DNA from: Alistipes sp.
GTDB lineage: Bacteria; Bacteroidota; Bacteroidia; Bacteroidales; Rikenellaceae
DNA: 64,000 nucleotides
Assembly: GCA_017416915.1 (NCBI GenBank)
Contig: JAFQAN010000002.1
Location: forward strand, 62,001 to 126,000
Reading direction: 5' to 3'
Below, piece after piece: positions 1 to 64,000 of the stretch. A model generated the notes under the pieces. It had not been told where the DNA came from. It made no database searches and saw only the letters and a program-made list of their open reading frames with translations. Numbering within the stretch: position 1 is the stretch's first letter; every line of letters starts with the position of its first letter. A program made the position numbers and the translations under genes.

Positions 1-1123
1 TATACTTACTCTTAGGTAGATACGATATTAGTCGTGTGATTAGTGAGCATAGCGTAAATGTTATCACTGCCGAGAGTATCATCGTAAGTGGTGTTGCCAA
101 AGCCCAGCCCTTGACATACTCAAAGACGATGACAAGGATGAACATATGCATAAGGTAGATGCCGTAGCTACGCTCCGATATTGAGCGTATGAGCGGATAT
201 ATGCCGCAGGGGCGCTGTATAAGGCTGAACAGCAGGAAGACAGCGATTGTTTGCAGCGCGGTACCTGTTGTGGCGAAGCTCCAACTAAGCTCCATCTTAA
301 TCGCCAAATCTATGCTCTCGTTCACGGGAAAGGTGGCGGGTATCTGCTGATAGAAGGGTAGTGCCGTGATGACGTAGCCCACGACGAGCATCGGCAGTGC
401 CGCGGCAATCCTACGTTTTGCACTCCAACTGAGGTGTGTACGGATGTAGTGTGCCGCTACGACGTAGCCCACAAACCCGCTTACGTAGTACAGTGTGCCA
501 AATTCGTTCCAACTCGCCTCTCCCCATACGGCGTAGCTGCCTCTTAGAGGCTCTGCCATAACGCGCAAGAATGGAACTGCCGTGGCAAGCAGCCATAGAG
601 CGAGAAATATGCGTTCGCCACGTGCCGACACTCGCTCCAACCAGGGCGAGATAATCGGCATAACGAGATATACGCCTAAGAGCATATATATAAACCACAG
701 ATGTCCTCCGTGGGGCATAAAGTTGAGTGTTAGCACTTCGAGGTTACGTGTAATGTCTATCTCGCCGCCCGAACCCCACATAGGCACCACGGCGTATAGC
801 AACGACCAGATGACAAATGGTATGACTACACGCTCCGCACGGCGCTTGAAGAAGCGCGATGTCTCCCCTTTAATAGGGACGAGTAGGTAGCTCGATGTCA
901 TCACAAAGAGCGGTACGGCGATGCGTAGTAGCGAGTTGATAAGCGTAACCCACAGAGCATCGCTGTGCGAGGCGATATAGGTGCCATTGCCGCCGAGGTA
1001 GAAGGGCTCGATGCAGTGTACCAAGATTACCATAAAGCATGCCGCGACGCGCAGATAATCTAAAAATACCACGCGCTCGCCATTTGAGGTGCTTATCGTC
1101 GAGTTGTCGAGTGAACTGTTCAT
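1..1123 (-). CDS. Acyltransferase family 3 membrane protein (3' end outside window)
   Basis: The minus-strand frame from the ATG at 1123 stays open to the window edge (374 codons visible), so the C-terminus is missing. It opens with hydrophilic residues, then VFLDYLRVAACFMVILVHC, the usual start of acyltransferase-3 proteins, in which the LRxxA...H motif carries the likely catalytic His. About ten hydrophobic segments follow, including LWFIYMLLGVYLVMPI and SYGIYLMHMFILV, both typical of the family. Members transfer acetyl or other acyl groups to cell-surface glycans or peptidoglycan at the inner membrane; the substrate here cannot be told. Most of the expected length is present. It is divergent from luxS, 102 nt away. 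Confidence 0.85.
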   Translation of the reverse strand, partial: MNSSLDNSTISTSNGERVVFLDYLRVAACFMVILVHCIEPFYLGGNGTYIASHSDALWVTLINSLLRIAVPLFVMTSSYLLVPIKGETSRFFKRRAERVVIPFVIWSLLYAVVPMWGSGGEIDITRNLEVLTLNFMPHGGHLWFIYMLLGVYLVMPIISPWLERVSARGERIFLALWLLATAVPFLRVMAEPLRGSYAVWGEASWNEFGTLYYVSGFVGYVVAAHYIRTHLSWSAKRRIAAALPMLVVGYVITALPFYQQIPATFPVNESIDLAIKMELSWSFATTGTALQTIAVFLLFSLIQRPCGIYPLIRSISERSYGIYLMHMFILVIVFEYVKGWALATPLTMILSAVITFTLCSLITRLISYLPKSKY

Positions 1124-1164
1124 TGTTGATGGTTGGTTGATAATTTGTTGCGAAGATACTATTT

Positions 1165-1198
1165 TTTGTCCACACAACCGAATTTTTTATTAACTTTG
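1165..1198 (+). promoter_or_regulatory. Bacteroidetes-type promoter of luxS
   Basis: TTTG at 1165-1168 and TAACTTTG at 1191-1198 with a 22-nt spacer match the Bacteroidetes housekeeping promoter pattern. The luxS ATG lies 27 nt downstream. Confidence 0.6.
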
Positions 1199-1225
1199 TC
1201 GTACAATAGCGAAAAACCGAATATT

Positions 1226-1738
1226 ATGAAGAAGAATGTAGTGTCATCTTTCGATGTTGATCATCGTACACTCGACGCTGGTCTCTACCTGCGCTCGGTA
1301 TATACTATTAATGATGAGTTCGCCGTACACTCGTGGGACTTGCGCTTCCGTGCGCCTATGTCTCACGCTCCCCTCGGCTCGGGTGAGGTACACACCATCG
1401 AGCATCTTATGGCGTACTATCTGCGCTTGGACGAGAAGATAGGCTCACGCATCGTGTCGTTCTGCCCGATGGGCTGCAAGACGGGCTTCTACCTCTCGAC
1501 GATGAACGATGTCGAGGTGGAGGATATACGTCAGGCATTGGCAAAGGTCTATAAGCAGGTATTTCCGTTGAAGTCCGCCGCCGATGTGGTGGGTCTCAAT
1601 GAGATACAGTGCGGCAACCCTGGATTGTACGCTATCGACACGACAAATGCCGCAATGGCGGAGTATATGCGCGTGTTGTTCAGTGCTGAGGAGGCAGAGC
1701 AGTATGGCATAGGCGATGTATATAAGCGTTGGTGGTAG
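1226..1738 (+). CDS. luxS: S-ribosylhomocysteine lyase LuxS
   Basis: LuxS cleaves S-ribosylhomocysteine to homocysteine and DPD, the precursor of autoinducer-2, in the cytoplasm. The 170-residue length is normal. The metal-binding motif HTIEH is at residues 56-60, the catalytic Cys is C84 in PMGCKTGFY, and the third metal ligand is C129 in NEIQCGNPG. The ATG at 1226 is preferred over upstream in-frame codons because it follows the promoter and begins at the conserved region. The next gene, a nucleosidase producing the LuxS substrate, starts 1 nt after the stop, so the two steps of S-adenosylhomocysteine recycling are co-transcribed. Confidence 0.97.
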   Translation: MKKNVVSSFDVDHRTLDAGLYLRSVYTINDEFAVHSWDLRFRAPMSHAPLGSGEVHTIEHLMAYYLRLDEKIGSRIVSFCPMGCKTGFYLSTMNDVEVEDIRQALAKVYKQVFPLKSAADVVGLNEIQCGNPGLYAIDTTNAAMAEYMRVLFSAEEAEQYGIGDVYKRWW

Positions 1739-1739
1739 T

Positions 1740-2336
1740 ATGAGAGTGCTTATCTGTGCGCCTACGTCGCGCGAGTATCGCGCTATGCGCTACGCTCTGG
1801 ATAGGGCGCAAAATCTGCGCAATGAGTACGACCTTGTGGAGGTAGGTATCGGTAAGGCGCTGTCGGCAGCGGGTCTCTCACGCGCGCTGACCCTCGCCGA
1901 GGGGCGTTATGATATGCTCGCCGTTGTGGGCTTTGCTGCTGCGGCACTTGGTCGCCAGCAGGGCGATATTGTTATGCCCTCGTCTGCTATACACCACGAC
2001 GCCATCATCCCCGAGGGCTTTTGCCCCGAGATTACCGACCCACGTAAGCTCGTAGGTAGGGATGCCGAGACGGTATTTACGGGCGACTCGTTCGTCAATG
2101 CCGATATTGTCCGAGATATAAAGCGCCGCTTTGGTGTTGAGTGCGCTCTTTTCGATATGGAGATTGCTGCAATATGTCAGGTTGCAGAGCTGTATGGCAA
2201 TATCCCCGTTCTGGCGGTCAAGTACGTATCGGATGTTCCCGAGGCGGGACACTCGGAACACTCGTACGACGAGTTTGCCGATGCCCACTCGGACTTCACA
2301 CCGCTACTCAAACGTATCGAGGATGTTGAGTTGTAA
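1740..2336 (+). CDS. MTA/SAH nucleosidase-like protein (Pfs/MTAN family)
   Basis: A phosphorylase/nucleosidase-fold protein of 198 residues, shorter than typical Pfs (about 230). Visible active-site equivalents are E12 near the N-terminus, E141 in LFDMEIAAIC (VEMEAAA in E. coli) and D165 in KYVSD (the purine-contacting Asp). The likely role is hydrolysis of S-adenosylhomocysteine to adenine and S-ribosylhomocysteine, feeding LuxS directly upstream. The ATG at 1740 sits 1 nt after the luxS stop, which decides the start. Sequence divergence leaves substrate specificity (SAH, MTA or futalosine-like) open; the luxS linkage favours SAH. Confidence 0.85.
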   Translation: MRVLICAPTSREYRAMRYALDRAQNLRNEYDLVEVGIGKALSAAGLSRALTLAEGRYDMLAVVGFAAAALGRQQGDIVMPSSAIHHDAIIPEGFCPEITDPRKLVGRDAETVFTGDSFVNADIVRDIKRRFGVECALFDMEIAAICQVAELYGNIPVLAVKYVSDVPEAGHSEHSYDEFADAHSDFTPLLKRIEDVEL

Positions 2337-2360
2337 CCTTTTAACGTAGCATAAACAATT

Positions 2361-2398
2361 GGAGGTGACTAAAAAGTTAATTAGCCACCTCCATTTTT
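2361..2398 (+). terminator. Hairpin terminator after the luxS operon, repeat copy 1
   Basis: GGAGGTGACT at 2361-2370 pairs with AGCCACCTCC at 2383-2392 with one mismatch, followed by a T-run. The whole hairpin recurs almost identically at 62320-62354. It lies between convergent genes and could serve both strands. Confidence 0.75.
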
Positions 2399-2494
2399 GT
2401 TGTGGGGTTGAATAAAAAGATGTAGTTTTAGGCTTGCGAGCTTAGCGACAAAATACACTTTTTATTCAGCCTCAGCTATTTAGCAATAATTCTT

Positions 2495-3853
2495 TTAGCG
2501 AGTGTTTACATACAACTCGTGGTACTTGTTGTACTTATCCATCATACCATCCATATCGCGCAGACGGAAGCATACACCGTTGAGATATTCGATGGTTGCA
2601 ACGTGTGCAGGGTCGATAGCGTGAGCCTTCTCCAACCAGGGTACTGCCTCGGCAAATACAAGGTTGATTTTAGCGTTCTCAGCCTCGTATGCCTCATAGC
2701 TCATATTGGGAGTGCTATTCAAGGTCTCGATAAGCGAGTTAGCCTTCTCGATGATGAAGTATCCTACATAGAAGTTAGGCTCGAACTCGTTGGGACGCAA
2801 CTCGGCGCACTTCTCGAACGACTTGATGCACTCGTCGTGGTTCTTCAAGGCGTTATATACGCGACCACGGCCAAACCACAAATCGTAGTTTGTGGGGTCC
2901 TCATTCAACGAATTCTCAGTCATCTCGATAAGCTCTGCGGGGTCGCCTATACCCTCCTCTGCGGTGTAGAGGTTCATAAGACCATCGAGGATGGTGGTGT
3001 TCTTAGGATAGAGCTTGATACCTTGCAGTAGCGCCTCCTTAGCCTTTGCAAGATACTCACGATCTTTCTCGCGCTGACCATAGTAGCAGTGGAAAAGGAA
3101 GTAGTAGAGATTACCCTCCTGGTCGCAATAGCCTGCCTCTAATGCCTCGTTGAAGATGTTGGCAGCGTTCTCAAAGGCGGCAATAGCCTCTTCGCCTTGA
3201 AGTGTTGAAGCGTACATCGTGTACTGCATCCCCGCATTGTAGAGGTAGTTGTAGTCCGCCTTAGCCTCAGGTACGATGCTCTGTGCGCGGAATGCTAACT
3301 CAAAGGCGTATCCCGACTCCTTGATGTTGCCGATGCTGTTCAGAGCGTCGCCCTGCTGAGCGAGTGCATTAGCAAGATTCTGGGTCAAAGGGATAATCTT
3401 AGGGCCACTTGCAGGGTCCATCTCGTAGGCTCTCTTGAATGACTCGATAGCGGTCTCGGCAAGATTGTCCTTAATAGACTTCTTCTGCTTCCAGCCCTCG
3501 ATAAGACCTGTTGCTGCGTTTACATATATATCAACATACTCATACTGGCATGTAACCACAGGGTTGTTCAGGAATACCTCCTCAACCATTGCGTCGGGCT
3601 GACCCACGTTCATCTGCAAAACCTGTACGGGGACGCCTACGCCAATCTCCTTTGTGGGAAGCATATAGGCGTTGGTATATGCCTTGCCTCGTGCAATCCA
3701 CGTAGCAGACTTTGTACCCTTCTTAACATCTTCGCAAGCGGCATCGGCCTTTTCGAGCTTGCCAAGCTCCGATGCAGTATTAACTCTCTGTGCCGTTGCT
3801 GTGGTCAATGTTAAAGCGAACATTGCGACAGCCATCAATACTAACTTTTTCAT
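2495..3853 (-). CDS. Exported tetratricopeptide-repeat protein
   Basis: A 452-residue protein starting with a cleavable signal peptide (MKKLVLMAVAMFALTLTTATAQ), so it is exported to the periplasm or outer membrane. The body is helical with TPR-type repeats; the clearest runs from about residue 305 to 345 (YDLWFGRGRVYNALKNHDEC, then KSFEKCAELRPNEFEP). TPR proteins act as protein-interaction scaffolds; no catalytic motif is visible and the partner is unknown. It lies downstream of gyrA on the same strand after a gap of about 100 nt, so co-transcription is possible but not shown. It converges with the luxS operon. Confidence 0.85.
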   Translation of the reverse strand: MKKLVLMAVAMFALTLTTATAQRVNTASELGKLEKADAACEDVKKGTKSATWIARGKAYTNAYMLPTKEIGVGVPVQVLQMNVGQPDAMVEEVFLNNPVVTCQYEYVDIYVNAATGLIEGWKQKKSIKDNLAETAIESFKRAYEMDPASGPKIIPLTQNLANALAQQGDALNSIGNIKESGYAFELAFRAQSIVPEAKADYNYLYNAGMQYTMYASTLQGEEAIAAFENAANIFNEALEAGYCDQEGNLYYFLFHCYYGQREKDREYLAKAKEALLQGIKLYPKNTTILDGLMNLYTAEEGIGDPAELIEMTENSLNEDPTNYDLWFGRGRVYNALKNHDECIKSFEKCAELRPNEFEPNFYVGYFIIEKANSLIETLNSTPNMSYEAYEAENAKINLVFAEAVPWLEKAHAIDPAHVATIEYLNGVCFRLRDMDGMMDKYNKYHELYVNTR

Positions 3854-3951
3854 AGTTTAAGTGTGTATTAGATTATTCGTTTTTGTTCATTTTGTTATGC
3901 CTTGGGGTGCGCTATTTTGAGCCGCACCACCAAGAGCTTTAATATATAACG

Positions 3952-6531
3952 TTAAGCGTTACCGTTTTCGTCTGCTGAAACCTCACTATTTGTTGCCTCA
4001 ACAGCTACGTCCTTCACCTTCTCGGTGTTGGTCTCTGCTGTTGTAGCCTCCTCCAACTCCTCCTCGTCGGTCTTGGGTACTGCCGTAACCGACGCTATGG
4101 CGTCGCCGTCGCGTAGGTTGATCACACGTACTCCCTGCGTAGCACGTCCCGAGACGCTAATCTGGCTTACGAGCGTACGTATTGTCAGACCCGAACGGTT
4201 GATAATCATCAGGTCGTTTTCGTCGGTAACAGCCTGTATCGAGATTAGCTTACCTGTCTTCTCGGTGATGTTGATGGTCTTTACACCCTTACCACCACGG
4301 TTGGTGATGCGGTACTCGTCGAGGTCGGTACGCTTGCCGTAGCCATTCTCGCTAAGTACCAAGACATCCTGCTTAGAGTCTGGCTCGATACAAATCATAC
4401 CGATAACCTCATTGTCGTCATCGACCGATATAGCGCGAACACCCGTACTTATACGACCCATAGGACGTACCGTACTCTCGTTGAAGCGGATAGCCTTACC
4501 CTCGCGGGCTGCAATCATAATCTCGGCATTGCCACTTGTGAGCTTAACCTCCAACAGTTGGTCGCCCTCGCGGATGACGATGGCGTTCACACCATTGGCG
4601 CGGGGACGCGAATACGCCTCCAACGTGGTCTTCTTGATGACACCGCGCTTGGTACACATCACGATATAGTTGCTCTCGACGAACTCTTTGTCGTTGAGGT
4701 TTTTGACGTTGAGGTAGGCGCGTACCTTGTCGCCTGGGTCAATCTGGATGACGTTCTGTATAGCGCGACCCTTAGACGAGCGTGTACCCTCGGGTATCTG
4801 ATATACCTTCAACCAGTAGCAACGTCCCATCTCGGTAAAGAACATCATCGTATTGTGCATCGACGCTACGTAGATATGCTCGATGAAGTCCTCATCGCGT
4901 GTAGCACTGCCCTTAGCACCTACGCCGCCACGGTTTTGTGTGCGGTACTCGGCAAGAGGTGTACGCTTGATGTAGCCCATATGTGAGATGGTGATGACCA
5001 TGTCGTCGTCGGCATAGAAGTCCTCGGGGTTGAACTCCTCCGAAGAGTAAACAATCTCCGAACGGCGCTCGTCGCCATACTTCTCCTTCATCTCCGTAAG
5101 CTCGTCCTTGATAATCTGCATCTGCATATCGACATTCGATAGTACGGCGTTGAGGTAGTCGATTGTCTTGACCAACTCGTCGCGCTCGGCTTCGAGCTTC
5201 TCGCGCTGCAAGCCTGTGAGCTGACGCAGACGCATCTCGACAATCGCTGCCGACTGCAACTCCGAGAGGGTGAAGCGCTCCTGCAAGCGGTTCTTTGCCT
5301 CCTCGACGGTCTTCGACGAGCGGATGATGTGTACCACCTCGTCGATGTTGTCCTGCGCAATCAGCAGACCCTGCACGATGTGCAGGCGCTCTTCGGCCTT
5401 CTGCAAGTCGAAGCGTGAACGACGCACGATGACATCGTGGCGGTGATCAACGAAGTGTCGTATAAGGTCTTTGAGGTTGAGCAACTCGGGGCGACCATTA
5501 ACCAGTGCGATGTTATTCACAGCGAACGACGACTGCAATGGCGTGTTCTTGAACAGGGTGTTGAGAACAACATTTGCCACAGCGTCCTGTTTGAGGATGA
5601 TGACAATGCGCATACCCTGACGGTCCGACTCATCGTTGATGTACGAGATGCCGTCTATCTTCTTTTCGTTGATAAGGTCGGCAATCTTCTTAATCATCTC
5701 CGCCTTATTCACCATATATGGAATCTCGGTGATTACGATGCACTCGCGTCCCGATGCCGTATGCTCAATCTCGGTCTTGGCGCGCATAACCACGCGGCCG
5801 CGACCCGTTAGCAACGCCTCCTTGACACCCTCGTAGCCATAGATGATACCGCCCGTGGGGAAGTCGGGACCCTTAACGTAGTCGAGTAACTCCTCGCACT
5901 CCAACTCGGGGTTGTCGATATATGCGCAGCAGGCATCAACAACCTCCGAGAGGTTGTGAGGTGCCATATTTGTTGCCATACCTACGGCGATACCACTTGC
6001 ACCGTTTACCAAAAGCAATGGAATCTTGGTGGGAAGTACCGTAGGCTCCTTGATTGTGTCATCGAAGTTGAGTGTCCAGTCGATAGTCTCCTTCTCGATG
6101 TCTGCCATTACCTCGTCGGTAATCTTCTGCATACGCGCCTCGGTGTAACGCATTGCTGCGGGCGAGTCGCCGTCCATCGAGCCGAAGTTACCCTGACCCT
6201 CGACAAGCGGATAACGCATCGACCAGTCCTGCGCCATACGTACCATAGCCTCATATACCGAGCTATCGCCGTGGGGGTGGAACTTACCGAGTACATCACC
6301 GACAATACGCGCACTCTTACGCGTAGGCTTATCCGAGTAAAGGTTAAGCTCGGCAGACATATCGTATAGGATACGACGGTGTACGGGCTTCAAGCCATCG
6401 CGCACATCGGGCAGCGCACGCGACACAATCACCGACATCGAGTAGTCGATGTATGCCGACTTCATCTGCTCTTCGAGATTGACCTGTACTATGCGACCTG
6501 TCAAACCTGTGTTGTTCTGCTCTTCTGTCAT
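3952..6531 (-). CDS. gyrA: DNA gyrase subunit A
   Basis: GyrA cuts and rejoins DNA in the gyrase heterotetramer that introduces negative supercoils. The protein has 859 residues. The catalytic Tyr is Y129 in [12 protein letters not shown]; the quinolone-resistance region reads [10 protein letters not shown] at 85-94, with Ser at the E. coli position-83 equivalent and Glu at the position-87 equivalent. The C-terminal part carries the repeated blades of the DNA-wrapping domain, with NRGGVGAKG and NRGGKGVKT resembling GyrA-box motifs. An acidic tail follows. ParC is a possible confusion, but the GyrA-box-like motifs favour GyrA. A strong promoter lies about 120 nt upstream. Confidence 0.95.
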
Positions 6532-6648
6532 CTTATAGTTTAGTTAATCGTTGTCTTCTCTTTTATTGTGGTGCGTTGTCTGCACCTCAACCCTTATGGC
6601 GCGTAATCGGTTAGGCCTACATACGCGCGTATTATATATATAGGTGTG

Positions 6649-6680
6649 CAAATTTACGTCTTATTTTCGATTTAAGCAAA
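6649..6680 (-). promoter_or_regulatory. Promoter of gyrA
   Basis: Read on the minus strand, TTTG (6680-6677), a 20-nt spacer and TAAATTTG (6656-6649) match the Bacteroidetes promoter pattern well. The leader to the gyrA ATG would be about 110 nt. Confidence 0.65.
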
Positions 6681-6797
6681 AAATAGAGTTGAAAAATGGA
6701 TGCTCTCGAAATCTTTTTCTTGAAAAATGGCGTTAAACGCTATTTTTAGCCCCTCTCACAGCGTTTCGTTTTTCGTTCGACGGGGGGACGGATACAT

Positions 6798-6831
6798 AAA
6801 AGGTGCATCAGCAACAACCGATGCACCTTTT
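6798..6831 (-). terminator. Terminator of the cysteine desulfidase-like gene
   Basis: A perfect 12-bp stem: AAAAGGTGCATC at 6798-6809 pairs with GATGCACCTTTT at 6820-6831. It lies about 20 nt after the stop of the minus-strand gene, and the A/T ends of the stem give a U-run in the transcript. Confidence 0.75.
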
Positions 6832-6850
6832 ACCAATTATTAGCTTTCGA

Positions 6851-8158
6851 TTAACTCTTGTTCGTCATAATATGAAGAATCATCGCGTCGGTGTGTGTCA
6901 TCGCATCGCGTCCGATGTCCGTGAGGTTGCGTATCGAGCGATCTACATCGTCGTCGATGATGCCCTCAACCGACTTTACGCAGCGACCGTTCTTTGCCAT
7001 TAGTGCCGACATAACTGCCATTGATACACCCGAAGCGCACTTCAATGCACACGAAGGTTTTGCGCCGTCGCAAATCATACCTGTAAGGTTGGCAATCATA
7101 TTTTTTACCGCCGCCGAACACTCGTCGTATGTGCCGTCCATAAGGTATGTGATGCCGCAGCACGAGCCTGTGGCGGCAACGACGCAGCCACACAATGCAG
7201 ATAGACGACCTAAGCTCTGCTTGATATATATCACCGTCAGGTGGCTCAGTATCAGTGCGCGTGTGAGTTGCTCCTCGCTTGCGCCCGTCTGCTCGGCATA
7301 TACTACCACGGGTACGGTAGATGTAAGTCCCTGATTACCACTGCCTGAGTTGCTCATCACGGGTATCATAGCTCCTGCCATACGTGCATCGCAAGCGGCA
7401 GTTGTCATACCCACGATTTGGCAGTGTAGCGTGTCGCCCATAATGTTGCGCTCGGACTCTGCACGGAATAATTTGCCGATAGCGTGGCCGTAGTCGCCTT
7501 TGAGCGATGTCTCGGCAGCTGCCATATTCAGACGACGTGCTTCAAGGATAAATTGTAGCTCCTCGATAGGGGCTGTCAGTGCGAAGTCCCACACCTTGCG
7601 AAGTGTCAGCTGTGGCTCGTTGCTATTGCCATCCGTAGCATCGTTTGTCGAGGTCTCCGTCTCGACGTGGAGTAGTAGCTCATCGTCGCGCTCTATGCGC
7701 ACGAAGCGAGTGTGTCCACCCGAGATGATGGCAAGCGCACGTCTGCCACTTGCAAATACCTCAATCTCTATATATAGCTTCTCGCTGATGTCGCTCTTCA
7801 AATCTACCGATATGCGCTTTTCGGCAATCATCTTCTTGCCCTCTTCGACGGCATCCTTGTCGGCATCTTTGAGTACCTCCAAGCCATACTCCGAGCGTCC
7901 TACGATAGCTCCCAATGCCATAGCTATCGGGAGTCCAGTCATACCTGTTCCTGGGATACCTACGCCCATAGCATTTTTGAGAACGTTGGCGCTTAGACGT
8001 GCCTCGATACGCTCGGGGCGGCAGCCAAGAGTCTCGGTAGCCTTAGCTACGCAGAGGGCGACGGCGATAGGCTCGGTACAACCTATGGCGGGAACAATCT
8101 CGCGGTTCATCAGAGCTATAATCTCGCGGCGCTCTTGTGCAGAAAACTGACAGTTCAT
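6851..8158 (-). CDS. cyuA: L-cysteine desulfidase / serine dehydratase alpha-like protein (CyuA, UPF0597)
   Basis: CyuA-type enzymes use an oxygen-sensitive Fe-S cluster to break L-cysteine down to pyruvate, ammonia and sulfide. The 435-residue protein begins MNCQFSAQERREIIALMNRE and has the family signature IGCTEPIAVALCVAKA near residue 25. Gly-rich segments (GIPGTGMTGLP, SNSGSGNQG) and a Cys-rich C-terminal half (CGCVVAATGSCCGI, ICDGAKPSCALKCASG) fit cluster binding. An in-frame Met at 8185 would add nine residues; 8158 matches the family start better. It is divergent from the alcohol dehydrogenase. L-serine could be an alternative substrate. Confidence 0.85.
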   Translation of the reverse strand: MNCQFSAQERREIIALMNREIVPAIGCTEPIAVALCVAKATETLGCRPERIEARLSANVLKNAMGVGIPGTGMTGLPIAMALGAIVGRSEYGLEVLKDADKDAVEEGKKMIAEKRISVDLKSDISEKLYIEIEVFASGRRALAIISGGHTRFVRIERDDELLLHVETETSTNDATDGNSNEPQLTLRKVWDFALTAPIEELQFILEARRLNMAAAETSLKGDYGHAIGKLFRAESERNIMGDTLHCQIVGMTTAACDARMAGAMIPVMSNSGSGNQGLTSTVPVVVYAEQTGASEEQLTRALILSHLTVIYIKQSLGRLSALCGCVVAATGSCCGITYLMDGTYDECSAAVKNMIANLTGMICDGAKPSCALKCASGVSMAVMSALMAKNGRCVKSVEGIIDDDVDRSIRNLTDIGRDAMTHTDAMILHIMTNKS

Positions 8159-8346
8159 ATTAGGTGTGTTTAGTTGTAGATACAATAATCATACGAAGAT
8201 ACACATTTTCCCGAAAACCGCCAAGCGAAACGCTCTTTTTTTTCGTCAAGGCAAATTTTTTGTTTATAAGGGATTGTTTTAGTCCGTATAATTTTGTAAC
8301 TTCGCGTGATGTCAAGTGTAATATGAATAACTCAAATACTACGATT

Positions 8347-9516
8347 ATGAACAATTTTATATATGATATTCCAGTAAAGGTATATTTCGGCGAAAACCAG
8401 CTCTCAAACCTCGGTACGGAGCTTAAACGCTACGGACAGCGCGTGTTGCTCACATACGGCGGTGGCTCGATTAAGCGTATTGGCCTCTACGATAAGGTTG
8501 TCGAAGAGATACGTAGTGCAGGTCTCGACCTCTTTGAGCTTTCGGGCATCGAGCCTAACCCGCGTATCGAGTCGGTAAGAGCGGGTGTCGATATTTGCAA
8601 GCAGCAGGGTATCGACGTGCTTTTGGCCGTGGGTGGCGGCTCGACCATTGACGCCACCAAGTTTATGGCGGCGGGAGCCTGTGTCGAACACGATGCTTGG
8701 GAGTTCTTCGGTGCCGATGCGAAGCCTATCGAACGCGCGCTGCCCATCGTAACTATCCTTACGCTCTCGGCAACAGGCTCGGAGATGGATGCGGGAGGCG
8801 TGATTAGCAACCTTGCGACGGGCGACAAGCTCGGTCGTATGGCGCAGCCTATGCTGCCCAAAGTCTCGTTTCTTGACCCTACGCTGACCTACTCGGTGAG
8901 CAAGTATCAGACGGCGTGTGGTGCGGCGGATATTATGTCGCACATTATGGAGGTCTATTTCAATACCAACAAGGACCTCTTCCTGCTCGACAGCTGTATG
9001 GAGGCGATGCTCAAAACCGTGGTTAAGTTTGCGCCTATTGCTGTGCGCGACCCCGAAAACTACGAGGCGCGTGCCAACCTTATGTGGACATCGTCGTGGG
9101 CTATCAACGGCTTTATAAATGGCGGTCGTCGCAAGGCGTGGAGCTGTCATCCTATGGAACACGAGCTGTCGGCACTCTACGACATTACGCACGGTCTTGG
9201 CTTGGCTATCCTCACGCCGCGATGGATGGGGTACTGCCTCGACGAGACGACTGTCGATAGATATGTGTCGTTCGGTACGAACGTCTTTGGCATAGATGCG
9301 TCGTTGGAGCCTATGGCTATTGCGCGTGAGAGCATTAAGCGCCTCTCGGAGTTCTTCTTCGACACGCTCGGCTTGCAGCGTACGCTCTCGGAGTTGGGTA
9401 TCAAGCGCGAAGATTTTGCGCTTATGGCTCGTAAGGCGTGTCGTTATGGCGACATCAACGGCTTCAAGCGACTCACAGCGGAGGATGTGGAGCGCATATA
9501 CGAGATGTGCTTGTAA
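8347..9516 (+). CDS. Iron-type alcohol dehydrogenase (YqhD/BdhA group)
   Basis: A group III alcohol dehydrogenase of 389 residues reducing aldehydes (butanal or toxic short-chain aldehydes) with NAD(P)H. The N-terminus NFIYDIPVKVYFGENQL and the nucleotide motif TYGGGSIK match YqhD/BdhA, as does LAVGGGSTIDATKF near residue 100. The metal site is visible as AADIMSHIMEVYF (Asp and His) and the two His of MEHELSALYDITHGLGL. An earlier in-frame ATG at 8323 would add eight residues; 8347 aligns with the family start. A TAATTTTG box at 8289-8296 may be the -7 element, but no well-spaced -33 box was found. Confidence 0.92.
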   Translation: MNNFIYDIPVKVYFGENQLSNLGTELKRYGQRVLLTYGGGSIKRIGLYDKVVEEIRSAGLDLFELSGIEPNPRIESVRAGVDICKQQGIDVLLAVGGGSTIDATKFMAAGACVEHDAWEFFGADAKPIERALPIVTILTLSATGSEMDAGGVISNLATGDKLGRMAQPMLPKVSFLDPTLTYSVSKYQTACGAADIMSHIMEVYFNTNKDLFLLDSCMEAMLKTVVKFAPIAVRDPENYEARANLMWTSSWAINGFINGGRRKAWSCHPMEHELSALYDITHGLGLAILTPRWMGYCLDETTVDRYVSFGTNVFGIDASLEPMAIARESIKRLSEFFFDTLGLQRTLSELGIKREDFALMARKACRYGDINGFKRLTAEDVERIYEMCL

Positions 9517-9573
9517 TATAATAACATCGTAAACAGACATCGTAAAATAATAACTATTAAATAGAGTAACACT

Positions 9574-10287
9574 ATGGCAGGTAAGACACCTACGCCTCAT
9601 ATTGGGGCAAAGTATGGCGAGATCGCCGATAAGGTAATTATGGCGGGCGACCCTTTGCGCGCTAAGTTTATGGCAGAGAACTTCTTGGAAAATCCCGTTC
9701 AATATAACAATGTGCGTGGTATGCTCGGCTTTACGGGTACCTATAAGGGTAAGCGTGTGTCGGTGCAGGGACACGGTATGGGTATCCCGTCAATAGGTAT
9801 TTATAGCTACGAGCTTTTCAACTTCTACGACGTGGAGACAATCATCCGCTGCGGCTCGGCAGGTGCTTATGACCCATCGTTGAAGCTCGGCGACGTGGTG
9901 CTTGGTATGGGCTCTTGTACCGACTCGAACTATGCTCGTCAGTATGACCTCCCTGGCACGTTTGCCCCTATTGCCGATTTTGAGCTGCTGCGTCGTGCTG
10001 CCGAGAAGGCTGACGAGCTGGGTATCGACTACAAGGTGGGCAACATCCTCGCCAGCGATGTCTTCTATGGCGACAATGCCGACGAGTGGCGTAAGTGGCA
10101 GAAGATGGGTGTGTTGGCTGTCGAGATGGAGGCAACGGCACTCTATATGAATGCGGCGCGTGCCAATAAAAAGGCGCTTTGCATCTGCACCATATCGGAC
10201 TCATTGGTACACGGTACTGCTTGCTCGGCAGAGGAGCGTCAGACATCGTTTACTAATATGATGGAGATTGCGTTCAACATCATATAA
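9574..10287 (+). CDS. deoD: Purine-nucleoside phosphorylase, DeoD type
   Basis: DeoD splits purine (deoxy)nucleosides with phosphate into base and (deoxy)ribose-1-phosphate for salvage. The 237-residue length and the start [21 protein letters not shown] are typical, as are [23 protein letters not shown], the ribose-contacting EMEATALY and the base-contacting SDSL near the C-terminus. The gene follows the alcohol dehydrogenase by 57 nt on the same strand, so the two may share a transcript. Downstream lies the first block of the intergenic repeat family. Confidence 0.95.
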
Positions 10288-10303
10288 TTTATTGCGATAA
10301 GGG

Positions 10304-10735
10304 GCGCTTGGCGTGATAAGGGGTCGATTGCGTCCCCTAACAAAAAATGCCGTCAATGGGACGTACGTTCAAGTACTACCCATCGACGGCATTTTTGCCG
10401 AGTGTAGCACTCGGCACCCTTCTGACGCCAAGCTCTTGTCGTGATAGCGGCGCATCTGCGGCACCAAGCTCGTTCGTCTGAATGGGGATGTACGCCAAGT
10501 ACACCCCCATCCAGCCAAACTTCGACTTGGCACCACATCTGCGCCACTCTGACGCCAAGCTGCCTCGCGCTGCCACGCACTGCTGGGAACGCCTGAGAAA
10601 GACTGAGAATGCCTGAGAACGCCTGTGTTTTTTCGTCGTCCTGTCGTCTCGTTGTCTCGTCGTCCCGTCGTCTCGTGGTCTCGTCGTCCCGTGGTCCCGT
10701 CGTCTCGTCGCCCCGTAGTCCCGTAATATAGCAGA
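10304..10735. repeat. Composite intergenic repeat block 1 (convergent gap deoD / phospho-sugar mutase)
   Basis: No gene is supported here; ORFs in it are products of the repeats. In order: the module TTGGCGTGATAAGGGG; hairpin A1, with arms at 10348-10360 and 10379-10391 around the conserved core GTACGTTCAAGTAC; a perfect 9-bp hairpin TGCCGAGTG/CACTCGGCA at 10396-10416; hairpin B1, with arms at 10479-10487 and 10505-10513 around GTACGCCAAGTAC; 10-bp tandem repeats of the type CCTGAGAACG at 10581-10630; and 8-bp tandem repeats of the type TCTCGTCG at about 10632-10725. Blocks 2 to 5 share these parts. Confidence 0.9.
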
Positions 10736-10826
10736 CGGCGAAAGTCCGCTCGCTACTTACCTTCCTTCAAACTAAACAAGCCGCTCGCAACTTGCGGGCG
10801 GCTTGCTTACCTATATATAAGATATA

Positions 10827-12575
10827 TTACAGCAGGTTAAGCTCTGCCTTGATATCCTCAATCTTCTTATCCAAGGCTGCCTGCACCTCGTCGAACTTCT
10901 CAACGCAGCACAACGGAGCCTTAACGCCGAAGTAGAACTTAATCTTAGGCTCTGTACCCGAAGGACGTACCGATACCTTGGTGCCATCCTCTGTGAGCCA
11001 CTGCAATACGTTGCTCTTATCCTCAACGCCCTCGATAGGCGACTTCGTGCCGCTCTTAACGTCGAGTACCTCCAACGTCTTATAGTCGTAAATCTTGACA
11101 ACCTCCGAGCCAAGGATGCTCTTGGGCGGATTCTGGCGGTAATCGACCATCATCTGCTGAATCTCGGCAGCGCCATCCTTGCCCTTGCGTACAACATTTA
11201 CCAAGCCCTCGCGGAAGAAGCCGTACTTGACATATAGCTGCTGCAACCACTCGTAGAGAGTGATGCCCATAGTCTCGCGCGCCCACGCTGCTGCCTCGGC
11301 GACGAGCGTAATAGCGGCAACACCATCCTTGTCGCGTACAAAGTCGCCAGGAAGATATCCGAACGACTCCTCGCCACCACCGATATACTTGGTCTTACCC
11401 TCCTGCTCGCGAATAATCTTAGCGATATACTTGAAGCCAGTGAGGCAGTTGTAGCACTTAACGCCATAATGCTCGGCAATAGCGTCGGGCATCATCGACG
11501 TTACGATAGTCTTAACGACGAACTCCTTGCCCGTAATCTTACCAAGCTCTGCCCAGCGTGTGAGCTGGTAGCTCATAAGCAGCACGAGGGTCTGGTTGCC
11601 GTTGAGCAGCACGTAGTCGCCCTTGCCAGTGCGCAGTGCCACGCCCAAGCGGTCGGCGTCGGGGTCGGTGGCCATAGCGAAGTCGGCACCCTCCTTCTCG
11701 GCGCGCTCGATAGCCATTGCCATAGTCTTGCGCTCCTCGGGGTTGGGTGATGCCACGGTGGGGAAGTTGCCGTCGAGTACCATCTGCTCATCTACACATA
11801 TAATATTATTAAAGCCATAGTTACGCAGCGACTGTGGTACGAGCTTCACGCCTGCACCGTGCAACGGTGTATAGACAATCTTCATATCGTTGTGCTTGGC
11901 AACGGCCTCGGGCGACAACGATAGCTCCTTGATGGCGGCGAGATATACCTTGTCGAACTCCTCGCCGAGGGTGTGGATGTTCTCGGGGTTCTTGCCCGTC
12001 AGCACCTGCGATGTTTCGGTAACTTTAAGCACCTCTTCGATGATGTTTACATCGTGTGGCGAGGTTACCTGCGAACCGTCGGTCCAGTACGCCTTGTAGC
12101 CGTTATACTCCTTGGGGTTGTGTGATGCGGTAACCATAACGCCCGAGTGGCAGCCCAGCTCGCGGATGGCAAAGCTCAGCTCGGGAGTGGGGCGCAGGGC
12201 ATCGAACAGATATACCACAAAACCATTAGAGGCGAAGATGTCGGCAACACGCTCTGCGAACATACGCGAGTTGTTGCGGCTGTCGTGCGAGATGGCCACC
12301 TTAATCTGCTCGCCCTCGAAGTTGCGCTTCAAGTAGTTCGCCAAACCCTGCGTGGCTGCGCCTACGGTGTAGATATTCATACGGTTAGTGCCTACGCCCA
12401 TAATGCCGCGCAGACCACCTGTGCCAAATTCAAGATCCTTGTAGAAGCTCTCAACAAGCTCATTATGATTGGTTTCCATCAATAGACGTACCTGTGCTTT
12501 GGTTGCCTCGTCATAGTCGCCATCAAGCCACGCTTGCGCACGCGACAATACCTGCTTGTCTAAATCGTTTGCCAT
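10827..12575 (-). CDS. Phospho-sugar mutase (phosphoglucomutase/phosphomannomutase family)
   Basis: An alpha-D-phosphohexomutase of 582 residues interconverting hexose-1- and hexose-6-phosphates. All four domain signatures are visible: the phosphoserine loop VTASHNPKEYNGYK with S151, the metal loop DPDADRLGV, the sugar-recognition loop GGEESFGYLPGDFVRDKDG, and the C-terminal phosphate loop RPSGTEPKIKFYF. Length and the GTGGLRGIMGVGTNRMN segment match the PgcA/PGM2-like branch. The ATG at 12575 is chosen over the upstream in-frame Met because it begins the conserved part. Glucose is the likeliest substrate; mannose or phosphoribose cannot be excluded. Confidence 0.92.
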   Translation of the reverse strand: MANDLDKQVLSRAQAWLDGDYDEATKAQVRLLMETNHNELVESFYKDLEFGTGGLRGIMGVGTNRMNIYTVGAATQGLANYLKRNFEGEQIKVAISHDSRNNSRMFAERVADIFASNGFVVYLFDALRPTPELSFAIRELGCHSGVMVTASHNPKEYNGYKAYWTDGSQVTSPHDVNIIEEVLKVTETSQVLTGKNPENIHTLGEEFDKVYLAAIKELSLSPEAVAKHNDMKIVYTPLHGAGVKLVPQSLRNYGFNNIICVDEQMVLDGNFPTVASPNPEERKTMAMAIERAEKEGADFAMATDPDADRLGVALRTGKGDYVLLNGNQTLVLLMSYQLTRWAELGKITGKEFVVKTIVTSMMPDAIAEHYGVKCYNCLTGFKYIAKIIREQEGKTKYIGGGEESFGYLPGDFVRDKDGVAAITLVAEAAAWARETMGITLYEWLQQLYVKYGFFREGLVNVVRKGKDGAAEIQQMMVDYRQNPPKSILGSEVVKIYDYKTLEVLDVKSGTKSPIEGVEDKSNVLQWLTEDGTKVSVRPSGTEPKIKFYFGVKAPLCCVEKFDEVQAALDKKIEDIKAELNLL

Positions 12576-12653
12576 AATCGTATTAGTTTTATTTATAACA
12601 TATATATCTTTCCGTGGAATTTCCAATATGCAAATATACAAAAAATCTTTCAT

Positions 12654-12932
12654 ATATTGCAGTATCAGGCGATTAAAAAATCAAGCAAAATTTTAGGCGA
12701 TTTAGCCATATCAAAAAAATCGAATTATGCAACTCTTTTTTGAGAATATTTTAATAAAATTATCCACATATTTGCAATGTCAAAACGCTCTTATTGCGCA
12801 AAGCAAATCGAGGGCGCGTTAAGCAAAAAAGAAGGTAAAAATCATAACTCGTTGAAACAGAACTTAGACAGCTGTTTCGGGGGAATTATCGCCTCTTTTT
12901 TGATGACAGTTTAGAGCTTGTTAAGAACTTTT
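12654..12932. other. AT-rich dnaA upstream region with a DnaA box (possible oriC part or autoregulatory site)
   Basis: A 9-bp consensus DnaA box TTATCCACA is at 12760-12768, inside an AT-rich stretch of about 120 nt rich in A and T runs. It lies 165 nt upstream of the dnaA start. A single perfect box fits DnaA autoregulation; an origin would normally carry several, and I found no second perfect copy here. Confidence 0.4.
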
Positions 12933-14336
12933 ATGATGCAGACGCAAACATACAACCAAATGTGGCAAGACTGTCTCGATAGACTTCGCCTCTCGATTAC
13001 CGAGGAGGAGTTCGTCAAGTGGTTTAAGCCTATCAGCCCCATCGGCTTCGACGGTGTGGAGTTGCGTTTGCGTGTACCCAACGAGAGCTTCATTTCGAGC
13101 ATCGAAAAGCGCTATATGCGCTACTTAGTGCCTATCATTGCTGAGCTGTATGGTGCTGATACTAAGCTGTGTTACGCTATTCCGCGTCGCGCTCAGCAGC
13201 CGTCAGTTGCAACCGACACAATCGCCGTGCCACGCTTTACGCAGCCTACCGACACTGCAAATATAAAAAATCCTTTTGTAATTCCGGGCATTCGTCGTAT
13301 GATTATTGACCCGCAGCTCAACCCTAACTACACCTTCGAGAACCATATCGAGGGCGAGTGCAACCGTCTGGCGCGCTCGGCGGGTATGGCTGTGGCGGTT
13401 TCGCCTGGCAACAACGCCTTCAACCCGCTATACATCTATGGCGACTCGGGCTTGGGTAAGACCCACGTGGTGCAGGCTATTGGTCACGAGGTGCGTCAGC
13501 GTCATCCCGAATTGCAGGTGCTATACGTCTCGATGAACAAGTTCCAGGCGCAGTTCCAGACGGCATATAAGAATGGCGAGATTACCGACTTTATACACTT
13601 CTACCAGACTATCGACGTGCTGATTATCGACGATATTCAGGAGCTGACGGGTAAGACGGGTACTCAAAACGCCTTCTTCAACATCTTTAACCATCTGCAA
13701 CTCGCTGGTAAGCAGCTTATCCTTACGTCGGATAAGCCGCCTGTGGAGCTGAAAGATATTGAGCAGCGACTGCTCACCCGCTTCAAGTGGGGCTTGTCGG
13801 CATACCTCAGCGTCCCCGACTACCAGACCAAGGTAAAGATTATCCGAGCTAAGGCGCAGCGCCTCGGCGCCCATATTCCCGAGGATGTGGTAACCTACCT
13901 TGCGGAGAACATCTCGGCAAATGTGCGCGAGATTGAGGGTGCGCTCTCGTCGCTTATCGCCAATGCTTCGTTCCTCGGACGCAAGATTACAATATCGTTG
14001 GCAAAGGATATTTTGAAGGTCTATGTCAAGCTTACGCAGCGCGAGATAACCATCGACCATATCGTCAAGGTTGTGTGCGACTACTTCAATATCGAACTCG
14101 ACACCTTCAACTCGGCAAAGCGTACGCGTGATGTGGCGCAGGCGCGTCAGGTGGCGATGTATCTCTCGAAGCAGCACACCAAGGCGCCGCTGACGGTGAT
14201 AGGCTCGTCGATAGGTGGCCGTAACCACGCCACGGTATTGCACAGCTGCAAGGCGGTAGCCGATATGATTGATACCGACAAGCAGTTTAAGATGCAGATT
14301 GAGGAGATTGAGCGTATAGTTTTGGGCAAAAACTAA
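12933..14336 (+). CDS. dnaA: Chromosomal replication initiator DnaA
   Basis: DnaA binds origin boxes and melts DNA to start replication. The 467-residue protein has domain I at the N-terminus (MWQDCLDRLRLSITEEEFVKW), a short linker, and the AAA+ domain from about residue 130, with Walker A GDSGLGKT at 170-177 and Walker B VLIIDDIQE. A C-terminal helix-turn-helix holds the signature GGRNHATVLHSC, where the usual GGRDHTTVLH has Asp to Asn and Thr to Ala changes. ATGs at 12933 and 12936 are both possible; a TTG at 12918 is less likely. A DnaA box upstream suggests autoregulation. Confidence 0.96.
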   Translation: MMQTQTYNQMWQDCLDRLRLSITEEEFVKWFKPISPIGFDGVELRLRVPNESFISSIEKRYMRYLVPIIAELYGADTKLCYAIPRRAQQPSVATDTIAVPRFTQPTDTANIKNPFVIPGIRRMIIDPQLNPNYTFENHIEGECNRLARSAGMAVAVSPGNNAFNPLYIYGDSGLGKTHVVQAIGHEVRQRHPELQVLYVSMNKFQAQFQTAYKNGEITDFIHFYQTIDVLIIDDIQELTGKTGTQNAFFNIFNHLQLAGKQLILTSDKPPVELKDIEQRLLTRFKWGLSAYLSVPDYQTKVKIIRAKAQRLGAHIPEDVVTYLAENISANVREIEGALSSLIANASFLGRKITISLAKDILKVYVKLTQREITIDHIVKVVCDYFNIELDTFNSAKRTRDVAQARQVAMYLSKQHTKAPLTVIGSSIGGRNHATVLHSCKAVADMIDTDKQFKMQIEEIERIVLGKN

Positions 14337-14367
14337 TAGGTCGCGTTTGAAAAATATATATAAATAT

Positions 14368-14396
14368 AAGTGGGACATCCGTCGGGTGTCCCACTT
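14368..14396. terminator. Bidirectional hairpin between dnaA and the aldehyde dehydrogenase
   Basis: AAGTGGGACA at 14368-14377 pairs perfectly with TGTCCCACTT at 14387-14396. The minus-strand side is followed by a T-rich run, so it would terminate the dehydrogenase transcript and perhaps dnaA. Confidence 0.6.
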
Positions 14397-14424
14397 GTTG
14401 TATAAATCGTATTAAAGGGCTGTG

Positions 14425-15804
14425 CTACAATAGCCTCTTTGCCCACTTAAACCACTTATAAGGCATATATCTAAACGGCAGGTCGAGCCACGTCGTAGTC
14501 ATCAGCACCGAGCGGCGGTGCGAAAACGAGTAGAGGCTATCGCGACCGTGGTAGCGTCCCATACCCGAGTTGCCTACACCGCCAAAGGGCAGGTTTTCGT
14601 TGGCGATGTGCATAATGGTATCGTTGATGCAGGCGCCGCCCGACGAGGTGTGGCGTATGACGTTTAGTGCGCGCTCTTTCTCGGCAAAGACATAGAGTGC
14701 AAGGGGCTTCTCGCGCTCGTTGATAAAGCGTATAGCCTCCTCCATCTCCTCTATCTCGATGAGCGGTAGCACGGGGCCAAAAATCTCGGTGGTCATCACC
14801 TTACTATCCAACGCCACGTTGTCTATCAGCGTCGGCTCGATATACCGCTCCTCGGCTACGGTGTTGCCGCCAAAGAGTACTCTTCCCTCGCCGATGTAGC
14901 TGCTCACACGCTCAAAGGCGGCGTCGCTTACCAGGCGCACGTAGTGCTTGCTGAGGCGCACATCGTCGCCGTGTAGCTCCCTTATGGTACGGGCGAATGC
15001 CTCCGAGAAGGCGCTCTTTACCTCGCGATGGATAAGCACGTAGTCGGGCGCTATGCAGGTCTGTCCAGCGTTGAGCGTCTTGCCCCACGCTATGCGCTTG
15101 GCGGCAATAGCTATGTTGGCGCTCTTGTCGATGACCACGGGACTCTTGCCGCCAAGCTCCAATATTACGGGTGTGGCGTTCTCGGCTGCGGCGCGCATTA
15201 CCACACGTCCGAGCTGTGGCGAGCCTGTGAAGAAGATGATGTCGTAACGCTCTTTGAGTAGTGCGCTGTTCACCTCGCGGTTGCCCTGCACGAGGCATAT
15301 ATACTCCTTGTCGAAGAGTTCGCGGATAAGCTCTTCGAGCGCCTCTGCCACGTTGGGCGTGTAGGGCGAGGGCTTCACTATGGCGGTGCAGCCTGCGGCG
15401 ATAGCGCCGATAAGCGGGTTTAGAAGCAGCTGCACGGGGTAGTTCCACGGCGCTATGATAAGTGCTACGCCCAGAGGCTCGGTGATAACGGCACTGCGCG
15501 ATGGAAAGAGCTTCAATGGTGTGCGCTTGGTCGAAGGTGCTGCCCACGCTTTGAGGTGTTTCAAGAAGTTGTCAATCTCGCCGAGGATGATGCTTATCTC
15601 GGTGAGGTATGCCTCCTCGTAAGATTTGTGTAGGTCTTTGTATAGTGCGTCGCATAGCGCCTTCTCGTGCCGCAGTATGCCTTCGCGTAGGCGGCGCAAC
15701 ATCCCGAGACGATACTCCAACGGTAGGGTAGCGTGTGTTGCGAAGAAGCTACGCTGCGCTTTGAGTATTGCGGGTATGCGCTCCAAAGGTGTATTCTGAA
15801 CCAT
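14425..15804 (-). CDS. Aldehyde dehydrogenase (class 3 / fatty aldehyde type)
   Basis: An NAD(P)-dependent aldehyde dehydrogenase of 459 residues. The catalytic Cys is C250 in NAGQTCIAPDY, the general base is E216 in VILELGGKSP, and the cofactor region shows IIAPWNYPVQL and FFTGSPQLGR. EIFGPVLPL and FGGVGNSGMGRYHG complete the family pattern. Its length, shorter than the roughly 490 of class 1 and 2 enzymes, and the hydrophobic Arg/Lys-rich C-terminus fit the class 3/fatty aldehyde branch, whose members oxidise medium- or long-chain aldehydes. It converges with dnaA. The substrate is not determined by the sequence. Confidence 0.92.
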   Translation of the reverse strand: MVQNTPLERIPAILKAQRSFFATHATLPLEYRLGMLRRLREGILRHEKALCDALYKDLHKSYEEAYLTEISIILGEIDNFLKHLKAWAAPSTKRTPLKLFPSRSAVITEPLGVALIIAPWNYPVQLLLNPLIGAIAAGCTAIVKPSPYTPNVAEALEELIRELFDKEYICLVQGNREVNSALLKERYDIIFFTGSPQLGRVVMRAAAENATPVILELGGKSPVVIDKSANIAIAAKRIAWGKTLNAGQTCIAPDYVLIHREVKSAFSEAFARTIRELHGDDVRLSKHYVRLVSDAAFERVSSYIGEGRVLFGGNTVAEERYIEPTLIDNVALDSKVMTTEIFGPVLPLIEIEEMEEAIRFINEREKPLALYVFAEKERALNVIRHTSSGGACINDTIMHIANENLPFGGVGNSGMGRYHGRDSLYSFSHRRSVLMTTTWLDLPFRYMPYKWFKWAKRLL

Positions 15805-15833
15805 TGTGGTAGATGTTTTTGCGTTACTAACTG

Positions 15834-15841
15834 CAAAGATA
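15834..15841 (-). promoter_or_regulatory. Candidate -7 box of the aldehyde dehydrogenase promoter
   Basis: On the minus strand the sequence reads TATCTTTG, a match to TAnnTTTG, about 30 nt upstream of the start codon. No convincing -33 box was seen. Confidence 0.4.
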
Positions 15842-15890
15842 GTGCTTTTTTCGATATGATGTTTTATCGATTATCGTAGATTTAATACCT

Positions 15891-15924
15891 CTCCTCGCGC
15901 TTTCGGCGCGGGGAGTTTTTTTTT
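15891..15924 (+). terminator. Plus-strand terminator without an obvious upstream gene
   Basis: CTCCTCGCGC at 15891-15900 pairs with GCGCGGGGAG at 15906-15915 (one G-T wobble), loop TTTCG, followed by nine T. This is a strong intrinsic terminator on the plus strand, but the only nearby upstream gene is on the minus strand. Confidence 0.7.
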
Positions 15925-15949
15925 ATCAAAATTTACTACTATTTTTAAT

Positions 15950-15967
15950 TTTGACAGGACCTGTCAA
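15950..15967. promoter_or_regulatory. Palindromic operator candidate
   Basis: TTGACAGG, a central A, then CCTGTCAA form a perfect 8-1-8 palindrome at 15951-15967. It overlaps a possible -33 TTTG (15950-15953) upstream of the small zinc-ribbon gene; a weak -7-like TTACTTTG lies at 15978-15985. A repressor bound here would block transcription. Confidence 0.4.
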
Positions 15968-16016
15968 AAAGTGGTGGTTACTTTGCATCGTGAAACAATG
16001 ATAAACAGGAACGACT

Positions 16017-16229
16017 ATGGGACTTAACTACACTATCGACTGCCGACACTGCGGCTCACATAGCGAACACTACACCTATACGAATGTTCGCACGATGCGT
16101 TACGACGACCTCTACGCGCAGATGCACTTAGACACCGAGTGCGCTATTCGTTGCCCCGTGTGTCGAGCAAAACTCAATACCTCGATGGCAGATTTCCGCG
16201 CTCAGGTAAGGGTTGAGAAGCGACCATAG
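16017..16229 (+). CDS. Small protein with two CxxC pairs (zinc-ribbon-like), function unknown
   Basis: Seventy residues beginning GLNYTIDCRHCGSHSEHYTY and including CPVCRAKLN. The two CxxC pairs, about 36 residues apart with several His between, suggest one bound zinc ion; no other domain is recognised. It is a stand-alone gene with its own palindromic candidate operator upstream and a strong terminator just before that, so it is probably transcribed alone. The coding style matches its neighbours. It could be a nucleic-acid-binding or metal-sensing small protein, but the sequence does not decide. Confidence 0.6.
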   Translation: MGLNYTIDCRHCGSHSEHYTYTNVRTMRYDDLYAQMHLDTECAIRCPVCRAKLNTSMADFRAQVRVEKRP

Positions 16230-16272
16230 CGAAAAAATGTGGCGAGAATAGTGTGGTTAAAGAAAAAATTAT

Positions 16273-16280
16273 TAACTTTG
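16273..16280 (+). promoter_or_regulatory. Candidate -7 box upstream of the thiol peroxidase
   Basis: TAACTTTG at 16273-16280 matches TAnnTTTG. The expected -33 position lacks a clear TTTG. The bcp ATG is 66 nt downstream. Confidence 0.4.
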
Positions 16281-16346
16281 AAAGAGTTTTTGCCCACTCG
16301 AAACGATGCGGCAACAAGGCTACAAAATTAAAAAGCAAAACATAGT

Positions 16347-16814
16347 ATGAGTAAGATTGATATAGGGGCATTGGCACCCGCCTTTACTTCGACAACCGAC
16401 CGCGGCGAGATATTCTCGTCGGAGCAGCTGAAAGGCTCGCCCACGGTGTTATACTTCTACCCGAAAGACAACACGTCGGGCTGCACGCTCGAAGCGAAGA
16501 GCCTGCGCGACGGTAAGGAGGAGTTGCAGCGTCGCGGCTACAAGATTATCGGCGTAAGCCCCGACAGCGTAAAGTCGCACCAGAACTTCTGCGCCAAGCA
16601 CGAGCTTAACTTCACGCTGCTTGCCGACACCGACCACTCGCTATCCGAGGCGTTTGGCGTATGGCAGCAGAAGCGAATGTACGGCAGAGAGTATATGGGC
16701 ATTGTGCGTACCACGTTTCTACTCGACGCCGAGGCGCGCATAACGCACATCATATCGAAGGTGGATACCAAGAACCACTACCAGCAGATTTTATCGTTGC
16801 TCGATGCCGAGTAG
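16347..16814 (+). CDS. bcp: Thiol peroxidase BCP/PrxQ family
   Basis: A thioredoxin-fold peroxidase of 155 residues that reduces hydroperoxides. The peroxidatic Cys is C46 in DNTSGCTLEAKSLRD, preceded by the usual YFYPKD strand. BCP proteins of the alpha-2 type carry a resolving Cys five residues later (GCTxEAC); here that position is Lys, so this is the 1-Cys or atypical type. Another Cys, C82 in NFCAKHE, could act as resolving residue. The recA gene follows after 41 nt on the same strand, suggesting one transcript linking oxidative-damage defence and DNA repair. Confidence 0.92.
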   Translation: MSKIDIGALAPAFTSTTDRGEIFSSEQLKGSPTVLYFYPKDNTSGCTLEAKSLRDGKEELQRRGYKIIGVSPDSVKSHQNFCAKHELNFTLLADTDHSLSEAFGVWQQKRMYGREYMGIVRTTFLLDAEARITHIISKVDTKNHYQQILSLLDAE

Positions 16815-16855
16815 CGACCCCAAAATAGGTGTAAAATAATAAAATAGATATAGTT

Positions 16856-17872
16856 ATGGCAGAGAAACAGCAAGTAAATGCCGACAAGCTCAAAGTGTTG
16901 TCGGCGGTGATGGACAAAATCGAGAAGGATTTTGGTAAAGGCTCGATTATGCGTATGTCGAGCGAGACGGTTACCGATGTTCCTGTAATTCCAACTGGCT
17001 CGGTAACGCTCGATATGGCGTTGGGCGTAGGTGGCTACCCCAAGGGTCGTGTAATCGAGATTTTTGGCCCCGAGTCGTCGGGTAAGACGACCTTGGCGAT
17101 ACACGCTATTGCCGAGGCGCAGAAGGCGGGAGGTATAGCGGCGTTCATCGACGCAGAGCACGCCTTCGACAGCTACTACGCCCAGAAGTTGGGCGTCGAT
17201 GTCGACAACCTGCTTGTGTCGCAGCCCGACAATGGCGAGCAGGCGTTGGAGATTGCCGACTCGCTGATACGTTCGTCGGCCATCGACATCATCGTCATCG
17301 ACTCGGTGGCGGCGCTCACGCCCAAGGCAGAGATTGAGGGCGAGATGGGCGACTCGAAGATGGGCTTGCAGGCACGTCTTATGTCGCAGGCACTGCGTAA
17401 GCTAACCGCCTCAATATCGAAGACCAAGACCGTATGTATATTTATCAACCAGCTGCGTGATAAGATTGGCGTGATTTATGGCAACCCTGAGACAACGACG
17501 GGTGGTAACGCCTTGAAGTTCTACGCCAGCGTACGTATCGACATCCGCCGCACGTCGGTAATCAAGGATGGCGAGGAGCAGCTCGGCACACGCACCAAGG
17601 TTAAGGTTGTGAAGAACAAGGTGGCGCCTCCGTTCAAGAAGGCAGAGTTCGACATTATGTTTGGCGAGGGTATCTCTCGCGTAGGCGAGATTGTCGATTT
17701 GGGCGTCGATTACGAGGTGCTTCGTAAGTCTGGCTCGTGGTTCTCGTATGGCGATCGTAAGATTGGTCAGGGACGCGACGCTGTCAAGGAGCTACTTAAA
17801 AACGATGACGCTCTGCGCGAGGAGATAGAGTTGCGCCTGATAGAGGCTATGGCAGAGGCCCGCAACAAGTAG
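16856..17872 (+). CDS. recA: Recombinase RecA
   Basis: RecA forms ATP-dependent filaments on single-stranded DNA, drives homologous strand exchange and triggers LexA cleavage in SOS. The 338-residue protein has Walker A GPESSGKT at 71-78, Walker [13 protein letters not shown], the L2 segment [17 protein letters not shown] and the [20 protein letters not shown] region. No intein or truncation is seen. A hairpin follows the stop, then rel after 84 nt. No SOS box was recognised upstream. Confidence 0.98.
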
Positions 17873-17898
17873 CCTCGCCACACGATACACCAACCCAG

Positions 17899-17926
17899 AA
17901 CACGGCTGCTATGGCAGTCGTGTTTT
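17899..17926 (+). terminator. Terminator-like hairpin after recA
   Basis: AACACGGCTG at 17899-17908 pairs with CAGTCGTGTT at 17915-17924 with one wobble, followed by a short T-run. It may reduce read-through into rel. Confidence 0.5.
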
Positions 17927-17956
17927 GGCCATTTTGAAACATTAAACCAAGAAGTT

Positions 17957-20212
17957 ATGGAGTACACGCCGCAGGATGAAATATTGATTGAAGAGAAGTG
18001 GCAGGAGCTTCTGGCGGCTTGCCGCACGGCAAAGATATGTCGCCGCGAGGATGACTGGGACTTTGTCAAGCGCGCCTTCTTCTTGGCTCGTGAGGCTCAT
18101 AAGGGGGTGCGTCGTCGCTCTGGCGAGCCTTATATCATCCATCCTATTGAGGTGGCGCTAATAGCGGTGCGCGAGATAGGGTTGGGCAAAAAGTCTGTCG
18201 TGGCGGCACTGCTCCACGACGTTGTGGAGGACACGGAGTACACGGTCGAGGATATATCGCGCATCTTCACGCCGAAGATAGCCTCGATGGTAGATGGTCT
18301 TACCAAGATGTCGGGCGTCTTCAATGCCGACAGCTCCGAGCAGGCAGAGTACTTTCGTAAGGTGCTGCTTACGCTCTCGGACGATGTGCGTGTCATAATC
18401 ATAAAGATTGCCGACCGCCTGCACAATATGCGTACGCTCGGCTCTATGCCCCTGAATAAGCAGATAAAGATTACCAGCGAGACCATCTATCTCTTTGTGC
18501 CGTTGGCATACCGCTTGGGTTTGCACGCCATAAAGAGCGAGCTGGAAGACCTATGTATGAAGTATCGCTTCCCGAAGGAGTATGCCGAGATTGAGCGTAA
18601 GATTGACGAGACAAAGCTCGAACGCGAGTCATATATAGAGCGATTTATGGCGCCTATCATCGAAGTCTTGGACCGCAACGGCTTCCAGTATGACATCTCG
18701 GCGCGCGTAAAGAGTGTCTATTCCATCTGGCAGAAGATGCGCCGTAAGGAGATACCCTTCGAGGAGGTCTATGACCTGTTCGCCATACGCATCGTCTTTA
18801 AGGCGCTGCCATTTCCCTCCGAAAAGACGCAGTGCTGGCAGGTATATTCGTGCGTAACGGATATATACACGCCTAAGCCTGACCGTCTGCGCGACTGGAT
18901 AAGTATCCCTAAGAGCAATGGCTACGAGGCGTTGCACTCTACGGTGATGGGTCCCGATGGCACGTGGGTAGAGGTACAGGTGCGTACTGAGCGTATGGAT
19001 GACATCGCTGAGCGAGGCTTTGCGGCACACTGGAAGTATAAGCATGCCTCGATATCACAGGAGGAGGATGGCTTGGATAAGTGGCTCAAAAAGGTGCGTG
19101 ATGCGCTGAACGGTCCTACGGAGAACGCTCTCGACTTTCTCGATAACTTCAAGCTCTCGTTATATACTACCGATGTGGTGGTCTTTACGCCTAAGGGCGA
19201 GCCTCTGACGCTGCCCAATGGCGCTACTGCCATCGACTTCGCGTACGAAATACATACAAAGATTGGCAACCACGCCATTGGCGCAAAGATAAACCATAAG
19301 ATACAGCCTATTACGACCGTGCTGAAAAGCGGCGACCAGGTGGAGATTATCACCGCCGAGAGCGGGCATCCCAAGGCGGAGTGGCTCAGCATTGTCGTTA
19401 CGAGTAAGGCGCGTCAGTCGATACAGGACTTTCTAAAACGCGAGCACGATAACAATATCGAGTATGGTATGCAGCTGCTATCGGATCGTCTTGCAGAGCA
19501 TAACGTGCAGCTTAGCGGCCGTGTGCTACGTAAGCTGATGCCTGCGTATGAGTGTCGCAATAAGGATGAGCTGTATAGCAAGATTGGCGCTGGCATTATC
19601 AAACTTGATAACCTCGACAGCCTCCTTAAAGAGAACTCCGATCGTAAGATTTTGAAGTTTTGGAAGCTCTTTATCCCAGGTCGTTCGTCATCCACGGATG
19701 CCGATATAGACCTCGATGATGAGGCAGCCTCACTCGACGATACTGCGGTTGTTGATGAGTCGTCGTCGCACGAGGAGGCGGAGCCAGAGTTTGTGATGGC
19801 TGAGTGCTGTGAGCCTATCCCTGGCGACAATGTCGTGGGCTATCGCGACCCGCATAGCGGACGTATCATAGTCCATAAATCGACGTGCGATACACTCATT
19901 CGCCTCGCCGCGCAGTTCGGACAGAATATCGTGAAGGAGAAGATACAGTGGTCGCAGCAGAAGGCGGTGTCATATTTGGCGTCGGTAGAGGTGCGTGGTA
20001 TCGACCGTGCGGGCATCATTCTCGATTTAACGAAACTTATAACGGCCGATTTTAGTATAAATATGCGAGCTGTCAGCATACAGAGCCACGACGGTATCTT
20101 CGAAGGTACTATCAGTTTGTACGTAAAGGATATCGACAGCCTTAATGCGTTGCTCGATAATATTCGTGCTATAAAAGGTATCGAGAGCGTCAAGCGTCTG
20201 CTTAGTACATAA
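17957..20212 (+). CDS. Bifunctional (p)ppGpp synthetase/hydrolase (Rel/SpoT family)
   Basis: A full-length 751-residue Rel protein that makes and degrades the stringent-response alarmone. The N-terminal hydrolase domain keeps its metal site (H62, and HDVVEDT at 87-93). The synthetase domain contains DLFAIRIVFK and SIPKSNGYEALHSTVMGP. A TGS domain (FTPKGEPLTLPNGATAIDFA) begins near residue 408; the conserved ECCEPIPGDNVVGY and a C-terminal ACT domain (about 670-751) complete the ribosome-sensing half. Because both catalytic halves look intact, it is probably the organism's main dual-function enzyme. An acidic Asp/Glu/Ser-rich insert sits near residue 580-600. Confidence 0.95.
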   Translation: MEYTPQDEILIEEKWQELLAACRTAKICRREDDWDFVKRAFFLAREAHKGVRRRSGEPYIIHPIEVALIAVREIGLGKKSVVAALLHDVVEDTEYTVEDISRIFTPKIASMVDGLTKMSGVFNADSSEQAEYFRKVLLTLSDDVRVIIIKIADRLHNMRTLGSMPLNKQIKITSETIYLFVPLAYRLGLHAIKSELEDLCMKYRFPKEYAEIERKIDETKLERESYIERFMAPIIEVLDRNGFQYDISARVKSVYSIWQKMRRKEIPFEEVYDLFAIRIVFKALPFPSEKTQCWQVYSCVTDIYTPKPDRLRDWISIPKSNGYEALHSTVMGPDGTWVEVQVRTERMDDIAERGFAAHWKYKHASISQEEDGLDKWLKKVRDALNGPTENALDFLDNFKLSLYTTDVVVFTPKGEPLTLPNGATAIDFAYEIHTKIGNHAIGAKINHKIQPITTVLKSGDQVEIITAESGHPKAEWLSIVVTSKARQSIQDFLKREHDNNIEYGMQLLSDRLAEHNVQLSGRVLRKLMPAYECRNKDELYSKIGAGIIKLDNLDSLLKENSDRKILKFWKLFIPGRSSSTDADIDLDDEAASLDDTAVVDESSSHEEAEPEFVMAECCEPIPGDNVVGYRDPHSGRIIVHKSTCDTLIRLAAQFGQNIVKEKIQWSQQKAVSYLASVEVRGIDRAGIILDLTKLITADFSINMRAVSIQSHDGIFEGTISLYVKDIDSLNALLDNIRAIKGIESVKRLLST

Positions 20213-20538
20213 TCTTTGTAAAGGGTCGCAGCGCATAGTCGCGCCACGCCCAAATGGGTCGATTGTGGTAGGGTAGTTCGCCACGAATTAGGTGGGGTAG
20301 AGAGGTAAAATTGCGTCGTGGCACTCATTGACAAACGTGGTAGAATATAGCTCAAATTTGGACTATTTTGCCTTCTCTCGATTTTTAGAGCCATTTGACC
20401 ATCCATCTACCTTTTTCCTTCGTATGCTGAGAAGGGTAGTGCTGAGTTGAGTGATGTGGCTTATGCTACGCGATTTTGAACGCTGATTATGACAGTGTAG
20501 AAAACAGAACAATTTTAATCAAATATTCAATAGAGATT
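20213..20538. other. Intergenic gap between rel and the HIT gene
   Basis: About 325 nt without a supported gene. No clear terminator, promoter or repeat was recognised. Frames in it are broken and show no coding pattern. Confidence 0.5.
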
Positions 20539-20922
20539 ATGGCATCAATATTTTCACGAATTATAGCGGGGGAGATTCCCTGTTATAAGGTTGCAGAGAA
20601 CGATCGTTTCTTCGCATTTCTCGACATCGCTCCTCTGGCTAAGGGACACACGTTGGTAGTTCCTAAGCGCGAGGTGGACTATTTCTACGACTTGGAGGAT
20701 GATGAATTGCAGGGGATGATAACCTTTGCTAAGCAAATTGCGAAGAAAATTAAGGCAACTACGCAGTGTACTAAGGTCGCAACGGTGGTTTTGGGTCTCG
20801 AAGTAGCCCATGCGCACATACATTTGATACCTATGAACAGCGAAAAAGATGTAGATTTCAGTAAAGAGAAGCTCTCTTTGACGCCAGAAGAGTTCGCAGA
20901 AATAGCAAAGTCGTTGCAGTAA
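20539..20922 (+). CDS. HIT-family nucleotide hydrolase
   Basis: A 127-residue histidine-triad protein. The triad HAHIHLIP near the C-terminus and the start SIFSRIIAGEIPCYKVAENDRFFAFLDI are canonical for the HinT/PKCI branch, which hydrolyses nucleoside phosphoramidates and aminoacyl-adenylates. The ATG at 20539 begins the conserved part; an upstream in-frame start would add about 20 unconserved residues. A strong terminator follows, so it is the last gene of its transcript. Confidence 0.93.
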   Translation: MASIFSRIIAGEIPCYKVAENDRFFAFLDIAPLAKGHTLVVPKREVDYFYDLEDDELQGMITFAKQIAKKIKATTQCTKVATVVLGLEVAHAHIHLIPMNSEKDVDFSKEKLSLTPEEFAEIAKSLQ

Positions 20923-20958
20923 TTAACCGCTGTTAATAACTTTATAAGTCATTGATTT

Positions 20959-21002
20959 ATAGTCGGGTAGGTTGTTTATATTAGCCTGCCCGACTATCTT
21001 TT
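20959..21002 (+). terminator. Terminator after the HIT gene
   Basis: ATAGTCGGGTAGG at 20959-20971 pairs with CCTGCCCGACTAT at 20985-20997 (one wobble), followed by CTTTT. Confidence 0.8.
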
Positions 21003-21528
21003 ATTAACATAATGTAGCTACTGAGCTTTATTTCGCTCTAAATTCTTCGCACTTCGCAGTTGCTTAAATTATTTTCGCAATATTTTCACAAATGTAATTA
21101 CAAATGTAAACTCAAAACATCTGTAAACTCTCCACTTGTTTTACAAAATTGTATATAATCGCGATTGTTAATAAGTGTTAATTATTACAAAAGTCATATT
21201 TGTAAAGAGCGAAAATTATCATCAAAAATCACGTGTCAAAGATGGATTAATTTATTAAACTTTCAATAGCTAACTATCTGTAAATCTAATGCAAAATAAT
21301 TTTTAATTCAAGTTAAATAAAGTTGAAATACTCTTTAATTAAAAATGCAGCTGCTTAATGGTGAAATATAGTATTGCGCGATGTAAATATATTGATATAT
21401 AGTAAAATACTATTTTTTATATCAATTAAATTATAGATTTGGCGATTTTGTGGTTTTTACGATAATTCGATGCGTTACAATTGTAATAGTTATCAACAGC
21501 TATTAACTTGTTACTTTTGTGTAAAATA
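21003..21528. other. Long AT-rich intergenic region upstream of the HTH regulator
   Basis: About 525 nt of very AT-rich sequence without a coding frame, much richer in A/T than the flanks. A one-mismatch DnaA-like box TTATCAACA is at 21490-21498. No repeats or hairpins stand out. It could be a regulatory region, a protein-binding AT tract or an origin-like element. Confidence 0.4.
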
Positions 21529-21560
21529 TTTGGTTTACAAAAATAAATGTTTTATATTTG
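21529..21560 (+). promoter_or_regulatory. Promoter of the HTH regulator gene
   Basis: TTTG at 21529-21532, a 20-nt spacer and TATATTTG at 21553-21560 give a near-ideal Bacteroidetes promoter. The ATG is 15 nt downstream, so the leader is very short. Confidence 0.7.
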
Positions 21561-21575
21561 TGAAAAATATAGTAT

Positions 21576-22010
21576 ATGAAGGAAAAAATCGAATATTTGC
21601 TCCGTGCTGGCAATTATACAGCTACATCTCTTGCCCGACTGCTCGACATTCAGCCATCGGGTTTGTCGCATATCTTGTCGGGTCGTAATAAGCCGAGCTT
21701 CGATCTTGTCGTAAAAGTCTTGCGCGCATTCCCTGATGTTAATCCCGACTGGCTGCTCTTAGATTCCGACCAGGTGTATCGCAACCCTACCGCTACTGAA
21801 CTTGCAGCTGCGCAAAGTTTCGATGATAACAATTCTGAGGCTGCATCACTTTTCGTTGCGTCGCAAAATAATCAAATCTCGGAGAGTAAAAACGAAGAGA
21901 AAAATGAGCAACCTTCCATTTTTTCTCCTGCTGCAAATTGCGGAAAAAGTGTCGAAAGAGTAATTGTTCTCTATTCGGATAAGTCGTTCGACAGTTACTC
22001 GATAAAGTAG
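21576..22010 (+). CDS. XRE-type helix-turn-helix transcriptional regulator
   Basis: A 144-residue protein. Residues 1-65 form a Cro/CI-type HTH (NYTATSLARLLDIQPSGLSHILSGRNKPSFDLVVKVLRAFP, here shown only for location and split: TATSLARLLD, PSGLSHILSG, KPSFDLVVKV). A low-complexity Ser/Asn/Glu linker follows and then a short C-terminal segment (SVERVIVLYSDKSFDSYSIK) of a type often seen at the end of Bacteroidetes regulators of this size. It is a single-gene unit with its own strong promoter and terminator, preceded by an unusually long AT-rich region. The regulated genes are unknown. Confidence 0.85.
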   Translation: MKEKIEYLLRAGNYTATSLARLLDIQPSGLSHILSGRNKPSFDLVVKVLRAFPDVNPDWLLLDSDQVYRNPTATELAAAQSFDDNNSEAASLFVASQNNQISESKNEEKNEQPSIFSPAANCGKSVERVIVLYSDKSFDSYSIK

Positions 22011-22029
22011 AGTTCTTCTAATGAGGTTG

Positions 22030-22063
22030 AAAGTGGGCCAATTTTCGTGGCTCACTTTTTTTT
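22030..22063 (+). terminator. Terminator of the HTH regulator gene
   Basis: AAAGTGGGCCA at 22030-22040 pairs with TGGCTCACTTT at 22048-22058 (one wobble), followed by a run of T. Confidence 0.8.
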
Positions 22064-22593
22064 GTTTTGTCGAATTTTGCTATCCCCAAAACGCAGACCT
22101 TTGATGCCCTCTTTTGGTTGGTTTATATCGCGTGTGCGCCCAGTTGCGAATCTTGCGATTGTCGGGCTTTGTTCTCGCCGCATTGCAGCAGATTTGCTAC
22201 TTATATATTATACGGTATCTCCTTTTCCGATGACGTTCGGCTTTAAGTGTGCCGCCCTGCTTCGCGATTGAGATTCTAATGGGCTGTCTATTCACAACCT
22301 CCCAAAATCTCTGTTATTGCATAAAAATACAATTATTATCAATAAATATTCGATATATCTGCGAAAGATTAGCGTTCTTCTGTGGAAAATCTGGCGGTGT
22401 TTTGGCTTTTGCTTGGCGGTGCGCGCAGAAGAGGCGTGCTGTTTAAGAGGTGAGTTTTCGTGATGTCGCTCCTAAATGTGGTAATTGTGGATGGCGTTGG
22501 TGATGAGGAGCTAAAAGGACGCCGAGAGCGTCTGGGTAAAATGTCATTATGTCGAGGCAGAGCCCCGCGAAGACCTTATGCATACCCCTGCGT
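22064..22593. other. Intergenic gap between the HTH regulator and uvrB (convergent)
   Basis: About 530 nt. No gene, repeat or strong hairpin was recognised. Short plus-strand frames here lack any coding signature. It could be eroded sequence, but no similarity to a gene could be named. Confidence 0.45.
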
Positions 22594-24648
22594 TTATAAC
22601 TTTATCTCCTTGTTGTCGTCGCGGAGCTTTTGTAGCTCATACATACGGTCGCGATAGCGCGCCGCAGCGAGGAAGTCGAGGCTCTTGGCGGCTCGCTCCA
22701 TATCGTGGCGTGCCTGCGTTATTAGCTTGTCTAAGTTTGTCCCCGTGAGGTAGTTGGTCTGCGTGTCAGCCGCCTGTGGCGCAGCGTAGTGGTCTTCATA
22801 GAGCGGATAGACGTTGATGTCCGCTGGACGCTCCGCCTTATCGCCTAACAGCGTACTCTGTCCCTTGCCGCTCTTCTGTGCTTGACGTGGCATAATGCCG
22901 TTTTCGAGGTTGTAGCGTATCTGCTTCTCGCGGCGGCGGTTGCTCTCCTCGATGGCGAGTATCATCGAGTCGGTAATCTTATCGGCATATAGCACCACGT
23001 GTCCGTTGGAGTGGCGCGCTGCACGCCCCGAAATCTGCGTGATAGAGCGTATGTTACGCAAGAAGCCCTCCTTGTCGGCGTCGAGTATCGCCACGAGGCT
23101 AACTTCGGGCATATCCAGACCCTCGCGCAGCAGGTTTACGCCCACCAAAACATCTATCATATCGTCGCGCAGGTCCTCCAAAATCTGTATTCTGTCGAGC
23201 GTATCGACGTCCGAGTGTATGTAGCGGTTGCGGATGCCTATGCGGTCGAGGTACTTCGAAAGCTCCTCTGCCATACGCTTTGTGATGGTGGTAACCATAA
23301 CCTTGTCGCCCTTGCGTACCGTGCTGTTAATCAGCTCCAAGAGGTCGTCTATCTGCTGGTTTGTTATGCGTACGTCAAGGGGCGGGTCGATAAGTCCCGT
23401 GGGGCGGATAAGCTGCTCAATTACTAACCCTTCGCACTTGGTAAGCTCGTATGCGGCGGGCGTGGCGCTGACATATATTTTTGTCGGCGTAAGTGCCTCA
23501 AACTCGTGAAATTTCAGCGGTCTGTTATCCTTTGCAGCAGGTAGGCGGAAGCCATACTCCACGAGGTTCTCTTTGCGGGCTCGGTCGCCACCAAACATAC
23601 CGTGTACCTGTGGCAGTGTCACGTGGCTCTCATCGACAATAGTGATGAAATCTTCGGGGAAGAAGTCGATAAGGCAGAAGGGGCGCGACCCTGCGGGGCG
23701 ACCGTCGAAGTAGCGCGAATAGTTCTCTATGCCAGAGCAGTAGCCCAGCTCCTTTATCATTTCGAGGTCGTACTCGACGCGCTGTTTTAGGCGCTGTGCC
23801 TCCATCTCGCGACCCTCCTTCTCGAAGTAGTCGAGCTGCTTGCCCAGATCAACGTATATCTCCGATATGGCGGTGTTTATGCGCTCTTGTGTAGTTACGA
23901 AGAGGTTGGTGGGGTAGAGCGTAACGCTATCCAACGAGCTTATCTTATGTCCCGTGGCGGGGTCTATGCTGTATATCGCCTCCACCTCGTCATCGAAGAA
24001 TACGACGCGGAAGCACTGGTTGCCAAACTCTCCAAAGGCTGCCATAATATCTATCGTTTCACCCGTAACGCGGAATGTTGCGGGTTGTAGCTCCAACTCG
24101 GTGCGGGTGTAAAGTGCCTCGACAAGGCTGTAAAGGAAGTGGCGGCGGTTGTATGTCTCGCCGACACGGATGTTTATCGCCGTCTTGTGGAAATCTTCGG
24201 GGTTGCCGCAGCCGTAGAGGCAAGATACGCTCGATACGACGATGACGTCGCGGCGTCCCGAGAGTAGCGTGGCGACGGTTTTCAGTCGCAGCTTCTCTAT
24301 CTCGTCGTTTATCGAAAGGTCCTTCTCAATGTAGGTGTCTGTCGTCGGCAGATAGGCCTCGGGCTGGTAGTAGTCGTAGTACGAGACGAAGTACTCGACA
24401 GCATTTTCAGGAAAGAAGTTCTTGAACTCGCCATATAGCTGTGCGGCGAGTGTCTTGTTGTGGCTGAGTACAAGGATAGGGCGGTTTAGCTCAGCTATGA
24501 CGTTTGCTATCGTAAACGTCTTGCCTGAGCCTGTAACACCCATCAGCGTAGCGTTCGATGCCCCCGAGCGGATGACCTCTGTGAGCTGCTCGATGGCCTC
24601 GGGCTGGTCGCCTGTCGGCTTATATTCTGCCACTAACTTAAAATCCAT
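22594..24648 (-). CDS. uvrB: Excinuclease ABC subunit B
   Basis: UvrB verifies DNA damage and directs incision with UvrA and UvrC. The 684-residue protein has Walker A GVTGSGKT at 37-44, the beta-hairpin segment [16 protein letters not shown], the DESH motif ([10 protein letters not shown]), helicase motif [17 protein letters not shown], and motif VI with [16 protein letters not shown] domain for UvrC binding is at the C-terminus (about residues 640-684). The ATG at 24648 starts the conserved MDFKL; upstream Met codons lie in or beyond the promoter. That promoter predicts an almost leaderless mRNA. Confidence 0.96.
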
Positions 24649-24652
24649 ACGA

Positions 24653-24683
24653 CAAAGATACTCAGTATGTGAAAAAAAGCAAA
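24653..24683 (-). promoter_or_regulatory. Promoter of uvrB, predicting a leaderless mRNA
   Basis: On the minus strand TTTG (24683-24680), 19 nt, then TATCTTTG (24660-24653). Only four nt separate the -7 box from the ATG at 24648, so transcription would begin at or next to the start codon. Confidence 0.6.
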
Positions 24684-24897
24684 ATAAAGACCATTTAATT
24701 TTTTTTCGCGACACCTCAAACCGCCGCTGCGGGGGTTGTGAAATTGTGCAAATGTTTGCGATGGAGTTGCAGAATAAAAATTTTTTGTTATTTTTGCACA
24801 TTAATAAAATGCGTGTGTGTGCGCTGGTGCGTACGTGAGACGTTTTGGTGTGTGAGAAAATTTTATATAAATAATTAATAATTAAATATTTAACTCT

Positions 24898-26925
24898 ATG
24901 AAAAAAATCTACTCTTTGGTTGCGTTTCTTTTGGGCGCAATATTTATGGTGGCTTGTGGAGATGATCCTACGCCTACACCGACCCCAGAGCCAGAGCCAG
25001 AGCCAGGTGTTGAGTATGTAAAGCCCACAATCTCTATTCAGCAGACTGATGTTACGTCAGAGAGCTTTACTTTCGAGGTAACATCGGATGTTCCAGGCGA
25101 CTATGCATACTTCTGCGCTAATGTTTATGACAACACGCCACGCCCCAATATGCCCGAGTGGTTTAACGAGAACTCAGGCAAGGTTGATGGTAAGGCAAGC
25201 GTAACCATCGAGGACCTCGCAGCGGGTGTTAAGTATGAGCTGTTTGTCGTTGTACGTTCTACCGATGGTGGTCTGTATAGCGATGTGGCAAAGATGGAGT
25301 TTACTACAAAGAATAGTGCCAATGCTGGTCCTATCACTCTTATCTCGGCGCAGCACGACCGCTTTGCGTTCAAGGTTAATTTGAGCGGTTACTACCGTTA
25401 CTTTGCGCTCCCTAAGACCACTCTTCAATCGTTTGGTCAGACCCCTGAGACGTGGGTAGCAGTCGCTCCTGTTTCGTCGGGCGTCCAGGATTATGAGTAC
25501 ATCTCTGGCGAGAAGGGTCCCGATGGTAATATTATTATGGTTATGCCTGGTGCTACACACGTCATCGGTGTTCAGGAGTGCGACCGAAGCGGTAATGTGT
25601 ATGGCGAGTGCTACACTTTGGAGTTCGATGCGCCTGAGGCACCTGAGAGTGAGGCGTTGGTAAAGATTACGTTGAGCAATATCACATCTACGAGTGTTGA
25701 TGTTAAGTGTGAGCCAGATGCGTCGGTTGCTCACTACAATATCCTCATCCAGCCTAAGGCTACGATTGATGGTATTGTCGAGAACCCCTCTTATGGTCTT
25801 CCTACGCTAATTGCACTTATGGATACGGGTGCTGCCTGGTCAAAGTCGGGCGAGTTTAGTGGCACGTGGACAGGTCTTATCCCCGACACTGAGTACTATG
25901 TATGTGTTAAAGTTGTAGATAACCAGAACAATCAGAACTTCAACTACGATATGACCTTTACCTCTGGCACTGGCTCGGGTATTAAGGCAGAGGTGGATGT
26001 AGAGATGACTCCTTCGACAAAGTCGCCCTCTACGGCTGTCGATATCAAGATTTCGGCAAAGGATGCTGTTGAGATGCGTTGGGCGTTTAACGATAGCGCA
26101 GCTGTTGATGAGCAGCTCAAAGCTCAGAATGACAATGCCGCATCGGTAGCTAAGTTCAACGGTATTATGTTTACTGCCGATGAGTTGTCGCAGGCGCTTA
26201 ATGGCACCCTTACCTTCACTCGCGAGGATTTGTGGCCCGAGGCTGAGTATAAGGTTATCGTATATGCGGTAACTGCCGAGAAGACCGAGACGGTAGAGGT
26301 TGTAACTGTCAATACCGAGATGGCGCCTACTCCTGCGCGTGTTGAGTCGTCGTTGTTCGAGTCGTTGCAGGGCGAGTGGTATCTCTCGTACTCTTATATT
26401 GATGTTCAGGGCAATTCTCAGACTATGAGCGGCAAGGTTGTCAATATTTGCCAGGGTGTGGATGATAAGACCGAGGCAGATTATCGCGCTCAGAATCGTC
26501 TTGTTATCACAGGCTGGCAGTTCCAAAAGGAGGATATTCCTTTTATGAGTCCCGACGTGCTTATGGAGAGTCATTGGAGCTGGCGCGACCCGTATGAGAC
26601 GTTGGCATACCGCGACTACGGTCCTAAGGTCTTCCTCGAAATTGGCGCAGGCGATGTTATCACTATGCCTACCGCAAAGAATACCTGCCTCTATCACTGG
26701 GACGAGTACGGCAACCTCCTCGACTTCTATGGTGCCGACCGCCAGAAGATGCAGACAGCACCTGCACCCTTCCCCGTGGAGTTGTCTACGGATGGCAATA
26801 CTTTGACCATCAAGCCCTACGTGTCGGGAGCAGAGTTTAGCTTCGGTACTTACTATCCCGCGGTGTTCCGTGGCAGTGAGTGTTGGAGCGTTGCAACGAG
26901 CAATATAACGCTTACACGCAAGTAG
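24898..26925 (+). CDS. Surface lipoprotein with fibronectin type III-like repeats
   Basis: A 675-residue lipoprotein: signal peptide with lipobox (FMVACGDD, Cys at 20), a Pro/Thr/Glu linker (TPTPTPEPEPEPG) and several beta-sandwich repeats resembling fibronectin type III, each ending in segments such as AAGVKYELFVVVRSTDGGLYS, ATHVIGVQECDRSGNVYG and IPDTEYYVCVKVVDN. The last 170 residues form a different beta-rich module with Trp-rich strands (LQGEWYLSYSYIDVQG). Such proteins bind glycans or proteins at the cell surface. It lies directly upstream of two protease-like lipoproteins on the same strand, but a 136-nt gap with a long inverted repeat separates it from them. No enzyme motif is seen. 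Confidence 0.8.
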   Translation: MKKIYSLVAFLLGAIFMVACGDDPTPTPTPEPEPEPGVEYVKPTISIQQTDVTSESFTFEVTSDVPGDYAYFCANVYDNTPRPNMPEWFNENSGKVDGKASVTIEDLAAGVKYELFVVVRSTDGGLYSDVAKMEFTTKNSANAGPITLISAQHDRFAFKVNLSGYYRYFALPKTTLQSFGQTPETWVAVAPVSSGVQDYEYISGEKGPDGNIIMVMPGATHVIGVQECDRSGNVYGECYTLEFDAPEAPESEALVKITLSNITSTSVDVKCEPDASVAHYNILIQPKATIDGIVENPSYGLPTLIALMDTGAAWSKSGEFSGTWTGLIPDTEYYVCVKVVDNQNNQNFNYDMTFTSGTGSGIKAEVDVEMTPSTKSPSTAVDIKISAKDAVEMRWAFNDSAAVDEQLKAQNDNAASVAKFNGIMFTADELSQALNGTLTFTREDLWPEAEYKVIVYAVTAEKTETVEVVTVNTEMAPTPARVESSLFESLQGEWYLSYSYIDVQGNSQTMSGKVVNICQGVDDKTEADYRAQNRLVITGWQFQKEDIPFMSPDVLMESHWSWRDPYETLAYRDYGPKVFLEIGAGDVITMPTAKNTCLYHWDEYGNLLDFYGADRQKMQTAPAPFPVELSTDGNTLTIKPYVSGAEFSFGTYYPAVFRGSECWSVATSNITLTRK

Positions 26926-26939
26926 AGGTGTATAGATAT

Positions 26940-27018
26940 TTAGGCGTTGCGCTACGTATGGAGGTCTGCGCATACGTTTCAGTGTGCAGAGGTCTATTCT
27001 CCGTAGTGCGCGCCTAAT
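26940..27018. repeat. Long imperfect inverted repeat before the first IdeS-like gene
   Basis: The arms at 26940-26963 and 26997-27018 (TTAGGCG...GGAG and CTCC...CGCCTAA) can form a long interrupted stem, with a nested stem TCTGCGCA/TGTGCAGA inside. It could be a terminator for the upstream lipoprotein or an mRNA leader structure; no T-run follows directly. Confidence 0.5.
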
Positions 27019-27061
27019 ATCGCACGATTTTGTTAATGTTTAATTCAAATAAATATATCGA

Positions 27062-28774
27062 ATGAAGAGATTTTCATTTTTGATGCTTATGTTTGCTCTC
27101 TTGGGCTTCGTAGCCTGTGAGCAGGATAAGCCTCTACCCGATGCTCAGGATGGCTTGGTGCTTAGCGCCGATGTCGAGAGTATTACGGCTGACGGTATGT
27201 CGGTTGCGAATTTTACCGTGAAGCTCAACAACGAGGTCGTTACAAGCGACTGCTACATCTATAATGTCGAGAGCGGCGAGCCACTCAGCGGCAGCTTCTT
27301 TACCTCTACGACGGAGGGTCGCTACTCGTTCTACGCTACGCGAGGCTCGATGAAGTCGAATACCGTGGTTATCGATGTACTTGCTGCTGGCGAGACCCCT
27401 GCCGAGAAGGTTGCGGTGTTGAGCGTCTCTAAGTCGGAGATTATCAGCAACGGTACTGATGCCGCTATCTTCGTTGTAAGTGTCGATAATGAGGATGTTA
27501 CCAACGATGCAAAGATCTATTTGGAGAGTAGCAATCAGCCTCTCGAAGGCAACAGCTTTACCACCACCGAGGAGGGTACCTATAAGTTCTTTGCCGAGGT
27601 GGAGGGTGCTAAGCGCTCACAGAGCGTTACGGTCGTTGCTAAGGCGGAGCCTGTTGTCGAGGAGAAGCCTATCGAGCTCTCTGCATCGGTTGATACTATC
27701 CGCGCTAATGGCGTCGATGCTGTGGCGTTTACCGTTAAGCAGGAGGGAAATATCGTTACCGACGCTTGCACTATCTATGTTGATGGCGCGAAGCTCAACG
27801 GCAGCCGTTTCTCGACCTATGCAGCTGGCACATACACCTTCTATGCCGTTAAGGGCAGTGTAACATCTAACGAGGTTGTTGTTACCGCCGAGGAGGTTAC
27901 CGATACGGGTAAAACCGTACTCTTTGCCGAGGGTGTATCTATCGCGTCGGGCTGGTACGATGTAAACAAGAAGGATAAGGGCAACAATGGCGATATTAAT
28001 ATGTGTTGGGCAGCGACCGCTGCAAATATGATTCAGTGGTGGCAGGATCGCTACGTTGCTGCTGGCAATGAGCTTCCCGCTGGTGCTGTAACAGGTCCTG
28101 GCGTAACGTCATACACCAACTATGGCCCATACGAACTCGAACTTATGAGTATGTTCCACTCGGAGTGGAATAACGATCGCGGCTGTCAGGTTGTTGAGGC
28201 TATTCCTTGGTACTTCGAGGGTGTGAACTATGGAGAATCTGCGTCGGCTGGTTCTCAGGCATATCCTTTGACCGCGGGCGGTTATTGGAAGGACGTGTGG
28301 CGCGATATTTATCCGAACCTCTACCACGACTACAACTATATGTTCTATTGGTACAAAAACCTTTATACAGGCTCATTCTTGGCTTGGACAGGTTGGGATG
28401 AGGCTTGTTCTGACAGTGCCACATTGCGTGGTACAGATGCCTATGTAGCGTTCTCGCGTCGTGTTATCGAGTTCTTGGAGCGCGGTGTTTCAGAGCTGAC
28501 AATATCGACCAACCCCAATGGTGGTACCTCTCACGCAACTACGTTGTGGGGCTGTGAGTACGATAATGCGACGGGTCTGGTAACACGCATTTGGATTACC
28601 GATTCGGACGATTTGGAGTATGGTCCTAAGCAGTCGTTGCTCAATGAGTACACGGTTAGTGCTTTGGATGGTAACTACCGCGTTGCGCTTAAAGGTAATA
28701 CCCGCTATGGTGAGGCGTATGCTATGGAGTTGCAGCCTCTCTCGGGCTATGGCTCAGGCGTTGCGAACAACTAA
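27062..28774 (+). CDS. Lipoprotein with three Ig-like domains and an IdeS-like (C66) cysteine protease domain
   Basis: A 570-residue lipoprotein (lipobox GFVAC, Cys at 19). Residues 33-106, 119-192 and 205-276 are three copies of an Ig-like domain, each with a [IV]xxxG.D...F.V pattern and a TYxFYA strand. From about 287 the protein matches streptococcal IdeS/Mac: GWYDVNK, then C315 in INMCWAATAANMIQWW, H491 in SHATTLWG and D514 in WITDSDD. K303 aligns with the IdeS oxyanion Lys84; the His-Asp spacing (23) is close to IdeS (22). IdeS cuts the IgG hinge; here the predicted location is the outer surface, and the substrate is not known but an immunoglobulin or host glycoprotein is a reasonable guess. 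It heads a tight three-ORF unit (17- and 19-nt gaps). Confidence 0.82.
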   Translation: MKRFSFLMLMFALLGFVACEQDKPLPDAQDGLVLSADVESITADGMSVANFTVKLNNEVVTSDCYIYNVESGEPLSGSFFTSTTEGRYSFYATRGSMKSNTVVIDVLAAGETPAEKVAVLSVSKSEIISNGTDAAIFVVSVDNEDVTNDAKIYLESSNQPLEGNSFTTTEEGTYKFFAEVEGAKRSQSVTVVAKAEPVVEEKPIELSASVDTIRANGVDAVAFTVKQEGNIVTDACTIYVDGAKLNGSRFSTYAAGTYTFYAVKGSVTSNEVVVTAEEVTDTGKTVLFAEGVSIASGWYDVNKKDKGNNGDINMCWAATAANMIQWWQDRYVAAGNELPAGAVTGPGVTSYTNYGPYELELMSMFHSEWNNDRGCQVVEAIPWYFEGVNYGESASAGSQAYPLTAGGYWKDVWRDIYPNLYHDYNYMFYWYKNLYTGSFLAWTGWDEACSDSATLRGTDAYVAFSRRVIEFLERGVSELTISTNPNGGTSHATTLWGCEYDNATGLVTRIWITDSDDLEYGPKQSLLNEYTVSALDGNYRVALKGNTRYGEAYAMELQPLSGYGSGVANN

Positions 28775-28791
28775 TCAAGGATGCAAAAAAA

Positions 28792-28953
28792 ATGAAGAAT
28801 ATGACAAATAATTCAGCATCTAAGTTTGGTGTTGTGGGTGTCGTACCATCGTACGATGCCCCTACATTCAATATTTTGGATATCGAGGTAGAGTCGGGCT
28901 TTGATGTGAGCGGTGTTACCGCCCCCGACTTCGATAATGAGAACGAGTTATAA
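28792..28953 (+). CDS. 53-residue small ORF between the two IdeS-like genes
   Basis: ATG at 28792, 17 nt after the upstream stop; TAA at 28951-28953, 19 nt before the next ATG. The product begins MKNMTNNSASKF and contains APTFNILDIEVESGFDVSG before an acidic end (DFDNENEL). It has no signal peptide or membrane segment. Short ORFs with a (V/I)E.E.VE.GF..S core are, from memory, common beside Bacteroidales surface-protein genes and have no assigned function. The close spacing and in-frame integrity support translation. It could be a leader or assembly peptide for its neighbours; that is speculation. Confidence 0.6.
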   Translation: MKNMTNNSASKFGVVGVVPSYDAPTFNILDIEVESGFDVSGVTAPDFDNENEL

Positions 28954-28972
28954 ACAAAGGTAGTTGTAAGGT

Positions 28973-31900
28973 ATGAAAAAGCTATTTTTTGCCATTGCAT
29001 CTATGTTTGTTGCTATGGCTTGTGTTACGGATGGTGTGGAGGTCTCTACGCCTAAGTTGGACTTGGTGCCTGTTGAGCTAAGTGTCGAGGATAGTGCGAC
29101 ACGTCTCGATGTCGATGGCAATGTGGTCAAGTGGGAGGTAGGCGATAAGATTAGCGTGATGTTTACGGGCGCCTCTACCACTCAGTTTGTTACGTTTGAG
29201 ATTACCGATGCTTCGCAGATTGTCAGCGATGGCAAGTGCGCTAAGTTTAGGGGTATGGTCCCTGCGGGTAGCTACTCTCGCGCCGTTGCTCTCTATCCTG
29301 GTGTTGCTACGGGCAGCGACTCGCTTGCTGTGAATGAGCACGCCTCGCAGAATGTCTATATGGGAGGCGTTGTTGATTACGCCGACAATTTGGTTGTTGC
29401 CGAGGGCAAGAGTGTTGTTGTAACGATGTCTCTTGCACACCATATGCACAAGATTGACTATAAGCTTACGGGCGATGTCAACTACAACAATATCGCTGTT
29501 GAGATGGTGGCAAGCTCTAATGACACGACGTTGGACCTTATACAGTTTGGTGGTTACGATATGTATAGTGGCGAGTGGAGTAGTAAGGCTACTACCAAGT
29601 CGCACTTCTCGGGCATCATCGACCATAACTTTGCATCGGAGCCTGTTGCATCGTCTATGATTTTCCCCTTCGAGGCTACCAACGTAACGCTCCTCTTCAA
29701 TGTCTATATCGACGGTAAGAAGCAGTATGCTATCGAGAAGGGTCCTATTTCGAGCTTCAAGATGTCGGCGGGCAAGAGTTCGACAATCAATCTCGCCCTC
29801 ACCGAGGATAACAAGGTCAAGGAGGAGAGTTCATCGGGCAGCTCAGGTCCCACCATCAATAGCGACTTTAACCCCGACTACTATATCACTACGTTTATGT
29901 CGGGTGTTTCTGGTATCTCTGGGTCATATGGCATAGGTTTTCGTGCCTATGTTAATGGCTCATATGTCGATGTGCATATTCCAGCCACACATGCCACTAC
30001 GTCATCTATCAATGAGGGAGATTATACGTGGACGAGTTCGTCGTGGTTTGGCTACAATTCGTTTGTTGATTTTACAGTACGTAATGGTGCTGGTTTGTAT
30101 GCTTTGGGATTGAAAAATACTACAACTCTAAAAGAGGGGCAAATGGTTGTATCTAAGGTGGATGGTAAATATGTTATTGACATTACATTAACTGATACAA
30201 ACTCTACAACAAAGAAGATACAGTATATCGGTGAGCTTAACGTGGAGAATGGCGGTTATGTGCCTACTGAGTCGGGTGGCTCGGGTGGCTCGGGTAGCGG
30301 CTCAGGCTCTTCGGATATCGAGCTTAACTCACTTACGGCGCAGGGTGTAGCGTCCAATGGCTGCTACTCGTTCGCGGGCGTTGATGCTAATGGCAATACC
30401 ATCGACCTATACGTAAATACGCAGGGAGCTACGGTAAATACCATCTCTCGTGGTCTCTACGAGTTTACAAATAGCACCTATGCCAATAACGAGGCTCTAT
30501 TCTATGCCAATAACCTCACTATCAACGGCTCTGCGAAGAGTGGTGTTGTGTCGGGTATGATGCACGTTACCTCGGCAAGCAGCAACAACGTAAACCTCAG
30601 CGTAAACCTTAACTTCGACGATGGCACGTCGCAGCGATATACCTTTGGTGGCGTTATAAGTAATGTTGCCGACAACAACCTCTACCTCATTGCCTCTAAG
30701 AGTTCGATTGAGGGTAGCGGCAACGACTACACCTACTTTACCGTAACGCAGGCTGGCGCCGATGTAACATCGCAGTGTACTATCTACATCAATGGTAGCG
30801 CTACGTATGATGCAACCTTCTCATCGACCACGCCTGGTACATATACCGTATATGCTCAAAAGGGTGGTGTTAAGTCAAACGAGCTTACTATTACGGTTGA
30901 GGAGTATGTAGTTCAGTCTATCACACTCACTGCAAGCAAGATAGAGTTGGTTGCCAATAGTGTTGATAGTGTAACCTTTACCGTTAAGCAGGGTAGCACC
31001 AACATCACGACAAGTGCCGAGATATATGTAAATGGTGTTCGTAACAATGGCTCGACCTTTACAGCAGCCTCGGCGGGTACATATAGCGTATATGCTATGT
31101 ATCAGGGCGTGAAGTCTAATACCGTAACGCTTACGGCGACTGCTCCCGACCCCTCTAACTATGAGATAGTATTTGCCGAGGGCGTAACTCTCACCACTGG
31201 TTGGTACGATGTAAACAAGAAGGCAACAGGTCTCAATGGCGATATCAATATGTGTTGGGCAGCTGCCTCTTCAAATATCATTCAGTGGTGGCAGGATAGA
31301 TATGTTGCTGCTGGCAATACACTCCCTTCGGGTGCGATAAGCGGTCCTGGTACAACCTCATATACGAACTATGGTCCATACGAGCTTGAACTTATGAATA
31401 TGTTCCTAACACAGTGGAATAATGAAAAGGGTGGTCATATGGAGCAGGCTATTCCTTGGTACTTTGAGGGCGTATTGAATGGTGGCGAGCTTGCATCATC
31501 AGGCTCGCAAGCATATCCTTTGACAGCGGGTGGCTATTTTTCAAGTGTGTGGAGTAGTATAACTCCATATATGTATAGAGGATATGATAGTAATGTCGGA
31601 TATGCCACATGCTATAATAACTACTATATTTGGGGTAATGGCTCATCATATACTGGCACAGATAGGTTAAAGAAGTTCTCGGACCTTGTAGTAGAGGCGT
31701 TTGAACATGGTATGGCGGGTCTTACTATAAGTCTTTCTGCAACCCTCAGCTCCACGCACCACGCAACAACCTTGTGGGGCTATGAGATTGACAAAACTAC
31801 GGGTCTTCTTACGCGAGTATGGATTACCGACTCTGACGACTTGGAGGACGAGCCTAAGTCGCAGATACTCAACGAGTACACCGTGTCGATTGGTACAGGT

Positions 31901-31996
31901 AATTCGCAGATTAAACTGTCGGGAGGCTCGCGATATGGTGCTTGTTATGTAGTGTCGCTACATCCTATTTCGGGCTATGGCTCGGCAGACAACTAA
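28973..31996 (+). CDS. Large lipoprotein with fimbrillin-like N-terminus, Ig-like repeats and an IdeS-like (C66) protease domain
   Basis: A 1007-residue lipoprotein (lipobox VAMACV, Cys at 17). Residues about 25-280 resemble fimbrillin-like surface proteins (TRLDVDGNVVKWEVGDKISV). Two further beta modules follow (about 300-430 and 447-560), separated by Ser/Gly linkers, then two Ig-like repeats (about 570-643 and 649-720) of the kind in the upstream gene. The C-terminal domain from about 735 matches IdeS: GWYDVNK with K749, C761 in INMCWAAASSNIIQWW, H930 in THHATTLWG and D953 in WITDSDD. Its protease domain is clearly paralogous to the upstream one, down to the shared ending SGYGS. Stretches within it are more AT-rich than the rest, suggesting recombination. 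Confidence 0.82.
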   Translation: MKKLFFAIASMFVAMACVTDGVEVSTPKLDLVPVELSVEDSATRLDVDGNVVKWEVGDKISVMFTGASTTQFVTFEITDASQIVSDGKCAKFRGMVPAGSYSRAVALYPGVATGSDSLAVNEHASQNVYMGGVVDYADNLVVAEGKSVVVTMSLAHHMHKIDYKLTGDVNYNNIAVEMVASSNDTTLDLIQFGGYDMYSGEWSSKATTKSHFSGIIDHNFASEPVASSMIFPFEATNVTLLFNVYIDGKKQYAIEKGPISSFKMSAGKSSTINLALTEDNKVKEESSSGSSGPTINSDFNPDYYITTFMSGVSGISGSYGIGFRAYVNGSYVDVHIPATHATTSSINEGDYTWTSSSWFGYNSFVDFTVRNGAGLYALGLKNTTTLKEGQMVVSKVDGKYVIDITLTDTNSTTKKIQYIGELNVENGGYVPTESGGSGGSGSGSGSSDIELNSLTAQGVASNGCYSFAGVDANGNTIDLYVNTQGATVNTISRGLYEFTNSTYANNEALFYANNLTINGSAKSGVVSGMMHVTSASSNNVNLSVNLNFDDGTSQRYTFGGVISNVADNNLYLIASKSSIEGSGNDYTYFTVTQAGADVTSQCTIYINGSATYDATFSSTTPGTYTVYAQKGGVKSNELTITVEEYVVQSITLTASKIELVANSVDSVTFTVKQGSTNITTSAEIYVNGVRNNGSTFTAASAGTYSVYAMYQGVKSNTVTLTATAPDPSNYEIVFAEGVTLTTGWYDVNKKATGLNGDINMCWAAASSNIIQWWQDRYVAAGNTLPSGAISGPGTTSYTNYGPYELELMNMFLTQWNNEKGGHMEQAIPWYFEGVLNGGELASSGSQAYPLTAGGYFSSVWSSITPYMYRGYDSNVGYATCYNNYYIWGNGSSYTGTDRLKKFSDLVVEAFEHGMAGLTISLSATLSSTHHATTLWGYEIDKTTGLLTRVWITDSDDLEDEPKSQILNEYTVSIGTGNSQIKLSGGSRYGACYVVSLHPISGYGSADN

Positions 31997-32041
31997 TATT
32001 TAGTGTCGTAGGTTGCGACCTACTAACTATCTGCTAAGAGA

Positions 32042-32090
32042 TACCCCTCGGACGTGCTTTTGGGTGCGTTGCCGAGGGGTACTCTTTTTG
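32042..32090 (+). terminator. Terminator after the second IdeS-like gene, possible divergent member of the GTAC hairpin family
   Basis: TACCCCTCGG at 32042-32051 pairs with CCGAGGGGTA at 32072-32081, followed by CTCTTTTT. The loop contains GTGC...GTGC where other hairpins of the family have GTAC...GTAC; in RNA these would still pair using two G-U wobbles. Confidence 0.65.
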
Positions 32091-32129
32091 CGATGCGCGG
32101 CTATCACTCCAAGCCGCCGCGCACGGGCT

Positions 32130-32370
32130 ACGCGCAGCTGAGAACGTCTGAGAATGCCTGAGAACGACTGTGTTTTTAGGGGTCTCGTAGTCTCGCAGTC
32201 TCGCGGTCCTGTGGTCCTGTGGTCCCGCAGTCCCGCAGTCTCGCAGTCCCGTAGTCCCGTTGGCGCGCCTCCCAGTCTTTCCCAGTTATTCCCAGCCGTT
32301 CTCAGTCTTTCTCAGCCAATTGCGCGCCTCTCAGCCGTTCTCAGCCAATCGCGCCTCTCAGCAACAATAA
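32130..32370. repeat. Composite intergenic repeat block 2 (convergent gap)
   Basis: Forward 10-bp tandem repeats (CTGAGAACGT-like) at about 32136-32170, 8-bp tandem repeats (TCTCGCAG/TCCCGCAG-like) at about 32182-32260, and inverted 10-bp repeats (CTCAGTCTTT-like) at about 32270-32360. The two 10-mer blocks are inverted and could fold into a long stem. No gene is supported. Confidence 0.85.
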
Positions 32371-32426
32371 AAAAATATCTGCACCCCAAAGGCTGGGATG
32401 CAGATATTGTTTTACTGTGAGAGTTG

Positions 32427-33341
32427 TTACTCGATAATCTGACCAGTAGAGTCATTGTAGAGCGAATAGTCGCCCTCGAAGGTTACGTAGTGGCGACCGA
32501 TACGAACGCCATTCTCAAAGTCGTAGAGCGTTACGAGCAACTCAAATTTGTTGCCCTCGACAATAAGCTTGCCATCCGAGAAATTCCAGCTCTCTGCAAC
32601 ACCACCATACTCATTCATGCGCTCATATACGCTGAAACCTCCCTCGATAACGGGACCCATACCTGTTGCTTGCCACTTAACCTCGTACTCGCCGTCGGGA
32701 ACAGTGAGTGTGCCATCGTCGGGCTTGTTAGAGTACAAATCAACGGTGTAGTAGTAGGCATTGGGGGTATTATGGGTAAACTTGCGGAACCAACCGTAGC
32801 CCTGCTCCTGCGCCCAATCACCACCGCTAAGCTCTCCATCTGTGAAGAAGAGGTAGTAGTTGTAGTCGGCGCCGTCGCGGTTGCCATAGTAGATACCGTG
32901 CAGCTTAGGTGCTACGACAGTCTCGTCAATCTCGCTGTTAGCCTTCTGATTAACCATCACCGTAAACGACTCCTCGCCGCACGATGCCGTGATGTTGCAC
33001 GAGCGCGAGAAATTGGTTTGGTTGCGCTTCACCGAGAACGTAATCTCGTTAGGAGTCTGGCTGTTGATGTGGATAACCCATTGGTCATTCTCCTCCAAAT
33101 CGGTTGTTACGACAATGTCGCTTGCCGAAGCACCCGTAATAGAGTAGCTAATAGTACCATTACCACCATTAGCGCTAAATACCATAGCGCCCTCCGACAG
33201 TAGGGTTAGCTCAACCTCGTCGCCAGGTGTAGGGGTAGGCGTAGGTGTAGGGGTCGGGGTAGGCCCGTTGTTGTCAGGCGTGTTATCCTCGCAGCTTGCC
33301 AACATAAGACCCATTGCGAGTAAAAGAAAAAGTTTTCTCAT
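32427..33341 (-). CDS. Lipoprotein with BACON-like domain
   Basis: A 304-residue lipoprotein: lipobox MLASCEDN and a repetitive Thr-Pro linker (PTPTPTPTPTPTPG), followed by a domain of about 90 residues resembling BACON beta-sandwiches (FSANGGNGTISYSI, then FSRSCNITASCGEESFTVMV). The remaining 160 residues form a beta-rich module containing YYLFFTDGELSGG and YYYTVDLYSNKPDDG. BACON domains are thought to bind carbohydrate or mucin glycoproteins. It is convergent with the protease genes and its own transcript appears monocistronic. Function beyond a surface-binding role is not evident. Confidence 0.78.
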   Translation of the reverse strand: MRKLFLLLAMGLMLASCEDNTPDNNGPTPTPTPTPTPTPGDEVELTLLSEGAMVFSANGGNGTISYSITGASASDIVVTTDLEENDQWVIHINSQTPNEITFSVKRNQTNFSRSCNITASCGEESFTVMVNQKANSEIDETVVAPKLHGIYYGNRDGADYNYYLFFTDGELSGGDWAQEQGYGWFRKFTHNTPNAYYYTVDLYSNKPDDGTLTVPDGEYEVKWQATGMGPVIEGGFSVYERMNEYGGVAESWNFSDGKLIVEGNKFELLVTLYDFENGVRIGRHYVTFEGDYSLYNDSTGQIIE

Positions 33342-33376
33342 AGATGAATAATTATTAGTAGTTAAAATTCTGTTTT

Positions 33377-34366
33377 TTAATGTTTGTATCTCTCTAAGAA
33401 CGACCTGTTTACGATGACGCGCACCTCGCGGTGTAGCACCCTAAACTCTATGGGCGTTACGCCCAACCACTCGCCATCGACCTCCAATGGTGTCTCGGGC
33501 GATGACTCGATGCGAATCTTGCGCCCTTGGGCGTGAAGCACGTGTCCGATAGAGTAGATGTCGCCATTGAACAACCTACGTATGCGGAATAGCACGTGCC
33601 ACCAGTGCATCGGCTTAATCATCGTAATATCGAGCAGACCATCATCGGCAACAGCCGCAGGGAGCTGCTGCATACCACCACCGTTGTACTTACCGACACC
33701 GATAGCGATACTGAATAGCAGGTTGTTGTATATGAGTCGGTCATCAACCCATATCTTGACACCCGTAGATTTGTACTTGAAGAACGAACGTATCATACAC
33801 CATAGGTAGATACTTGCTCCCGAGCGCCCTTTGGTTTTCAGGTGCTGGTAGCCGCGGTTTACCACGGCGTCGAAGCCTACACCCGCCACGTTGGCCATAT
33901 GGCGCGTCTGGCGGTATAGCGACTCCTCGTAATCGACCTCCGCGACATCCTGCAAGAAGGTGTAACCCTCCTTCAAGGCGCGTATAGCCTCCGAGTAGTG
34001 CGTGGGAATGCCGTACATACGTATCCAGTCGTTGCCCGTACCCACAGCGATAACGGCAATGGTAACGTCGGTGGGTGCCACGCTCTTCTGGATGAAGAGT
34101 CCGTTTACCACCTCGTGCAACGTGCCGTCGCCACCGACAACGATGATATGGCGATAGCCCATCTCCACAGCCGACACCGTTAGCTCCGTGGCGTGGCACT
34201 TATGCTCCGTGAAGACCGCCTCGCAGGCTATGCCATTGTCGCGCAGTAGCTTCGAGATGAGGGGGTAATCGTCCAAACCCTTGCCTGAGCCAGCAATGGG
34301 ATTGACGATTACAAACCACTTAACGCCACTCTCAACGGTGGGCCTATCCAACGTCTGTTGCTTCAT
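33377..34366 (-). CDS. Diacylglycerol/lipid kinase family protein (YegS/BmrU-like)
   Basis: A 329-residue lipid kinase. The nucleotide-binding motifs are NPIAGSGKG near residue 22 and VVGGDGTLHEVVNGL near residue 76, with GTGNDW slightly further on; these match the DAGK catalytic domain. The C-terminal half has LDITMIKP and the lipid-binding beta fold ending EVDGEWLG. Family members phosphorylate diacylglycerol, sphingoid bases or related lipids at the inner membrane; Bacteroidetes make sphingolipids, so a sphingosine or ceramide kinase role is possible. It lies 18 nt downstream of pepD, probably co-transcribed. Confidence 0.9.
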   Translation of the reverse strand: MKQQTLDRPTVESGVKWFVIVNPIAGSGKGLDDYPLISKLLRDNGIACEAVFTEHKCHATELTVSAVEMGYRHIIVVGGDGTLHEVVNGLFIQKSVAPTDVTIAVIAVGTGNDWIRMYGIPTHYSEAIRALKEGYTFLQDVAEVDYEESLYRQTRHMANVAGVGFDAVVNRGYQHLKTKGRSGASIYLWCMIRSFFKYKSTGVKIWVDDRLIYNNLLFSIAIGVGKYNGGGMQQLPAAVADDGLLDITMIKPMHWWHVLFRIRRLFNGDIYSIGHVLHAQGRKIRIESSPETPLEVDGEWLGVTPIEFRVLHREVRVIVNRSFLERYKH

Positions 34367-34384
34367 CGCTCCGATGTTTGGTTA

Positions 34385-35845
34385 CTACTTCTTGGGAGCG
34401 TTACGCAGGGTGTTGAGCAGGAAGTCGTAGAACTTCTCTACCGAAGCAATCTCCACCTTCTCGTCGGGAGAGTGGGGGTAGCAGATGGTAGGACCAAACG
34501 AAATCATATCCATTCCAGGGTACTTAGCACCAATGATGCCGCACTCCAAACCTGCGTGAATAGCTGTTACAGATGGCTTCTTGCCGTAGAGCTTCTCGTA
34601 TGAAGCGAGCATAGTGTGCAGGATGGGCGACTGCATATTGGGGTTCCAGCCGCTGTACGAACCCGAAAGCTCAACATCGGCGCCTGCAAGCTCAAATACC
34701 GACGAGATAGCGCCTGCCAACTCGCCCTTCTCGGTATCTACCGACGAGCGCAACAGACACTGAATCTTGATTGTCGAGCCGTCCGACACCACGCGGGCAA
34801 GGTTTGTCGATGTCTGCACCAGACCCTCCATAGCCATCGACATACGCTGCACGCCGTTGGGGCAGCCGCAGATGGCGCGGATGAGCGAGTGTGAGGTGAG
34901 GTGCGGCATAATCTTCTCGGGGCAGGCAACCTCCTCGGCAAAAATCTGGATGTTGTCCTCGATACCCTCGAACTCCTTGATGATGACCTTCTCGAACGAC
35001 TTGACGTTAGCCTCGAAGATAGACTTCTCTGCCTCGCGAACGACGATGACAGCCTGAGCCTCACGAGGTATAGCGTTGCGCAAGCCACCGCCATCAACCT
35101 CGGCAACCTCCAAGCCGTATGACTCGGTCTCCTGACGCAACAGGCGGAAAAGCACCTTGTTGGCGTTGGCACGCTGATAGCCAATCTGAATACCTGAGTG
35201 TCCACCCTTCAAGCCCTTTACCGTTACGCGGTAGGCGGCGAACTTGCCCTCCAAAGGCTGCTCCTTATACTTGAAAGTGATGTTTGCATCTAAACCACCA
35301 GCGCAGCCTACGTACAACTCGCCCTCGGTCTCCGAGTCGAGGTTGAGCAATATCTCGCCTTTGAGCATACCGCCCTGCAAGCCGAAAGCACCATCCATAC
35401 CCGTCTCCTCGGTGGCGGTGAAGAGTGCCTCCAACGGACCGTGTACCAACTCGTCGTCCTCCAACGCCGCCATAGCAGCTGCTACGCCGATGCCGTTGTC
35501 AGCACCGAGAGTAGTGCCGTTTGCTGTAACCCACTCGCCGTCGATATATGCCTCGATGGGGTCGGTCTCAAAGTCGAAGACCTTGTCGTTGTTCTTCTGA
35601 GGCACCATATCGGTATGTGCCTGCAAGATGATACCCTTGCGGTCCTCCATACCAGGAGTTGCGGGCTTATACACATAGACGTTCTGAGCCTCGTCAATCT
35701 TATGCTCTAAGCCAAGCTCCTCTGCCCACTTTACGATATATGCGCGAATGGCATCCTCCGAGTGTGAGGGGTGCGGAATGTTGCAAATCTCGGCAAAGTG
35801 CTTCCAAACCAGAGCTGGCTTCAATGCTTTTAAGTTCTTGTCCAT
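34385..35845 (-). CDS. pepD: Aminoacyl-histidine dipeptidase (PepD, peptidase M20)
   Basis: A cytosolic zinc dipeptidase of 486 residues that cleaves a broad set of dipeptides. The metal ligands are recognisable in LQAHTDMVPQ, LGADNGIGVA and TATEETGMDGAFGL, and LNLDSETEGELYVGCAGG is typical of the PepD branch. Full length for the family. The downstream lipid kinase gene follows after 18 nt. There is no signal peptide, in agreement with intracellular peptide use. Confidence 0.94.
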   Translation of the reverse strand: MDKNLKALKPALVWKHFAEICNIPHPSHSEDAIRAYIVKWAEELGLEHKIDEAQNVYVYKPATPGMEDRKGIILQAHTDMVPQKNNDKVFDFETDPIEAYIDGEWVTANGTTLGADNGIGVAAAMAALEDDELVHGPLEALFTATEETGMDGAFGLQGGMLKGEILLNLDSETEGELYVGCAGGLDANITFKYKEQPLEGKFAAYRVTVKGLKGGHSGIQIGYQRANANKVLFRLLRQETESYGLEVAEVDGGGLRNAIPREAQAVIVVREAEKSIFEANVKSFEKVIIKEFEGIEDNIQIFAEEVACPEKIMPHLTSHSLIRAICGCPNGVQRMSMAMEGLVQTSTNLARVVSDGSTIKIQCLLRSSVDTEKGELAGAISSVFELAGADVELSGSYSGWNPNMQSPILHTMLASYEKLYGKKPSVTAIHAGLECGIIGAKYPGMDMISFGPTICYPHSPDEKVEIASVEKFYDFLLNTLRNAPKK

Positions 35846-35912
35846 AATTTTTAAGGTTTTATTTAGTTGTTAATAAATTATTTACATTATTCATTGTTAG
35901 TGCGTTATCTGC

Positions 35913-36920
35913 TTAGTCGCACTCCGTATCTTTGACCTCCTTATTTCGCAGCCCGTTCTCCAACTCGGCGCGTCGCTCGAAGGCATCGACAATATACTTG
36001 ACCAACTTGTGGCGTACGATGTCGCGCTTGTCGAACTCGACGATGCCTATGTCGTCGATGCCGCGCAGCGTATCCATCGCCTTCGTTAGACCGCTATCCG
36101 AGCGTCGTGGCAGGTCTATCTGTGTTACATCGCCCGTAACGATAAACTTGGCGTTGCGTCCCATACGCGTCAAGAACATCTTGATTTGCGATAGGGTGGT
36201 GTTCTGCGCCTCATCGAGGATGACGAAGGCGTTGTCCAACGTGCGCCCACGCATATACGCTAAGGGTGCTATCTGCACCGTACCCTCCTCGATATACTTC
36301 TGCAACTTGGCGGCGGGTATCATATCGTTTAGGGCGTCGTATAGCGGCTGCAAGTAGGGGTCGAGCTTCTCTTTGAGGTCGCCTGGCAGGAAGCCAAGCT
36401 TCTCGCCCGCCTCGACAGCAGGACGCGTAAGTATTATGCGGCGCACCTCTCGCTCTTTGAGCGCTCTGACGGCAAGGGCTATGGCGGTGTATGTCTTACC
36501 CGAGCCAGCAGGACCTACGGCAAAGAGCAGGTCGCACCTCTCGGCGAGCTTTACTAAACGCTGTTGGTTTACCGTCCTGGCACGTATTATTGCGCCGTTG
36601 TTGCCATAGACGATGACATCCTTGTCGATGGCGGGTGGCTCGCTGCTAAGCTCCGCAAGGCTCGATGAGAATGCCTGCGACACCACCTCCGACGATATAT
36701 GCCCATACTTTATGTAGTAATCGACCAATGCGTTCATCCTACGCTCAAAGGCGGCAACATCACTTCGTGCGCCCAGCGCCTTAATCTTGTCGCCACGTGC
36801 CACAATCTTAATCTTGGGGCATAGCTCACGCATCTGCTCCAAGTAGGCATTCTGTGCGCCGTATAGCTCTCGGGCATCTACCCCCTCTACAAGTATCTCC
36901 TTTACAATCTCCTCGCTCAT
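35913..36920 (-). CDS. phoH: PhoH family ATPase
   Basis: A 335-residue protein with a PhoH P-loop domain: Walker A GPAGSGKTYTA near residue 138, Walker B FVILDEAQNTT and IVTGDVTQIDLPR near residue 258. An N-terminal extension of about 100 residues resembles the PhoH-like (YbeZ) type with a KH-like region. YbeZ partners RNase YbeY in ribosome and rRNA metabolism; no ybeY is adjacent here. It lies 11 nt downstream of an outer-membrane protein gene, so the two are co-transcribed. Confidence 0.92.
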   Translation of the reverse strand: MSEEIVKEILVEGVDARELYGAQNAYLEQMRELCPKIKIVARGDKIKALGARSDVAAFERRMNALVDYYIKYGHISSEVVSQAFSSSLAELSSEPPAIDKDVIVYGNNGAIIRARTVNQQRLVKLAERCDLLFAVGPAGSGKTYTAIALAVRALKEREVRRIILTRPAVEAGEKLGFLPGDLKEKLDPYLQPLYDALNDMIPAAKLQKYIEEGTVQIAPLAYMRGRTLDNAFVILDEAQNTTLSQIKMFLTRMGRNAKFIVTGDVTQIDLPRRSDSGLTKAMDTLRGIDDIGIVEFDKRDIVRHKLVKYIVDAFERRAELENGLRNKEVKDTECD

Positions 36921-36931
36921 AGCTCACTACC

Positions 36932-37576
36932 TTAAAAAAGTACAGAGAAACCTACCGTCAGACGATAGACATTCGTGTTAAACTCTTCGCCAGGCTCGCC
37001 CTCCTTGCATCCAATCTGGTTGAGCGTAGCTTTGAGGGCGTGTACGTAGCGCGCTTCGAGCTGAAAGTGTCCGCCCATACATACCGCGATACCTCCCGCC
37101 ACGTTCCAGGTGGGGCTTACGGGGCCGAACTCATACTTTTGGTCGTCAGCGCTATATTGCGCCTTGCTCATAACCGTAAACACGGGACCAGCGATGAAGC
37201 GTAGGCGCTGACCTGCCACACGCAACGATAGCAGTACGGGGATGTCTATTGTCGTGGTCTTAACCTTATACTCGTTGTCGAGTGAGCTGCTTGCCGCAAT
37301 TAACGAGCCTCGCTGGTAGGCGACCTCTGTCTCGATGGCGAAGTTACGACCAAAGACCACTCCCATATCGAAGTGTCCGCCAAAGCCGATACGTGGCGAT
37401 AGCTTGATGTCGCTGCTGCTAACATTGTGGATGCCCGTATATACAGCATCCAAGCCGATACCCATCTCCATACGTATCTTCTTCTCTGTCTTGTCGGCAA
37501 GATTCTGTGCCGACGCCGATAGGATGGTGCATCCAACTAATGCGATAAGCGCAACTATGTACTTTATACTCTTCAT
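36932..37576 (-). CDS. Outer-membrane beta-barrel protein (PorT-like size, OmpW/opacity-like fold)
   Basis: A 214-residue protein with a signal peptide (MKSIKYIVALIALVGCTILSASAQ) and alternating amphipathic strands (RIGFGGHFDMGVVFGRNFAIETEVAYQ in two parts: RIGFGGHFDMGVV, RNFAIETEVAYQ), ending in the aromatic strand VYRLTVGFSVLF that targets barrels to the BAM machinery. It matches the broad Bacteroidetes outer-membrane beta-barrel group. The role is unknown. A strong promoter lies 52-83 nt upstream and phoH follows. Confidence 0.8.
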   Translation of the reverse strand: MKSIKYIVALIALVGCTILSASAQNLADKTEKKIRMEMGIGLDAVYTGIHNVSSSDIKLSPRIGFGGHFDMGVVFGRNFAIETEVAYQRGSLIAASSSLDNEYKVKTTTIDIPVLLSLRVAGQRLRFIAGPVFTVMSKAQYSADDQKYEFGPVSPTWNVAGGIAVCMGGHFQLEARYVHALKATLNQIGCKEGEPGEEFNTNVYRLTVGFSVLF

Positions 37577-37627
37577 ATTTACTCTTTCAAAACCGATAGT
37601 TCAACATACTATACGTCGAATATCTTT

Positions 37628-37659
37628 CAAAGGTACGGTTTTTTATAAAAAAAACCAAA
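37628..37659 (-). promoter_or_regulatory. Promoter of the outer-membrane protein-phoH operon
   Basis: On the minus strand TTTG (37659-37656), a 20-nt spacer, then TACCTTTG (37635-37628). The leader would be about 45 nt. Confidence 0.65.
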
Positions 37660-37707
37660 AATTGTGTTATTTATTTTGTAAGGCTTTTTATTTTGGGTTT
37701 ATTGACG

Positions 37708-37715
37708 TATCTTTG
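37708..37715 (+). promoter_or_regulatory. Candidate -7 box of the der promoter
   Basis: TATCTTTG at 37708-37715 matches TAnnTTTG. No TTTG sits at the expected -33 distance. The der ATG is 95 nt downstream. Confidence 0.4.
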
Positions 37716-37809
37716 TGGCGCATATGTAGTTCTAATAGTGGAGCAAACTGTGCGCTACTTGGCCGCTTGTCAAGACAAAACGTAACAAAACAATAAACAG
37801 GATATAACT

Positions 37810-39114
37810 ATGAGTTTAGTAGCTATTGTAGGTCGCCCCAATGTGGGTAAATCGACACTCTTCAACCGCCTTGTGGGTCAGCGTCAGGCAATCGTCGATG
37901 AGACGGCAGGTACGACGCGCGATCGCCACTATGGCAAAACCGACTGGAACGGCAAAGAGTTCTCGGTGATTGATACTGGTGGTTACACCGTAAACTCGGA
38001 GGACATCTTTGAGGATGAGATACGCCGTCAGGTGATGCTTGCTATTGACGAGGCGGACCTCATACTCTTCCTTGTTGAGGTGCGCACAGGCATTACCGAC
38101 CTCGATATGATGATGGCAGACATACTGCGTCGCTCGGGCAAGAAGGTGATGCTCGTATGCAACAAGGTCGATACCTACGACCTTATCTACTTCTCGCACG
38201 AGTTTCACGCCTTGGGTCTTGGCGAGCCTTTCTGCATCAGCTCGATGTCGGGTAGCGGCACAGGCGATATGATGGATGCCATCTTGGCAAACCTCCCAGA
38301 GGATACCACTGCCGAGTACGACGCCTCGTTGCCCCGCATCGCCATCGTGGGACGCCCCAACGTAGGTAAGTCGTCGATGACAAATGCCCTCTTGGGTCAG
38401 GAGCGCAACATCGTAACTAACGTGGCAGGTACCACGCGCGACTCGATACACACCCGCTACAATATGTATGGTATGGACTTCTACCTCATCGACACGGCGG
38501 GTATGCGTAAGAAGGGTAAGGTTACAGAGGACCTCGAATTTTACTCTGTTATGCGCTCGATACGCGCCATCGAGAACTCGGACGTATGCGTACTTATGCT
38601 CGACGCTGAGCAGGGCATCGAGTCGCAGGACCTCAATATCCACAACCTCATCGTGCGTAACCGCAAGGGCTGTGTTATAGTGGTCAATAAGTGGGACTTG
38701 GTGGAGAAGGATAGCAACACTATGAAGGTATGGCGCGAGTTCTTGGAGAAGAAGCTCGCTCCGTTTAGTGATATTCCGATTATCTTCACCTCGGTAATCA
38801 ACAAGCAGCGTATCCTCGACGTGTTGCAGAACGCCATACGTGTATATCAGTCGCGTAAGCGCCGTATATCGACATCCGAGCTTAACGACTTCTTCTTGCC
38901 GCTTATCGAGAACTATCCTCCCGCAGCGACAAAGGGCAAATATATCAAGATTAAGTATGTAACGCAGCTGCCCACCCCCACGCCGCAGTTTGCATTCTTT
39001 GTGAATTTGCCGCAGTATATCAAGGAGTCGTATCGTCGCTTCTTGGAGAACAAGTTGCGCGAGCAGTGGGACTTCTCGGGCGTGCCTATCCAAATATACT
39101 TCCGACAAAAGTAA
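37810..39114 (+). CDS. der: Ribosome-assembly GTPase Der (EngA)
   Basis: Der has two tandem GTPase domains and a KH-like C-terminal domain and acts in 50S subunit maturation. The 434-residue protein shows GRPNVGKST at 8-16 with DTGGYT, NKVD, and a second set GRPNVGKSS with DTAGMRKKG and NKWD. The C-terminus ([36 protein letters not shown]) is canonical. A long antisense frame across it is a codon-bias shadow. Downstream lies repeat block 3. Confidence 0.97.
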
Positions 39115-39128
39115 TTTTGCTCAGCTAT

Positions 39129-39600
39129 GCTTGGTGTGATAAGGGGTCGATTGCGTCCCCTAACAAAAAATGCCGTCAATGGGACGTACGCGCAAGTACT
39201 ACCCATCGACGGCATTTTTGCCGAGTGTAGCACTCGGCACCCTTCTGAAACCAAGCCCTTGTCGTGATAGCGGCGCATCTGCGGCACCAAGCTCGTTCGT
39301 CTGAATGGGGATGTACGCCCAAGTACACCCCCATCCAGCCAAACTTCGACTTGGCACCACATCTGCACCACTCTGACGCCAAGCTGCCTCGCGCAGCCGC
39401 GCACAGCCTCGCACTGCTGAGAACGACTGAGAATGACTGAGAACGACTGAGAACGCCTGTGTTTTTCAAGGGTCTCATAGTCTCGTCGTCTCGTCGTCTC
39501 GCAGTCTCGTGGTCTCGCAGTCTCGCGGGCGCGATTCCCAGTCGTTCCCAGTCGTTCTCAGTCGTTCTCAGTCGTTCTCAGCCACTCGCGCGCCCCTCAG
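39129..39600. repeat. Composite intergenic repeat block 3 (convergent gap der / 5'-nucleotidase)
   Basis: The most complete copy. In order: module TTGGTGTGATAAGGGG; hairpin A2 (arms 39171-39183 and 39202-39214, core GTACGCGCAAGTAC); 9-bp hairpin at 39219-39239; hairpin B2 (arms 39302-39310 and 39329-39337, core GTACGCCCAAGTAC); forward 10-mers (GAACGACTGA-like) at about 39416-39459; 8-mers (TCTCGTCG-like) at about 39472-39530; and inverted 10-mers (CAGTCGTTCT-like) at about 39536-39583. No gene is supported. Confidence 0.9.
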
Positions 39601-39701
39601 TCAATCGCGCACCGCCCGATTTAGCGGTAAGACGTCAGATACTCAGTTTGTAGCGGGCAACACCCGCACATCCCTTAACTCTAAATTCTCTAATCTAACG
39701 A

Positions 39702-40619
39702 TTACTCGTTGGCGATACCCATCGGAATATGTACTGCTGGTACGTTGCGCAGATGGTCTAAGTGCGACATCTGGTCGTCAAAGAAGATGTGTGGTCGCAT
39801 AATCTCCAACACTCTATCCTTAGATATGCCGCCGAGGAAGAAGGCCTCTGTAACCTCTACACCCCAACTCTTCAACGTATTTACAACGCGCTCGTGGGCG
39901 GGTGCATTACGCGCCGTTACGATAGATATTTTTAGCCAACGATGATAGTCGGGGTTGGCTGCTATGCGTTGTGTTTCAAGCTTCTGTAAGTTTGATATTT
40001 TCATTAGCAGGTCTGCCAATGGTCCTGGGTCGAGAGGTCGGCGTGTGGCGGCTTCGTGTTTATGAAATGCCGAGAGTCCCTGCTCCTTATATATCTTCTC
40101 GCTCTCGTCGTCGGCGATAACACCGTCGAAGTCGAAGGCGATACGTAGCTCATTATCGCTCACATCATCCATAACCTCGCTGTCGAGTACTCTGCCCGCG
40201 GCGTAGCCCGCATCGCAGGCACGGCGTACATCGCGCTCCGAAGCGGAGAGAAATAGCGACGCATTGAACGCGGGCAAGTACTTATATGGCGACTCGCCCG
40301 AGAAGAACGAGGCGCGTGTAATATCCAAGCCGTAGTGTTCGATGGTGCGGAACACCCTCAACCCCGTCTCGGGAGAGTTACGCGATAGTAGCACAACCTC
40401 TACGGGCTGCTCGTCGGCGAATATCTCGTTAAAACTCAACAATCGCTTTACAAAGGGGAAGGCAACGCCCTTACTTAGAGGTACATCTATGTTCTGCTCC
40501 TGGTAGCGGCGGTACTCTGCTAAGCCGCACTCATTATATATTTTGTCCGACTCCGAGAGGTCGAAGAGCGCCGACGACGATACGGCGACGACAAGTTTAT
40601 TTTCGATAGGAAATGCCAT
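39702..40619 (-). CDS. 5'-nucleotidase (cytosolic NT5C1-like family)
   Basis: A 305-residue protein of the 5'-nucleotidase family related to vertebrate NT5C1: the start ENKLVVAVSSSALFDLSESD, the middle FLSASERDVRRACDAGYAAG and the HAD-like motif RIAFDFDGVIADDESE, followed by VTARNAPAHERV and HIFFDDQMSHLD. It should dephosphorylate nucleoside monophosphates in the cytosol. The HAD-like DxD (FDFDG) is intact. A TATCTTTG -7-type box is at 40645-40638 on the minus strand. It lies just downstream of tRNA-Gln on the same strand. Confidence 0.88.
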   Translation of the reverse strand: MAFPIENKLVVAVSSSALFDLSESDKIYNECGLAEYRRYQEQNIDVPLSKGVAFPFVKRLLSFNEIFADEQPVEVVLLSRNSPETGLRVFRTIEHYGLDITRASFFSGESPYKYLPAFNASLFLSASERDVRRACDAGYAAGRVLDSEVMDDVSDNELRIAFDFDGVIADDESEKIYKEQGLSAFHKHEAATRRPLDPGPLADLLMKISNLQKLETQRIAANPDYHRWLKISIVTARNAPAHERVVNTLKSWGVEVTEAFFLGGISKDRVLEIMRPHIFFDDQMSHLDHLRNVPAVHIPMGIANE

Positions 40620-40688
40620 ATTGTAAATTCTTTAATGCAAAGATACGAAAAAAAATACTTATACGACAATCGTCGCATAAGTATTTCG

Positions 40689-40762
40689 TGGTTGAGCTAC
40701 CGAGATTCGAACTCAGAATAACAGAACCAAAATCTGCTGTGTTACCGTTACACCATAGCTCA
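40689..40762 (-). tRNA. tRNA-Gln (anticodon UUG)
   Basis: On the minus strand the 7-bp acceptor stem TGAGCTA/TAGCTCA encloses a cloverleaf. The anticodon loop TTTTGGT carries TTG; the T arm has GTTCGAATC; discriminator A is followed by an encoded CCA (ending at 40689). The U1-A72 closing pair is characteristic of bacterial tRNA-Gln. Confidence 0.93.
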
Positions 40763-40845
40763 ATCGTTGCTCGTAAGCGACGCAAAGATAGTGTAAAGTT
40801 TTCAAACTACAAAATTTGTCGGCTATAAATATTACCAAATCGTCA

Positions 40846-41727
40846 TTACACTCTGTGGTATCTGTTTGGTGTGCAGCCCTCCAAGCGTTTGAACATACGT
40901 GTAAGGTGGTGCGGGTACTTGAAGCCGAGGCGGTACGCCACTTCGCTCACGGAGAACTTGCCGCTCGTAAGCAGCATCTTAGCCTCGTCGATGATGCGTC
41001 GCTGGATATACTCCTGTGCCGACCGTCCCGTCTGCCTCTTCACTAAGTCGCCGAAGTAGTTGGGCGAGAGGTTTAGCTGGTTGGCACACCAAGCCACCGT
41101 AGGTATTGAGCGCTTCGCAGACCTCTCCGAGAGGTGGTTGTTGAGCAGCCTTTCGAGACGTACTATGAGACTTTGATTTTGCTTATCGGTGGCGGATGTC
41201 TGTCGCTCGAAGTAGCGCATACATAGACACAATATAACCGAAATTCCCGATATGACGATATTGTGGGTGTGAGAGTCTATCTCGTGCAACTCGTCATATA
41301 GGCTCTGCATATAGTTGTTTATGGCGTTAAATTCCGCAGAGTTTATATACAGCGACTTGTGCGCATCGAAGAACGGGAAAACCGATATGTAGTGTTCCAA
41401 GACGGTCTTCTTGATTATGTCGGGATGAAATAGCAACAACCAGCCATCAATGTCGCTCTCTACGTTGGAACGACAGCTGCACGTATGACCTGGCGCAACA
41501 AACCTCAGTGTAGCCTTAACCTCATCTGTATCGCTTTGATGTTGTGCATTGTCGGCCCTATTTGAGATGTTGCATAAGATGCCATAGACTCCGAAATATA
41601 GCGGAATAATCGGTATGTTTTTGAGTTCCGAAAGTTTGACAACACTTATCAAAGGGTGTTGTTGCTTGATGCTCAGATGCTCGTTACAATTACCGATGCT
41701 GTCTAACCTGAAAACCCCATTACTCAT
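40846..41727 (-). CDS. AraC family transcriptional regulator
   Basis: A 293-residue regulator. The C-terminal 100 residues are an AraC DNA-binding domain with two helix-turn-helix motifs (LNLSPNYFGDLVKRQTGRSA and FSVSEVAYRLGFKYPHHLTR), ending at LEGCTPNRYHR. The N-terminal 170 residues resemble a cupin-like ligand pocket (HTCSCRSNVESDIDGWLLLF). No regulated operon is adjacent on the same strand. Immediately upstream (plus strand) lies the candidate small RNA, whose relation to this regulator is unknown. The ligand is not predictable. Confidence 0.9.
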   Translation of the reverse strand: MSNGVFRLDSIGNCNEHLSIKQQHPLISVVKLSELKNIPIIPLYFGVYGILCNISNRADNAQHQSDTDEVKATLRFVAPGHTCSCRSNVESDIDGWLLLFHPDIIKKTVLEHYISVFPFFDAHKSLYINSAEFNAINNYMQSLYDELHEIDSHTHNIVISGISVILCLCMRYFERQTSATDKQNQSLIVRLERLLNNHLSERSAKRSIPTVAWCANQLNLSPNYFGDLVKRQTGRSAQEYIQRRIIDEAKMLLTSGKFSVSEVAYRLGFKYPHHLTRMFKRLEGCTPNRYHRV

Positions 41728-41856
41728 AACCCAAATTCTCGATTTTGTGAATATTTTACTACACTCATTATACTATATACCACTGCGTAGAGATAGGTGA
41801 TATAGAGAATTGTCGCCAATCAGTAAAATTGGTAATTAATTCCGTTACCTATCTAT

Positions 41857-41886
41857 TTTGTTGTGCCGCAGTGCGTATTAATTTTG
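41857..41886 (+). promoter_or_regulatory. Candidate promoter of the small RNA
   Basis: TTTG at 41857-41860, 18 nt, then TAATTTTG at 41879-41886. The spacer is one or two nt shorter than in the other promoters of the window. Confidence 0.45.
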
Positions 41887-41892
41887 CCCCGA

Positions 41893-42007
41893 AATATTAG
41901 ACATGTGTGCTGGTGGACAATGTCTGTTGCTAATTGGGGTTAATGAGGCTTTCATTTGGGTATTTGATTGGCAATGGATTGGGGGGATCCACCAGCATCT
42001 TTTTTTG
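41893..42007 (+). ncRNA. Candidate structured small RNA, about 115 nt
   Basis: A plus-strand promoter is followed by a region whose ends pair: TGCTGGTGGA at 41908-41917 with TCCACCAGCA at 41988-41997, then eight T. Inside, TTGCTAAT (41927-41934) pairs with ATTGGCAA (41967-41974) with one wobble, and AATGA/TCATT forms a terminal hairpin, giving a rod with bubbles. That outline fits 6S RNA or the Bacteroidales-1 motif, which has been suggested to be 6S, but I could not match the consensus. No plus-strand gene follows within 500 nt, so it is not a leader. Confidence 0.5.
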
Positions 42008-42033
42008 TATCGTAACGACCTTCTTATTAAAAA

Positions 42034-42405
42034 CTATAACTTCGATAGGAACTTCTCGCGGTTTACCACGTAGCGCGTATGTTCGCCTTCGCCGATAAGC
42101 GTCTCGCCCTCGTAAGCCTTAACCGAGAAGGTCAGCTTGCGACCATCAATTGCTGTTAGCTCCGCAATAGCGAGAACGTGCGCACCCACTTTTGAGGGTT
42201 TGAGGTGCGAGGTTGCTATATGTGCGCCCACGGTGGTCTGGTCGTCGTCAATCTTTGTAGCTACTGCTAACATTGCGGCATTCTCCATAAGTGCCACCAT
42301 TGCGGGGGTTGCAAGAACTGCCATATCGCCCGAGCCGATAAACTCGGCGGTATTGCTCTCAGTAACCTGCATAATGGTACTATGCTGTAATCCTATCTCT
42401 AACAT
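42034..42405 (-). CDS. Hotdog-fold thioesterase (fluoroacetyl-CoA thioesterase-like)
   Basis: A 123-residue hotdog protein resembling FlK-type thioesterases. T33 and E41 (VLATPAMVALMENAAM) and H67 (ATSHLKP) have the same spacing as the FlK catalytic Thr42, Glu50 and His76. It probably hydrolyses a small acyl-CoA; fluoroacetyl-CoA itself is unlikely to be the natural substrate here. A TATCTTTG box at 42445-42438 (minus strand) is a plausible -7 element. It is divergent from the DUF4294 gene. Confidence 0.85.
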   Translation of the reverse strand: MLEIGLQHSTIMQVTESNTAEFIGSGDMAVLATPAMVALMENAAMLAVATKIDDDQTTVGAHIATSHLKPSKVGAHVLAIAELTAIDGRKLTFSVKAYEGETLIGEGEHTRYVVNREKFLSKL

Positions 42406-42489
42406 ATAAGGTGTTGTTTTATTGGGTAATATTTATGCAAAGATAAAAAAAATATCCGTACCGCACAACCTAAACAGATATTTATTCGT

Positions 42490-42497
42490 TATATTTG
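42490..42497 (+). promoter_or_regulatory. Candidate -7 box of the DUF4294 gene
   Basis: TATATTTG at 42490-42497, 12 nt before the ATG at 42510, which suggests a very short leader. No -33 TTTG seen. Confidence 0.4.
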
Positions 42498-42509
42498 TGC
42501 AACCGAACA

Positions 42510-43106
42510 ATGAAACCGCTACGTTACATATCGCCACTTTTTATACTGCTTGTCCTCTTTACACCCCTTAATGCAGATGCTCAGGCGCGCAGAACACGTG
42601 TGCGTGGAGCTACGTCGGCACGTTGGGAGGTGGATAGTAGTGGCGACTCTACGCTGCACGTTACGCTTATGCAGGTAAACATCTACCATCGTATGCGCGA
42701 CATAAGGCAGTACCAGAAGATGGTAAAGGCGGTTAAAAAGGTATATCCGTTGGCTTTGGAGGCGTCGAGGCGTATGGCAAAGGTGGATGTCGAGCTTGAC
42801 GAGCTACGTCGTCGCGACCGCAAGAGATATACTGCCGAGATGGAGGAGGCGATAAAGAAGGAGATAACGCCGATGCTCTGGAAGATGACACGCTACGAGG
42901 GTAAGATACTTCTAAAACTTATCGACCGCGAGACAGACCATACCGTATTCTCGATACTTAAAACCTATCGTAGTGGCTTCACGGCAGGCTTCTATCAGAC
43001 CATTGCGCGCCTATTTGGTAACAACCTAAAACTACAATACGACCCCGAGGGCGAGGATGCTATGCTCGAACAGATTGTCCTCTATTATAAGGCGGGGCTA
43101 CTATAA
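42510..43106 (+). CDS. Exported DUF4294-type protein
   Basis: A 198-residue protein with an N-terminal signal peptide (MKPLRYISPLFILLVLFTPL...ADAQ). The body is a basic helical domain containing VKKVYPLALEASRRMAKVDVELDELRRRDRKR (shown here in pieces: VKKVYPLALEA and DVELDELRRRDRKR) and GKILLKLIDRETDHTVFSIL, which I recognise as DUF4294, a periplasmic Bacteroidetes family without known function. The ATG at 42510 begins the signal peptide; upstream in-frame codons would precede the -7 box. The next operon, with its own riboswitch, follows on the same strand. Confidence 0.8.
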   Translation: MKPLRYISPLFILLVLFTPLNADAQARRTRVRGATSARWEVDSSGDSTLHVTLMQVNIYHRMRDIRQYQKMVKAVKKVYPLALEASRRMAKVDVELDELRRRDRKRYTAEMEEAIKKEITPMLWKMTRYEGKILLKLIDRETDHTVFSILKTYRSGFTAGFYQTIARLFGNNLKLQYDPEGEDAMLEQIVLYYKAGLL

Positions 43107-43194
43107 GAGGTGGGGTAGTGGCTCTCGTAGCGCAATTTTAGGGCCTCTCTTAGTCAAGCGTCCGTTCAGCTACTAATTTTTTGAACTTTCCGCA

Positions 43195-43224
43195 TTGCAG
43201 AACGATTTTATTTTCGTACCTTTG
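43195..43224 (+). promoter_or_regulatory. Promoter of the thiamine-uptake operon
   Basis: TTG at 43195-43197, 19 nt, then TACCTTTG at 43217-43224, immediately before the TPP riboswitch. Confidence 0.55.
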
Positions 43225-43231
43225 CGTCAGT

Positions 43232-43322
43232 TATAGGGGTGCTGACAGCGTTGCTGTTGGCTGAGATTATACCCATTGTACTGGATACGGGTAATGCTGA
43301 TACCAGGATTGGACATATCTTA
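43232..43322 (+). promoter_or_regulatory. TPP riboswitch (THI element)
   Basis: The conserved TPP-aptamer segments appear in order: GGGGTGCT, GGCTGAGATTATACCC, then CTGGATACGGGTAATGCTGA. It lies between the promoter and the TonB receptor start, so it should reduce expression when thiamine pyrophosphate is plentiful. Exact 5' and 3' limits of stem P1 are approximate. Confidence 0.9.
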
Positions 43323-43356
43323 AAAGACCCCTTTTCAACTTAAAAAATATTAAAGT

Positions 43357-45615
43357 ATGAAAAGGTTTTTTTGTTTTCTTGCACTCTTAGGCGCTCTGCC
43401 CGAGGTGCTATCTGCCCAAGAGAGGCAGATGCTTCTTGACACAACACGTGTTTATGAGATGGATGTTGTTGAGGTAATGACCACCGCTGCAACAGCCGCC
43501 CACCCTGTCGGTTACGACGATTTGTCGCGTGCCGATATTATCCGTAGCAGCTATGGCAACGACCTACCCTCGGCGCTTGCGCTCACCCCATCTATGGTTG
43601 CCACCAACGAGACGGGTATCGGCATTGGTGCTACGTCGATACGTCTGCGTGGCACGGATGCTACACGTATCAACGTAACAATCAACGGCGTACCTCTCAA
43701 CAACCCCGACTCGCACTCGGTATATTGGTACGATACGCCCGACCTTATATCGTCGGTTGGCAGTGTGCAGGTGCAGCGTGGCGCAGGTCTCTCAACAAAC
43801 GGCACAGGAGCGTTTGGCGGCTCGGTGGCGATGACTACCGATGCTTTGGAGACGGAGTTTGGTGGCTCGGCGTCGCTCTCATACGGCTCTTTCAACACCA
43901 ACAAGCAGGCGTTGCAGCTCTCCTCGGGACTTATGCGCGACCACTGGGTTGTCGATGCGCGCCTCACGCATATTGGCTCCGACGGCTATATTGACCGTGG
44001 CTCGACAGACCTTAAATCGTATATGGCGCAGGCGGGCTATTATGGTGCTAATACCAAGGTTAAGCTGCTGTCGTTCGGTGGCGTGGCTAAGACATACCTT
44101 ACATATAATGGTGTGTCGCGTGAGGATATGGAGCTATATGGTCGTCGCTACCACACTTCGGGGCAGTACGTAACCTCGTCGGGCGAGTTTGTCCTTGCCG
44201 ATGGTACGCACGTTGCCTACCACGACGACGAGACAGATAACTATCTTCAAATCAACAATCAGCTCGTTGTAAACCATCGTTTTAACAATCAGTGGCAACT
44301 CAACGCTACGCTCTTCTATACCTATGGCTACGGCTATTATAACCAATATAAGGACGATGCGTGGCTGGCGGGATATACCAACCTCAATACCGATGATGCT
44401 CAGGCCGACCTTATACGTCGTAAGGTTATGCGTAACCACCTCGGCGGACTTAATGCCGCAGCGACATACAATGTTGATAACCTTGACCTTACGTTTGGTG
44501 GCTCGTGGAGCTACTACACCTGTCCCCACTGGGGCGAAGTGAGCTGGGTCGATGGCGTGTCGGCTGTTGATGGTCGCTGGTACGATAACGACGTGGCAAA
44601 GCAGGATGCCAACATCTTCGCACGTGCAAATTGGAAGGTGTTTGAGGGCGACCGTGGCAATGCACTGCGTCTGTTTGCCGACTTGCAGTACCGTTTCGTC
44701 CACTACGAGGCGTGGGGTACCAACGACAACGCTATATGGGCAGACGACGGCTCGGTGTCGATGCAACCCATTGATGTCGATAAGCGTTACAACTTCTTCA
44801 ACCCTCGCCTCGGCATCAACTATACGCACCGCAACCATAAGTTGTATGCCTCGTTTGCCGTGGCTCACCGCGAGCCTACGCGCTCCGACTTTACCGACAG
44901 ACATATGTTCTCGGCAGATGATAGCTACCCCGTAGCTGAGCGTCTGTACGATACGGAGGTGGGCTATACCTTCACAAATAAGCACGTCTCGGTGGGTGTA
45001 AACCTATATTATATGTACTACCGCAACCAGCTTGTGGCTACGGGTATGGTAAACGATGGCGACGACGCTCTAAATGTCAATGTCGATAGAAGTTACCGCC
45101 GTGGTGTAGAGCTTATGGTGGCGTGGAATACGACAAGGTGGCTCACGCTCTCGGCAAATGCTACGCTCTCGCAAAACCGCATCTGCGACTATGTCGATAT
45201 GCTCAAAGATAGCCCCACCTATGGTCAGACGCTTGGAGATATGACCATCTCGTATTCGCCCTCGGTGATGGGGTCGCTATTTGCCGACTTCCATATCAAG
45301 GGCTTCAACGCCGTATGGCATACGCAGTATGTCGGTAAGCAGTACTTCACAAATAACCAGACGGAGGCTCTGTCGCTCGATGCCTACTGCGTTACAAACC
45401 TCGATTTGAGCTATACGCTCACTCCCAAGCAGCGTATGGGACGTCGCCTCAGCTCGGTGCGTTTCGGTGTAACGATAAACAACCTCTTCTCGACGCTCTA
45501 TGAGTCGAATGGCTACGGTTACTCGTATATGTGGGATGGCGAGCGCTACGACGATGCTTTTTACTTCCCGCAAGCACCTATCAACTGCTTGGCAAATGTA
45601 ACGCTAAACTTCTAA
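43357..45615 (+). CDS. TonB-dependent receptor for thiamine uptake
   Basis: A 752-residue outer-membrane receptor: signal peptide to about residue 20, a plug domain with IRLRGTDATRINVTINGVPLN (given as IRLRGTDATRI and NVTINGVPLN) and VQVQRGAGLSTNGTGAFGGS, and a 22-strand-type barrel ending LANVTLNF. There is no SusD partner or N-terminal carboxypeptidase-like domain. The TPP riboswitch in front and PnuT behind identify the substrate as thiamine or a derivative, as in the known Bacteroides arrangement. A thiamine pyrophosphokinase gene, often third in that operon, is absent here. Confidence 0.92.
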   Translation: MKRFFCFLALLGALPEVLSAQERQMLLDTTRVYEMDVVEVMTTAATAAHPVGYDDLSRADIIRSSYGNDLPSALALTPSMVATNETGIGIGATSIRLRGTDATRINVTINGVPLNNPDSHSVYWYDTPDLISSVGSVQVQRGAGLSTNGTGAFGGSVAMTTDALETEFGGSASLSYGSFNTNKQALQLSSGLMRDHWVVDARLTHIGSDGYIDRGSTDLKSYMAQAGYYGANTKVKLLSFGGVAKTYLTYNGVSREDMELYGRRYHTSGQYVTSSGEFVLADGTHVAYHDDETDNYLQINNQLVVNHRFNNQWQLNATLFYTYGYGYYNQYKDDAWLAGYTNLNTDDAQADLIRRKVMRNHLGGLNAAATYNVDNLDLTFGGSWSYYTCPHWGEVSWVDGVSAVDGRWYDNDVAKQDANIFARANWKVFEGDRGNALRLFADLQYRFVHYEAWGTNDNAIWADDGSVSMQPIDVDKRYNFFNPRLGINYTHRNHKLYASFAVAHREPTRSDFTDRHMFSADDSYPVAERLYDTEVGYTFTNKHVSVGVNLYYMYYRNQLVATGMVNDGDDALNVNVDRSYRRGVELMVAWNTTRWLTLSANATLSQNRICDYVDMLKDSPTYGQTLGDMTISYSPSVMGSLFADFHIKGFNAVWHTQYVGKQYFTNNQTEALSLDAYCVTNLDLSYTLTPKQRMGRRLSSVRFGVTINNLFSTLYESNGYGYSYMWDGERYDDAFYFPQAPINCLANVTLNF

Positions 45616-45637
45616 ATTGTAAAAACTCAACGACGCT

Positions 45638-46204
45638 ATGGACTTGGCTCTTGCCCTGCAAATTATAGGCACTACACTCGGTCTTGTATATCTATGGTTG
45701 GAGTATAAGGCGAATATATGGGTGTGGGTTATCGGCGCTATTATGCCGTTGGTACACGGTGTGTTATACCTCACTAAGGGCATCTATGCCGATGCGGCGA
45801 TGCAGCTCTACTATGTCGCTGCGGGGGTCTATGGTCTTATGGTATGGCGTCGCAAGCCTAAGAGTAGCGATGATGGCAAGATACGCCATACGCCTGCGAA
45901 CTGGATAGGGTGGCTTGTTGCGGTCTATGCGGTGCTACACGTAGTGCTATATCTGTTGCTTACCGAGTTTACCGACAGCCGTGTGCCATTTTTTGACTCT
46001 ATGTCAACGGCACTCAGCATTACGGCTATGTGGATGCTCTCGCGCAAGCTTGTCGAGCAGTGGCTCGTATGGCTTGTTGTGGATATGATAAGCGTTGGTC
46101 TCTATCTCTATAAGGGCATACCGCTTACGGCGTTGCTATACACCATTTACTGCATATTAGCTGTTGTGGGGTATATACGCTGGCACAAACAGAGCTTGGT
46201 GTGA
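45638..46204 (+). CDS. pnuT: PnuC-family transporter, probable thiamine permease PnuT
   Basis: A 188-residue inner-membrane protein with about six or seven hydrophobic segments and the PnuC motif WLVWLVVDMISVGLYLYKG. PnuC-type proteins move B-vitamin precursors by facilitated diffusion with trapping by a kinase. Because the gene follows a TPP-riboswitch-controlled TonB receptor by 22 nt, thiamine (PnuT) is favoured over nicotinamide riboside. Its last codons and TGA stop lie inside the repeat module TTGGTGTGATAAGGGG, so the repeat has set the C-terminus. Confidence 0.9.
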   Translation: MDLALALQIIGTTLGLVYLWLEYKANIWVWVIGAIMPLVHGVLYLTKGIYADAAMQLYYVAAGVYGLMVWRRKPKSSDDGKIRHTPANWIGWLVAVYAVLHVVLYLLLTEFTDSRVPFFDSMSTALSITAMWMLSRKLVEQWLVWLVVDMISVGLYLYKGIPLTALLYTIYCILAVVGYIRWHKQSLV

Positions 46205-46565
46205 TAAGGGGCAATCTGCGGCACATCCCAAAAAGTAAAGCACCACGGGCTGTACGTTTTAGTACTATCCCGTGGTGCTTTCTTTTGCGATGCACCACAT
46301 CTTACCCCTTCTCCCACCAAGCTGCCTCGCACAGCCTCGCACGACTGGGAATGACTGAGAACGCCTGAGAACGCCTGTGTTTTTCAGGGATTACGAGACT
46401 TCGAGACTTCGGGACTACGGGATATTGCGGGCGATGCCCGTGTTTTTTGCAGTCTCGTGTTCTCGTGTTCTCGTGTTCTCGTGTTCTCGTCGTCTCGCGG
46501 TCTTGTGGCGCGCTACCCAGTCGTTCACAGTCTTTCTCAGTCATTCTCAGGTATTCTCAGCTAAT
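46195..46565. repeat. Composite intergenic repeat block 4 (convergent gap after pnuT)
   Basis: Module TTGGTGTGATAAGGGG overlapping the pnuT stop; hairpin C with a perfect stem (arms 46237-46249 and 46269-46281, core GTACGTTTTAGTAC); forward 10-mers (ACTGAGAACG-like) at about 46343-46380; 8-mers (TCTCGTGT-like, four exact or near copies) at about 46450-46508; inverted 10-mers at about 46515-46562. No intact gene is supported. Confidence 0.88.
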
Positions 46566-46579
46566 TGCGCGCTGCACAG

Positions 46580-46688
46580 CCGTCAAATTGGTCGTTAAAC
46601 GCTATGCCGAGACGAACACCTACATTAAAGCCGCCAACAAAATCTTTGATAGTACCTCTGCCAAAGCCGAGTACCAATATTAATGTTT
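46580..46688 (-). pseudogene. Possible remnant of an outer-membrane beta-barrel gene
   Basis: The minus-strand frame reads LVLGFGRGTIKDFVGG then FNVGVRLGIAF before running into the repeat block and a stop. The Gly-rich alternating pattern with a terminal aromatic looks like the last strands of a barrel protein. There is no start codon or upstream continuation, since the neighbouring lipoprotein ends at 46693 in another frame. Chance is possible. Confidence 0.3.
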
Positions 46689-46692
46689 ATAA

Positions 46693-47064
46693 CTATTCGT
46701 CAAATTCGATAACCGTACCCTCGGCGTAGCAAGTCATCTTCTGATAGAAGACGTAGAACAACGAGGTCGATTGCTTTACGGTTACGTTTACCAACGCCTG
46801 TGAGCCAGTGAGGTTAGCCTTCTTTGTGAGTTCTGCTACCGCATTGTTGCGCAGAGCCTTTTTGCTCAAACCGCCGATGCCGAGTACGTATGTGGCCTCT
46901 ACCTCTGCCGATACGGTCTTAACAACGTGGAAGTTCTTCTTCGAAAGAACGACGTTTGTCTGGTTTACATTGGTGTTTGATGTGAGGTTTTGGCTGATTC
47001 CGCAACTGGTGAATAGTAGGGTAGCTGCTACGAACATAACAACCAAAGACAGAGATTTTTTCAT
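46693..47064 (-). CDS. Small lipoprotein (DUF6567-like)
   Basis: A 123-residue lipoprotein with lipobox FTSCGIS (Cys at 21). The mature part contains Asn/Thr-rich NLTSNTNVNQTNVVLSKKNF, then VLGIGGLSKKALRNNAVAEL and VNVTVKQSTSLFYVFYQKMT, matching a family of small Bacteroidetes lipoproteins (DUF6567) that share the GIGGLxxxxL segment with TRL-like stress lipoproteins. Function unknown. It is monocistronic, convergent with pnuT across repeat block 4. Confidence 0.75.
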   Translation of the reverse strand: MKKSLSLVVMFVAATLLFTSCGISQNLTSNTNVNQTNVVLSKKNFHVVKTVSAEVEATYVLGIGGLSKKALRNNAVAELTKKANLTGSQALVNVTVKQSTSLFYVFYQKMTCYAEGTVIEFDE

Positions 47065-47634
47065 AACGAAAAAAGTTTTGGTTAGCGTCTCAACTCCTGT
47101 ACGCTGTATTATTAAAACAGAAAGTGTGGAGTCGTTTTTCGTTTATCAGTATGAAGGTTGTGGAAAGACCTGTGCAAAATAAACGTTACAATACCCCACA
47201 CTTGGATAGTATGGGATGTATGCACAAGAACAGTGCATAGCCACATAACTATACCAAAGATGAGTGTTGTCCGTTCTGTCCATTTGCACTTGAAAACTTC
47301 CACATTTTCATACTCGGACAAAAGCGAAAAAACACTTTCGATATGTCTGCTATTTGAGTAATAGCACTACAAAATTAAACAATTTTTCCGAAACGGACAA
47401 CATCTGAGGGGGTATTGTTCAGAATTTTAAGGAATATTTTTATAATAAAAAAATAGTTTTTCCTCACAAACGCAAAAAAAAACTGCTATTTGCCGCTTGC
47501 AACTCCCCCTCTTCGCTATCTGCGCACTCCAATAATCAATATCTGTGTAGTATATATTACTCTGAAAATCAAGTTGTAAAAGTTTTGTTGCTAAAAACAT
47601 TGATATTTTATACAAAATATTCCAAATTTATCTA
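47065..47634. other. Intergenic gap between two divergent lipoprotein genes
   Basis: About 570 nt, AT-rich toward the right end. A pair GTATGAAGGTTGTGGA (47150-47165) and TCCACATTTTCATAC (47300-47314) is roughly inverted; another, AGTGTGG/CCACACT, lies nested. A 69-codon minus-strand frame overlapping these is judged not to be a gene. No other feature seen. Confidence 0.4.
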
Positions 47635-47642
47635 TATATTTG
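47635..47642 (+). promoter_or_regulatory. Candidate -7 box of the large lipoprotein gene
   Basis: TATATTTG at 47635-47642, 43 nt before the ATG at 47686; no properly spaced -33 box. Confidence 0.4.
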
Positions 47643-47685
47643 TATTCGAAAGTATTTGTAGAACAAAACAATTGGACAGATTAAA

Positions 47686-50379
47686 ATGAAAAAGTTACTC
47701 TATTTATTGCTTTTTTCGCTTTTTGCACTCTCTTGCGAGACAGATAAGCAAGTAAATAACACTCTGCCCGATAGGGTTGAGATTACTGCCGACTCGAAGA
47801 GTATCGAGAATGACGGCTATGAGGGCGACCTCCCGTTGTGGGGTGTCGGCATAGGTGGCTCGTACTACACCGAGTACTCATTCGAGGTGGGTGATCAGGT
47901 ACGTATCCTCTCTGATGGTGGTGTCGATGTTGTTATGACCGCCACGGCGTCGGGTAAGACGGGTATCAAGTTCGAGGGCGACTTCAAGCCACTGCTTGCG
48001 ACGGATACCTACTACGCTCTCTATCCCGCTACGTTGGATATGGTTGATGGCAAGGTCATAGTTGATGTCGATAAGCTCAATCAGGATGGTACGGCAAGCC
48101 ATGCGGCGGTGCTTGCAGCTATGAGTGAGAATGTTACGGGCGACAAGATTCACTTCGACTTTAAGCCTATCAACGTAATACTTCACGTCGGCATTGATAA
48201 TGGCGGTGTTATGATGCAGAAGGCTACATTTGATATACATCCCAATAACTACACGGGCTACTACTACGACATCCGCACGGGCGAGAGTACCCCTATCGTG
48301 GAGAGCGGCAGTGAGGCTACGCCTCTGCAATTTACGATGGCGCCAGGTATCAAGGAGGAGTTTTTTATCTCGTTGCCTCCCTATAAGCGCTCCGAGGGTG
48401 ATTTAGTGGCTATGAAGGTTGAGGGCGTTGATGGCAGCTCGGCAGTCAAGAAGTTCGATATGAATGAGCTAAAAGCGGGCTACTCCTACACCACCATCGT
48501 CAATTGGCAGAAGCATGCGTTGTATGGCATATTCCCGCAAGGTGTCGGAGCATCCTATATCGACTCGTATGTGGTATCGGATCACTTGGAGGAGATTCGC
48601 TGTTTAATCGTCCCCGAAGGTTATGAGGCGCTCACCGCCTTGGAGATTTTTGAGCATGGCGAGGCTGTAAATGGCGGCTCTGCGTCTGAGCGCATTTCGA
48701 AGCACAAATTCGAAGAGCTGACCGAGGATACAACCTATGTGATACTTGCCGCAGGACGCTACACTAACGACGAGGGCGAGAAGTGTTACCTCTCGGCAAA
48801 GTCGGAGCCTATAACTACCGTGGCGCTCGACTCGTACGTCACTGTTAATCTTTTCAGCTACTCTCGCACAGCTCACGCATATATCTATGGCTATGGTTAT
48901 AACTACAAGACTGACGAGATGCACGCTCTGCTCTCGACAGATGATACGCTTACCGACGCCAAGGCGATATACGATGCGGGCGAGAAGATAATTTGGTCCT
49001 ATAACAACCATAGTATAGATCCTTACTACGTCTCATACGTAGCGGAGTACGAGAAGTTGGTGCCTTCGACAAAATATACTCTCTACGCCGTTGGTAATAA
49101 GGGTGGCTATTATCAGATGGAGAAGGTTTCGTTTGTAACCTCAGCTTTGGAGATAAATGCCAGGGTGCTGAAGGTTACCGAGGACTATATCTGGTGTCGT
49201 GCCGACCATACGGGTTACGACGAGATACGCTTCTACTTCTCCGAGGACCCCAACCTTACCGATGCAAAGGCGATTTTTGATATGGGCGAGGTCGCCAATA
49301 GCACTAAGAGCGGGTCGAATGGTGTATATCTCCAAACGCACTATCTTATGGGAGACTACATCCAAGAGATGAAATATAACACCACCTATACCATCTATAC
49401 CGTAGGTAAATACAACGATGGCGATAGCTACGGTCTTGCCTCTACGGAGGTTACCACTACGGGTTGCGACCCGAAGGTTGTCTGCGGCGCACGTTCGAGC
49501 TACACCTTCTACAAGAATCATAACTTCGGTGTAGCAAACGAGATGCACACTGCTGCAATTGCGCTGGGCGCGTATGTCGAGGGTCCCAATGGTTCTGGCG
49601 CGCCTACCTATGCCTACTCTACGTACGAGGGAATTTGGGATAAAGACATCGTCTCGGCTGGAGTTGAGGTCTATACTCCTGGTACGTCGGACGTTATAAA
49701 TGTGCCTCTACCCTTTGCCGATGGTTATATCGGAGCCAATTCGGGTGCCTATATTGGATATGAAGAGATAGATTTGGGAACGTATGCCGCAAGAGCCTAT
49801 ATCTTGGTTGATGACGGCACTATGATATACTCTGATGAGATTATCTTGCACGTTACGGGTGTCCCCTATGACACGGAGAATGGTGCTTGCCACGGTTTCT
49901 ATACGACAGATAGCATCAATTGGTTGGATATGTACACCGATGAGCAACACAAATTCTACTGGGAGGAGTGCAACAATGGCGATAAGTCGGGTGTTGTTGC
50001 GTGGATGGGACACGATGGCGTAACGTTGCAGTCTAACTTGAAGGCGCCACGTTGGCCTCAGATACTATCGCACAAGTTCTACATCCCTGAGCCATTCTAC
50101 GTGCAGGGTTATATGAAGGCTTTACAGGCATCGGGCATAGACCCCGTTACGGTATCGTTGTCGCAATCAACCGAGATGGGTGGCGACTACGAGGTCAATG
50201 GCGAGCAGGAGCAGATGGTGGCTCTCGACCTCTATTTCCTCAAAACGAGGTCGGCTACTTCGAAACCCGTAAAGATGACAGATGAATATCCGTGTTTCCA
50301 GATTGAGCATGAATCGGCACTTCCGCTTCCTACCACATGTATCGAGAGGTTGAAGATTGAGTATTGCGAGGCACCGTGA
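47686..50379 (+). CDS. Large lipoprotein with fimbrillin-like N-terminus and fibronectin-like repeats
   Basis: An 897-residue lipoprotein (lipobox FALSCETD, Cys at 17). Residues about 30-270 resemble fimbrillin-like domains: ITADSKSIE, EVGDQVRILS, then YYALYPATLDMVDGK and the strand-rich LHVGIDNGGVMMQKATFDI. Three or more repeats follow whose ends resemble fibronectin type III (ELTEDTTYVILAAGRYTND, LVPSTKYTLYAVGNKGG, EMKYNTTYTIYTVGKYNDG). The last 250 residues are unlike these. It is probably exposed on the surface for adhesion or ligand binding. Its TGA stop at 50377-50379 lies within a GTGATAAG repeat module. Monocistronic. Confidence 0.78.
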   Translation: MKKLLYLLLFSLFALSCETDKQVNNTLPDRVEITADSKSIENDGYEGDLPLWGVGIGGSYYTEYSFEVGDQVRILSDGGVDVVMTATASGKTGIKFEGDFKPLLATDTYYALYPATLDMVDGKVIVDVDKLNQDGTASHAAVLAAMSENVTGDKIHFDFKPINVILHVGIDNGGVMMQKATFDIHPNNYTGYYYDIRTGESTPIVESGSEATPLQFTMAPGIKEEFFISLPPYKRSEGDLVAMKVEGVDGSSAVKKFDMNELKAGYSYTTIVNWQKHALYGIFPQGVGASYIDSYVVSDHLEEIRCLIVPEGYEALTALEIFEHGEAVNGGSASERISKHKFEELTEDTTYVILAAGRYTNDEGEKCYLSAKSEPITTVALDSYVTVNLFSYSRTAHAYIYGYGYNYKTDEMHALLSTDDTLTDAKAIYDAGEKIIWSYNNHSIDPYYVSYVAEYEKLVPSTKYTLYAVGNKGGYYQMEKVSFVTSALEINARVLKVTEDYIWCRADHTGYDEIRFYFSEDPNLTDAKAIFDMGEVANSTKSGSNGVYLQTHYLMGDYIQEMKYNTTYTIYTVGKYNDGDSYGLASTEVTTTGCDPKVVCGARSSYTFYKNHNFGVANEMHTAAIALGAYVEGPNGSGAPTYAYSTYEGIWDKDIVSAGVEVYTPGTSDVINVPLPFADGYIGANSGAYIGYEEIDLGTYAARAYILVDDGTMIYSDEIILHVTGVPYDTENGACHGFYTTDSINWLDMYTDEQHKFYWEECNNGDKSGVVAWMGHDGVTLQSNLKAPRWPQILSHKFYIPEPFYVQGYMKALQASGIDPVTVSLSQSTEMGGDYEVNGEQEQMVALDLYFLKTRSATSKPVKMTDEYPCFQIEHESALPLPTTCIERLKIEYCEAP

Positions 50380-50677
50380 TAAGAGCGCATCAGCGCCGCC
50401 TCAATCATTGGGCTGGATGGAATGTACGCACAGTACTATCCATCCAGCCCAATCTCTTTATCGGCGACACTGCTACACCACTCTGACACCAAGCAATTTT
50501 TGTGATAAGGGGTCATCTGCGGCACTACCCTCATCTGCCTGAATGGGGATGTACGCCCAAGTACACCCCCATCCAGTCAGCCTTCGGGATAGCGCCACAT
50601 CTAACCCCTTCTGACAAAAATTCATCTCGCTTAGGAGCGTCGTGATAGCGCACTGCCCAGCCGTTCTCAGCTCTCTT
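50376..50677. repeat. Composite intergenic repeat block 5 (convergent gap lipoprotein / MFS)
   Basis: Module GTGATAAG at the lipoprotein stop; hairpin D with a perfect 14-bp stem (arms 50407-50420 and 50440-50453, core GTACGCACAGTAC); a second module GTGATAAGGGGTC near 50503; hairpin B3 (arms 50540-50548 and 50567-50575, core GTACGCCCAAGTAC); and a remnant of inverted 10-mers near 50655-50675. The 8-mer array is missing. No gene is supported. Confidence 0.88.
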
Positions 50678-51871
50678 TCAATCGTCAGAGCCGAGGATGC
50701 GGCTACGGCGGTAGCTTAGAAGCGTAACGAGGGCGAGAAGCAGCGTAACGATGCCGTTGAAGATAAAGCCAAACGATGGCGACGCCTTATCGAAGAGCTT
50801 GCCGACAGCCTCGATAATGAAGGGCGCAACGAGTATTGCAAGGTAGTTTACCGCCATCGTTATCGAGAGCGCGAGGGTTGCAAGGCGTGGTGGCGAGTTT
50901 GTCGCCGCCTTATCGTAAATTATGGGCTGCATAACACCATATCCTACGCCCGTCATCGCTGCGCCAAGGATGAGTGTGAGGACGTTATGGCGGTTGAGCG
51001 ACATAACAAGCAGCCCTACGCCCATAATCACCAGCGCCCACAGATTGACCCTCTTTGAGAAGATGCGCACAATGCTGTTAAGCACGAAGCCTGGTGCCAT
51101 TATCGCGAGGAAGAATATCGAGATTATAATACCCGCAACGGAGCTGTCCATACCATCACGTTCGACAAGAAACGAGGTGTTGAACGTAACAATCAGCGAG
51201 AGGTAGGTGATGGCAAAGTAGAATAGCATAAGCCCAAAGATAATACCACGGTTGATTGTCGTCTGCCTATTCTGTGCGCCTTCGGGAGGCTCGGGCTGCG
51301 GGTGGGTATTGCGCAGGGCGGGGAGCAGTAGGAGTGTCGCCAGCGGAAAGAGATAGACCACAAAGGCCAAGTGCCACTCTATATCTGCCAACCAGCCGCT
51401 AAGTGCCGTGGCGAGTACCAGCGTAAGGTTGTTTATCGCCGAGCTAATGCCGAGCTGTTTGACGCGGTAGTCGCCCGTGAAGTAATCGACGATAAGTCCC
51501 GTTGAGAGGGGTATAACCATACCCGCACCGATGCCCATAATGCCGCCAATGGCGATAAGCCAGACAATATCGCGTGTCAGCATACACCCCACGCCGCTAA
51601 GAAAGAATATCGTCGTGCCGATACCAAGCAGTCGTAGTTTATTGCCCCTCACGGAGCGCTGTCCCGTAAGCAGCATCACGGGGATTATCATCAGCGACGG
51701 CAGCGATTCGAGCATCTCTATTTCGAGCTCTCCTGCGTGTGGAAATATGTGGTCCAATTCGCCCATTATTGGCGAAATGGCAAGACCTGGGAGCGACACT
51801 ATCGCCGAGACAGACCATATAGCCACTACGGCGGCAAGCCCCAGCGACCCTTTACCTGTTGTGATTGTCAT
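50678..51871 (-). CDS. Major facilitator superfamily transporter
   Basis: A 397-residue inner-membrane protein with about twelve hydrophobic segments and a central hydrophilic loop (RNTHPQPEPPEGAQNRQTT). The MFS motif-A region is weak (GQRSVRGNKLRLLGIG), but GIGAGMVIPLSTGLIVDYF and GVGYGVMQPIIYDKAA fit the DHA1/multidrug-efflux-like pattern. The transported compound cannot be inferred. It is a single-gene unit; a tail of inverted 10-mer repeats reaches its stop codon. Confidence 0.88.
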   Translation of the reverse strand: MTITTGKGSLGLAAVVAIWSVSAIVSLPGLAISPIMGELDHIFPHAGELEIEMLESLPSLMIIPVMLLTGQRSVRGNKLRLLGIGTTIFFLSGVGCMLTRDIVWLIAIGGIMGIGAGMVIPLSTGLIVDYFTGDYRVKQLGISSAINNLTLVLATALSGWLADIEWHLAFVVYLFPLATLLLLPALRNTHPQPEPPEGAQNRQTTINRGIIFGLMLFYFAITYLSLIVTFNTSFLVERDGMDSSVAGIIISIFFLAIMAPGFVLNSIVRIFSKRVNLWALVIMGVGLLVMSLNRHNVLTLILGAAMTGVGYGVMQPIIYDKAATNSPPRLATLALSITMAVNYLAILVAPFIIEAVGKLFDKASPSFGFIFNGIVTLLLALVTLLSYRRSRILGSDD

Positions 51872-51965
51872 AATTGCCTCTTTTGTTTGGCGCTATTACA
51901 ACCACCATACCAACCTACGCCCGCGCGCGTATGCCTATTTATAAAGATGGACCACTTATAATAGA

Positions 51966-52005
51966 GATGGGCCACGGCACGCTCTTAGGCGGCTCGTAGC
52001 CCATC
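51966..52005 (-). terminator. Hairpin terminator after the FISUMP lipoprotein
   Basis: GATGGGCCACG at 51966-51976 pairs with CGTAGCCCATC at 51995-52005 with one mismatch. On the minus strand it is followed by a T-rich run. Confidence 0.5.
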
Positions 52006-52028
52006 ACTCTGTATCTGTTATCGTCAGT

Positions 52029-53474
52029 TTACTCCTTCACGCAGCGTACGGGGAGCGCATTGGCACGGTGCATAGGGTAGTGTGCATCAAAGCCATTCCA
52101 CGTGCGCGTTGTAGAGTTGAGGTTGAAGTACATCGCAACAGCGTCGTTGCCCTCGGTCGTCGTTGTCCAATAGTAGCCCGACCAAGGCACAGGACGCACA
52201 GGGTTGGTATTCACAATGTCGAGACGACCATCGAGGTAGTTGCGACGACCTGCTGCCGAGAAGAAGTATGCGTTGCCCGTGGCGGTATCCTCTAAGTGCC
52301 AGCCATACATACCCTGAGCCTCCTGCCAGTTGATGGCGTCGTCCGTGGCCGATATTGTCAGCGTCGAGTATATCGAGCTGTCGGGGATGCGCCAACCTGC
52401 GGGGCAGGGGTCATTCTCGCTCTTGTGGCTCTCGCTCCACAGCGTATTGTCGTGTTCGGCGTATAGCCAGTCGTAGTCGTTGTCAGGGTTACCCTTGATG
52501 ATGGCTACGGGGTTTGCGGTACTCCAAGCAAGTGTACCCGTCGTAGCTGATGATGTCTCGTATTGCAACGCTACGCGCTCGTCCTCAATGTCGTACATCG
52601 CGTCATCCTCGTTGCCCGCGAAGTCCCACGAGAAGGGTCCTACAAGAGGTGTCTTGTTGCCCCACTGGTAGTACATACCATACGAGTTGAATATCTTGTC
52701 GCCATCCCTCTCGCCATTGCTGTTGCAGTCGGCACCGAGGTTGAGGTTCATGAGCGTCTTGCCATTGAGCGTGATAACCTCAGTGGTGGGGTCGCTGTTG
52801 GTTACCCAGATGTGCCAGCTCCAAATAAGCTCGCCCTCGGCATTACGAGCGCCAATGAGGGCGTTGCCCGCATATACCTCGTTTAGCTCCTCGTCGTCAT
52901 CGTTTAGAGCCATCTCCAAGTAGAATGACGCCTTGCCATCGCGCAAATCTAAATACTTGATAAGGTCTCTTTTTGTCTGCCAAAGTATCTCGATACTCTC
53001 GGTTGCGAGTGGTGTCGAGCTGCCTCCTACGTAGGGGTTGAAGAGGTAGCGTGTCTTGGGCTTTGATGCTATGTAGCAGTTTGCAGGCGACTGCGTGAAG
53101 TCCACGTCGTTGTTTTGGAGTATTGCAACAAAGATTGTAACCTTTCTGGTGTTACCCGTCGGCGTGTATCCCGTGAGGACCATATCGCCGTCTATCATCT
53201 CCTCGTCGTCGAACGATGTGGGCGCCGTCACGGTGATAGTACCTTCGTAGAGGTTGATATCATTGACTACCCAGCCTTTGGGTATGGATGTTACCTCAAT
53301 AGAGGCGATGTTCGAGCTGTCGAAGTTCGTCGTGCCACTCTCGCCAGGCATCCTTACCAAGATGCTCTCCGAGGGTACAGCAAACGAGCTTGTCTCGCTC
53401 TTCTCGCACGAGGTGGCAAGAGCCATTAGAACGAGGCTCATAAGTAGCGTTACGTTACGCAGTGTCTGTCTCAT
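52029..53474 (-). CDS. Lipoprotein with FISUMP-type C-terminal domain
   Basis: A 481-residue lipoprotein (ATG at 53474 begins MRQTLRNVTLLMSLVLMALA; lipobox TSCEKS). A BACON-like beta domain lies at about 35-115 (IASIEVTSIPKGWVVNDINL, GTITVTAPTSFDDEE). The C-terminal 270 residues match the Fibrobacter succinogenes major paralogous (FISUMP) fold: YGMYYQWGNKTPLVGP, DPCPAGWRIPDSS, YYWTTTTEGNDAVAMYF and the final ALPVRCVKE. Such domains occur on many Bacteroidetes surface proteins with unclear ligand. It is last in a minus-strand cluster, 25 nt downstream of the SPOR-like gene. Confidence 0.85.
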   Translation of the reverse strand: MRQTLRNVTLLMSLVLMALATSCEKSETSSFAVPSESILVRMPGESGTTNFDSSNIASIEVTSIPKGWVVNDINLYEGTITVTAPTSFDDEEMIDGDMVLTGYTPTGNTRKVTIFVAILQNNDVDFTQSPANCYIASKPKTRYLFNPYVGGSSTPLATESIEILWQTKRDLIKYLDLRDGKASFYLEMALNDDDEELNEVYAGNALIGARNAEGELIWSWHIWVTNSDPTTEVITLNGKTLMNLNLGADCNSNGERDGDKIFNSYGMYYQWGNKTPLVGPFSWDFAGNEDDAMYDIEDERVALQYETSSATTGTLAWSTANPVAIIKGNPDNDYDWLYAEHDNTLWSESHKSENDPCPAGWRIPDSSIYSTLTISATDDAINWQEAQGMYGWHLEDTATGNAYFFSAAGRRNYLDGRLDIVNTNPVRPVPWSGYYWTTTTEGNDAVAMYFNLNSTTRTWNGFDAHYPMHRANALPVRCVKE

Positions 53475-53499
53475 ATAGTAATTTTCGTTTTTTGACGGT

Positions 53500-55161
53500 T
53501 TAGTTAAGCTCCAATTCACTTATTGTTACGGTGCAGTCGGGGTATGCCTCGCTAAGTACCGTGAGCAGCAGGTCGGCATCGGCGCGCGATGTGAACGTAC
53601 CCACCATAAACCTACCTCCGATGCGCGAGATGCTCTTCTTGGGTGCTGTCTGCTCTATGATGCTGCGCATCTGGTCGCTTATCGCATCGGTCTCGATATG
53701 CACCACGTAGCGCTGTCCCACAATGGGGCTATCACCCTCGTTGCCCTCGTCGCTACTCTCTAAAAGTGTGATATTCTTCATTTCGCTATCTGCCCAACGG
53801 CATACCTCGGGGGCTTTGAAGCCCTTGTCGAGGAGGAACTGCTGAGCCTCGTCAGCCTCACGGCGTGTAGCAAAGCCTCCTGCGTAGTAGCAATACACCT
53901 CCTCCTCGCTGTCGTAGTCGATGTATAGGGGCTGCACACCCTTAAAGAGTGTCATCGGCTGCTTCGAGCGGAACTTGCCGAGCAGTATGCGGTATATCGT
54001 CCCCTTCTCATAAACTTTGAGCGCTGGTAACGGGTTTGAGGCATTGTAGAAGTTTGTGCGACCGATAGTTATGGGGCTGTAATCGAGGAATAGGCGCTTC
54101 TCCAACTCCAACGGCTCCAAGCGGTACTCTATGTGCGGTAGGTTGTCGAGTGCTGCACTGAGCGAGTCGGCGGCCTCCATAAGTCCCATCTCTCGGGCGA
54201 AGTCGCGTTCGTATGATAGCAGCGTTGAACGACCTATGGCGTAGTGCATAAGGGCGTCAGAAGAGTATATGCCATCATTCGAGCTACACTCCATCTGCAT
54301 CGAGGTAAAGTCCGCCGACGAGCTATCCAGCAGGTCGTATTTATGCTCGGTCTCTAAGATGTAGTTGTAGGCGAAATACTTGCTATCGAGCGTATGGTTC
54401 CACAATCTGTCAATCTTTGACGATAGCTCCTCCATACGCTGTGATAGCTCCCCGAAGCTGTCGTATAGGGTGTTGGCGCTATTCTCGTCAGAGGTGGCGC
54501 GGTAGTCTCGTGCAGTTGCTAACGCCTTGCTGTGCAGCTCCTTGTACTGCTCGGCAAGCGACGTTAAGTCTCTCTGGTTTTGCTCGGAGCGGCGCAATTC
54601 GGCAATGTCCTCAGCTGAGAGCGCCGTGAAGCACTCGTTGTCGATAAGGTTGCGGTAGGTTATGCGCTGCGGTATCTCCTCCACGACGCTGCCCGACAGC
54701 GTATCGGTGGCGGTATTAGCAACGTCGATATTCTGCCCTATGTCGGTCTGCACGGTATCGGCCTCAGCAATATCCTCGGTTGAGGGCGTGGGCGCTGTAA
54801 GCTGTGCGAGTACCCACTCCTGCTCGATGTTGTTTATGCGGCTGGTAATAGCACCACGACGTGTACGTATGTCGAATATCTGCTGCTCCAAGTCGATGAT
54901 GTATGAGTCGAAGCGGTCAATCTCCTCACTGCTCAGCGTTGCAGTGTCGCGCATTGCTGAGTACTCGCTGCGAGCCGCGCTGATGAGGTGGCTAATAGAG
55001 TCCTCTTCTACTCTGAGCTCCTCGTTTTGCGTAATTAGCGACATATACTCTCTATTTGCCGACAGCTCCTTGATGGGTTGTTGGCTATGGGTTGCAGCTA
55101 TCGTGCTTGCCGAGAGCGTGGCAAGCAGAAGAGATGCTATTATGAAAAATCGTCTATTCAT
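53500..55161 (-). CDS. Exported coiled-coil protein with SPOR-like repeats
   Basis: A 553-residue protein with a signal peptide (MNRRFFIIASLLLATLSAST). The middle is long alpha-helix with heptad-like patterns (about 30-330), predicting coiled coils. The C-terminal part has two SPOR-like modules: YRILLGKFRSKQPMTLF with YYAGGFATRREADEAQQFLLDKGF, and a second with RFMVGTFTSRADADLLLTVL. SPOR domains bind denuded peptidoglycan at division sites, so a cell-envelope or division role is plausible. It lies 14 nt downstream of trkH. Not all SPOR residues could be confirmed. Confidence 0.75.
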   Translation of the reverse strand: MNRRFFIIASLLLATLSASTIAATHSQQPIKELSANREYMSLITQNEELRVEEDSISHLISAARSEYSAMRDTATLSSEEIDRFDSYIIDLEQQIFDIRTRRGAITSRINNIEQEWVLAQLTAPTPSTEDIAEADTVQTDIGQNIDVANTATDTLSGSVVEEIPQRITYRNLIDNECFTALSAEDIAELRRSEQNQRDLTSLAEQYKELHSKALATARDYRATSDENSANTLYDSFGELSQRMEELSSKIDRLWNHTLDSKYFAYNYILETEHKYDLLDSSSADFTSMQMECSSNDGIYSSDALMHYAIGRSTLLSYERDFAREMGLMEAADSLSAALDNLPHIEYRLEPLELEKRLFLDYSPITIGRTNFYNASNPLPALKVYEKGTIYRILLGKFRSKQPMTLFKGVQPLYIDYDSEEEVYCYYAGGFATRREADEAQQFLLDKGFKAPEVCRWADSEMKNITLLESSDEGNEGDSPIVGQRYVVHIETDAISDQMRSIIEQTAPKKSISRIGGRFMVGTFTSRADADLLLTVLSEAYPDCTVTISELELN

Positions 55162-55175
55162 TGTCTCTTATCAAA

Positions 55176-56621
55176 CTATCTCCACGAACGGATAAAGAAG
55201 AGTTGTATAAATCCAAAAATCTCCAAACGTCCTACCAACATAAGCAACGAGGCGTTTAGTTTAAGTATCGCTGGTAGCTCCGAGTAGTTGTCCATAGAGC
55301 CTACCTCGCCGAAGCCTGGACCTACGTTGCTGATGCAGGCTATGGCCGCCGAGAAGCCTGTGAGTAGGTCGCAGCCAAACATTGCGTTGATGATGGTGCC
55401 TATGAGGACTAACATCACGTATGCCACCAAAAATGTCATCACGATACTCTGCGTACCGTCGTCGCGTACCACACCGTCAATCTTTGTGCTTATGACGGCG
55501 TTGGGGTGCTGCTGTTGTTTTACGCGGTTGCGTACAACCTTGGCGGCAATCACCATTCTATCCACCTTGATACCACCCGATGTTGAGCCTGCACATCCGC
55601 ACACCACCGAGCAGAACATAAGTAGCACTATGGCAAACGGTGTCCAGAGGTTGGCATCTGCCGTGGCATATCCCGAGGTGGTGGTGTAGCTGACCACCTG
55701 GAAGGTAGAGTGTCGCATCGCCTCGCTCAACGAGTCGTAAATATCGTTGCTGTATAGCGATATTGCTATGGCAACACTCACAATGAGCATCATCCCTATA
55801 TACGTACGAACGATCTCCGAGCGGAAAATATTGTTTCGCTTGCCAAGAAGGGTTGCATATAGTACGCCAAAGTGGATACCCGACAGCGTCATAGCTATCA
55901 TAAGTATTGCCTCGATTGTTGCGCTGTCGAAGAAGGCTATCGAGCTGTTTTTGGTGCTGAAACCGCACGTGCCACACGCCGACATAGCGTGTGTTATGGC
56001 GTCAAACCAGCACATACCAGCATATTTTAGTGCAATGGTCGTGATAAGCGTCAAGCCCACATAGACCAATACAAGGATGCGGATGATAACCTTCGAGCGA
56101 TAGTGGAAGTTATCCTTTGCAATTGTCGAAAGCTCCACGTTTGAGAGCATATGGCGGCTACGACCAATAGATGGCAGGATGACCAGCGCAAACATAACTA
56201 CGCCGATACCACCTATCCAGCACGATACCGAGCGCCAGAAGAGCAGTCCTCGCGGCAGAAACTCGATGTCGTTGAGGATAGAGGCGCCCGTGGTCGTAAA
56301 GCCCGATACACTCTCAAACCACGCATTTATCGCCGAGAACTCGCCACCCCATATAAGATAGGGAAACATACCTACGATACACGCCACAAGCCACGAGCCT
56401 ACGACGATGCCGTATCCCTCTTTGGTCTTAATCTCGGTAACTTTTTCGATGAATATCAGGGGAAAGAGACCCAGTAGTGCGGTGAGAAATGCCGACAGCA
56501 GCAAGGGGTAGTATGCCGAGTCGTAGTCGTTGATAAGCGATACGAATGCCGATGCGAGCATAAATGCTGCAATGAATTGTAGCACCATACCGATATATCG
56601 TATGACAACCTGTATTCTCAT
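55176..56621 (-). CDS. trkH: Potassium uptake protein TrkH
   Basis: A 481-residue membrane protein with eight hydrophobic hairpin segments and four pore-loop motifs: FTTTGASIL, CGTCGFSTKN, CAGSTSGGIKVDR and SNVGPGFGEVG. These are the Gly-containing selectivity loops of TrkH/KtrB channels. TrkH works with the NAD-binding regulator TrkA, for which no gene is present in the window. Instead the gene upstream by 15 nt encodes a membrane sensor-like protein, and a SPOR-like protein gene follows 14 nt downstream. Confidence 0.93.
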   Translation of the reverse strand: MRIQVVIRYIGMVLQFIAAFMLASAFVSLINDYDSAYYPLLLSAFLTALLGLFPLIFIEKVTEIKTKEGYGIVVGSWLVACIVGMFPYLIWGGEFSAINAWFESVSGFTTTGASILNDIEFLPRGLLFWRSVSCWIGGIGVVMFALVILPSIGRSRHMLSNVELSTIAKDNFHYRSKVIIRILVLVYVGLTLITTIALKYAGMCWFDAITHAMSACGTCGFSTKNSSIAFFDSATIEAILMIAMTLSGIHFGVLYATLLGKRNNIFRSEIVRTYIGMMLIVSVAIAISLYSNDIYDSLSEAMRHSTFQVVSYTTTSGYATADANLWTPFAIVLLMFCSVVCGCAGSTSGGIKVDRMVIAAKVVRNRVKQQQHPNAVISTKIDGVVRDDGTQSIVMTFLVAYVMLVLIGTIINAMFGCDLLTGFSAAIACISNVGPGFGEVGSMDNYSELPAILKLNASLLMLVGRLEIFGFIQLFFIRSWR

Positions 56622-56636
56622 CGTCCGAGGCCTATG

Positions 56637-57467
56637 TTATTTGAACTTAGCTATAAGTTGTGCAATGCGGTCGCGTAGTGTCGCTAACTCGTCGCGCGAG
56701 GGGATGCTCTCGTCGAAGGGCATCTTGTAGGTGAGGAAGTCGCCAAGGCTACGGTTGATGCGCAGAATTGGGTTGATGAAGTAGCCCTTCATAAAGAAGT
56801 AGAGCAACAACACGATAACCAGCATCACAACCAGTGATATGAACACGGGTGTTACGGCGCGTCGAGCCGTGTTACTCAGACGGTTTACCTCGGGGCCGAG
56901 TGTGCTGTTCGTACCAGTCATATACTTGCGTATCTGTTGCGATACGTTCAGATACTCGGTCTTGTACTCGTCGGCATACCACGTCTGGGTGTTGAGTACC
57001 GAGATGGTGTCGCGCTCCGACTCTTCGAGCAGGTATAGGTGTACTCGCTTATCGAGAAAGTCCTTTGCAAGCGAGTTTATGCGGTTAGTGTGAATTATTA
57101 GCGAGTCGGTTGCTGCGGGGTTGTCCGTGTTGAGCATACGCTGACGTGCCGCCTCGGTGGTCTTCGATAGGTGCGATATAGAGTGGTTACAACTTATGCG
57201 ATGTCCCTCGCTCTCGTCGCCCAATACCGCCATATAAATCATTGCGTCGTTCTGCTCGTTGAGCGCCGAGATCATCTCGCCTGCAAGATCGACGTTGGTC
57301 TTGCTCGCCGTAAGAATCTCCTCGGTGTCGTGGCTTACGCGCTCCAACTCGAAGAGCGACATCGCTCCCGAGACGATGAGCAACAGAATGATACTCATAA
57401 ACGCCGTACGCATACGACGTGATATGGTGTTAATTTGAAGATGGTTGCGTAATTTCTGTAAAAACAT
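56637..57467 (-). CDS. Two-TM four-helix-bundle sensor-like protein without output domain
   Basis: A 276-residue protein: TM1 at about 21-38, an extracytoplasmic helical segment of about 165 residues resembling four-helix-bundle (MCP-type) sensor domains, TM2 at about 206-227, and a cytoplasmic HAMP-like tail (FINPILRINRSLGDFLTYKMP to the end). Unlike chemoreceptors or histidine kinases, it stops after the HAMP-like segment, with no signalling module. Next to trkH it might regulate potassium uptake, but that is inference. The frame is intact and continues from a normal start, so truncation by a recent mutation is not evident. Confidence 0.75.
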   Translation of the reverse strand: MFLQKLRNHLQINTISRRMRTAFMSIILLLIVSGAMSLFELERVSHDTEEILTASKTNVDLAGEMISALNEQNDAMIYMAVLGDESEGHRISCNHSISHLSKTTEAARQRMLNTDNPAATDSLIIHTNRINSLAKDFLDKRVHLYLLEESERDTISVLNTQTWYADEYKTEYLNVSQQIRKYMTGTNSTLGPEVNRLSNTARRAVTPVFISLVVMLVIVLLLYFFMKGYFINPILRINRSLGDFLTYKMPFDESIPSRDELATLRDRIAQLIAKFK

Positions 57468-57496
57468 ACCTCTTTCGAGCTAAATGATACAATGCG

Positions 57497-57515
57497 ACAA
57501 AAGTAATACTTTTGT
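57497..57515. promoter_or_regulatory. Palindrome with divergent -7 boxes upstream of the sensor-like gene
   Basis: ACAAAAGTA, central A, TACTTTTGT form a perfect 9-1-9 palindrome at 57497-57515. It contains TACTTTTG on both strands, a match to the -7 consensus; only the minus strand has a gene to transcribe. It may also be an operator. Confidence 0.45.
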
Positions 57516-57520
57516 GTGAA

Positions 57521-58819
57521 TTATCCAACTATTTCGCAGCTAATGTCGCCATTTGCATCAATCGAGCCGAGTTTTACACGACAAATCGTATTAATTTTTG
57601 AGGTTTGGTAGGATGCTGCTACACGTAGGTAGTTGTCCGTGTAGCCATACATCAGACCGTTGCGGTCGGTACTCTCGAATAGCACCTCACGCTCCGTGCC
57701 TAAGAATTTGGTGGCAAAGGCGTTATGTAGCCTACTGCATAGCTCTTCGAGGCGTGCTACACGCGCTGTCGATATGCTCGATTGGACCTTGTTGGGCATC
57801 GCTACGGCGGGTGTCCCAGGTCGCTCCGAGAATGGGAAGATGTGGATGAACGAAGCCTCGACCTGCTCCAATAGACGATAGGTCTCCATAAACTCCTCTT
57901 CGCCCTCGCCAGGGAAGCCTACGATAACGTCGATGCCTATGAAGGCGTCGGGCATAAGACTACGTATCTTGGCTATGCGGTCGCGGTAGCGCTCGGCAGT
58001 GTAGCGACGACGCATAAGTCCGAGGATGCGTGTGGAGCCGCTTTGTAGTGGGATGTGGAAGTGGGGCTGAAAGCGAGGTGAGGCGGCGCAAAACTCTATA
58101 ATCTCGTCAGTTATAAGGTTTGGCTCGATACTCGATATGCGGTAGCGGTCTATGCCCTTTACGCGGTCCAAAGCTTTGAGTAGGTCGATGAATTTCTCGC
58201 CTGTTGTGCGTCCGAAATCTCCCGTATTTACTCCCGTGATGACAATCTCGCGCTGACCTGCTGCTGCAATCTCCTCGGCCTCGGCAACAATCTCCGCAAT
58301 GGGGATGTTGCGGCTTGCGCCTCGGGCATAATGTATGGTGCAGTAGGCACACTTGTAGTCGCAGCCGTCCTGCACTTTGAGAAACGAACGTGTGCGGTCG
58401 GCAGAGGAGTAGGCGGCAAAGAAGCGCGTAAGCTCATCCACGGAGCAGCTATATACCTCCGTTTTGCCGCGTTCTTGAAGCTCTACTACTCGTTGATATA
58501 AGTCGCCTTTATGGTTGTTGCTCAATACAATATCCACGCCATCAATGGCGGCTATTTCGTCGGGTTTAAGCTGTGCGTAACACCCCGTTACGGCGATTAT
58601 GGCATTGGGGTTGCGACGGTGTATTTTGCGTATTATGTTGCGGCATTTCTTGTCGGCATGCTCGGTTACCGAGCAGCTGTTTATCACCGCCACGTCGGTA
58701 GCCTCCGATGGCTCAACACGGCGGTATCCGCCACGCTCGAACTGTCGCGCTAAGGTCGATGATTCCGAGAAGTTGAGCTTGCAGCCCAACGTATGAAAAC
58801 TTACACGCTTTTGGCTCAT
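57521..58819 (-). CDS. mtaB: tRNA t6A37 methylthiotransferase MtaB
   Basis: A radical-SAM enzyme of 432 residues that adds a methylthio group to t6A at position 37 of ANN-decoding tRNAs. The N-terminal MTTase domain has the cluster cysteines C13 (TLGCKLN), C49 (INSCSVTE) and C80 (VTGCYAQ); the radical-SAM motif is C153, C157, C160 (DGCDYKCAYC). SFLKVQ before it and IGIDVIVGFPGEGEEEF after it are standard. The C-terminal TRAM-like part is present. TLGCKLNFSES distinguishes MtaB from MiaB and RimO. It heads the minus-strand cluster, 53 nt upstream of the sensor-like gene. Confidence 0.95.
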   Translation of the reverse strand: MSQKRVSFHTLGCKLNFSESSTLARQFERGGYRRVEPSEATDVAVINSCSVTEHADKKCRNIIRKIHRRNPNAIIAVTGCYAQLKPDEIAAIDGVDIVLSNNHKGDLYQRVVELQERGKTEVYSCSVDELTRFFAAYSSADRTRSFLKVQDGCDYKCAYCTIHYARGASRNIPIAEIVAEAEEIAAAGQREIVITGVNTGDFGRTTGEKFIDLLKALDRVKGIDRYRISSIEPNLITDEIIEFCAASPRFQPHFHIPLQSGSTRILGLMRRRYTAERYRDRIAKIRSLMPDAFIGIDVIVGFPGEGEEEFMETYRLLEQVEASFIHIFPFSERPGTPAVAMPNKVQSSISTARVARLEELCSRLHNAFATKFLGTEREVLFESTDRNGLMYGYTDNYLRVAASYQTSKINTICRVKLGSIDANGDISCEIVG

Positions 58820-58956
58820 TGTTGCGTTGTTTGTATTGCGAGGGTGGGGCTATGTTTAGAGCTTTGAGGTATCTCGTTAAGGTACTCTTGCTCGGTAGTC
58901 GTACCACCCAAAATTGCCTAAATATTCACTTTTCGCTTGCGAAGTTACAAAAACTT

Positions 58957-58988
58957 TTTGTTCAATCGCGAAAAAAGAAGTAAATTTG
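58957..58988 (+). promoter_or_regulatory. Promoter of the metal permease-lptF/G-fmt operon
   Basis: TTTG at 58957-58960, 20 nt, then TAAATTTG at 58981-58988: a near-ideal match. The GTG start is 40 nt downstream. Confidence 0.7.
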
Positions 58989-59028
58989 CGCACTTAATAT
59001 TTTATATTAACCACAAAATAGAGTAGCC

Positions 59029-59859
59029 GTGTTTTCGCTCTTTGATGACATACTGAGTTACGACTTTCTCGTAAATGCGCTCTATGCCTGCATCTTGTCG
59101 GGTATAACGTGCGGTGTAGTAGGTAGTTATATCGTGGCACGGCGTATGGTCTTCCTTAGTGGTGGTATCACACACGCCTCGTTCGGAGGCTTGGGTATGG
59201 CACTCTATGCGGGTGTTAGCCCCGTTGTTGGTGCGCTCGGTTTTGCGGCGCTGGCGTCGGTCGGCATCGAGTACGCATCGCGTCGCGGACGTATGCGCGA
59301 AGACTCGGTGGTGGGCATCATCTGGTCGGTAGGTATGGCTCTTGGAGCCTTGTTTATGTCGTTGCGCCCAGGCTATGCGACAGATTTGACGAGCTATCTT
59401 TTCGGAAATATACTGCTTGTAACCGACGACGACATACTCTACCTCGCGCTGCTTACGCTATTTGTCGTGGTGGGCGCTGTGGCTATGCTCAGACGTTTGA
59501 TGTATGTTGTCTTCGACGAGGAGTATGCTCGTAGTCAGGGTGTTGCTACATCGGCGATGTGCTACATTATGGCAGTTGTTGTCGCCGTTACGGTCGTGCT
59601 ATCTATAAAGGTTATGGGTATCGTGCTGCTGCTGTCGCTGCTTACCATACCCACGGTTATCGCCAATAGCTTTACCAAGGACTATCGTCGTATTGCCATC
59701 GCCTCAGCTCTAATTGGCGTTGTGGGCAATATTTCGGGCTTCGTCCTTAGCTACGAATACAACCTTCCGACGGGTAGTTGCATAATATTTATGCTGACCT
59801 TTGCGCTAATTTGTGTAAAACTTTTAACTTTGTGCCGTAATAGGAGCGTCAGTCGATGA
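59029..59859 (+). CDS. Metal ABC transporter permease (ZnuB/TroC family)
   Basis: A 276-residue membrane protein with about eight hydrophobic segments, typical of ABC-3 permeases for Zn, Mn or Fe: LSGITCGVVGSYIVARRMVFL, SGGITHASFGGLGMALYAG and LFGNILLVTDDDI are family signatures. The start is GTG. The matching ATPase and substrate-binding protein genes are not in the window, so they must be encoded elsewhere or this is an orphan. The stop overlaps the start of the next gene by 4 nt (ATGA). The metal is not determined. Confidence 0.9.
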   Translation: MFSLFDDILSYDFLVNALYACILSGITCGVVGSYIVARRMVFLSGGITHASFGGLGMALYAGVSPVVGALGFAALASVGIEYASRRGRMREDSVVGIIWSVGMALGALFMSLRPGYATDLTSYLFGNILLVTDDDILYLALLTLFVVVGAVAMLRRLMYVVFDEEYARSQGVATSAMCYIMAVVVAVTVVLSIKVMGIVLLLSLLTIPTVIANSFTKDYRRIAIASALIGVVGNISGFVLSYEYNLPTGSCIIFMLTFALICVKLLTLCRNRSVSR

Positions 59860-61343
59860 AAAAGATACATAAACTTGTTCTCAAAGCCTACTTAGGTCCT
59901 CTCGTTGCGACCTTCTTCATCGTGCAGTTTGTGCTGATGATGAACTTCGTGTGGCGTTATATCGACGAGCTTACGGGTAAGGGTCTCGACGTAGGCACTA
60001 TTGTCGAGCTGTTTGCCTGTGCCACGGCAAATATGATTCCGTTGGGTCTGCCTTTGGCTATGCTCCTTTCGTCGATTATGGCGTTGGGTAACCTCGGCGA
60101 GAGCTACGAGCTACTTGCTATGAAGTCGGCGGGTATGTCGCTCCCGCGTATTCTCAGTCCACTTATTGTGTTGGTGTCGCTTATCTCGGTCGGCGGTTTC
60201 TTTATCTCGAACAACCTCGTGCCGTGGGCAAATCAGCGAATGTACGATATTATGTTCGACATACGTGAGCAGCGTCAAGAGATTAGCTTTAAGGATGGTA
60301 TGTTCTTCAACGGACTGCCCAATATGAGTATCCGTGTAACGCATCAAGACCCTGAGACGAAGCTGCTTACCGACGTGCTTATGTTCGATACACGCGCCGA
60401 AAATGGCGATATGACCACAACCATCGCCGACTCGGGATATATACGTATGTCCGACGATAAGAGCTTCTTGTACCTCACGCTCTACAACGGTCAAACCTAC
60501 GAGCATACGCGAAGTACGCAGTGGTACGACCACAACACAATGCGTGAGCATAAGTTCGACCGTCAGGACGGCTCATTCCCCATCGAGAAGGTTACGCCGC
60601 GTGAGGGTGATATGTCGCGCGAGTTCAGTGAGTCGCAGACCCGAAATATGAACGAGTTGGAGGAGTTGATGGACTCGCTACACATCCTCATCGACCGCAG
60701 TACGCTCGCCTCGTATGCACCGCTGCTCAAAGAGCAGATTTTTGCGCGCGATACCACCATACTGCCTAACGATAGCATTACGATTGACCGTTCGGGCTTC
60801 CGTGTGGTCAATGCCGCCGACTCGATGCGCCACCTCTCTACACGTGAGTTGGCAAAGGTCTATTCAAGTGCCGCAAATACGGCTCGTGCCTCGCGTGGTG
60901 CCTATACCTTCGATGAACACTCGTCGAAGATTGCCATCACGCAGCTCTACCGCTCCGAGAATGAGTGGCACCGCAAGCTGACGTTGCCCATTTCGATTCT
61001 CATCTTCTTTATGATTGGTGCGCCGTTGGGAGCTATCATCCGCAAGGGTGGTTTCGGTACGCCCATCGTTATCTCGGTCATCTTCTTTGTCATCTACTAC
61101 ATCATCAGTGTTACGGGCGAGAAGATGTCGAAGGAGGGTACGTGGGATGCGCTGTACGGTATGTGGCTGCCGATAGCTATCCTCACGCCCGTCGCAATAT
61201 ACCTTACAATCAAGGCCACCAACGACTCGTCGCTGCTCGATACCGATTGGTATGACGGACGTATCCGTAAGTTGCGCCGTAAGGTGTCTAAGCGTCTGGG
61301 CAAGCTGTTTAAGCGTAAAAAGAGAACTAAAATTGCAAAGTGA
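59856..61343 (+). CDS. LptF/LptG family permease (YjgP/YjgQ)
   Basis: A 495-residue inner-membrane component of the Lpt machine that moves LPS toward the outer membrane. Three N-terminal membrane segments (LGPLVATFFIVQFVLMMNFV and others), a large periplasmic jellyroll (about 115-380) and three C-terminal segments (LPISILIFFMIGAPLGAIIRKGGFG) are visible; the last motif is the YjgP/Q signature. The start overlaps the upstream stop by 4 nt and the next gene begins at its stop, so the three genes are translationally coupled. Bacteroidetes usually have two paralogues; which one this is cannot be said. Confidence 0.92.
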   Translation: MKKIHKLVLKAYLGPLVATFFIVQFVLMMNFVWRYIDELTGKGLDVGTIVELFACATANMIPLGLPLAMLLSSIMALGNLGESYELLAMKSAGMSLPRILSPLIVLVSLISVGGFFISNNLVPWANQRMYDIMFDIREQRQEISFKDGMFFNGLPNMSIRVTHQDPETKLLTDVLMFDTRAENGDMTTTIADSGYIRMSDDKSFLYLTLYNGQTYEHTRSTQWYDHNTMREHKFDRQDGSFPIEKVTPREGDMSREFSESQTRNMNELEELMDSLHILIDRSTLASYAPLLKEQIFARDTTILPNDSITIDRSGFRVVNAADSMRHLSTRELAKVYSSAANTARASRGAYTFDEHSSKIAITQLYRSENEWHRKLTLPISILIFFMIGAPLGAIIRKGGFGTPIVISVIFFVIYYIISVTGEKMSKEGTWDALYGMWLPIAILTPVAIYLTIKATNDSSLLDTDWYDGRIRKLRRKVSKRLGKLFKRKKRTKIAK

Positions 61344-62311
61344 TGAACGCCAAAGATTTACGTATAGTATTTATGGGTACGCCCGAGTTTGCATCGACCT
61401 CGCTACGGCGTTTGGTTGATGAGGGCTACAACATAGTGGCTGTGGTAACAACTCCCGATAAGCCCGCAGGTCGCGGACAGAAGATGCACCTTAGCGATGT
61501 TAAGCTCACGGCCCTCGATCTTGGTCTTACGCTGTTGCAGCCCGAGAAGCTACGCGACGAGGAGTTTCTCGCGGCGTTACGTGCATTGCAGCCCGACTTG
61601 GGTATTGTCATAGCCTTTCGTATGTTGCCCGAGGTGGTGTGGGCTATGCCGCGTTTGGGTACCTTCAACCTACACGCCTCACTGCTCCCTGAGTACCGTG
61701 GTGCAGCACCCATAAATTGGGCTATCATCAATGGCGAGACCCGCACGGGTGTTACCACCTTCCTGCTTAACCACGAGATTGATAAAGGCGCTATTATCGA
61801 GCAGGAGGCGGTGGATATTCTCGCTGAGGATAATATCGGTACGCTCTACGATAAGCTGATGAATATAGGCTCCGAGTTGGTTGTACGTACCGTTGAGAAG
61901 GTCGCATCGGGTGGTTATGCCACCATTGAGCAGATGCATATCGACGAGGCTACGTTGAAGCCTGCCCCCAAGATTTTCAAGGATGACTGCAAGGTCGATT
62001 GGTCGCGCTCGGGAAGAGATATTGTAAACCTCGTTCGCGGTCTTGCGCCCTATCCTGCGGCGTGGACGCCTATCTATCGCGAGGGCGAGGAGTGCGGCTC
62101 TATAAAGCTCTTCGGTGTGCGCTTTGAGGCGGATAACAAGACGGGCAGTGTTGGCGAAGTGGTAACCGATATGCGCACCTACTTGGGTGTTCGTTGCTAC
62201 GATGGCGTTATCTATCTTGATGATTTGCAGCTTGCAGGCAAGCGCCGTATGGCAATCAAGGAGCTATTGCTCGGCTGGCGCGATGTAAACGTAGTCGAGT
62301 TCGTTAAGTAG
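61343..62311 (+). CDS. fmt: Methionyl-tRNA formyltransferase
   Basis: Fmt formylates the initiator Met-tRNA using 10-formyl-THF. The 322-residue protein (ATG at 61343; a GTG at 61340 is the alternative) starts RIVFMGTPEFAS; the catalytic triad is N109, H111 (FNLHASLLPEYRGAAP) and D147 (NHEIDKGAII). The C-terminal OB-like domain is complete. The ATG shares a base with the upstream TGA (TGATG), indicating translational coupling. A strong hairpin terminator follows. Confidence 0.96.
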   Translation: MNAKDLRIVFMGTPEFASTSLRRLVDEGYNIVAVVTTPDKPAGRGQKMHLSDVKLTALDLGLTLLQPEKLRDEEFLAALRALQPDLGIVIAFRMLPEVVWAMPRLGTFNLHASLLPEYRGAAPINWAIINGETRTGVTTFLLNHEIDKGAIIEQEAVDILAEDNIGTLYDKLMNIGSELVVRTVEKVASGGYATIEQMHIDEATLKPAPKIFKDDCKVDWSRSGRDIVNLVRGLAPYPAAWTPIYREGEECGSIKLFGVRFEADNKTGSVGEVVTDMRTYLGVRCYDGVIYLDDLQLAGKRRMAIKELLLGWRDVNVVEFVK

Positions 62312-62319
62312 GGTAGAAT

Positions 62320-62358
62320 AAGGAGGTGGCTAAAAGTTAATTAGCCACCTCCTTTTCC
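62320..62358 (+). terminator. Hairpin terminator after fmt, repeat copy 2
   Basis: AAGGAGGTGGCTAA at 62320-62333 and TTAGCCACCTCCTT at 62341-62354 form a perfect 14-bp stem, followed by TT. It is nearly identical, including the loop AAGTTAA, to the hairpin at 2361-2392, and also lies between convergent genes. Confidence 0.8.
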
Positions 62359-62370
62359 GTTTTGGATTGA

Positions 62371-62772
62371 TTACTGCTGTCTAATCTCGATAGTGTCCTC
62401 TGCCATAAAGCTGATTACCTTTATGCGTGCTACACGTTCGTACCCTGTGTCGTTGGGTGCTACGGTAATCTCTACTTTCGAGTCCCAAACGGGAAGAGCT
62501 CGTGTGGTGTCATAGTCCACCTTGTTTATGGTAATCCATCCCTCTGCGGGATAGAGGTCGCCTGTCTGTGAATCTGTTGTCCAGCGGTCGCCCTTATTGT
62601 AGAGTATAACAACATCGTCAATGCCTGTCGAATTTACATCTATTGTCATCACGCCACCCTCCGTAGGTGCCACGATGCTCTCCAAGTCGATGTTTACCTC
62701 GGGTACATCCATCGGTCCCTCGCAGGCTGCCATTGTGGCTGCAACTGCAAATAAAATAGATAATCGTTTCAT
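62371..62772 (-). CDS. Small lipoprotein with one BACON-like domain
   Basis: A 133-residue lipoprotein (lipobox AACEGP, Cys at 17). The mature protein is a single beta-sandwich of about 105 residues: VAPTEGGVMTIDVNSTGIDD, then EGWITINKVDYDTT and the closing ARIKVISFMAEDTIEIRQQ, the layout of a BACON domain with its terminal QQ. Such a minimal domain could bind a glycan or peptide at the cell surface. It lies 23 nt downstream of another small lipoprotein on the same strand, so the two form one operon. Confidence 0.75.
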   Translation of the reverse strand: MKRLSILFAVAATMAACEGPMDVPEVNIDLESIVAPTEGGVMTIDVNSTGIDDVVILYNKGDRWTTDSQTGDLYPAEGWITINKVDYDTTRALPVWDSKVEITVAPNDTGYERVARIKVISFMAEDTIEIRQQ

Positions 62773-62795
62773 ACGTCTATAATGTTTAATTGGTT

Positions 62796-63260
62796 TTACG
62801 CTATTTTAGGTATCTGTCGCTTGCCCGTGAAGCGCCACGTCTGCGTAGCTGTGGTTATGTCGAGCGACATTGTATCGGCTGTGATAACAGCGTTTACGCC
62901 AAGTGCTGTACTCTCTTCGACTATCGGACCGTTGTACTCTATGCGCATCGCTACATCCTCGTCTTGAAGCGCAACCGTGCCATTATCAACTCTGCCACTC
63001 AATGTTGTGAGCCAAATCTGCTCGTTGGGCATCTGAATATGTAGCTCATAGCTGCCGTCGTAGGGGATATACTCCCAGGCGATAGTGGTATCCGAAATCT
63101 GCGTATTCTCGTCTTTAATCAGCGTACCTTCATAGACTGCTCCCTGCTCCCACTTGTCGTTGTCGTCGCCACCAATGATGATGGGCTCCTCGTTGTTGTC
63201 GCACGATGCAGCCACTGCCGCAAAGAGCGCTACGATAAAAATGTCTCTTAGATGTCTCAT
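62796..63260 (-). CDS. Small lipoprotein, calycin-like beta fold
   Basis: A 154-residue lipoprotein (lipobox VAASCDNN, Cys at 20) with an acidic spacer (EEPIIIGGDDNDKWE) and an eight-strand-like mature domain: VYEGTLIKDENTQISDTTIAW, LTTLSGRVDNGTVALQDED and TWRFTGKRQIPKIA (given as pieces: VYEGTLIKDENTQIS, SGRVDNGTVALQ, TWRFTGKRQ). Its length and pattern resemble calycin-like lipoproteins of Bacteroidales, but the similarity is general. It is upstream of and co-transcribed with the BACON-like lipoprotein. Function unknown. Confidence 0.7.
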   Translation of the reverse strand: MRHLRDIFIVALFAAVAASCDNNEEPIIIGGDDNDKWEQGAVYEGTLIKDENTQISDTTIAWEYIPYDGSYELHIQMPNEQIWLTTLSGRVDNGTVALQDEDVAMRIEYNGPIVEESTALGVNAVITADTMSLDITTATQTWRFTGKRQIPKIA

Positions 63261-63532
63261 CTTACTACTTATTTATTATATCTGTTTAACCTGCGCGTTT
63301 TTTCGTTTCGCTACTGCAAAGTTAGACTATAAGAGCGGCTTAAAACAAATTTATCGTCGGCTAATTTTTCAGCAATAGCTGTATAACTCGTTGATAATCA
63401 GTATGCTGAAAACTTAAAATCGGGTAGATTTTCAACACGTTGATTATCAGAGAGTTACAACGATGATTTTGGATGGTTTGTGAAAAACGATGTAACCGAC
63501 TGATTATTAGTTGTATAATGTAAAAAAATAAT
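63261..63532. repeat. Intergenic region with a repeated GTTGAT(A/T)ATCAG motif
   Basis: About 270 nt without a gene. GTTGATAATCAG at 63390-63401 and GTTGATTATCAG at 63439-63450 are near-identical; a degenerate inverted copy (CTGATTATTAG) is at 63500-63510. Spacing is about 50-60 nt. They could be regulator sites upstream of the two small lipoproteins. Confidence 0.45.
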
Positions 63533-63560
63533 GGGCTGACCCGATATTTCGGGTCAGCCC
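63533..63560 (-). terminator. Terminator of the last lipoprotein gene
   Basis: GGGCTGACCCGA at 63533-63544 pairs perfectly with TCGGGTCAGCCC at 63549-63560. On the minus strand a T-run follows directly. Confidence 0.9.
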
Positions 63561-63581
63561 ACCTATTCTTAGCGTTACAAT

Positions 63582-63896
63582 TTACTCTAAATTGACACCG
63601 AGTTCATAAGCGTACATAAAAATCGTGTTTACCTTATTCGGATTTGCCATACCATATCTTAGACCAGCATTGTAGTTCTCGTCCAACTCCGATGCAGAGA
63701 GGCCATTCTCCCACTTCGTAAAGTCGTTGGCGCGATCTCTAAACTTCTTGGCATCTCTATCGACAGCAGCCTCGTAAAGCTCGTCGAAATACCACTCGCA
63801 GCAATCTTCCGTCGAATAGAAGGTTTCGTGAATCCAAGTACAAGATGTAAGTGCGATAGATGCGCACAGAGCCATAAGCATAAAAATCTTCTTCAT
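63582..63896 (-). CDS. Small lipoprotein, function unknown
   Basis: A 104-residue lipoprotein (lipobox ALTSCTWI, Cys at 19). The mature part is helical and acidic/aromatic: STEDCCEWYFDELYEAAV, FRDRANDFTKWENGLSASEL and a C-terminal MYAYELGVNLE. There are three Cys in all. No family is recognised. It has a strong terminator 20 nt after its stop and no partner gene on its left, so it is a single-gene unit. Confidence 0.7.
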   Translation of the reverse strand: MKKIFMLMALCASIALTSCTWIHETFYSTEDCCEWYFDELYEAAVDRDAKKFRDRANDFTKWENGLSASELDENYNAGLRYGMANPNKVNTIFMYAYELGVNLE

Positions 63897-64000
63897 AGTC
63901 GTCTGGTTTTAGTTTATATTTGTTACGAAGTTACAAATTATTTGTCAATTTATCAAACGTTATCGCTCGTTTGGCGTTACTCAGCCTTCGATTCGCAATA

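Follow-up and report, generated by a model that had tools for sequence, protein, structure and literature searches.

Two neighbouring genes of Alistipes sp. raise the question of whether a gut bacterium carries active, surface-displayed relatives of the immunoglobulin protease IdeS and, if it does, which protein these enzymes cut. The genes lie within the window, a 64,000-nt stretch of DNA, and both are encoded on the forward strand: P1 at positions 27062-28774 (570 aa) and P2 at 28973-31996 (1007 aa). The two open frames are intact, and the encoded proteins have a common architecture, in which a signal peptide with a lipid-anchor cysteine (read by eye) is followed by Ig-like repeats and the protease domain forms the C-terminus.

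The C66 protease pair

The signal peptide of P1, with Cys19, is followed by three Ig-like repeats at approximately aa 34-281 (signal peptide and repeat borders assigned by eye) and by a Mac-1/C66 protease domain at aa 283-570 (27908-28771, + strand). The longer P2 consists of a signal peptide with Cys17 (by eye), a fimbrillin-like N-terminal region, further stretches to which no named domain was assigned, two Ig-like repeats at approximately aa 573-727 (by eye), and a Mac-1/C66 domain at aa 729-1007 (31157-31993, + strand; PF09028, E 4.6e-14). The earlier note had described both enzymes as displayed on the surface on Ig-like stalks; signal peptides were read by eye in both proteins, and by sequence and model such lipid-anchored display outside the cell is likely.

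Assignment of both proteins to the Mac-1/C66 family, also proposed before, was corroborated by profile searching. P1 and P2 matched the Pfam Mac-1 model (PF09028) with 55.8 and 52.6 bits, well above the curated cut-off of 20.3, and were the sole matching genes in the source genome. NCBIfam offered no useful model. We then considered a 78-row alignment (77 frames kept, L038 removed, and two window rows added), from which frames truncated by the end of a contig and frames whose domain measured <200 aa had been removed beforehand. PF09028 matched 78 of 78 rows at E ≤0.001, the relatives coming from the best 80 of 128. In contrast, the AvrRpt2-type papain-like family PF12385 was detected weakly in 7 of the 78 rows (best E 9.6e-5), and staphopain, another papain-like relative, fell far below in Z in the structure comparison. 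As judged from sequence and model, membership of P1 and P2 in C66 (Mac-1/IdeS) is firm.

The complete IdeS catalytic set reported in the earlier note was found in both proteins, and its residue numbers and His-Asp spacing of 23 proved exact. In P1 (all + strand), the oxyanion Lys303 (27968-27970) corresponds to IdeS K84, the nucleophile Cys315 (28004-28006) to C94, His491 (28532-28534) to H262, and Asp514 (28601-28603) to D284; the P2 counterparts, likewise on the + strand, are K749 (31217-31219), C761 (31253-31255), H930 (31760-31762), and D953 (31829-31831). The catalytic His and Asp are invariant in all 78 rows, which were not chosen for these residues (best 80 of 128 relatives). Lys and Cys are likewise present in 78 of 78, partly by construction because the search patterns and the motif scan required both. 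Four loci dropped by the motif scan, and hence missing from it and from the counts after it (L073, L089, L096, and L097 of 76), keep all four catalytic residues by eye. The intact frames, the PF09028 scores, and the catalytic residues rule out chance or a frame artefact.

The predicted structure of P1 is confident and contains the IdeS-type papain fold, with an Ig-like domain directly before the Mac-1 domain; the model was aligned with 9mdm and 9arc. Its top Foldseek match was T-Mac (E 1.7e-12), and the Ig domain falls inside that alignment, which has 15% identity and an rmsd of 10.0 over 313 residues. The family profile scores IdeS at 6e-21 and T-Mac at 1e-11.

Gene group and occurrence of the family

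The first gene of the group encodes an fn3 lipoprotein of 675 aa (24898-26925, + strand) with a signal peptide and lipid-anchor Cys read by eye, four fibronectin-III-like domains (counted on the model by eye), and, at approximately aa 480-675, a conserved C-terminal domain. A fold search with this last domain covered little of it and yielded no name. Relatives were collected from 167 stretches that matched the search patterns, 128 of which encode relatives; the best 80 were kept and represent 76 loci. In 33 of these 76 loci (best 80 of 128 relatives), the gene immediately before the first protease gene, on the same strand, encodes an fn3 lipoprotein, with -1 to 142 nt between the open frames; one genome contributes two identical copies to the 33 (L034 and L038). 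Among 180 genomes of the genus, taken as they come and uncorrected for kinship, strong matches to the protease were found in 41 and to the fn3 protein in 38, with both in 36, the protease alone in 5, the fn3 protein alone in 2, and neither in 137. The cut-offs for these counts (E up to ~1e-60 for the protease and up to 1e-120 for fn3) were fixed after the lists were seen, and weaker matches were scored as absent, to the protease profile in 20 genomes (some to the Ig part only, some Asn-type) and to fn3 in 23. Four kinds of flanking gene, named by eye from their look, recur among the 76 loci (best 80 of 128), namely relA/spoT at 9, uvrB at 14, a lipid kinase at 12, and a peptidase at 10, so the setting is chromosomal. 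P1 and P2 are a real, intact C66 protease pair inside a conserved surface-lipoprotein gene group, the three genes of which may be co-transcribed.

A small ORF of 53 codons plus stop, ending in APDFDNENEL, lies between P1 and P2 (28792-28953, + strand). Of 13 tandem loci (best 80 of 128 relatives), 12 have such an ORF ahead of the second protease, ten of them detected by an ATG scan that included the window and two, L066 and L031, recognised by eye without an ATG; the sole exception is the Opitutales pair L090, which has no small ORF. The recurrent end consists of P, D or G, F, and then E-N near the stop. A model of the small ORF found 13 further places in the source genome at E <0.3, and a fimbrillin-like lipoprotein follows at 12 of them (by eye), the remaining one, L112, lying inside a long frame. 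Small ORFs of ~30-55 codons ahead of fimbrillin-like lipoprotein genes (28792-28953; L100-L111) are a general layout in this genome. The Mfa_like_1 model PF13149 matched two of the eight members of the P2 N-terminal alignment (best E 2.3e-8), with the window copy failing at E 0.1. By sequence, P2 resembles a surface protein of the fimbrillin-like kind that ends in a protease.

Downstream of P2, a lipoprotein gene on the opposite strand (32427-33341, -) encodes a BACON-like domain (PF13004, E 3.5e-5, 24.1 bits against a cut-off of 25); it was placed outside the gene group because relatives occur at only 4 of the 76 loci (best 80 of 128). Just after P2 sits one copy of a dispersed repeat that occurs in the window at 10583-10724, 32138-32357, 39416-39582, and 46453-46560. 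It is built of a 10-nt-period (CTGAGAACGA)n array, an 8-nt-period (GTCTCGTA)n array, and the 10-nt array inverted, some copies being incomplete; the arms of the copy at 39416 measure 44 nt and are 93% complementary. Its three-unit pattern, with ≤1 mismatch and overlapping matches counted singly, occurs 124 + 147 times in the source genome versus 0 + 0 in the reversed control.

At least 58 of the 76 loci carry RGIG titles, all from ruminants (buffalo, yak, sheep, goat, cattle, and deer) and all from the cecum (18), colon (25), or rectum (15), among the best 80 of 128 relatives. In the available portion of its description, the RGIG catalogue sampled ten gut regions, and Alistipes was commoner in the large intestine (PMC8199421), so the hindgut origin is not independent of lineage. 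The titles of the remaining 18 loci name no ruminant gut site; these are SIG MAGs (12 loci of this series) and further records, including Verrucomicrobiota, Clostridia, Akkermansia, one Porphyromonas, and Flavobacterium supellecticarium (L091), again within the best 80 of 128. PF09028 is patchy in the order of the window (10 of 393 genomes, source genome included); it occurs in 10 of 61 related genomes searched, the source included, all within the 37 of the same genus. The plasmid collection gave no match to the P1 domain, and none of 20 viral stretches that matched a pattern was confirmed as a relative; a mobile-element origin was rejected on these grounds and on the recurring chromosomal flanks. 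The earlier note regarded IdeS enzymes as mainly streptococcal, which is right for those members that cut IgG in the literature as far as the texts extend, but PF09028 also occurs in Bacteroidales, Verrucomicrobiota, and others, a Treponema member has been characterised, and Mac-1 homologues in Cytophaga-Fusobacterium-Bacteroides bacteria, and thus in Bacteroidetes, are already known from print (PMC11833123, available part).

Several records depart from the P1 and P2 architecture. The Mac-1 proteins encoded at L085, L087, L088, L089, L090, L094, L095, and L098 (Opitutales/Verrucomicrobia and Akkermansia records) are short and show no evident Ig stalk, and L090 has two Mac-1 proteins that overlap as open frames. 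Dockerin and PEP-CTERM models each matched 2 of 78 rows in a profile search of the alignment. In the Clostridia/Eubacteriales members L096 and L097, GWYD is preceded by IWTKGI (by eye), a lead-in that resembles that of IdeS and differs from that of the Bacteroidales members.

Proposed protease exchange between two scaffolds

The protease domain appears on two scaffolds, a plain Ig stalk as in P1 and a fimbrillin-like front plus stalk as in P2. Pairs from 11 of the 13 tandem loci were compared (all but L031 and L090). Identity within a pair is 50.2-99.7% for the protease domains but stays at 40-63% for the last Ig domain in every pair. Six pairs have protease domains at least 80% identical: L025 (99.7), L042 (92.7), L062 (92.6), L040 (88.7), L066 (82.9), and L061 (80.1). 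A single origin of the P2-type protease domains was rejected, since the tree requires eight changes for the eight such rows, which form one group in 0% of bootstrap trees. Because the protease parts of many pairs are alike while the adjoining Ig domains diverge, and because the P2-type domains are scattered on the tree, repeated exchange of a protease cassette between the two scaffolds is the simplest reading of the sequences, with gene conversion as a candidate cause of the likeness. The window pair itself, with 59% identity in the protease and 45% in the last Ig domain, gave no sign of recent exchange. P1 of the window is an outlier, departing at nine columns that ≥85% of relatives conserve, with its NNY stretch at aa 440-442 among the departures, versus four in P2; its end branch on the tree is 0.44 versus 0.15 for P2.

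Substrate and comparison with known systems

The best overall explanation, to which we give a probability of roughly 0.4, is that P1 and P2 are an active surface C66 pair that cuts a host defence protein and works with an fn3 partner from two scaffolds. The family, the fold of P1, the catalytic set, the gene group, and the likeness of the proteases across scaffolds were computed directly. Under this explanation, two papain-fold cysteine proteases would be held outside the cell by the lipid anchor and Ig-like stalk; Cys315 and Cys761, with His, Asp, and the oxyanion Lys, would make one or a few cuts in a secreted host defence protein close to the cell surface; and the fn3 lipoprotein may act as a surface partner that perhaps holds the substrate or the enzyme. 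The target is probably among host secreted proteins. Immunoglobulin of the host mucosa would be the best single guess at the substrate, though a tentative one, with complement-type proteins next by name and on the whole unlikely; proteins of other kinds would be a doubtful choice.

A host-defence target is favoured by C66 members that, in the portions of the literature at hand, act on immunoglobulin (IdeS, IdeC, and IdeSsuis) or complement (T-Mac). The prosegment-binding loop is comparatively variable (mean entropy 1.73 versus 1.29, with 38 of 276 eleven-residue windows of the alignment as variable or more; 69 rows), as expected if the loop meets a changing partner. The RGIG loci all come from cecum, colon, or rectum, sites with host secretions, which counts for a host target; the same origin may merely mirror where the lineage lives, which counts against it. 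Ruminant hindgut origin is therefore compatible with a mucosal immunoglobulin substrate and equally with other proteins. A more specific picture, in which a dedicated gut-commensal system against host antibody or complement presents one exchangeable C66 cassette, its copies kept similar by gene conversion, on two surface scaffolds (the Ig stalk and a fimbrillin-like, pilus-type front) while the fn3 protein catches substrate in the ruminant hindgut, is improbable as a whole.

The antibody reading, which the earlier note put forward for the gut with IgA as a possible target, is weakened by T-Mac, a protein of similar build that cuts C3, C3b, C4, and factor H but neither human IgG nor IgA (PMC11833123, available part), and by the absence in P1 and P2 of an equivalent of IdeS Tyr255; both make antibody cutting just the best known activity of a family whose assignment here is firm. 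P1 and P2 might instead work as T-Mac does and act on defence proteins other than antibody, those of the complement type among them, while the Ig-like stalk would itself bind molecules of the host. The common order of lipoprotein, Ig-like domains, and Mac-1 domain, the Foldseek ranking, and the absence of a Tyr255 equivalent from T-Mac as well agree with this proposal. However, the triad Asp is that of IdeS rather than the Asn of T-Mac, the family profile favours IdeS, and the relative placing of the Ig and protease domains seems different, given the high rmsd. Complement is also expected to be scarce in the gut lumen, and we consider this alternative unlikely.

A slightly better case, if still a doubtful one, can be made for surface proteases that serve nutrient acquisition or act generally on dietary, mucin, or microbial proteins, with no tie of the fold to immunity. 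Relatives without a known host tie, in F. supellecticarium and Verrucomicrobiota, mean that host immunoglobulin cannot be assumed for the whole family, and the layout of small ORF and fimbrillin-like lipoprotein is widespread in the source genome. General digestion fits poorly with a genome in which P1 and P2 alone match PF09028, with strong matches in just 41 of 180 genus genomes, and with the narrow, exosite-dependent action of IdeS, the best studied member (PMC9759587, available part). Decay into inactive homologues retained as binding proteins would accord with the nine departures and long branch of P1; intact catalytic residues in P1, P2, and relatives, intact frames, and a confident fold make it most improbable.

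Among the matches listed in the literature search, titles and opening lines of abstracts pointed to no work on IdeS-like enzymes of gut Bacteroidales, and the gene group, the two scaffolds, and cassette exchange were not found in them; in the accessible text of PMC9996055 and PMC10318531, IdeS or C66 is named only in passing. C66 enzymes are medically useful because of their narrow antibody cutting, and IdeS is clinically approved (PMC9759587, available part). The 76 diverse gut loci (best 80 of 128), with their regular partner gene and two display scaffolds, open a direct route to the question of whether mucosal antibody or complement is trimmed by commensals, and of what steers a C66 enzyme to immunoglobulin or to complement. 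If the substrate is something else, the label "immunoglobulin-degrading" would fail for much of the family.

IdeS is a free secreted enzyme without a stalk. Compared with IdeS/Mac-1 of Streptococcus pyogenes (PF09028, MEROPS C66) and IdeC of S. canis, P1 and P2 differ by their lipid anchor, Ig-like stalks, and fn3 partner; relative to IdeS, they also have a shorter lead-in before GWYD. Tyr255 of the IdeS prosegment-binding loop, located as the position seven before His counted without gaps, is replaced by Asn in P1 and Ala in P2 (by eye), and Tyr occupies this position in 1 of 78 rows (relatives from the best 80 of 128). IdeS grips IgG through an extended exosite while this loop gates the cleft (PMC9759587, available part), and structural differences that include the loop have been suggested as the source of T-Mac specificity (PMC11833123, likewise).

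T-Mac (TDE0362) of Treponema denticola proceeds, like P1, from lipoprotein through Ig-like domains to Mac-1, and none of the three proteins has a Tyr255 equivalent. No fn3 partner or second scaffold was found in the available part of its description (PMC11833123), according to which its Mac domain, made on its own, was insoluble. Its triad uses Asn, whereas P1 and P2 have Asp514 and Asp953 as in IdeS, and all 78 rows of the alignment likewise have Asp. Closer to T-Mac at that residue are L005, L006, and L014, which come from the same genus as the window and form a second Mac-1 subfamily, of Asn type; its members share the Mac-1 domain and have a fimbrillin-like front region (by eye), with DNN instead of the TDSDD motif and 20-24% identity to P1. 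The fimbrillin-like (Mfa_like_1) lipoproteins of the source genome are not Mac-1 proteins, but they share with P2 the upstream small ORF and, by likeness, the front region.
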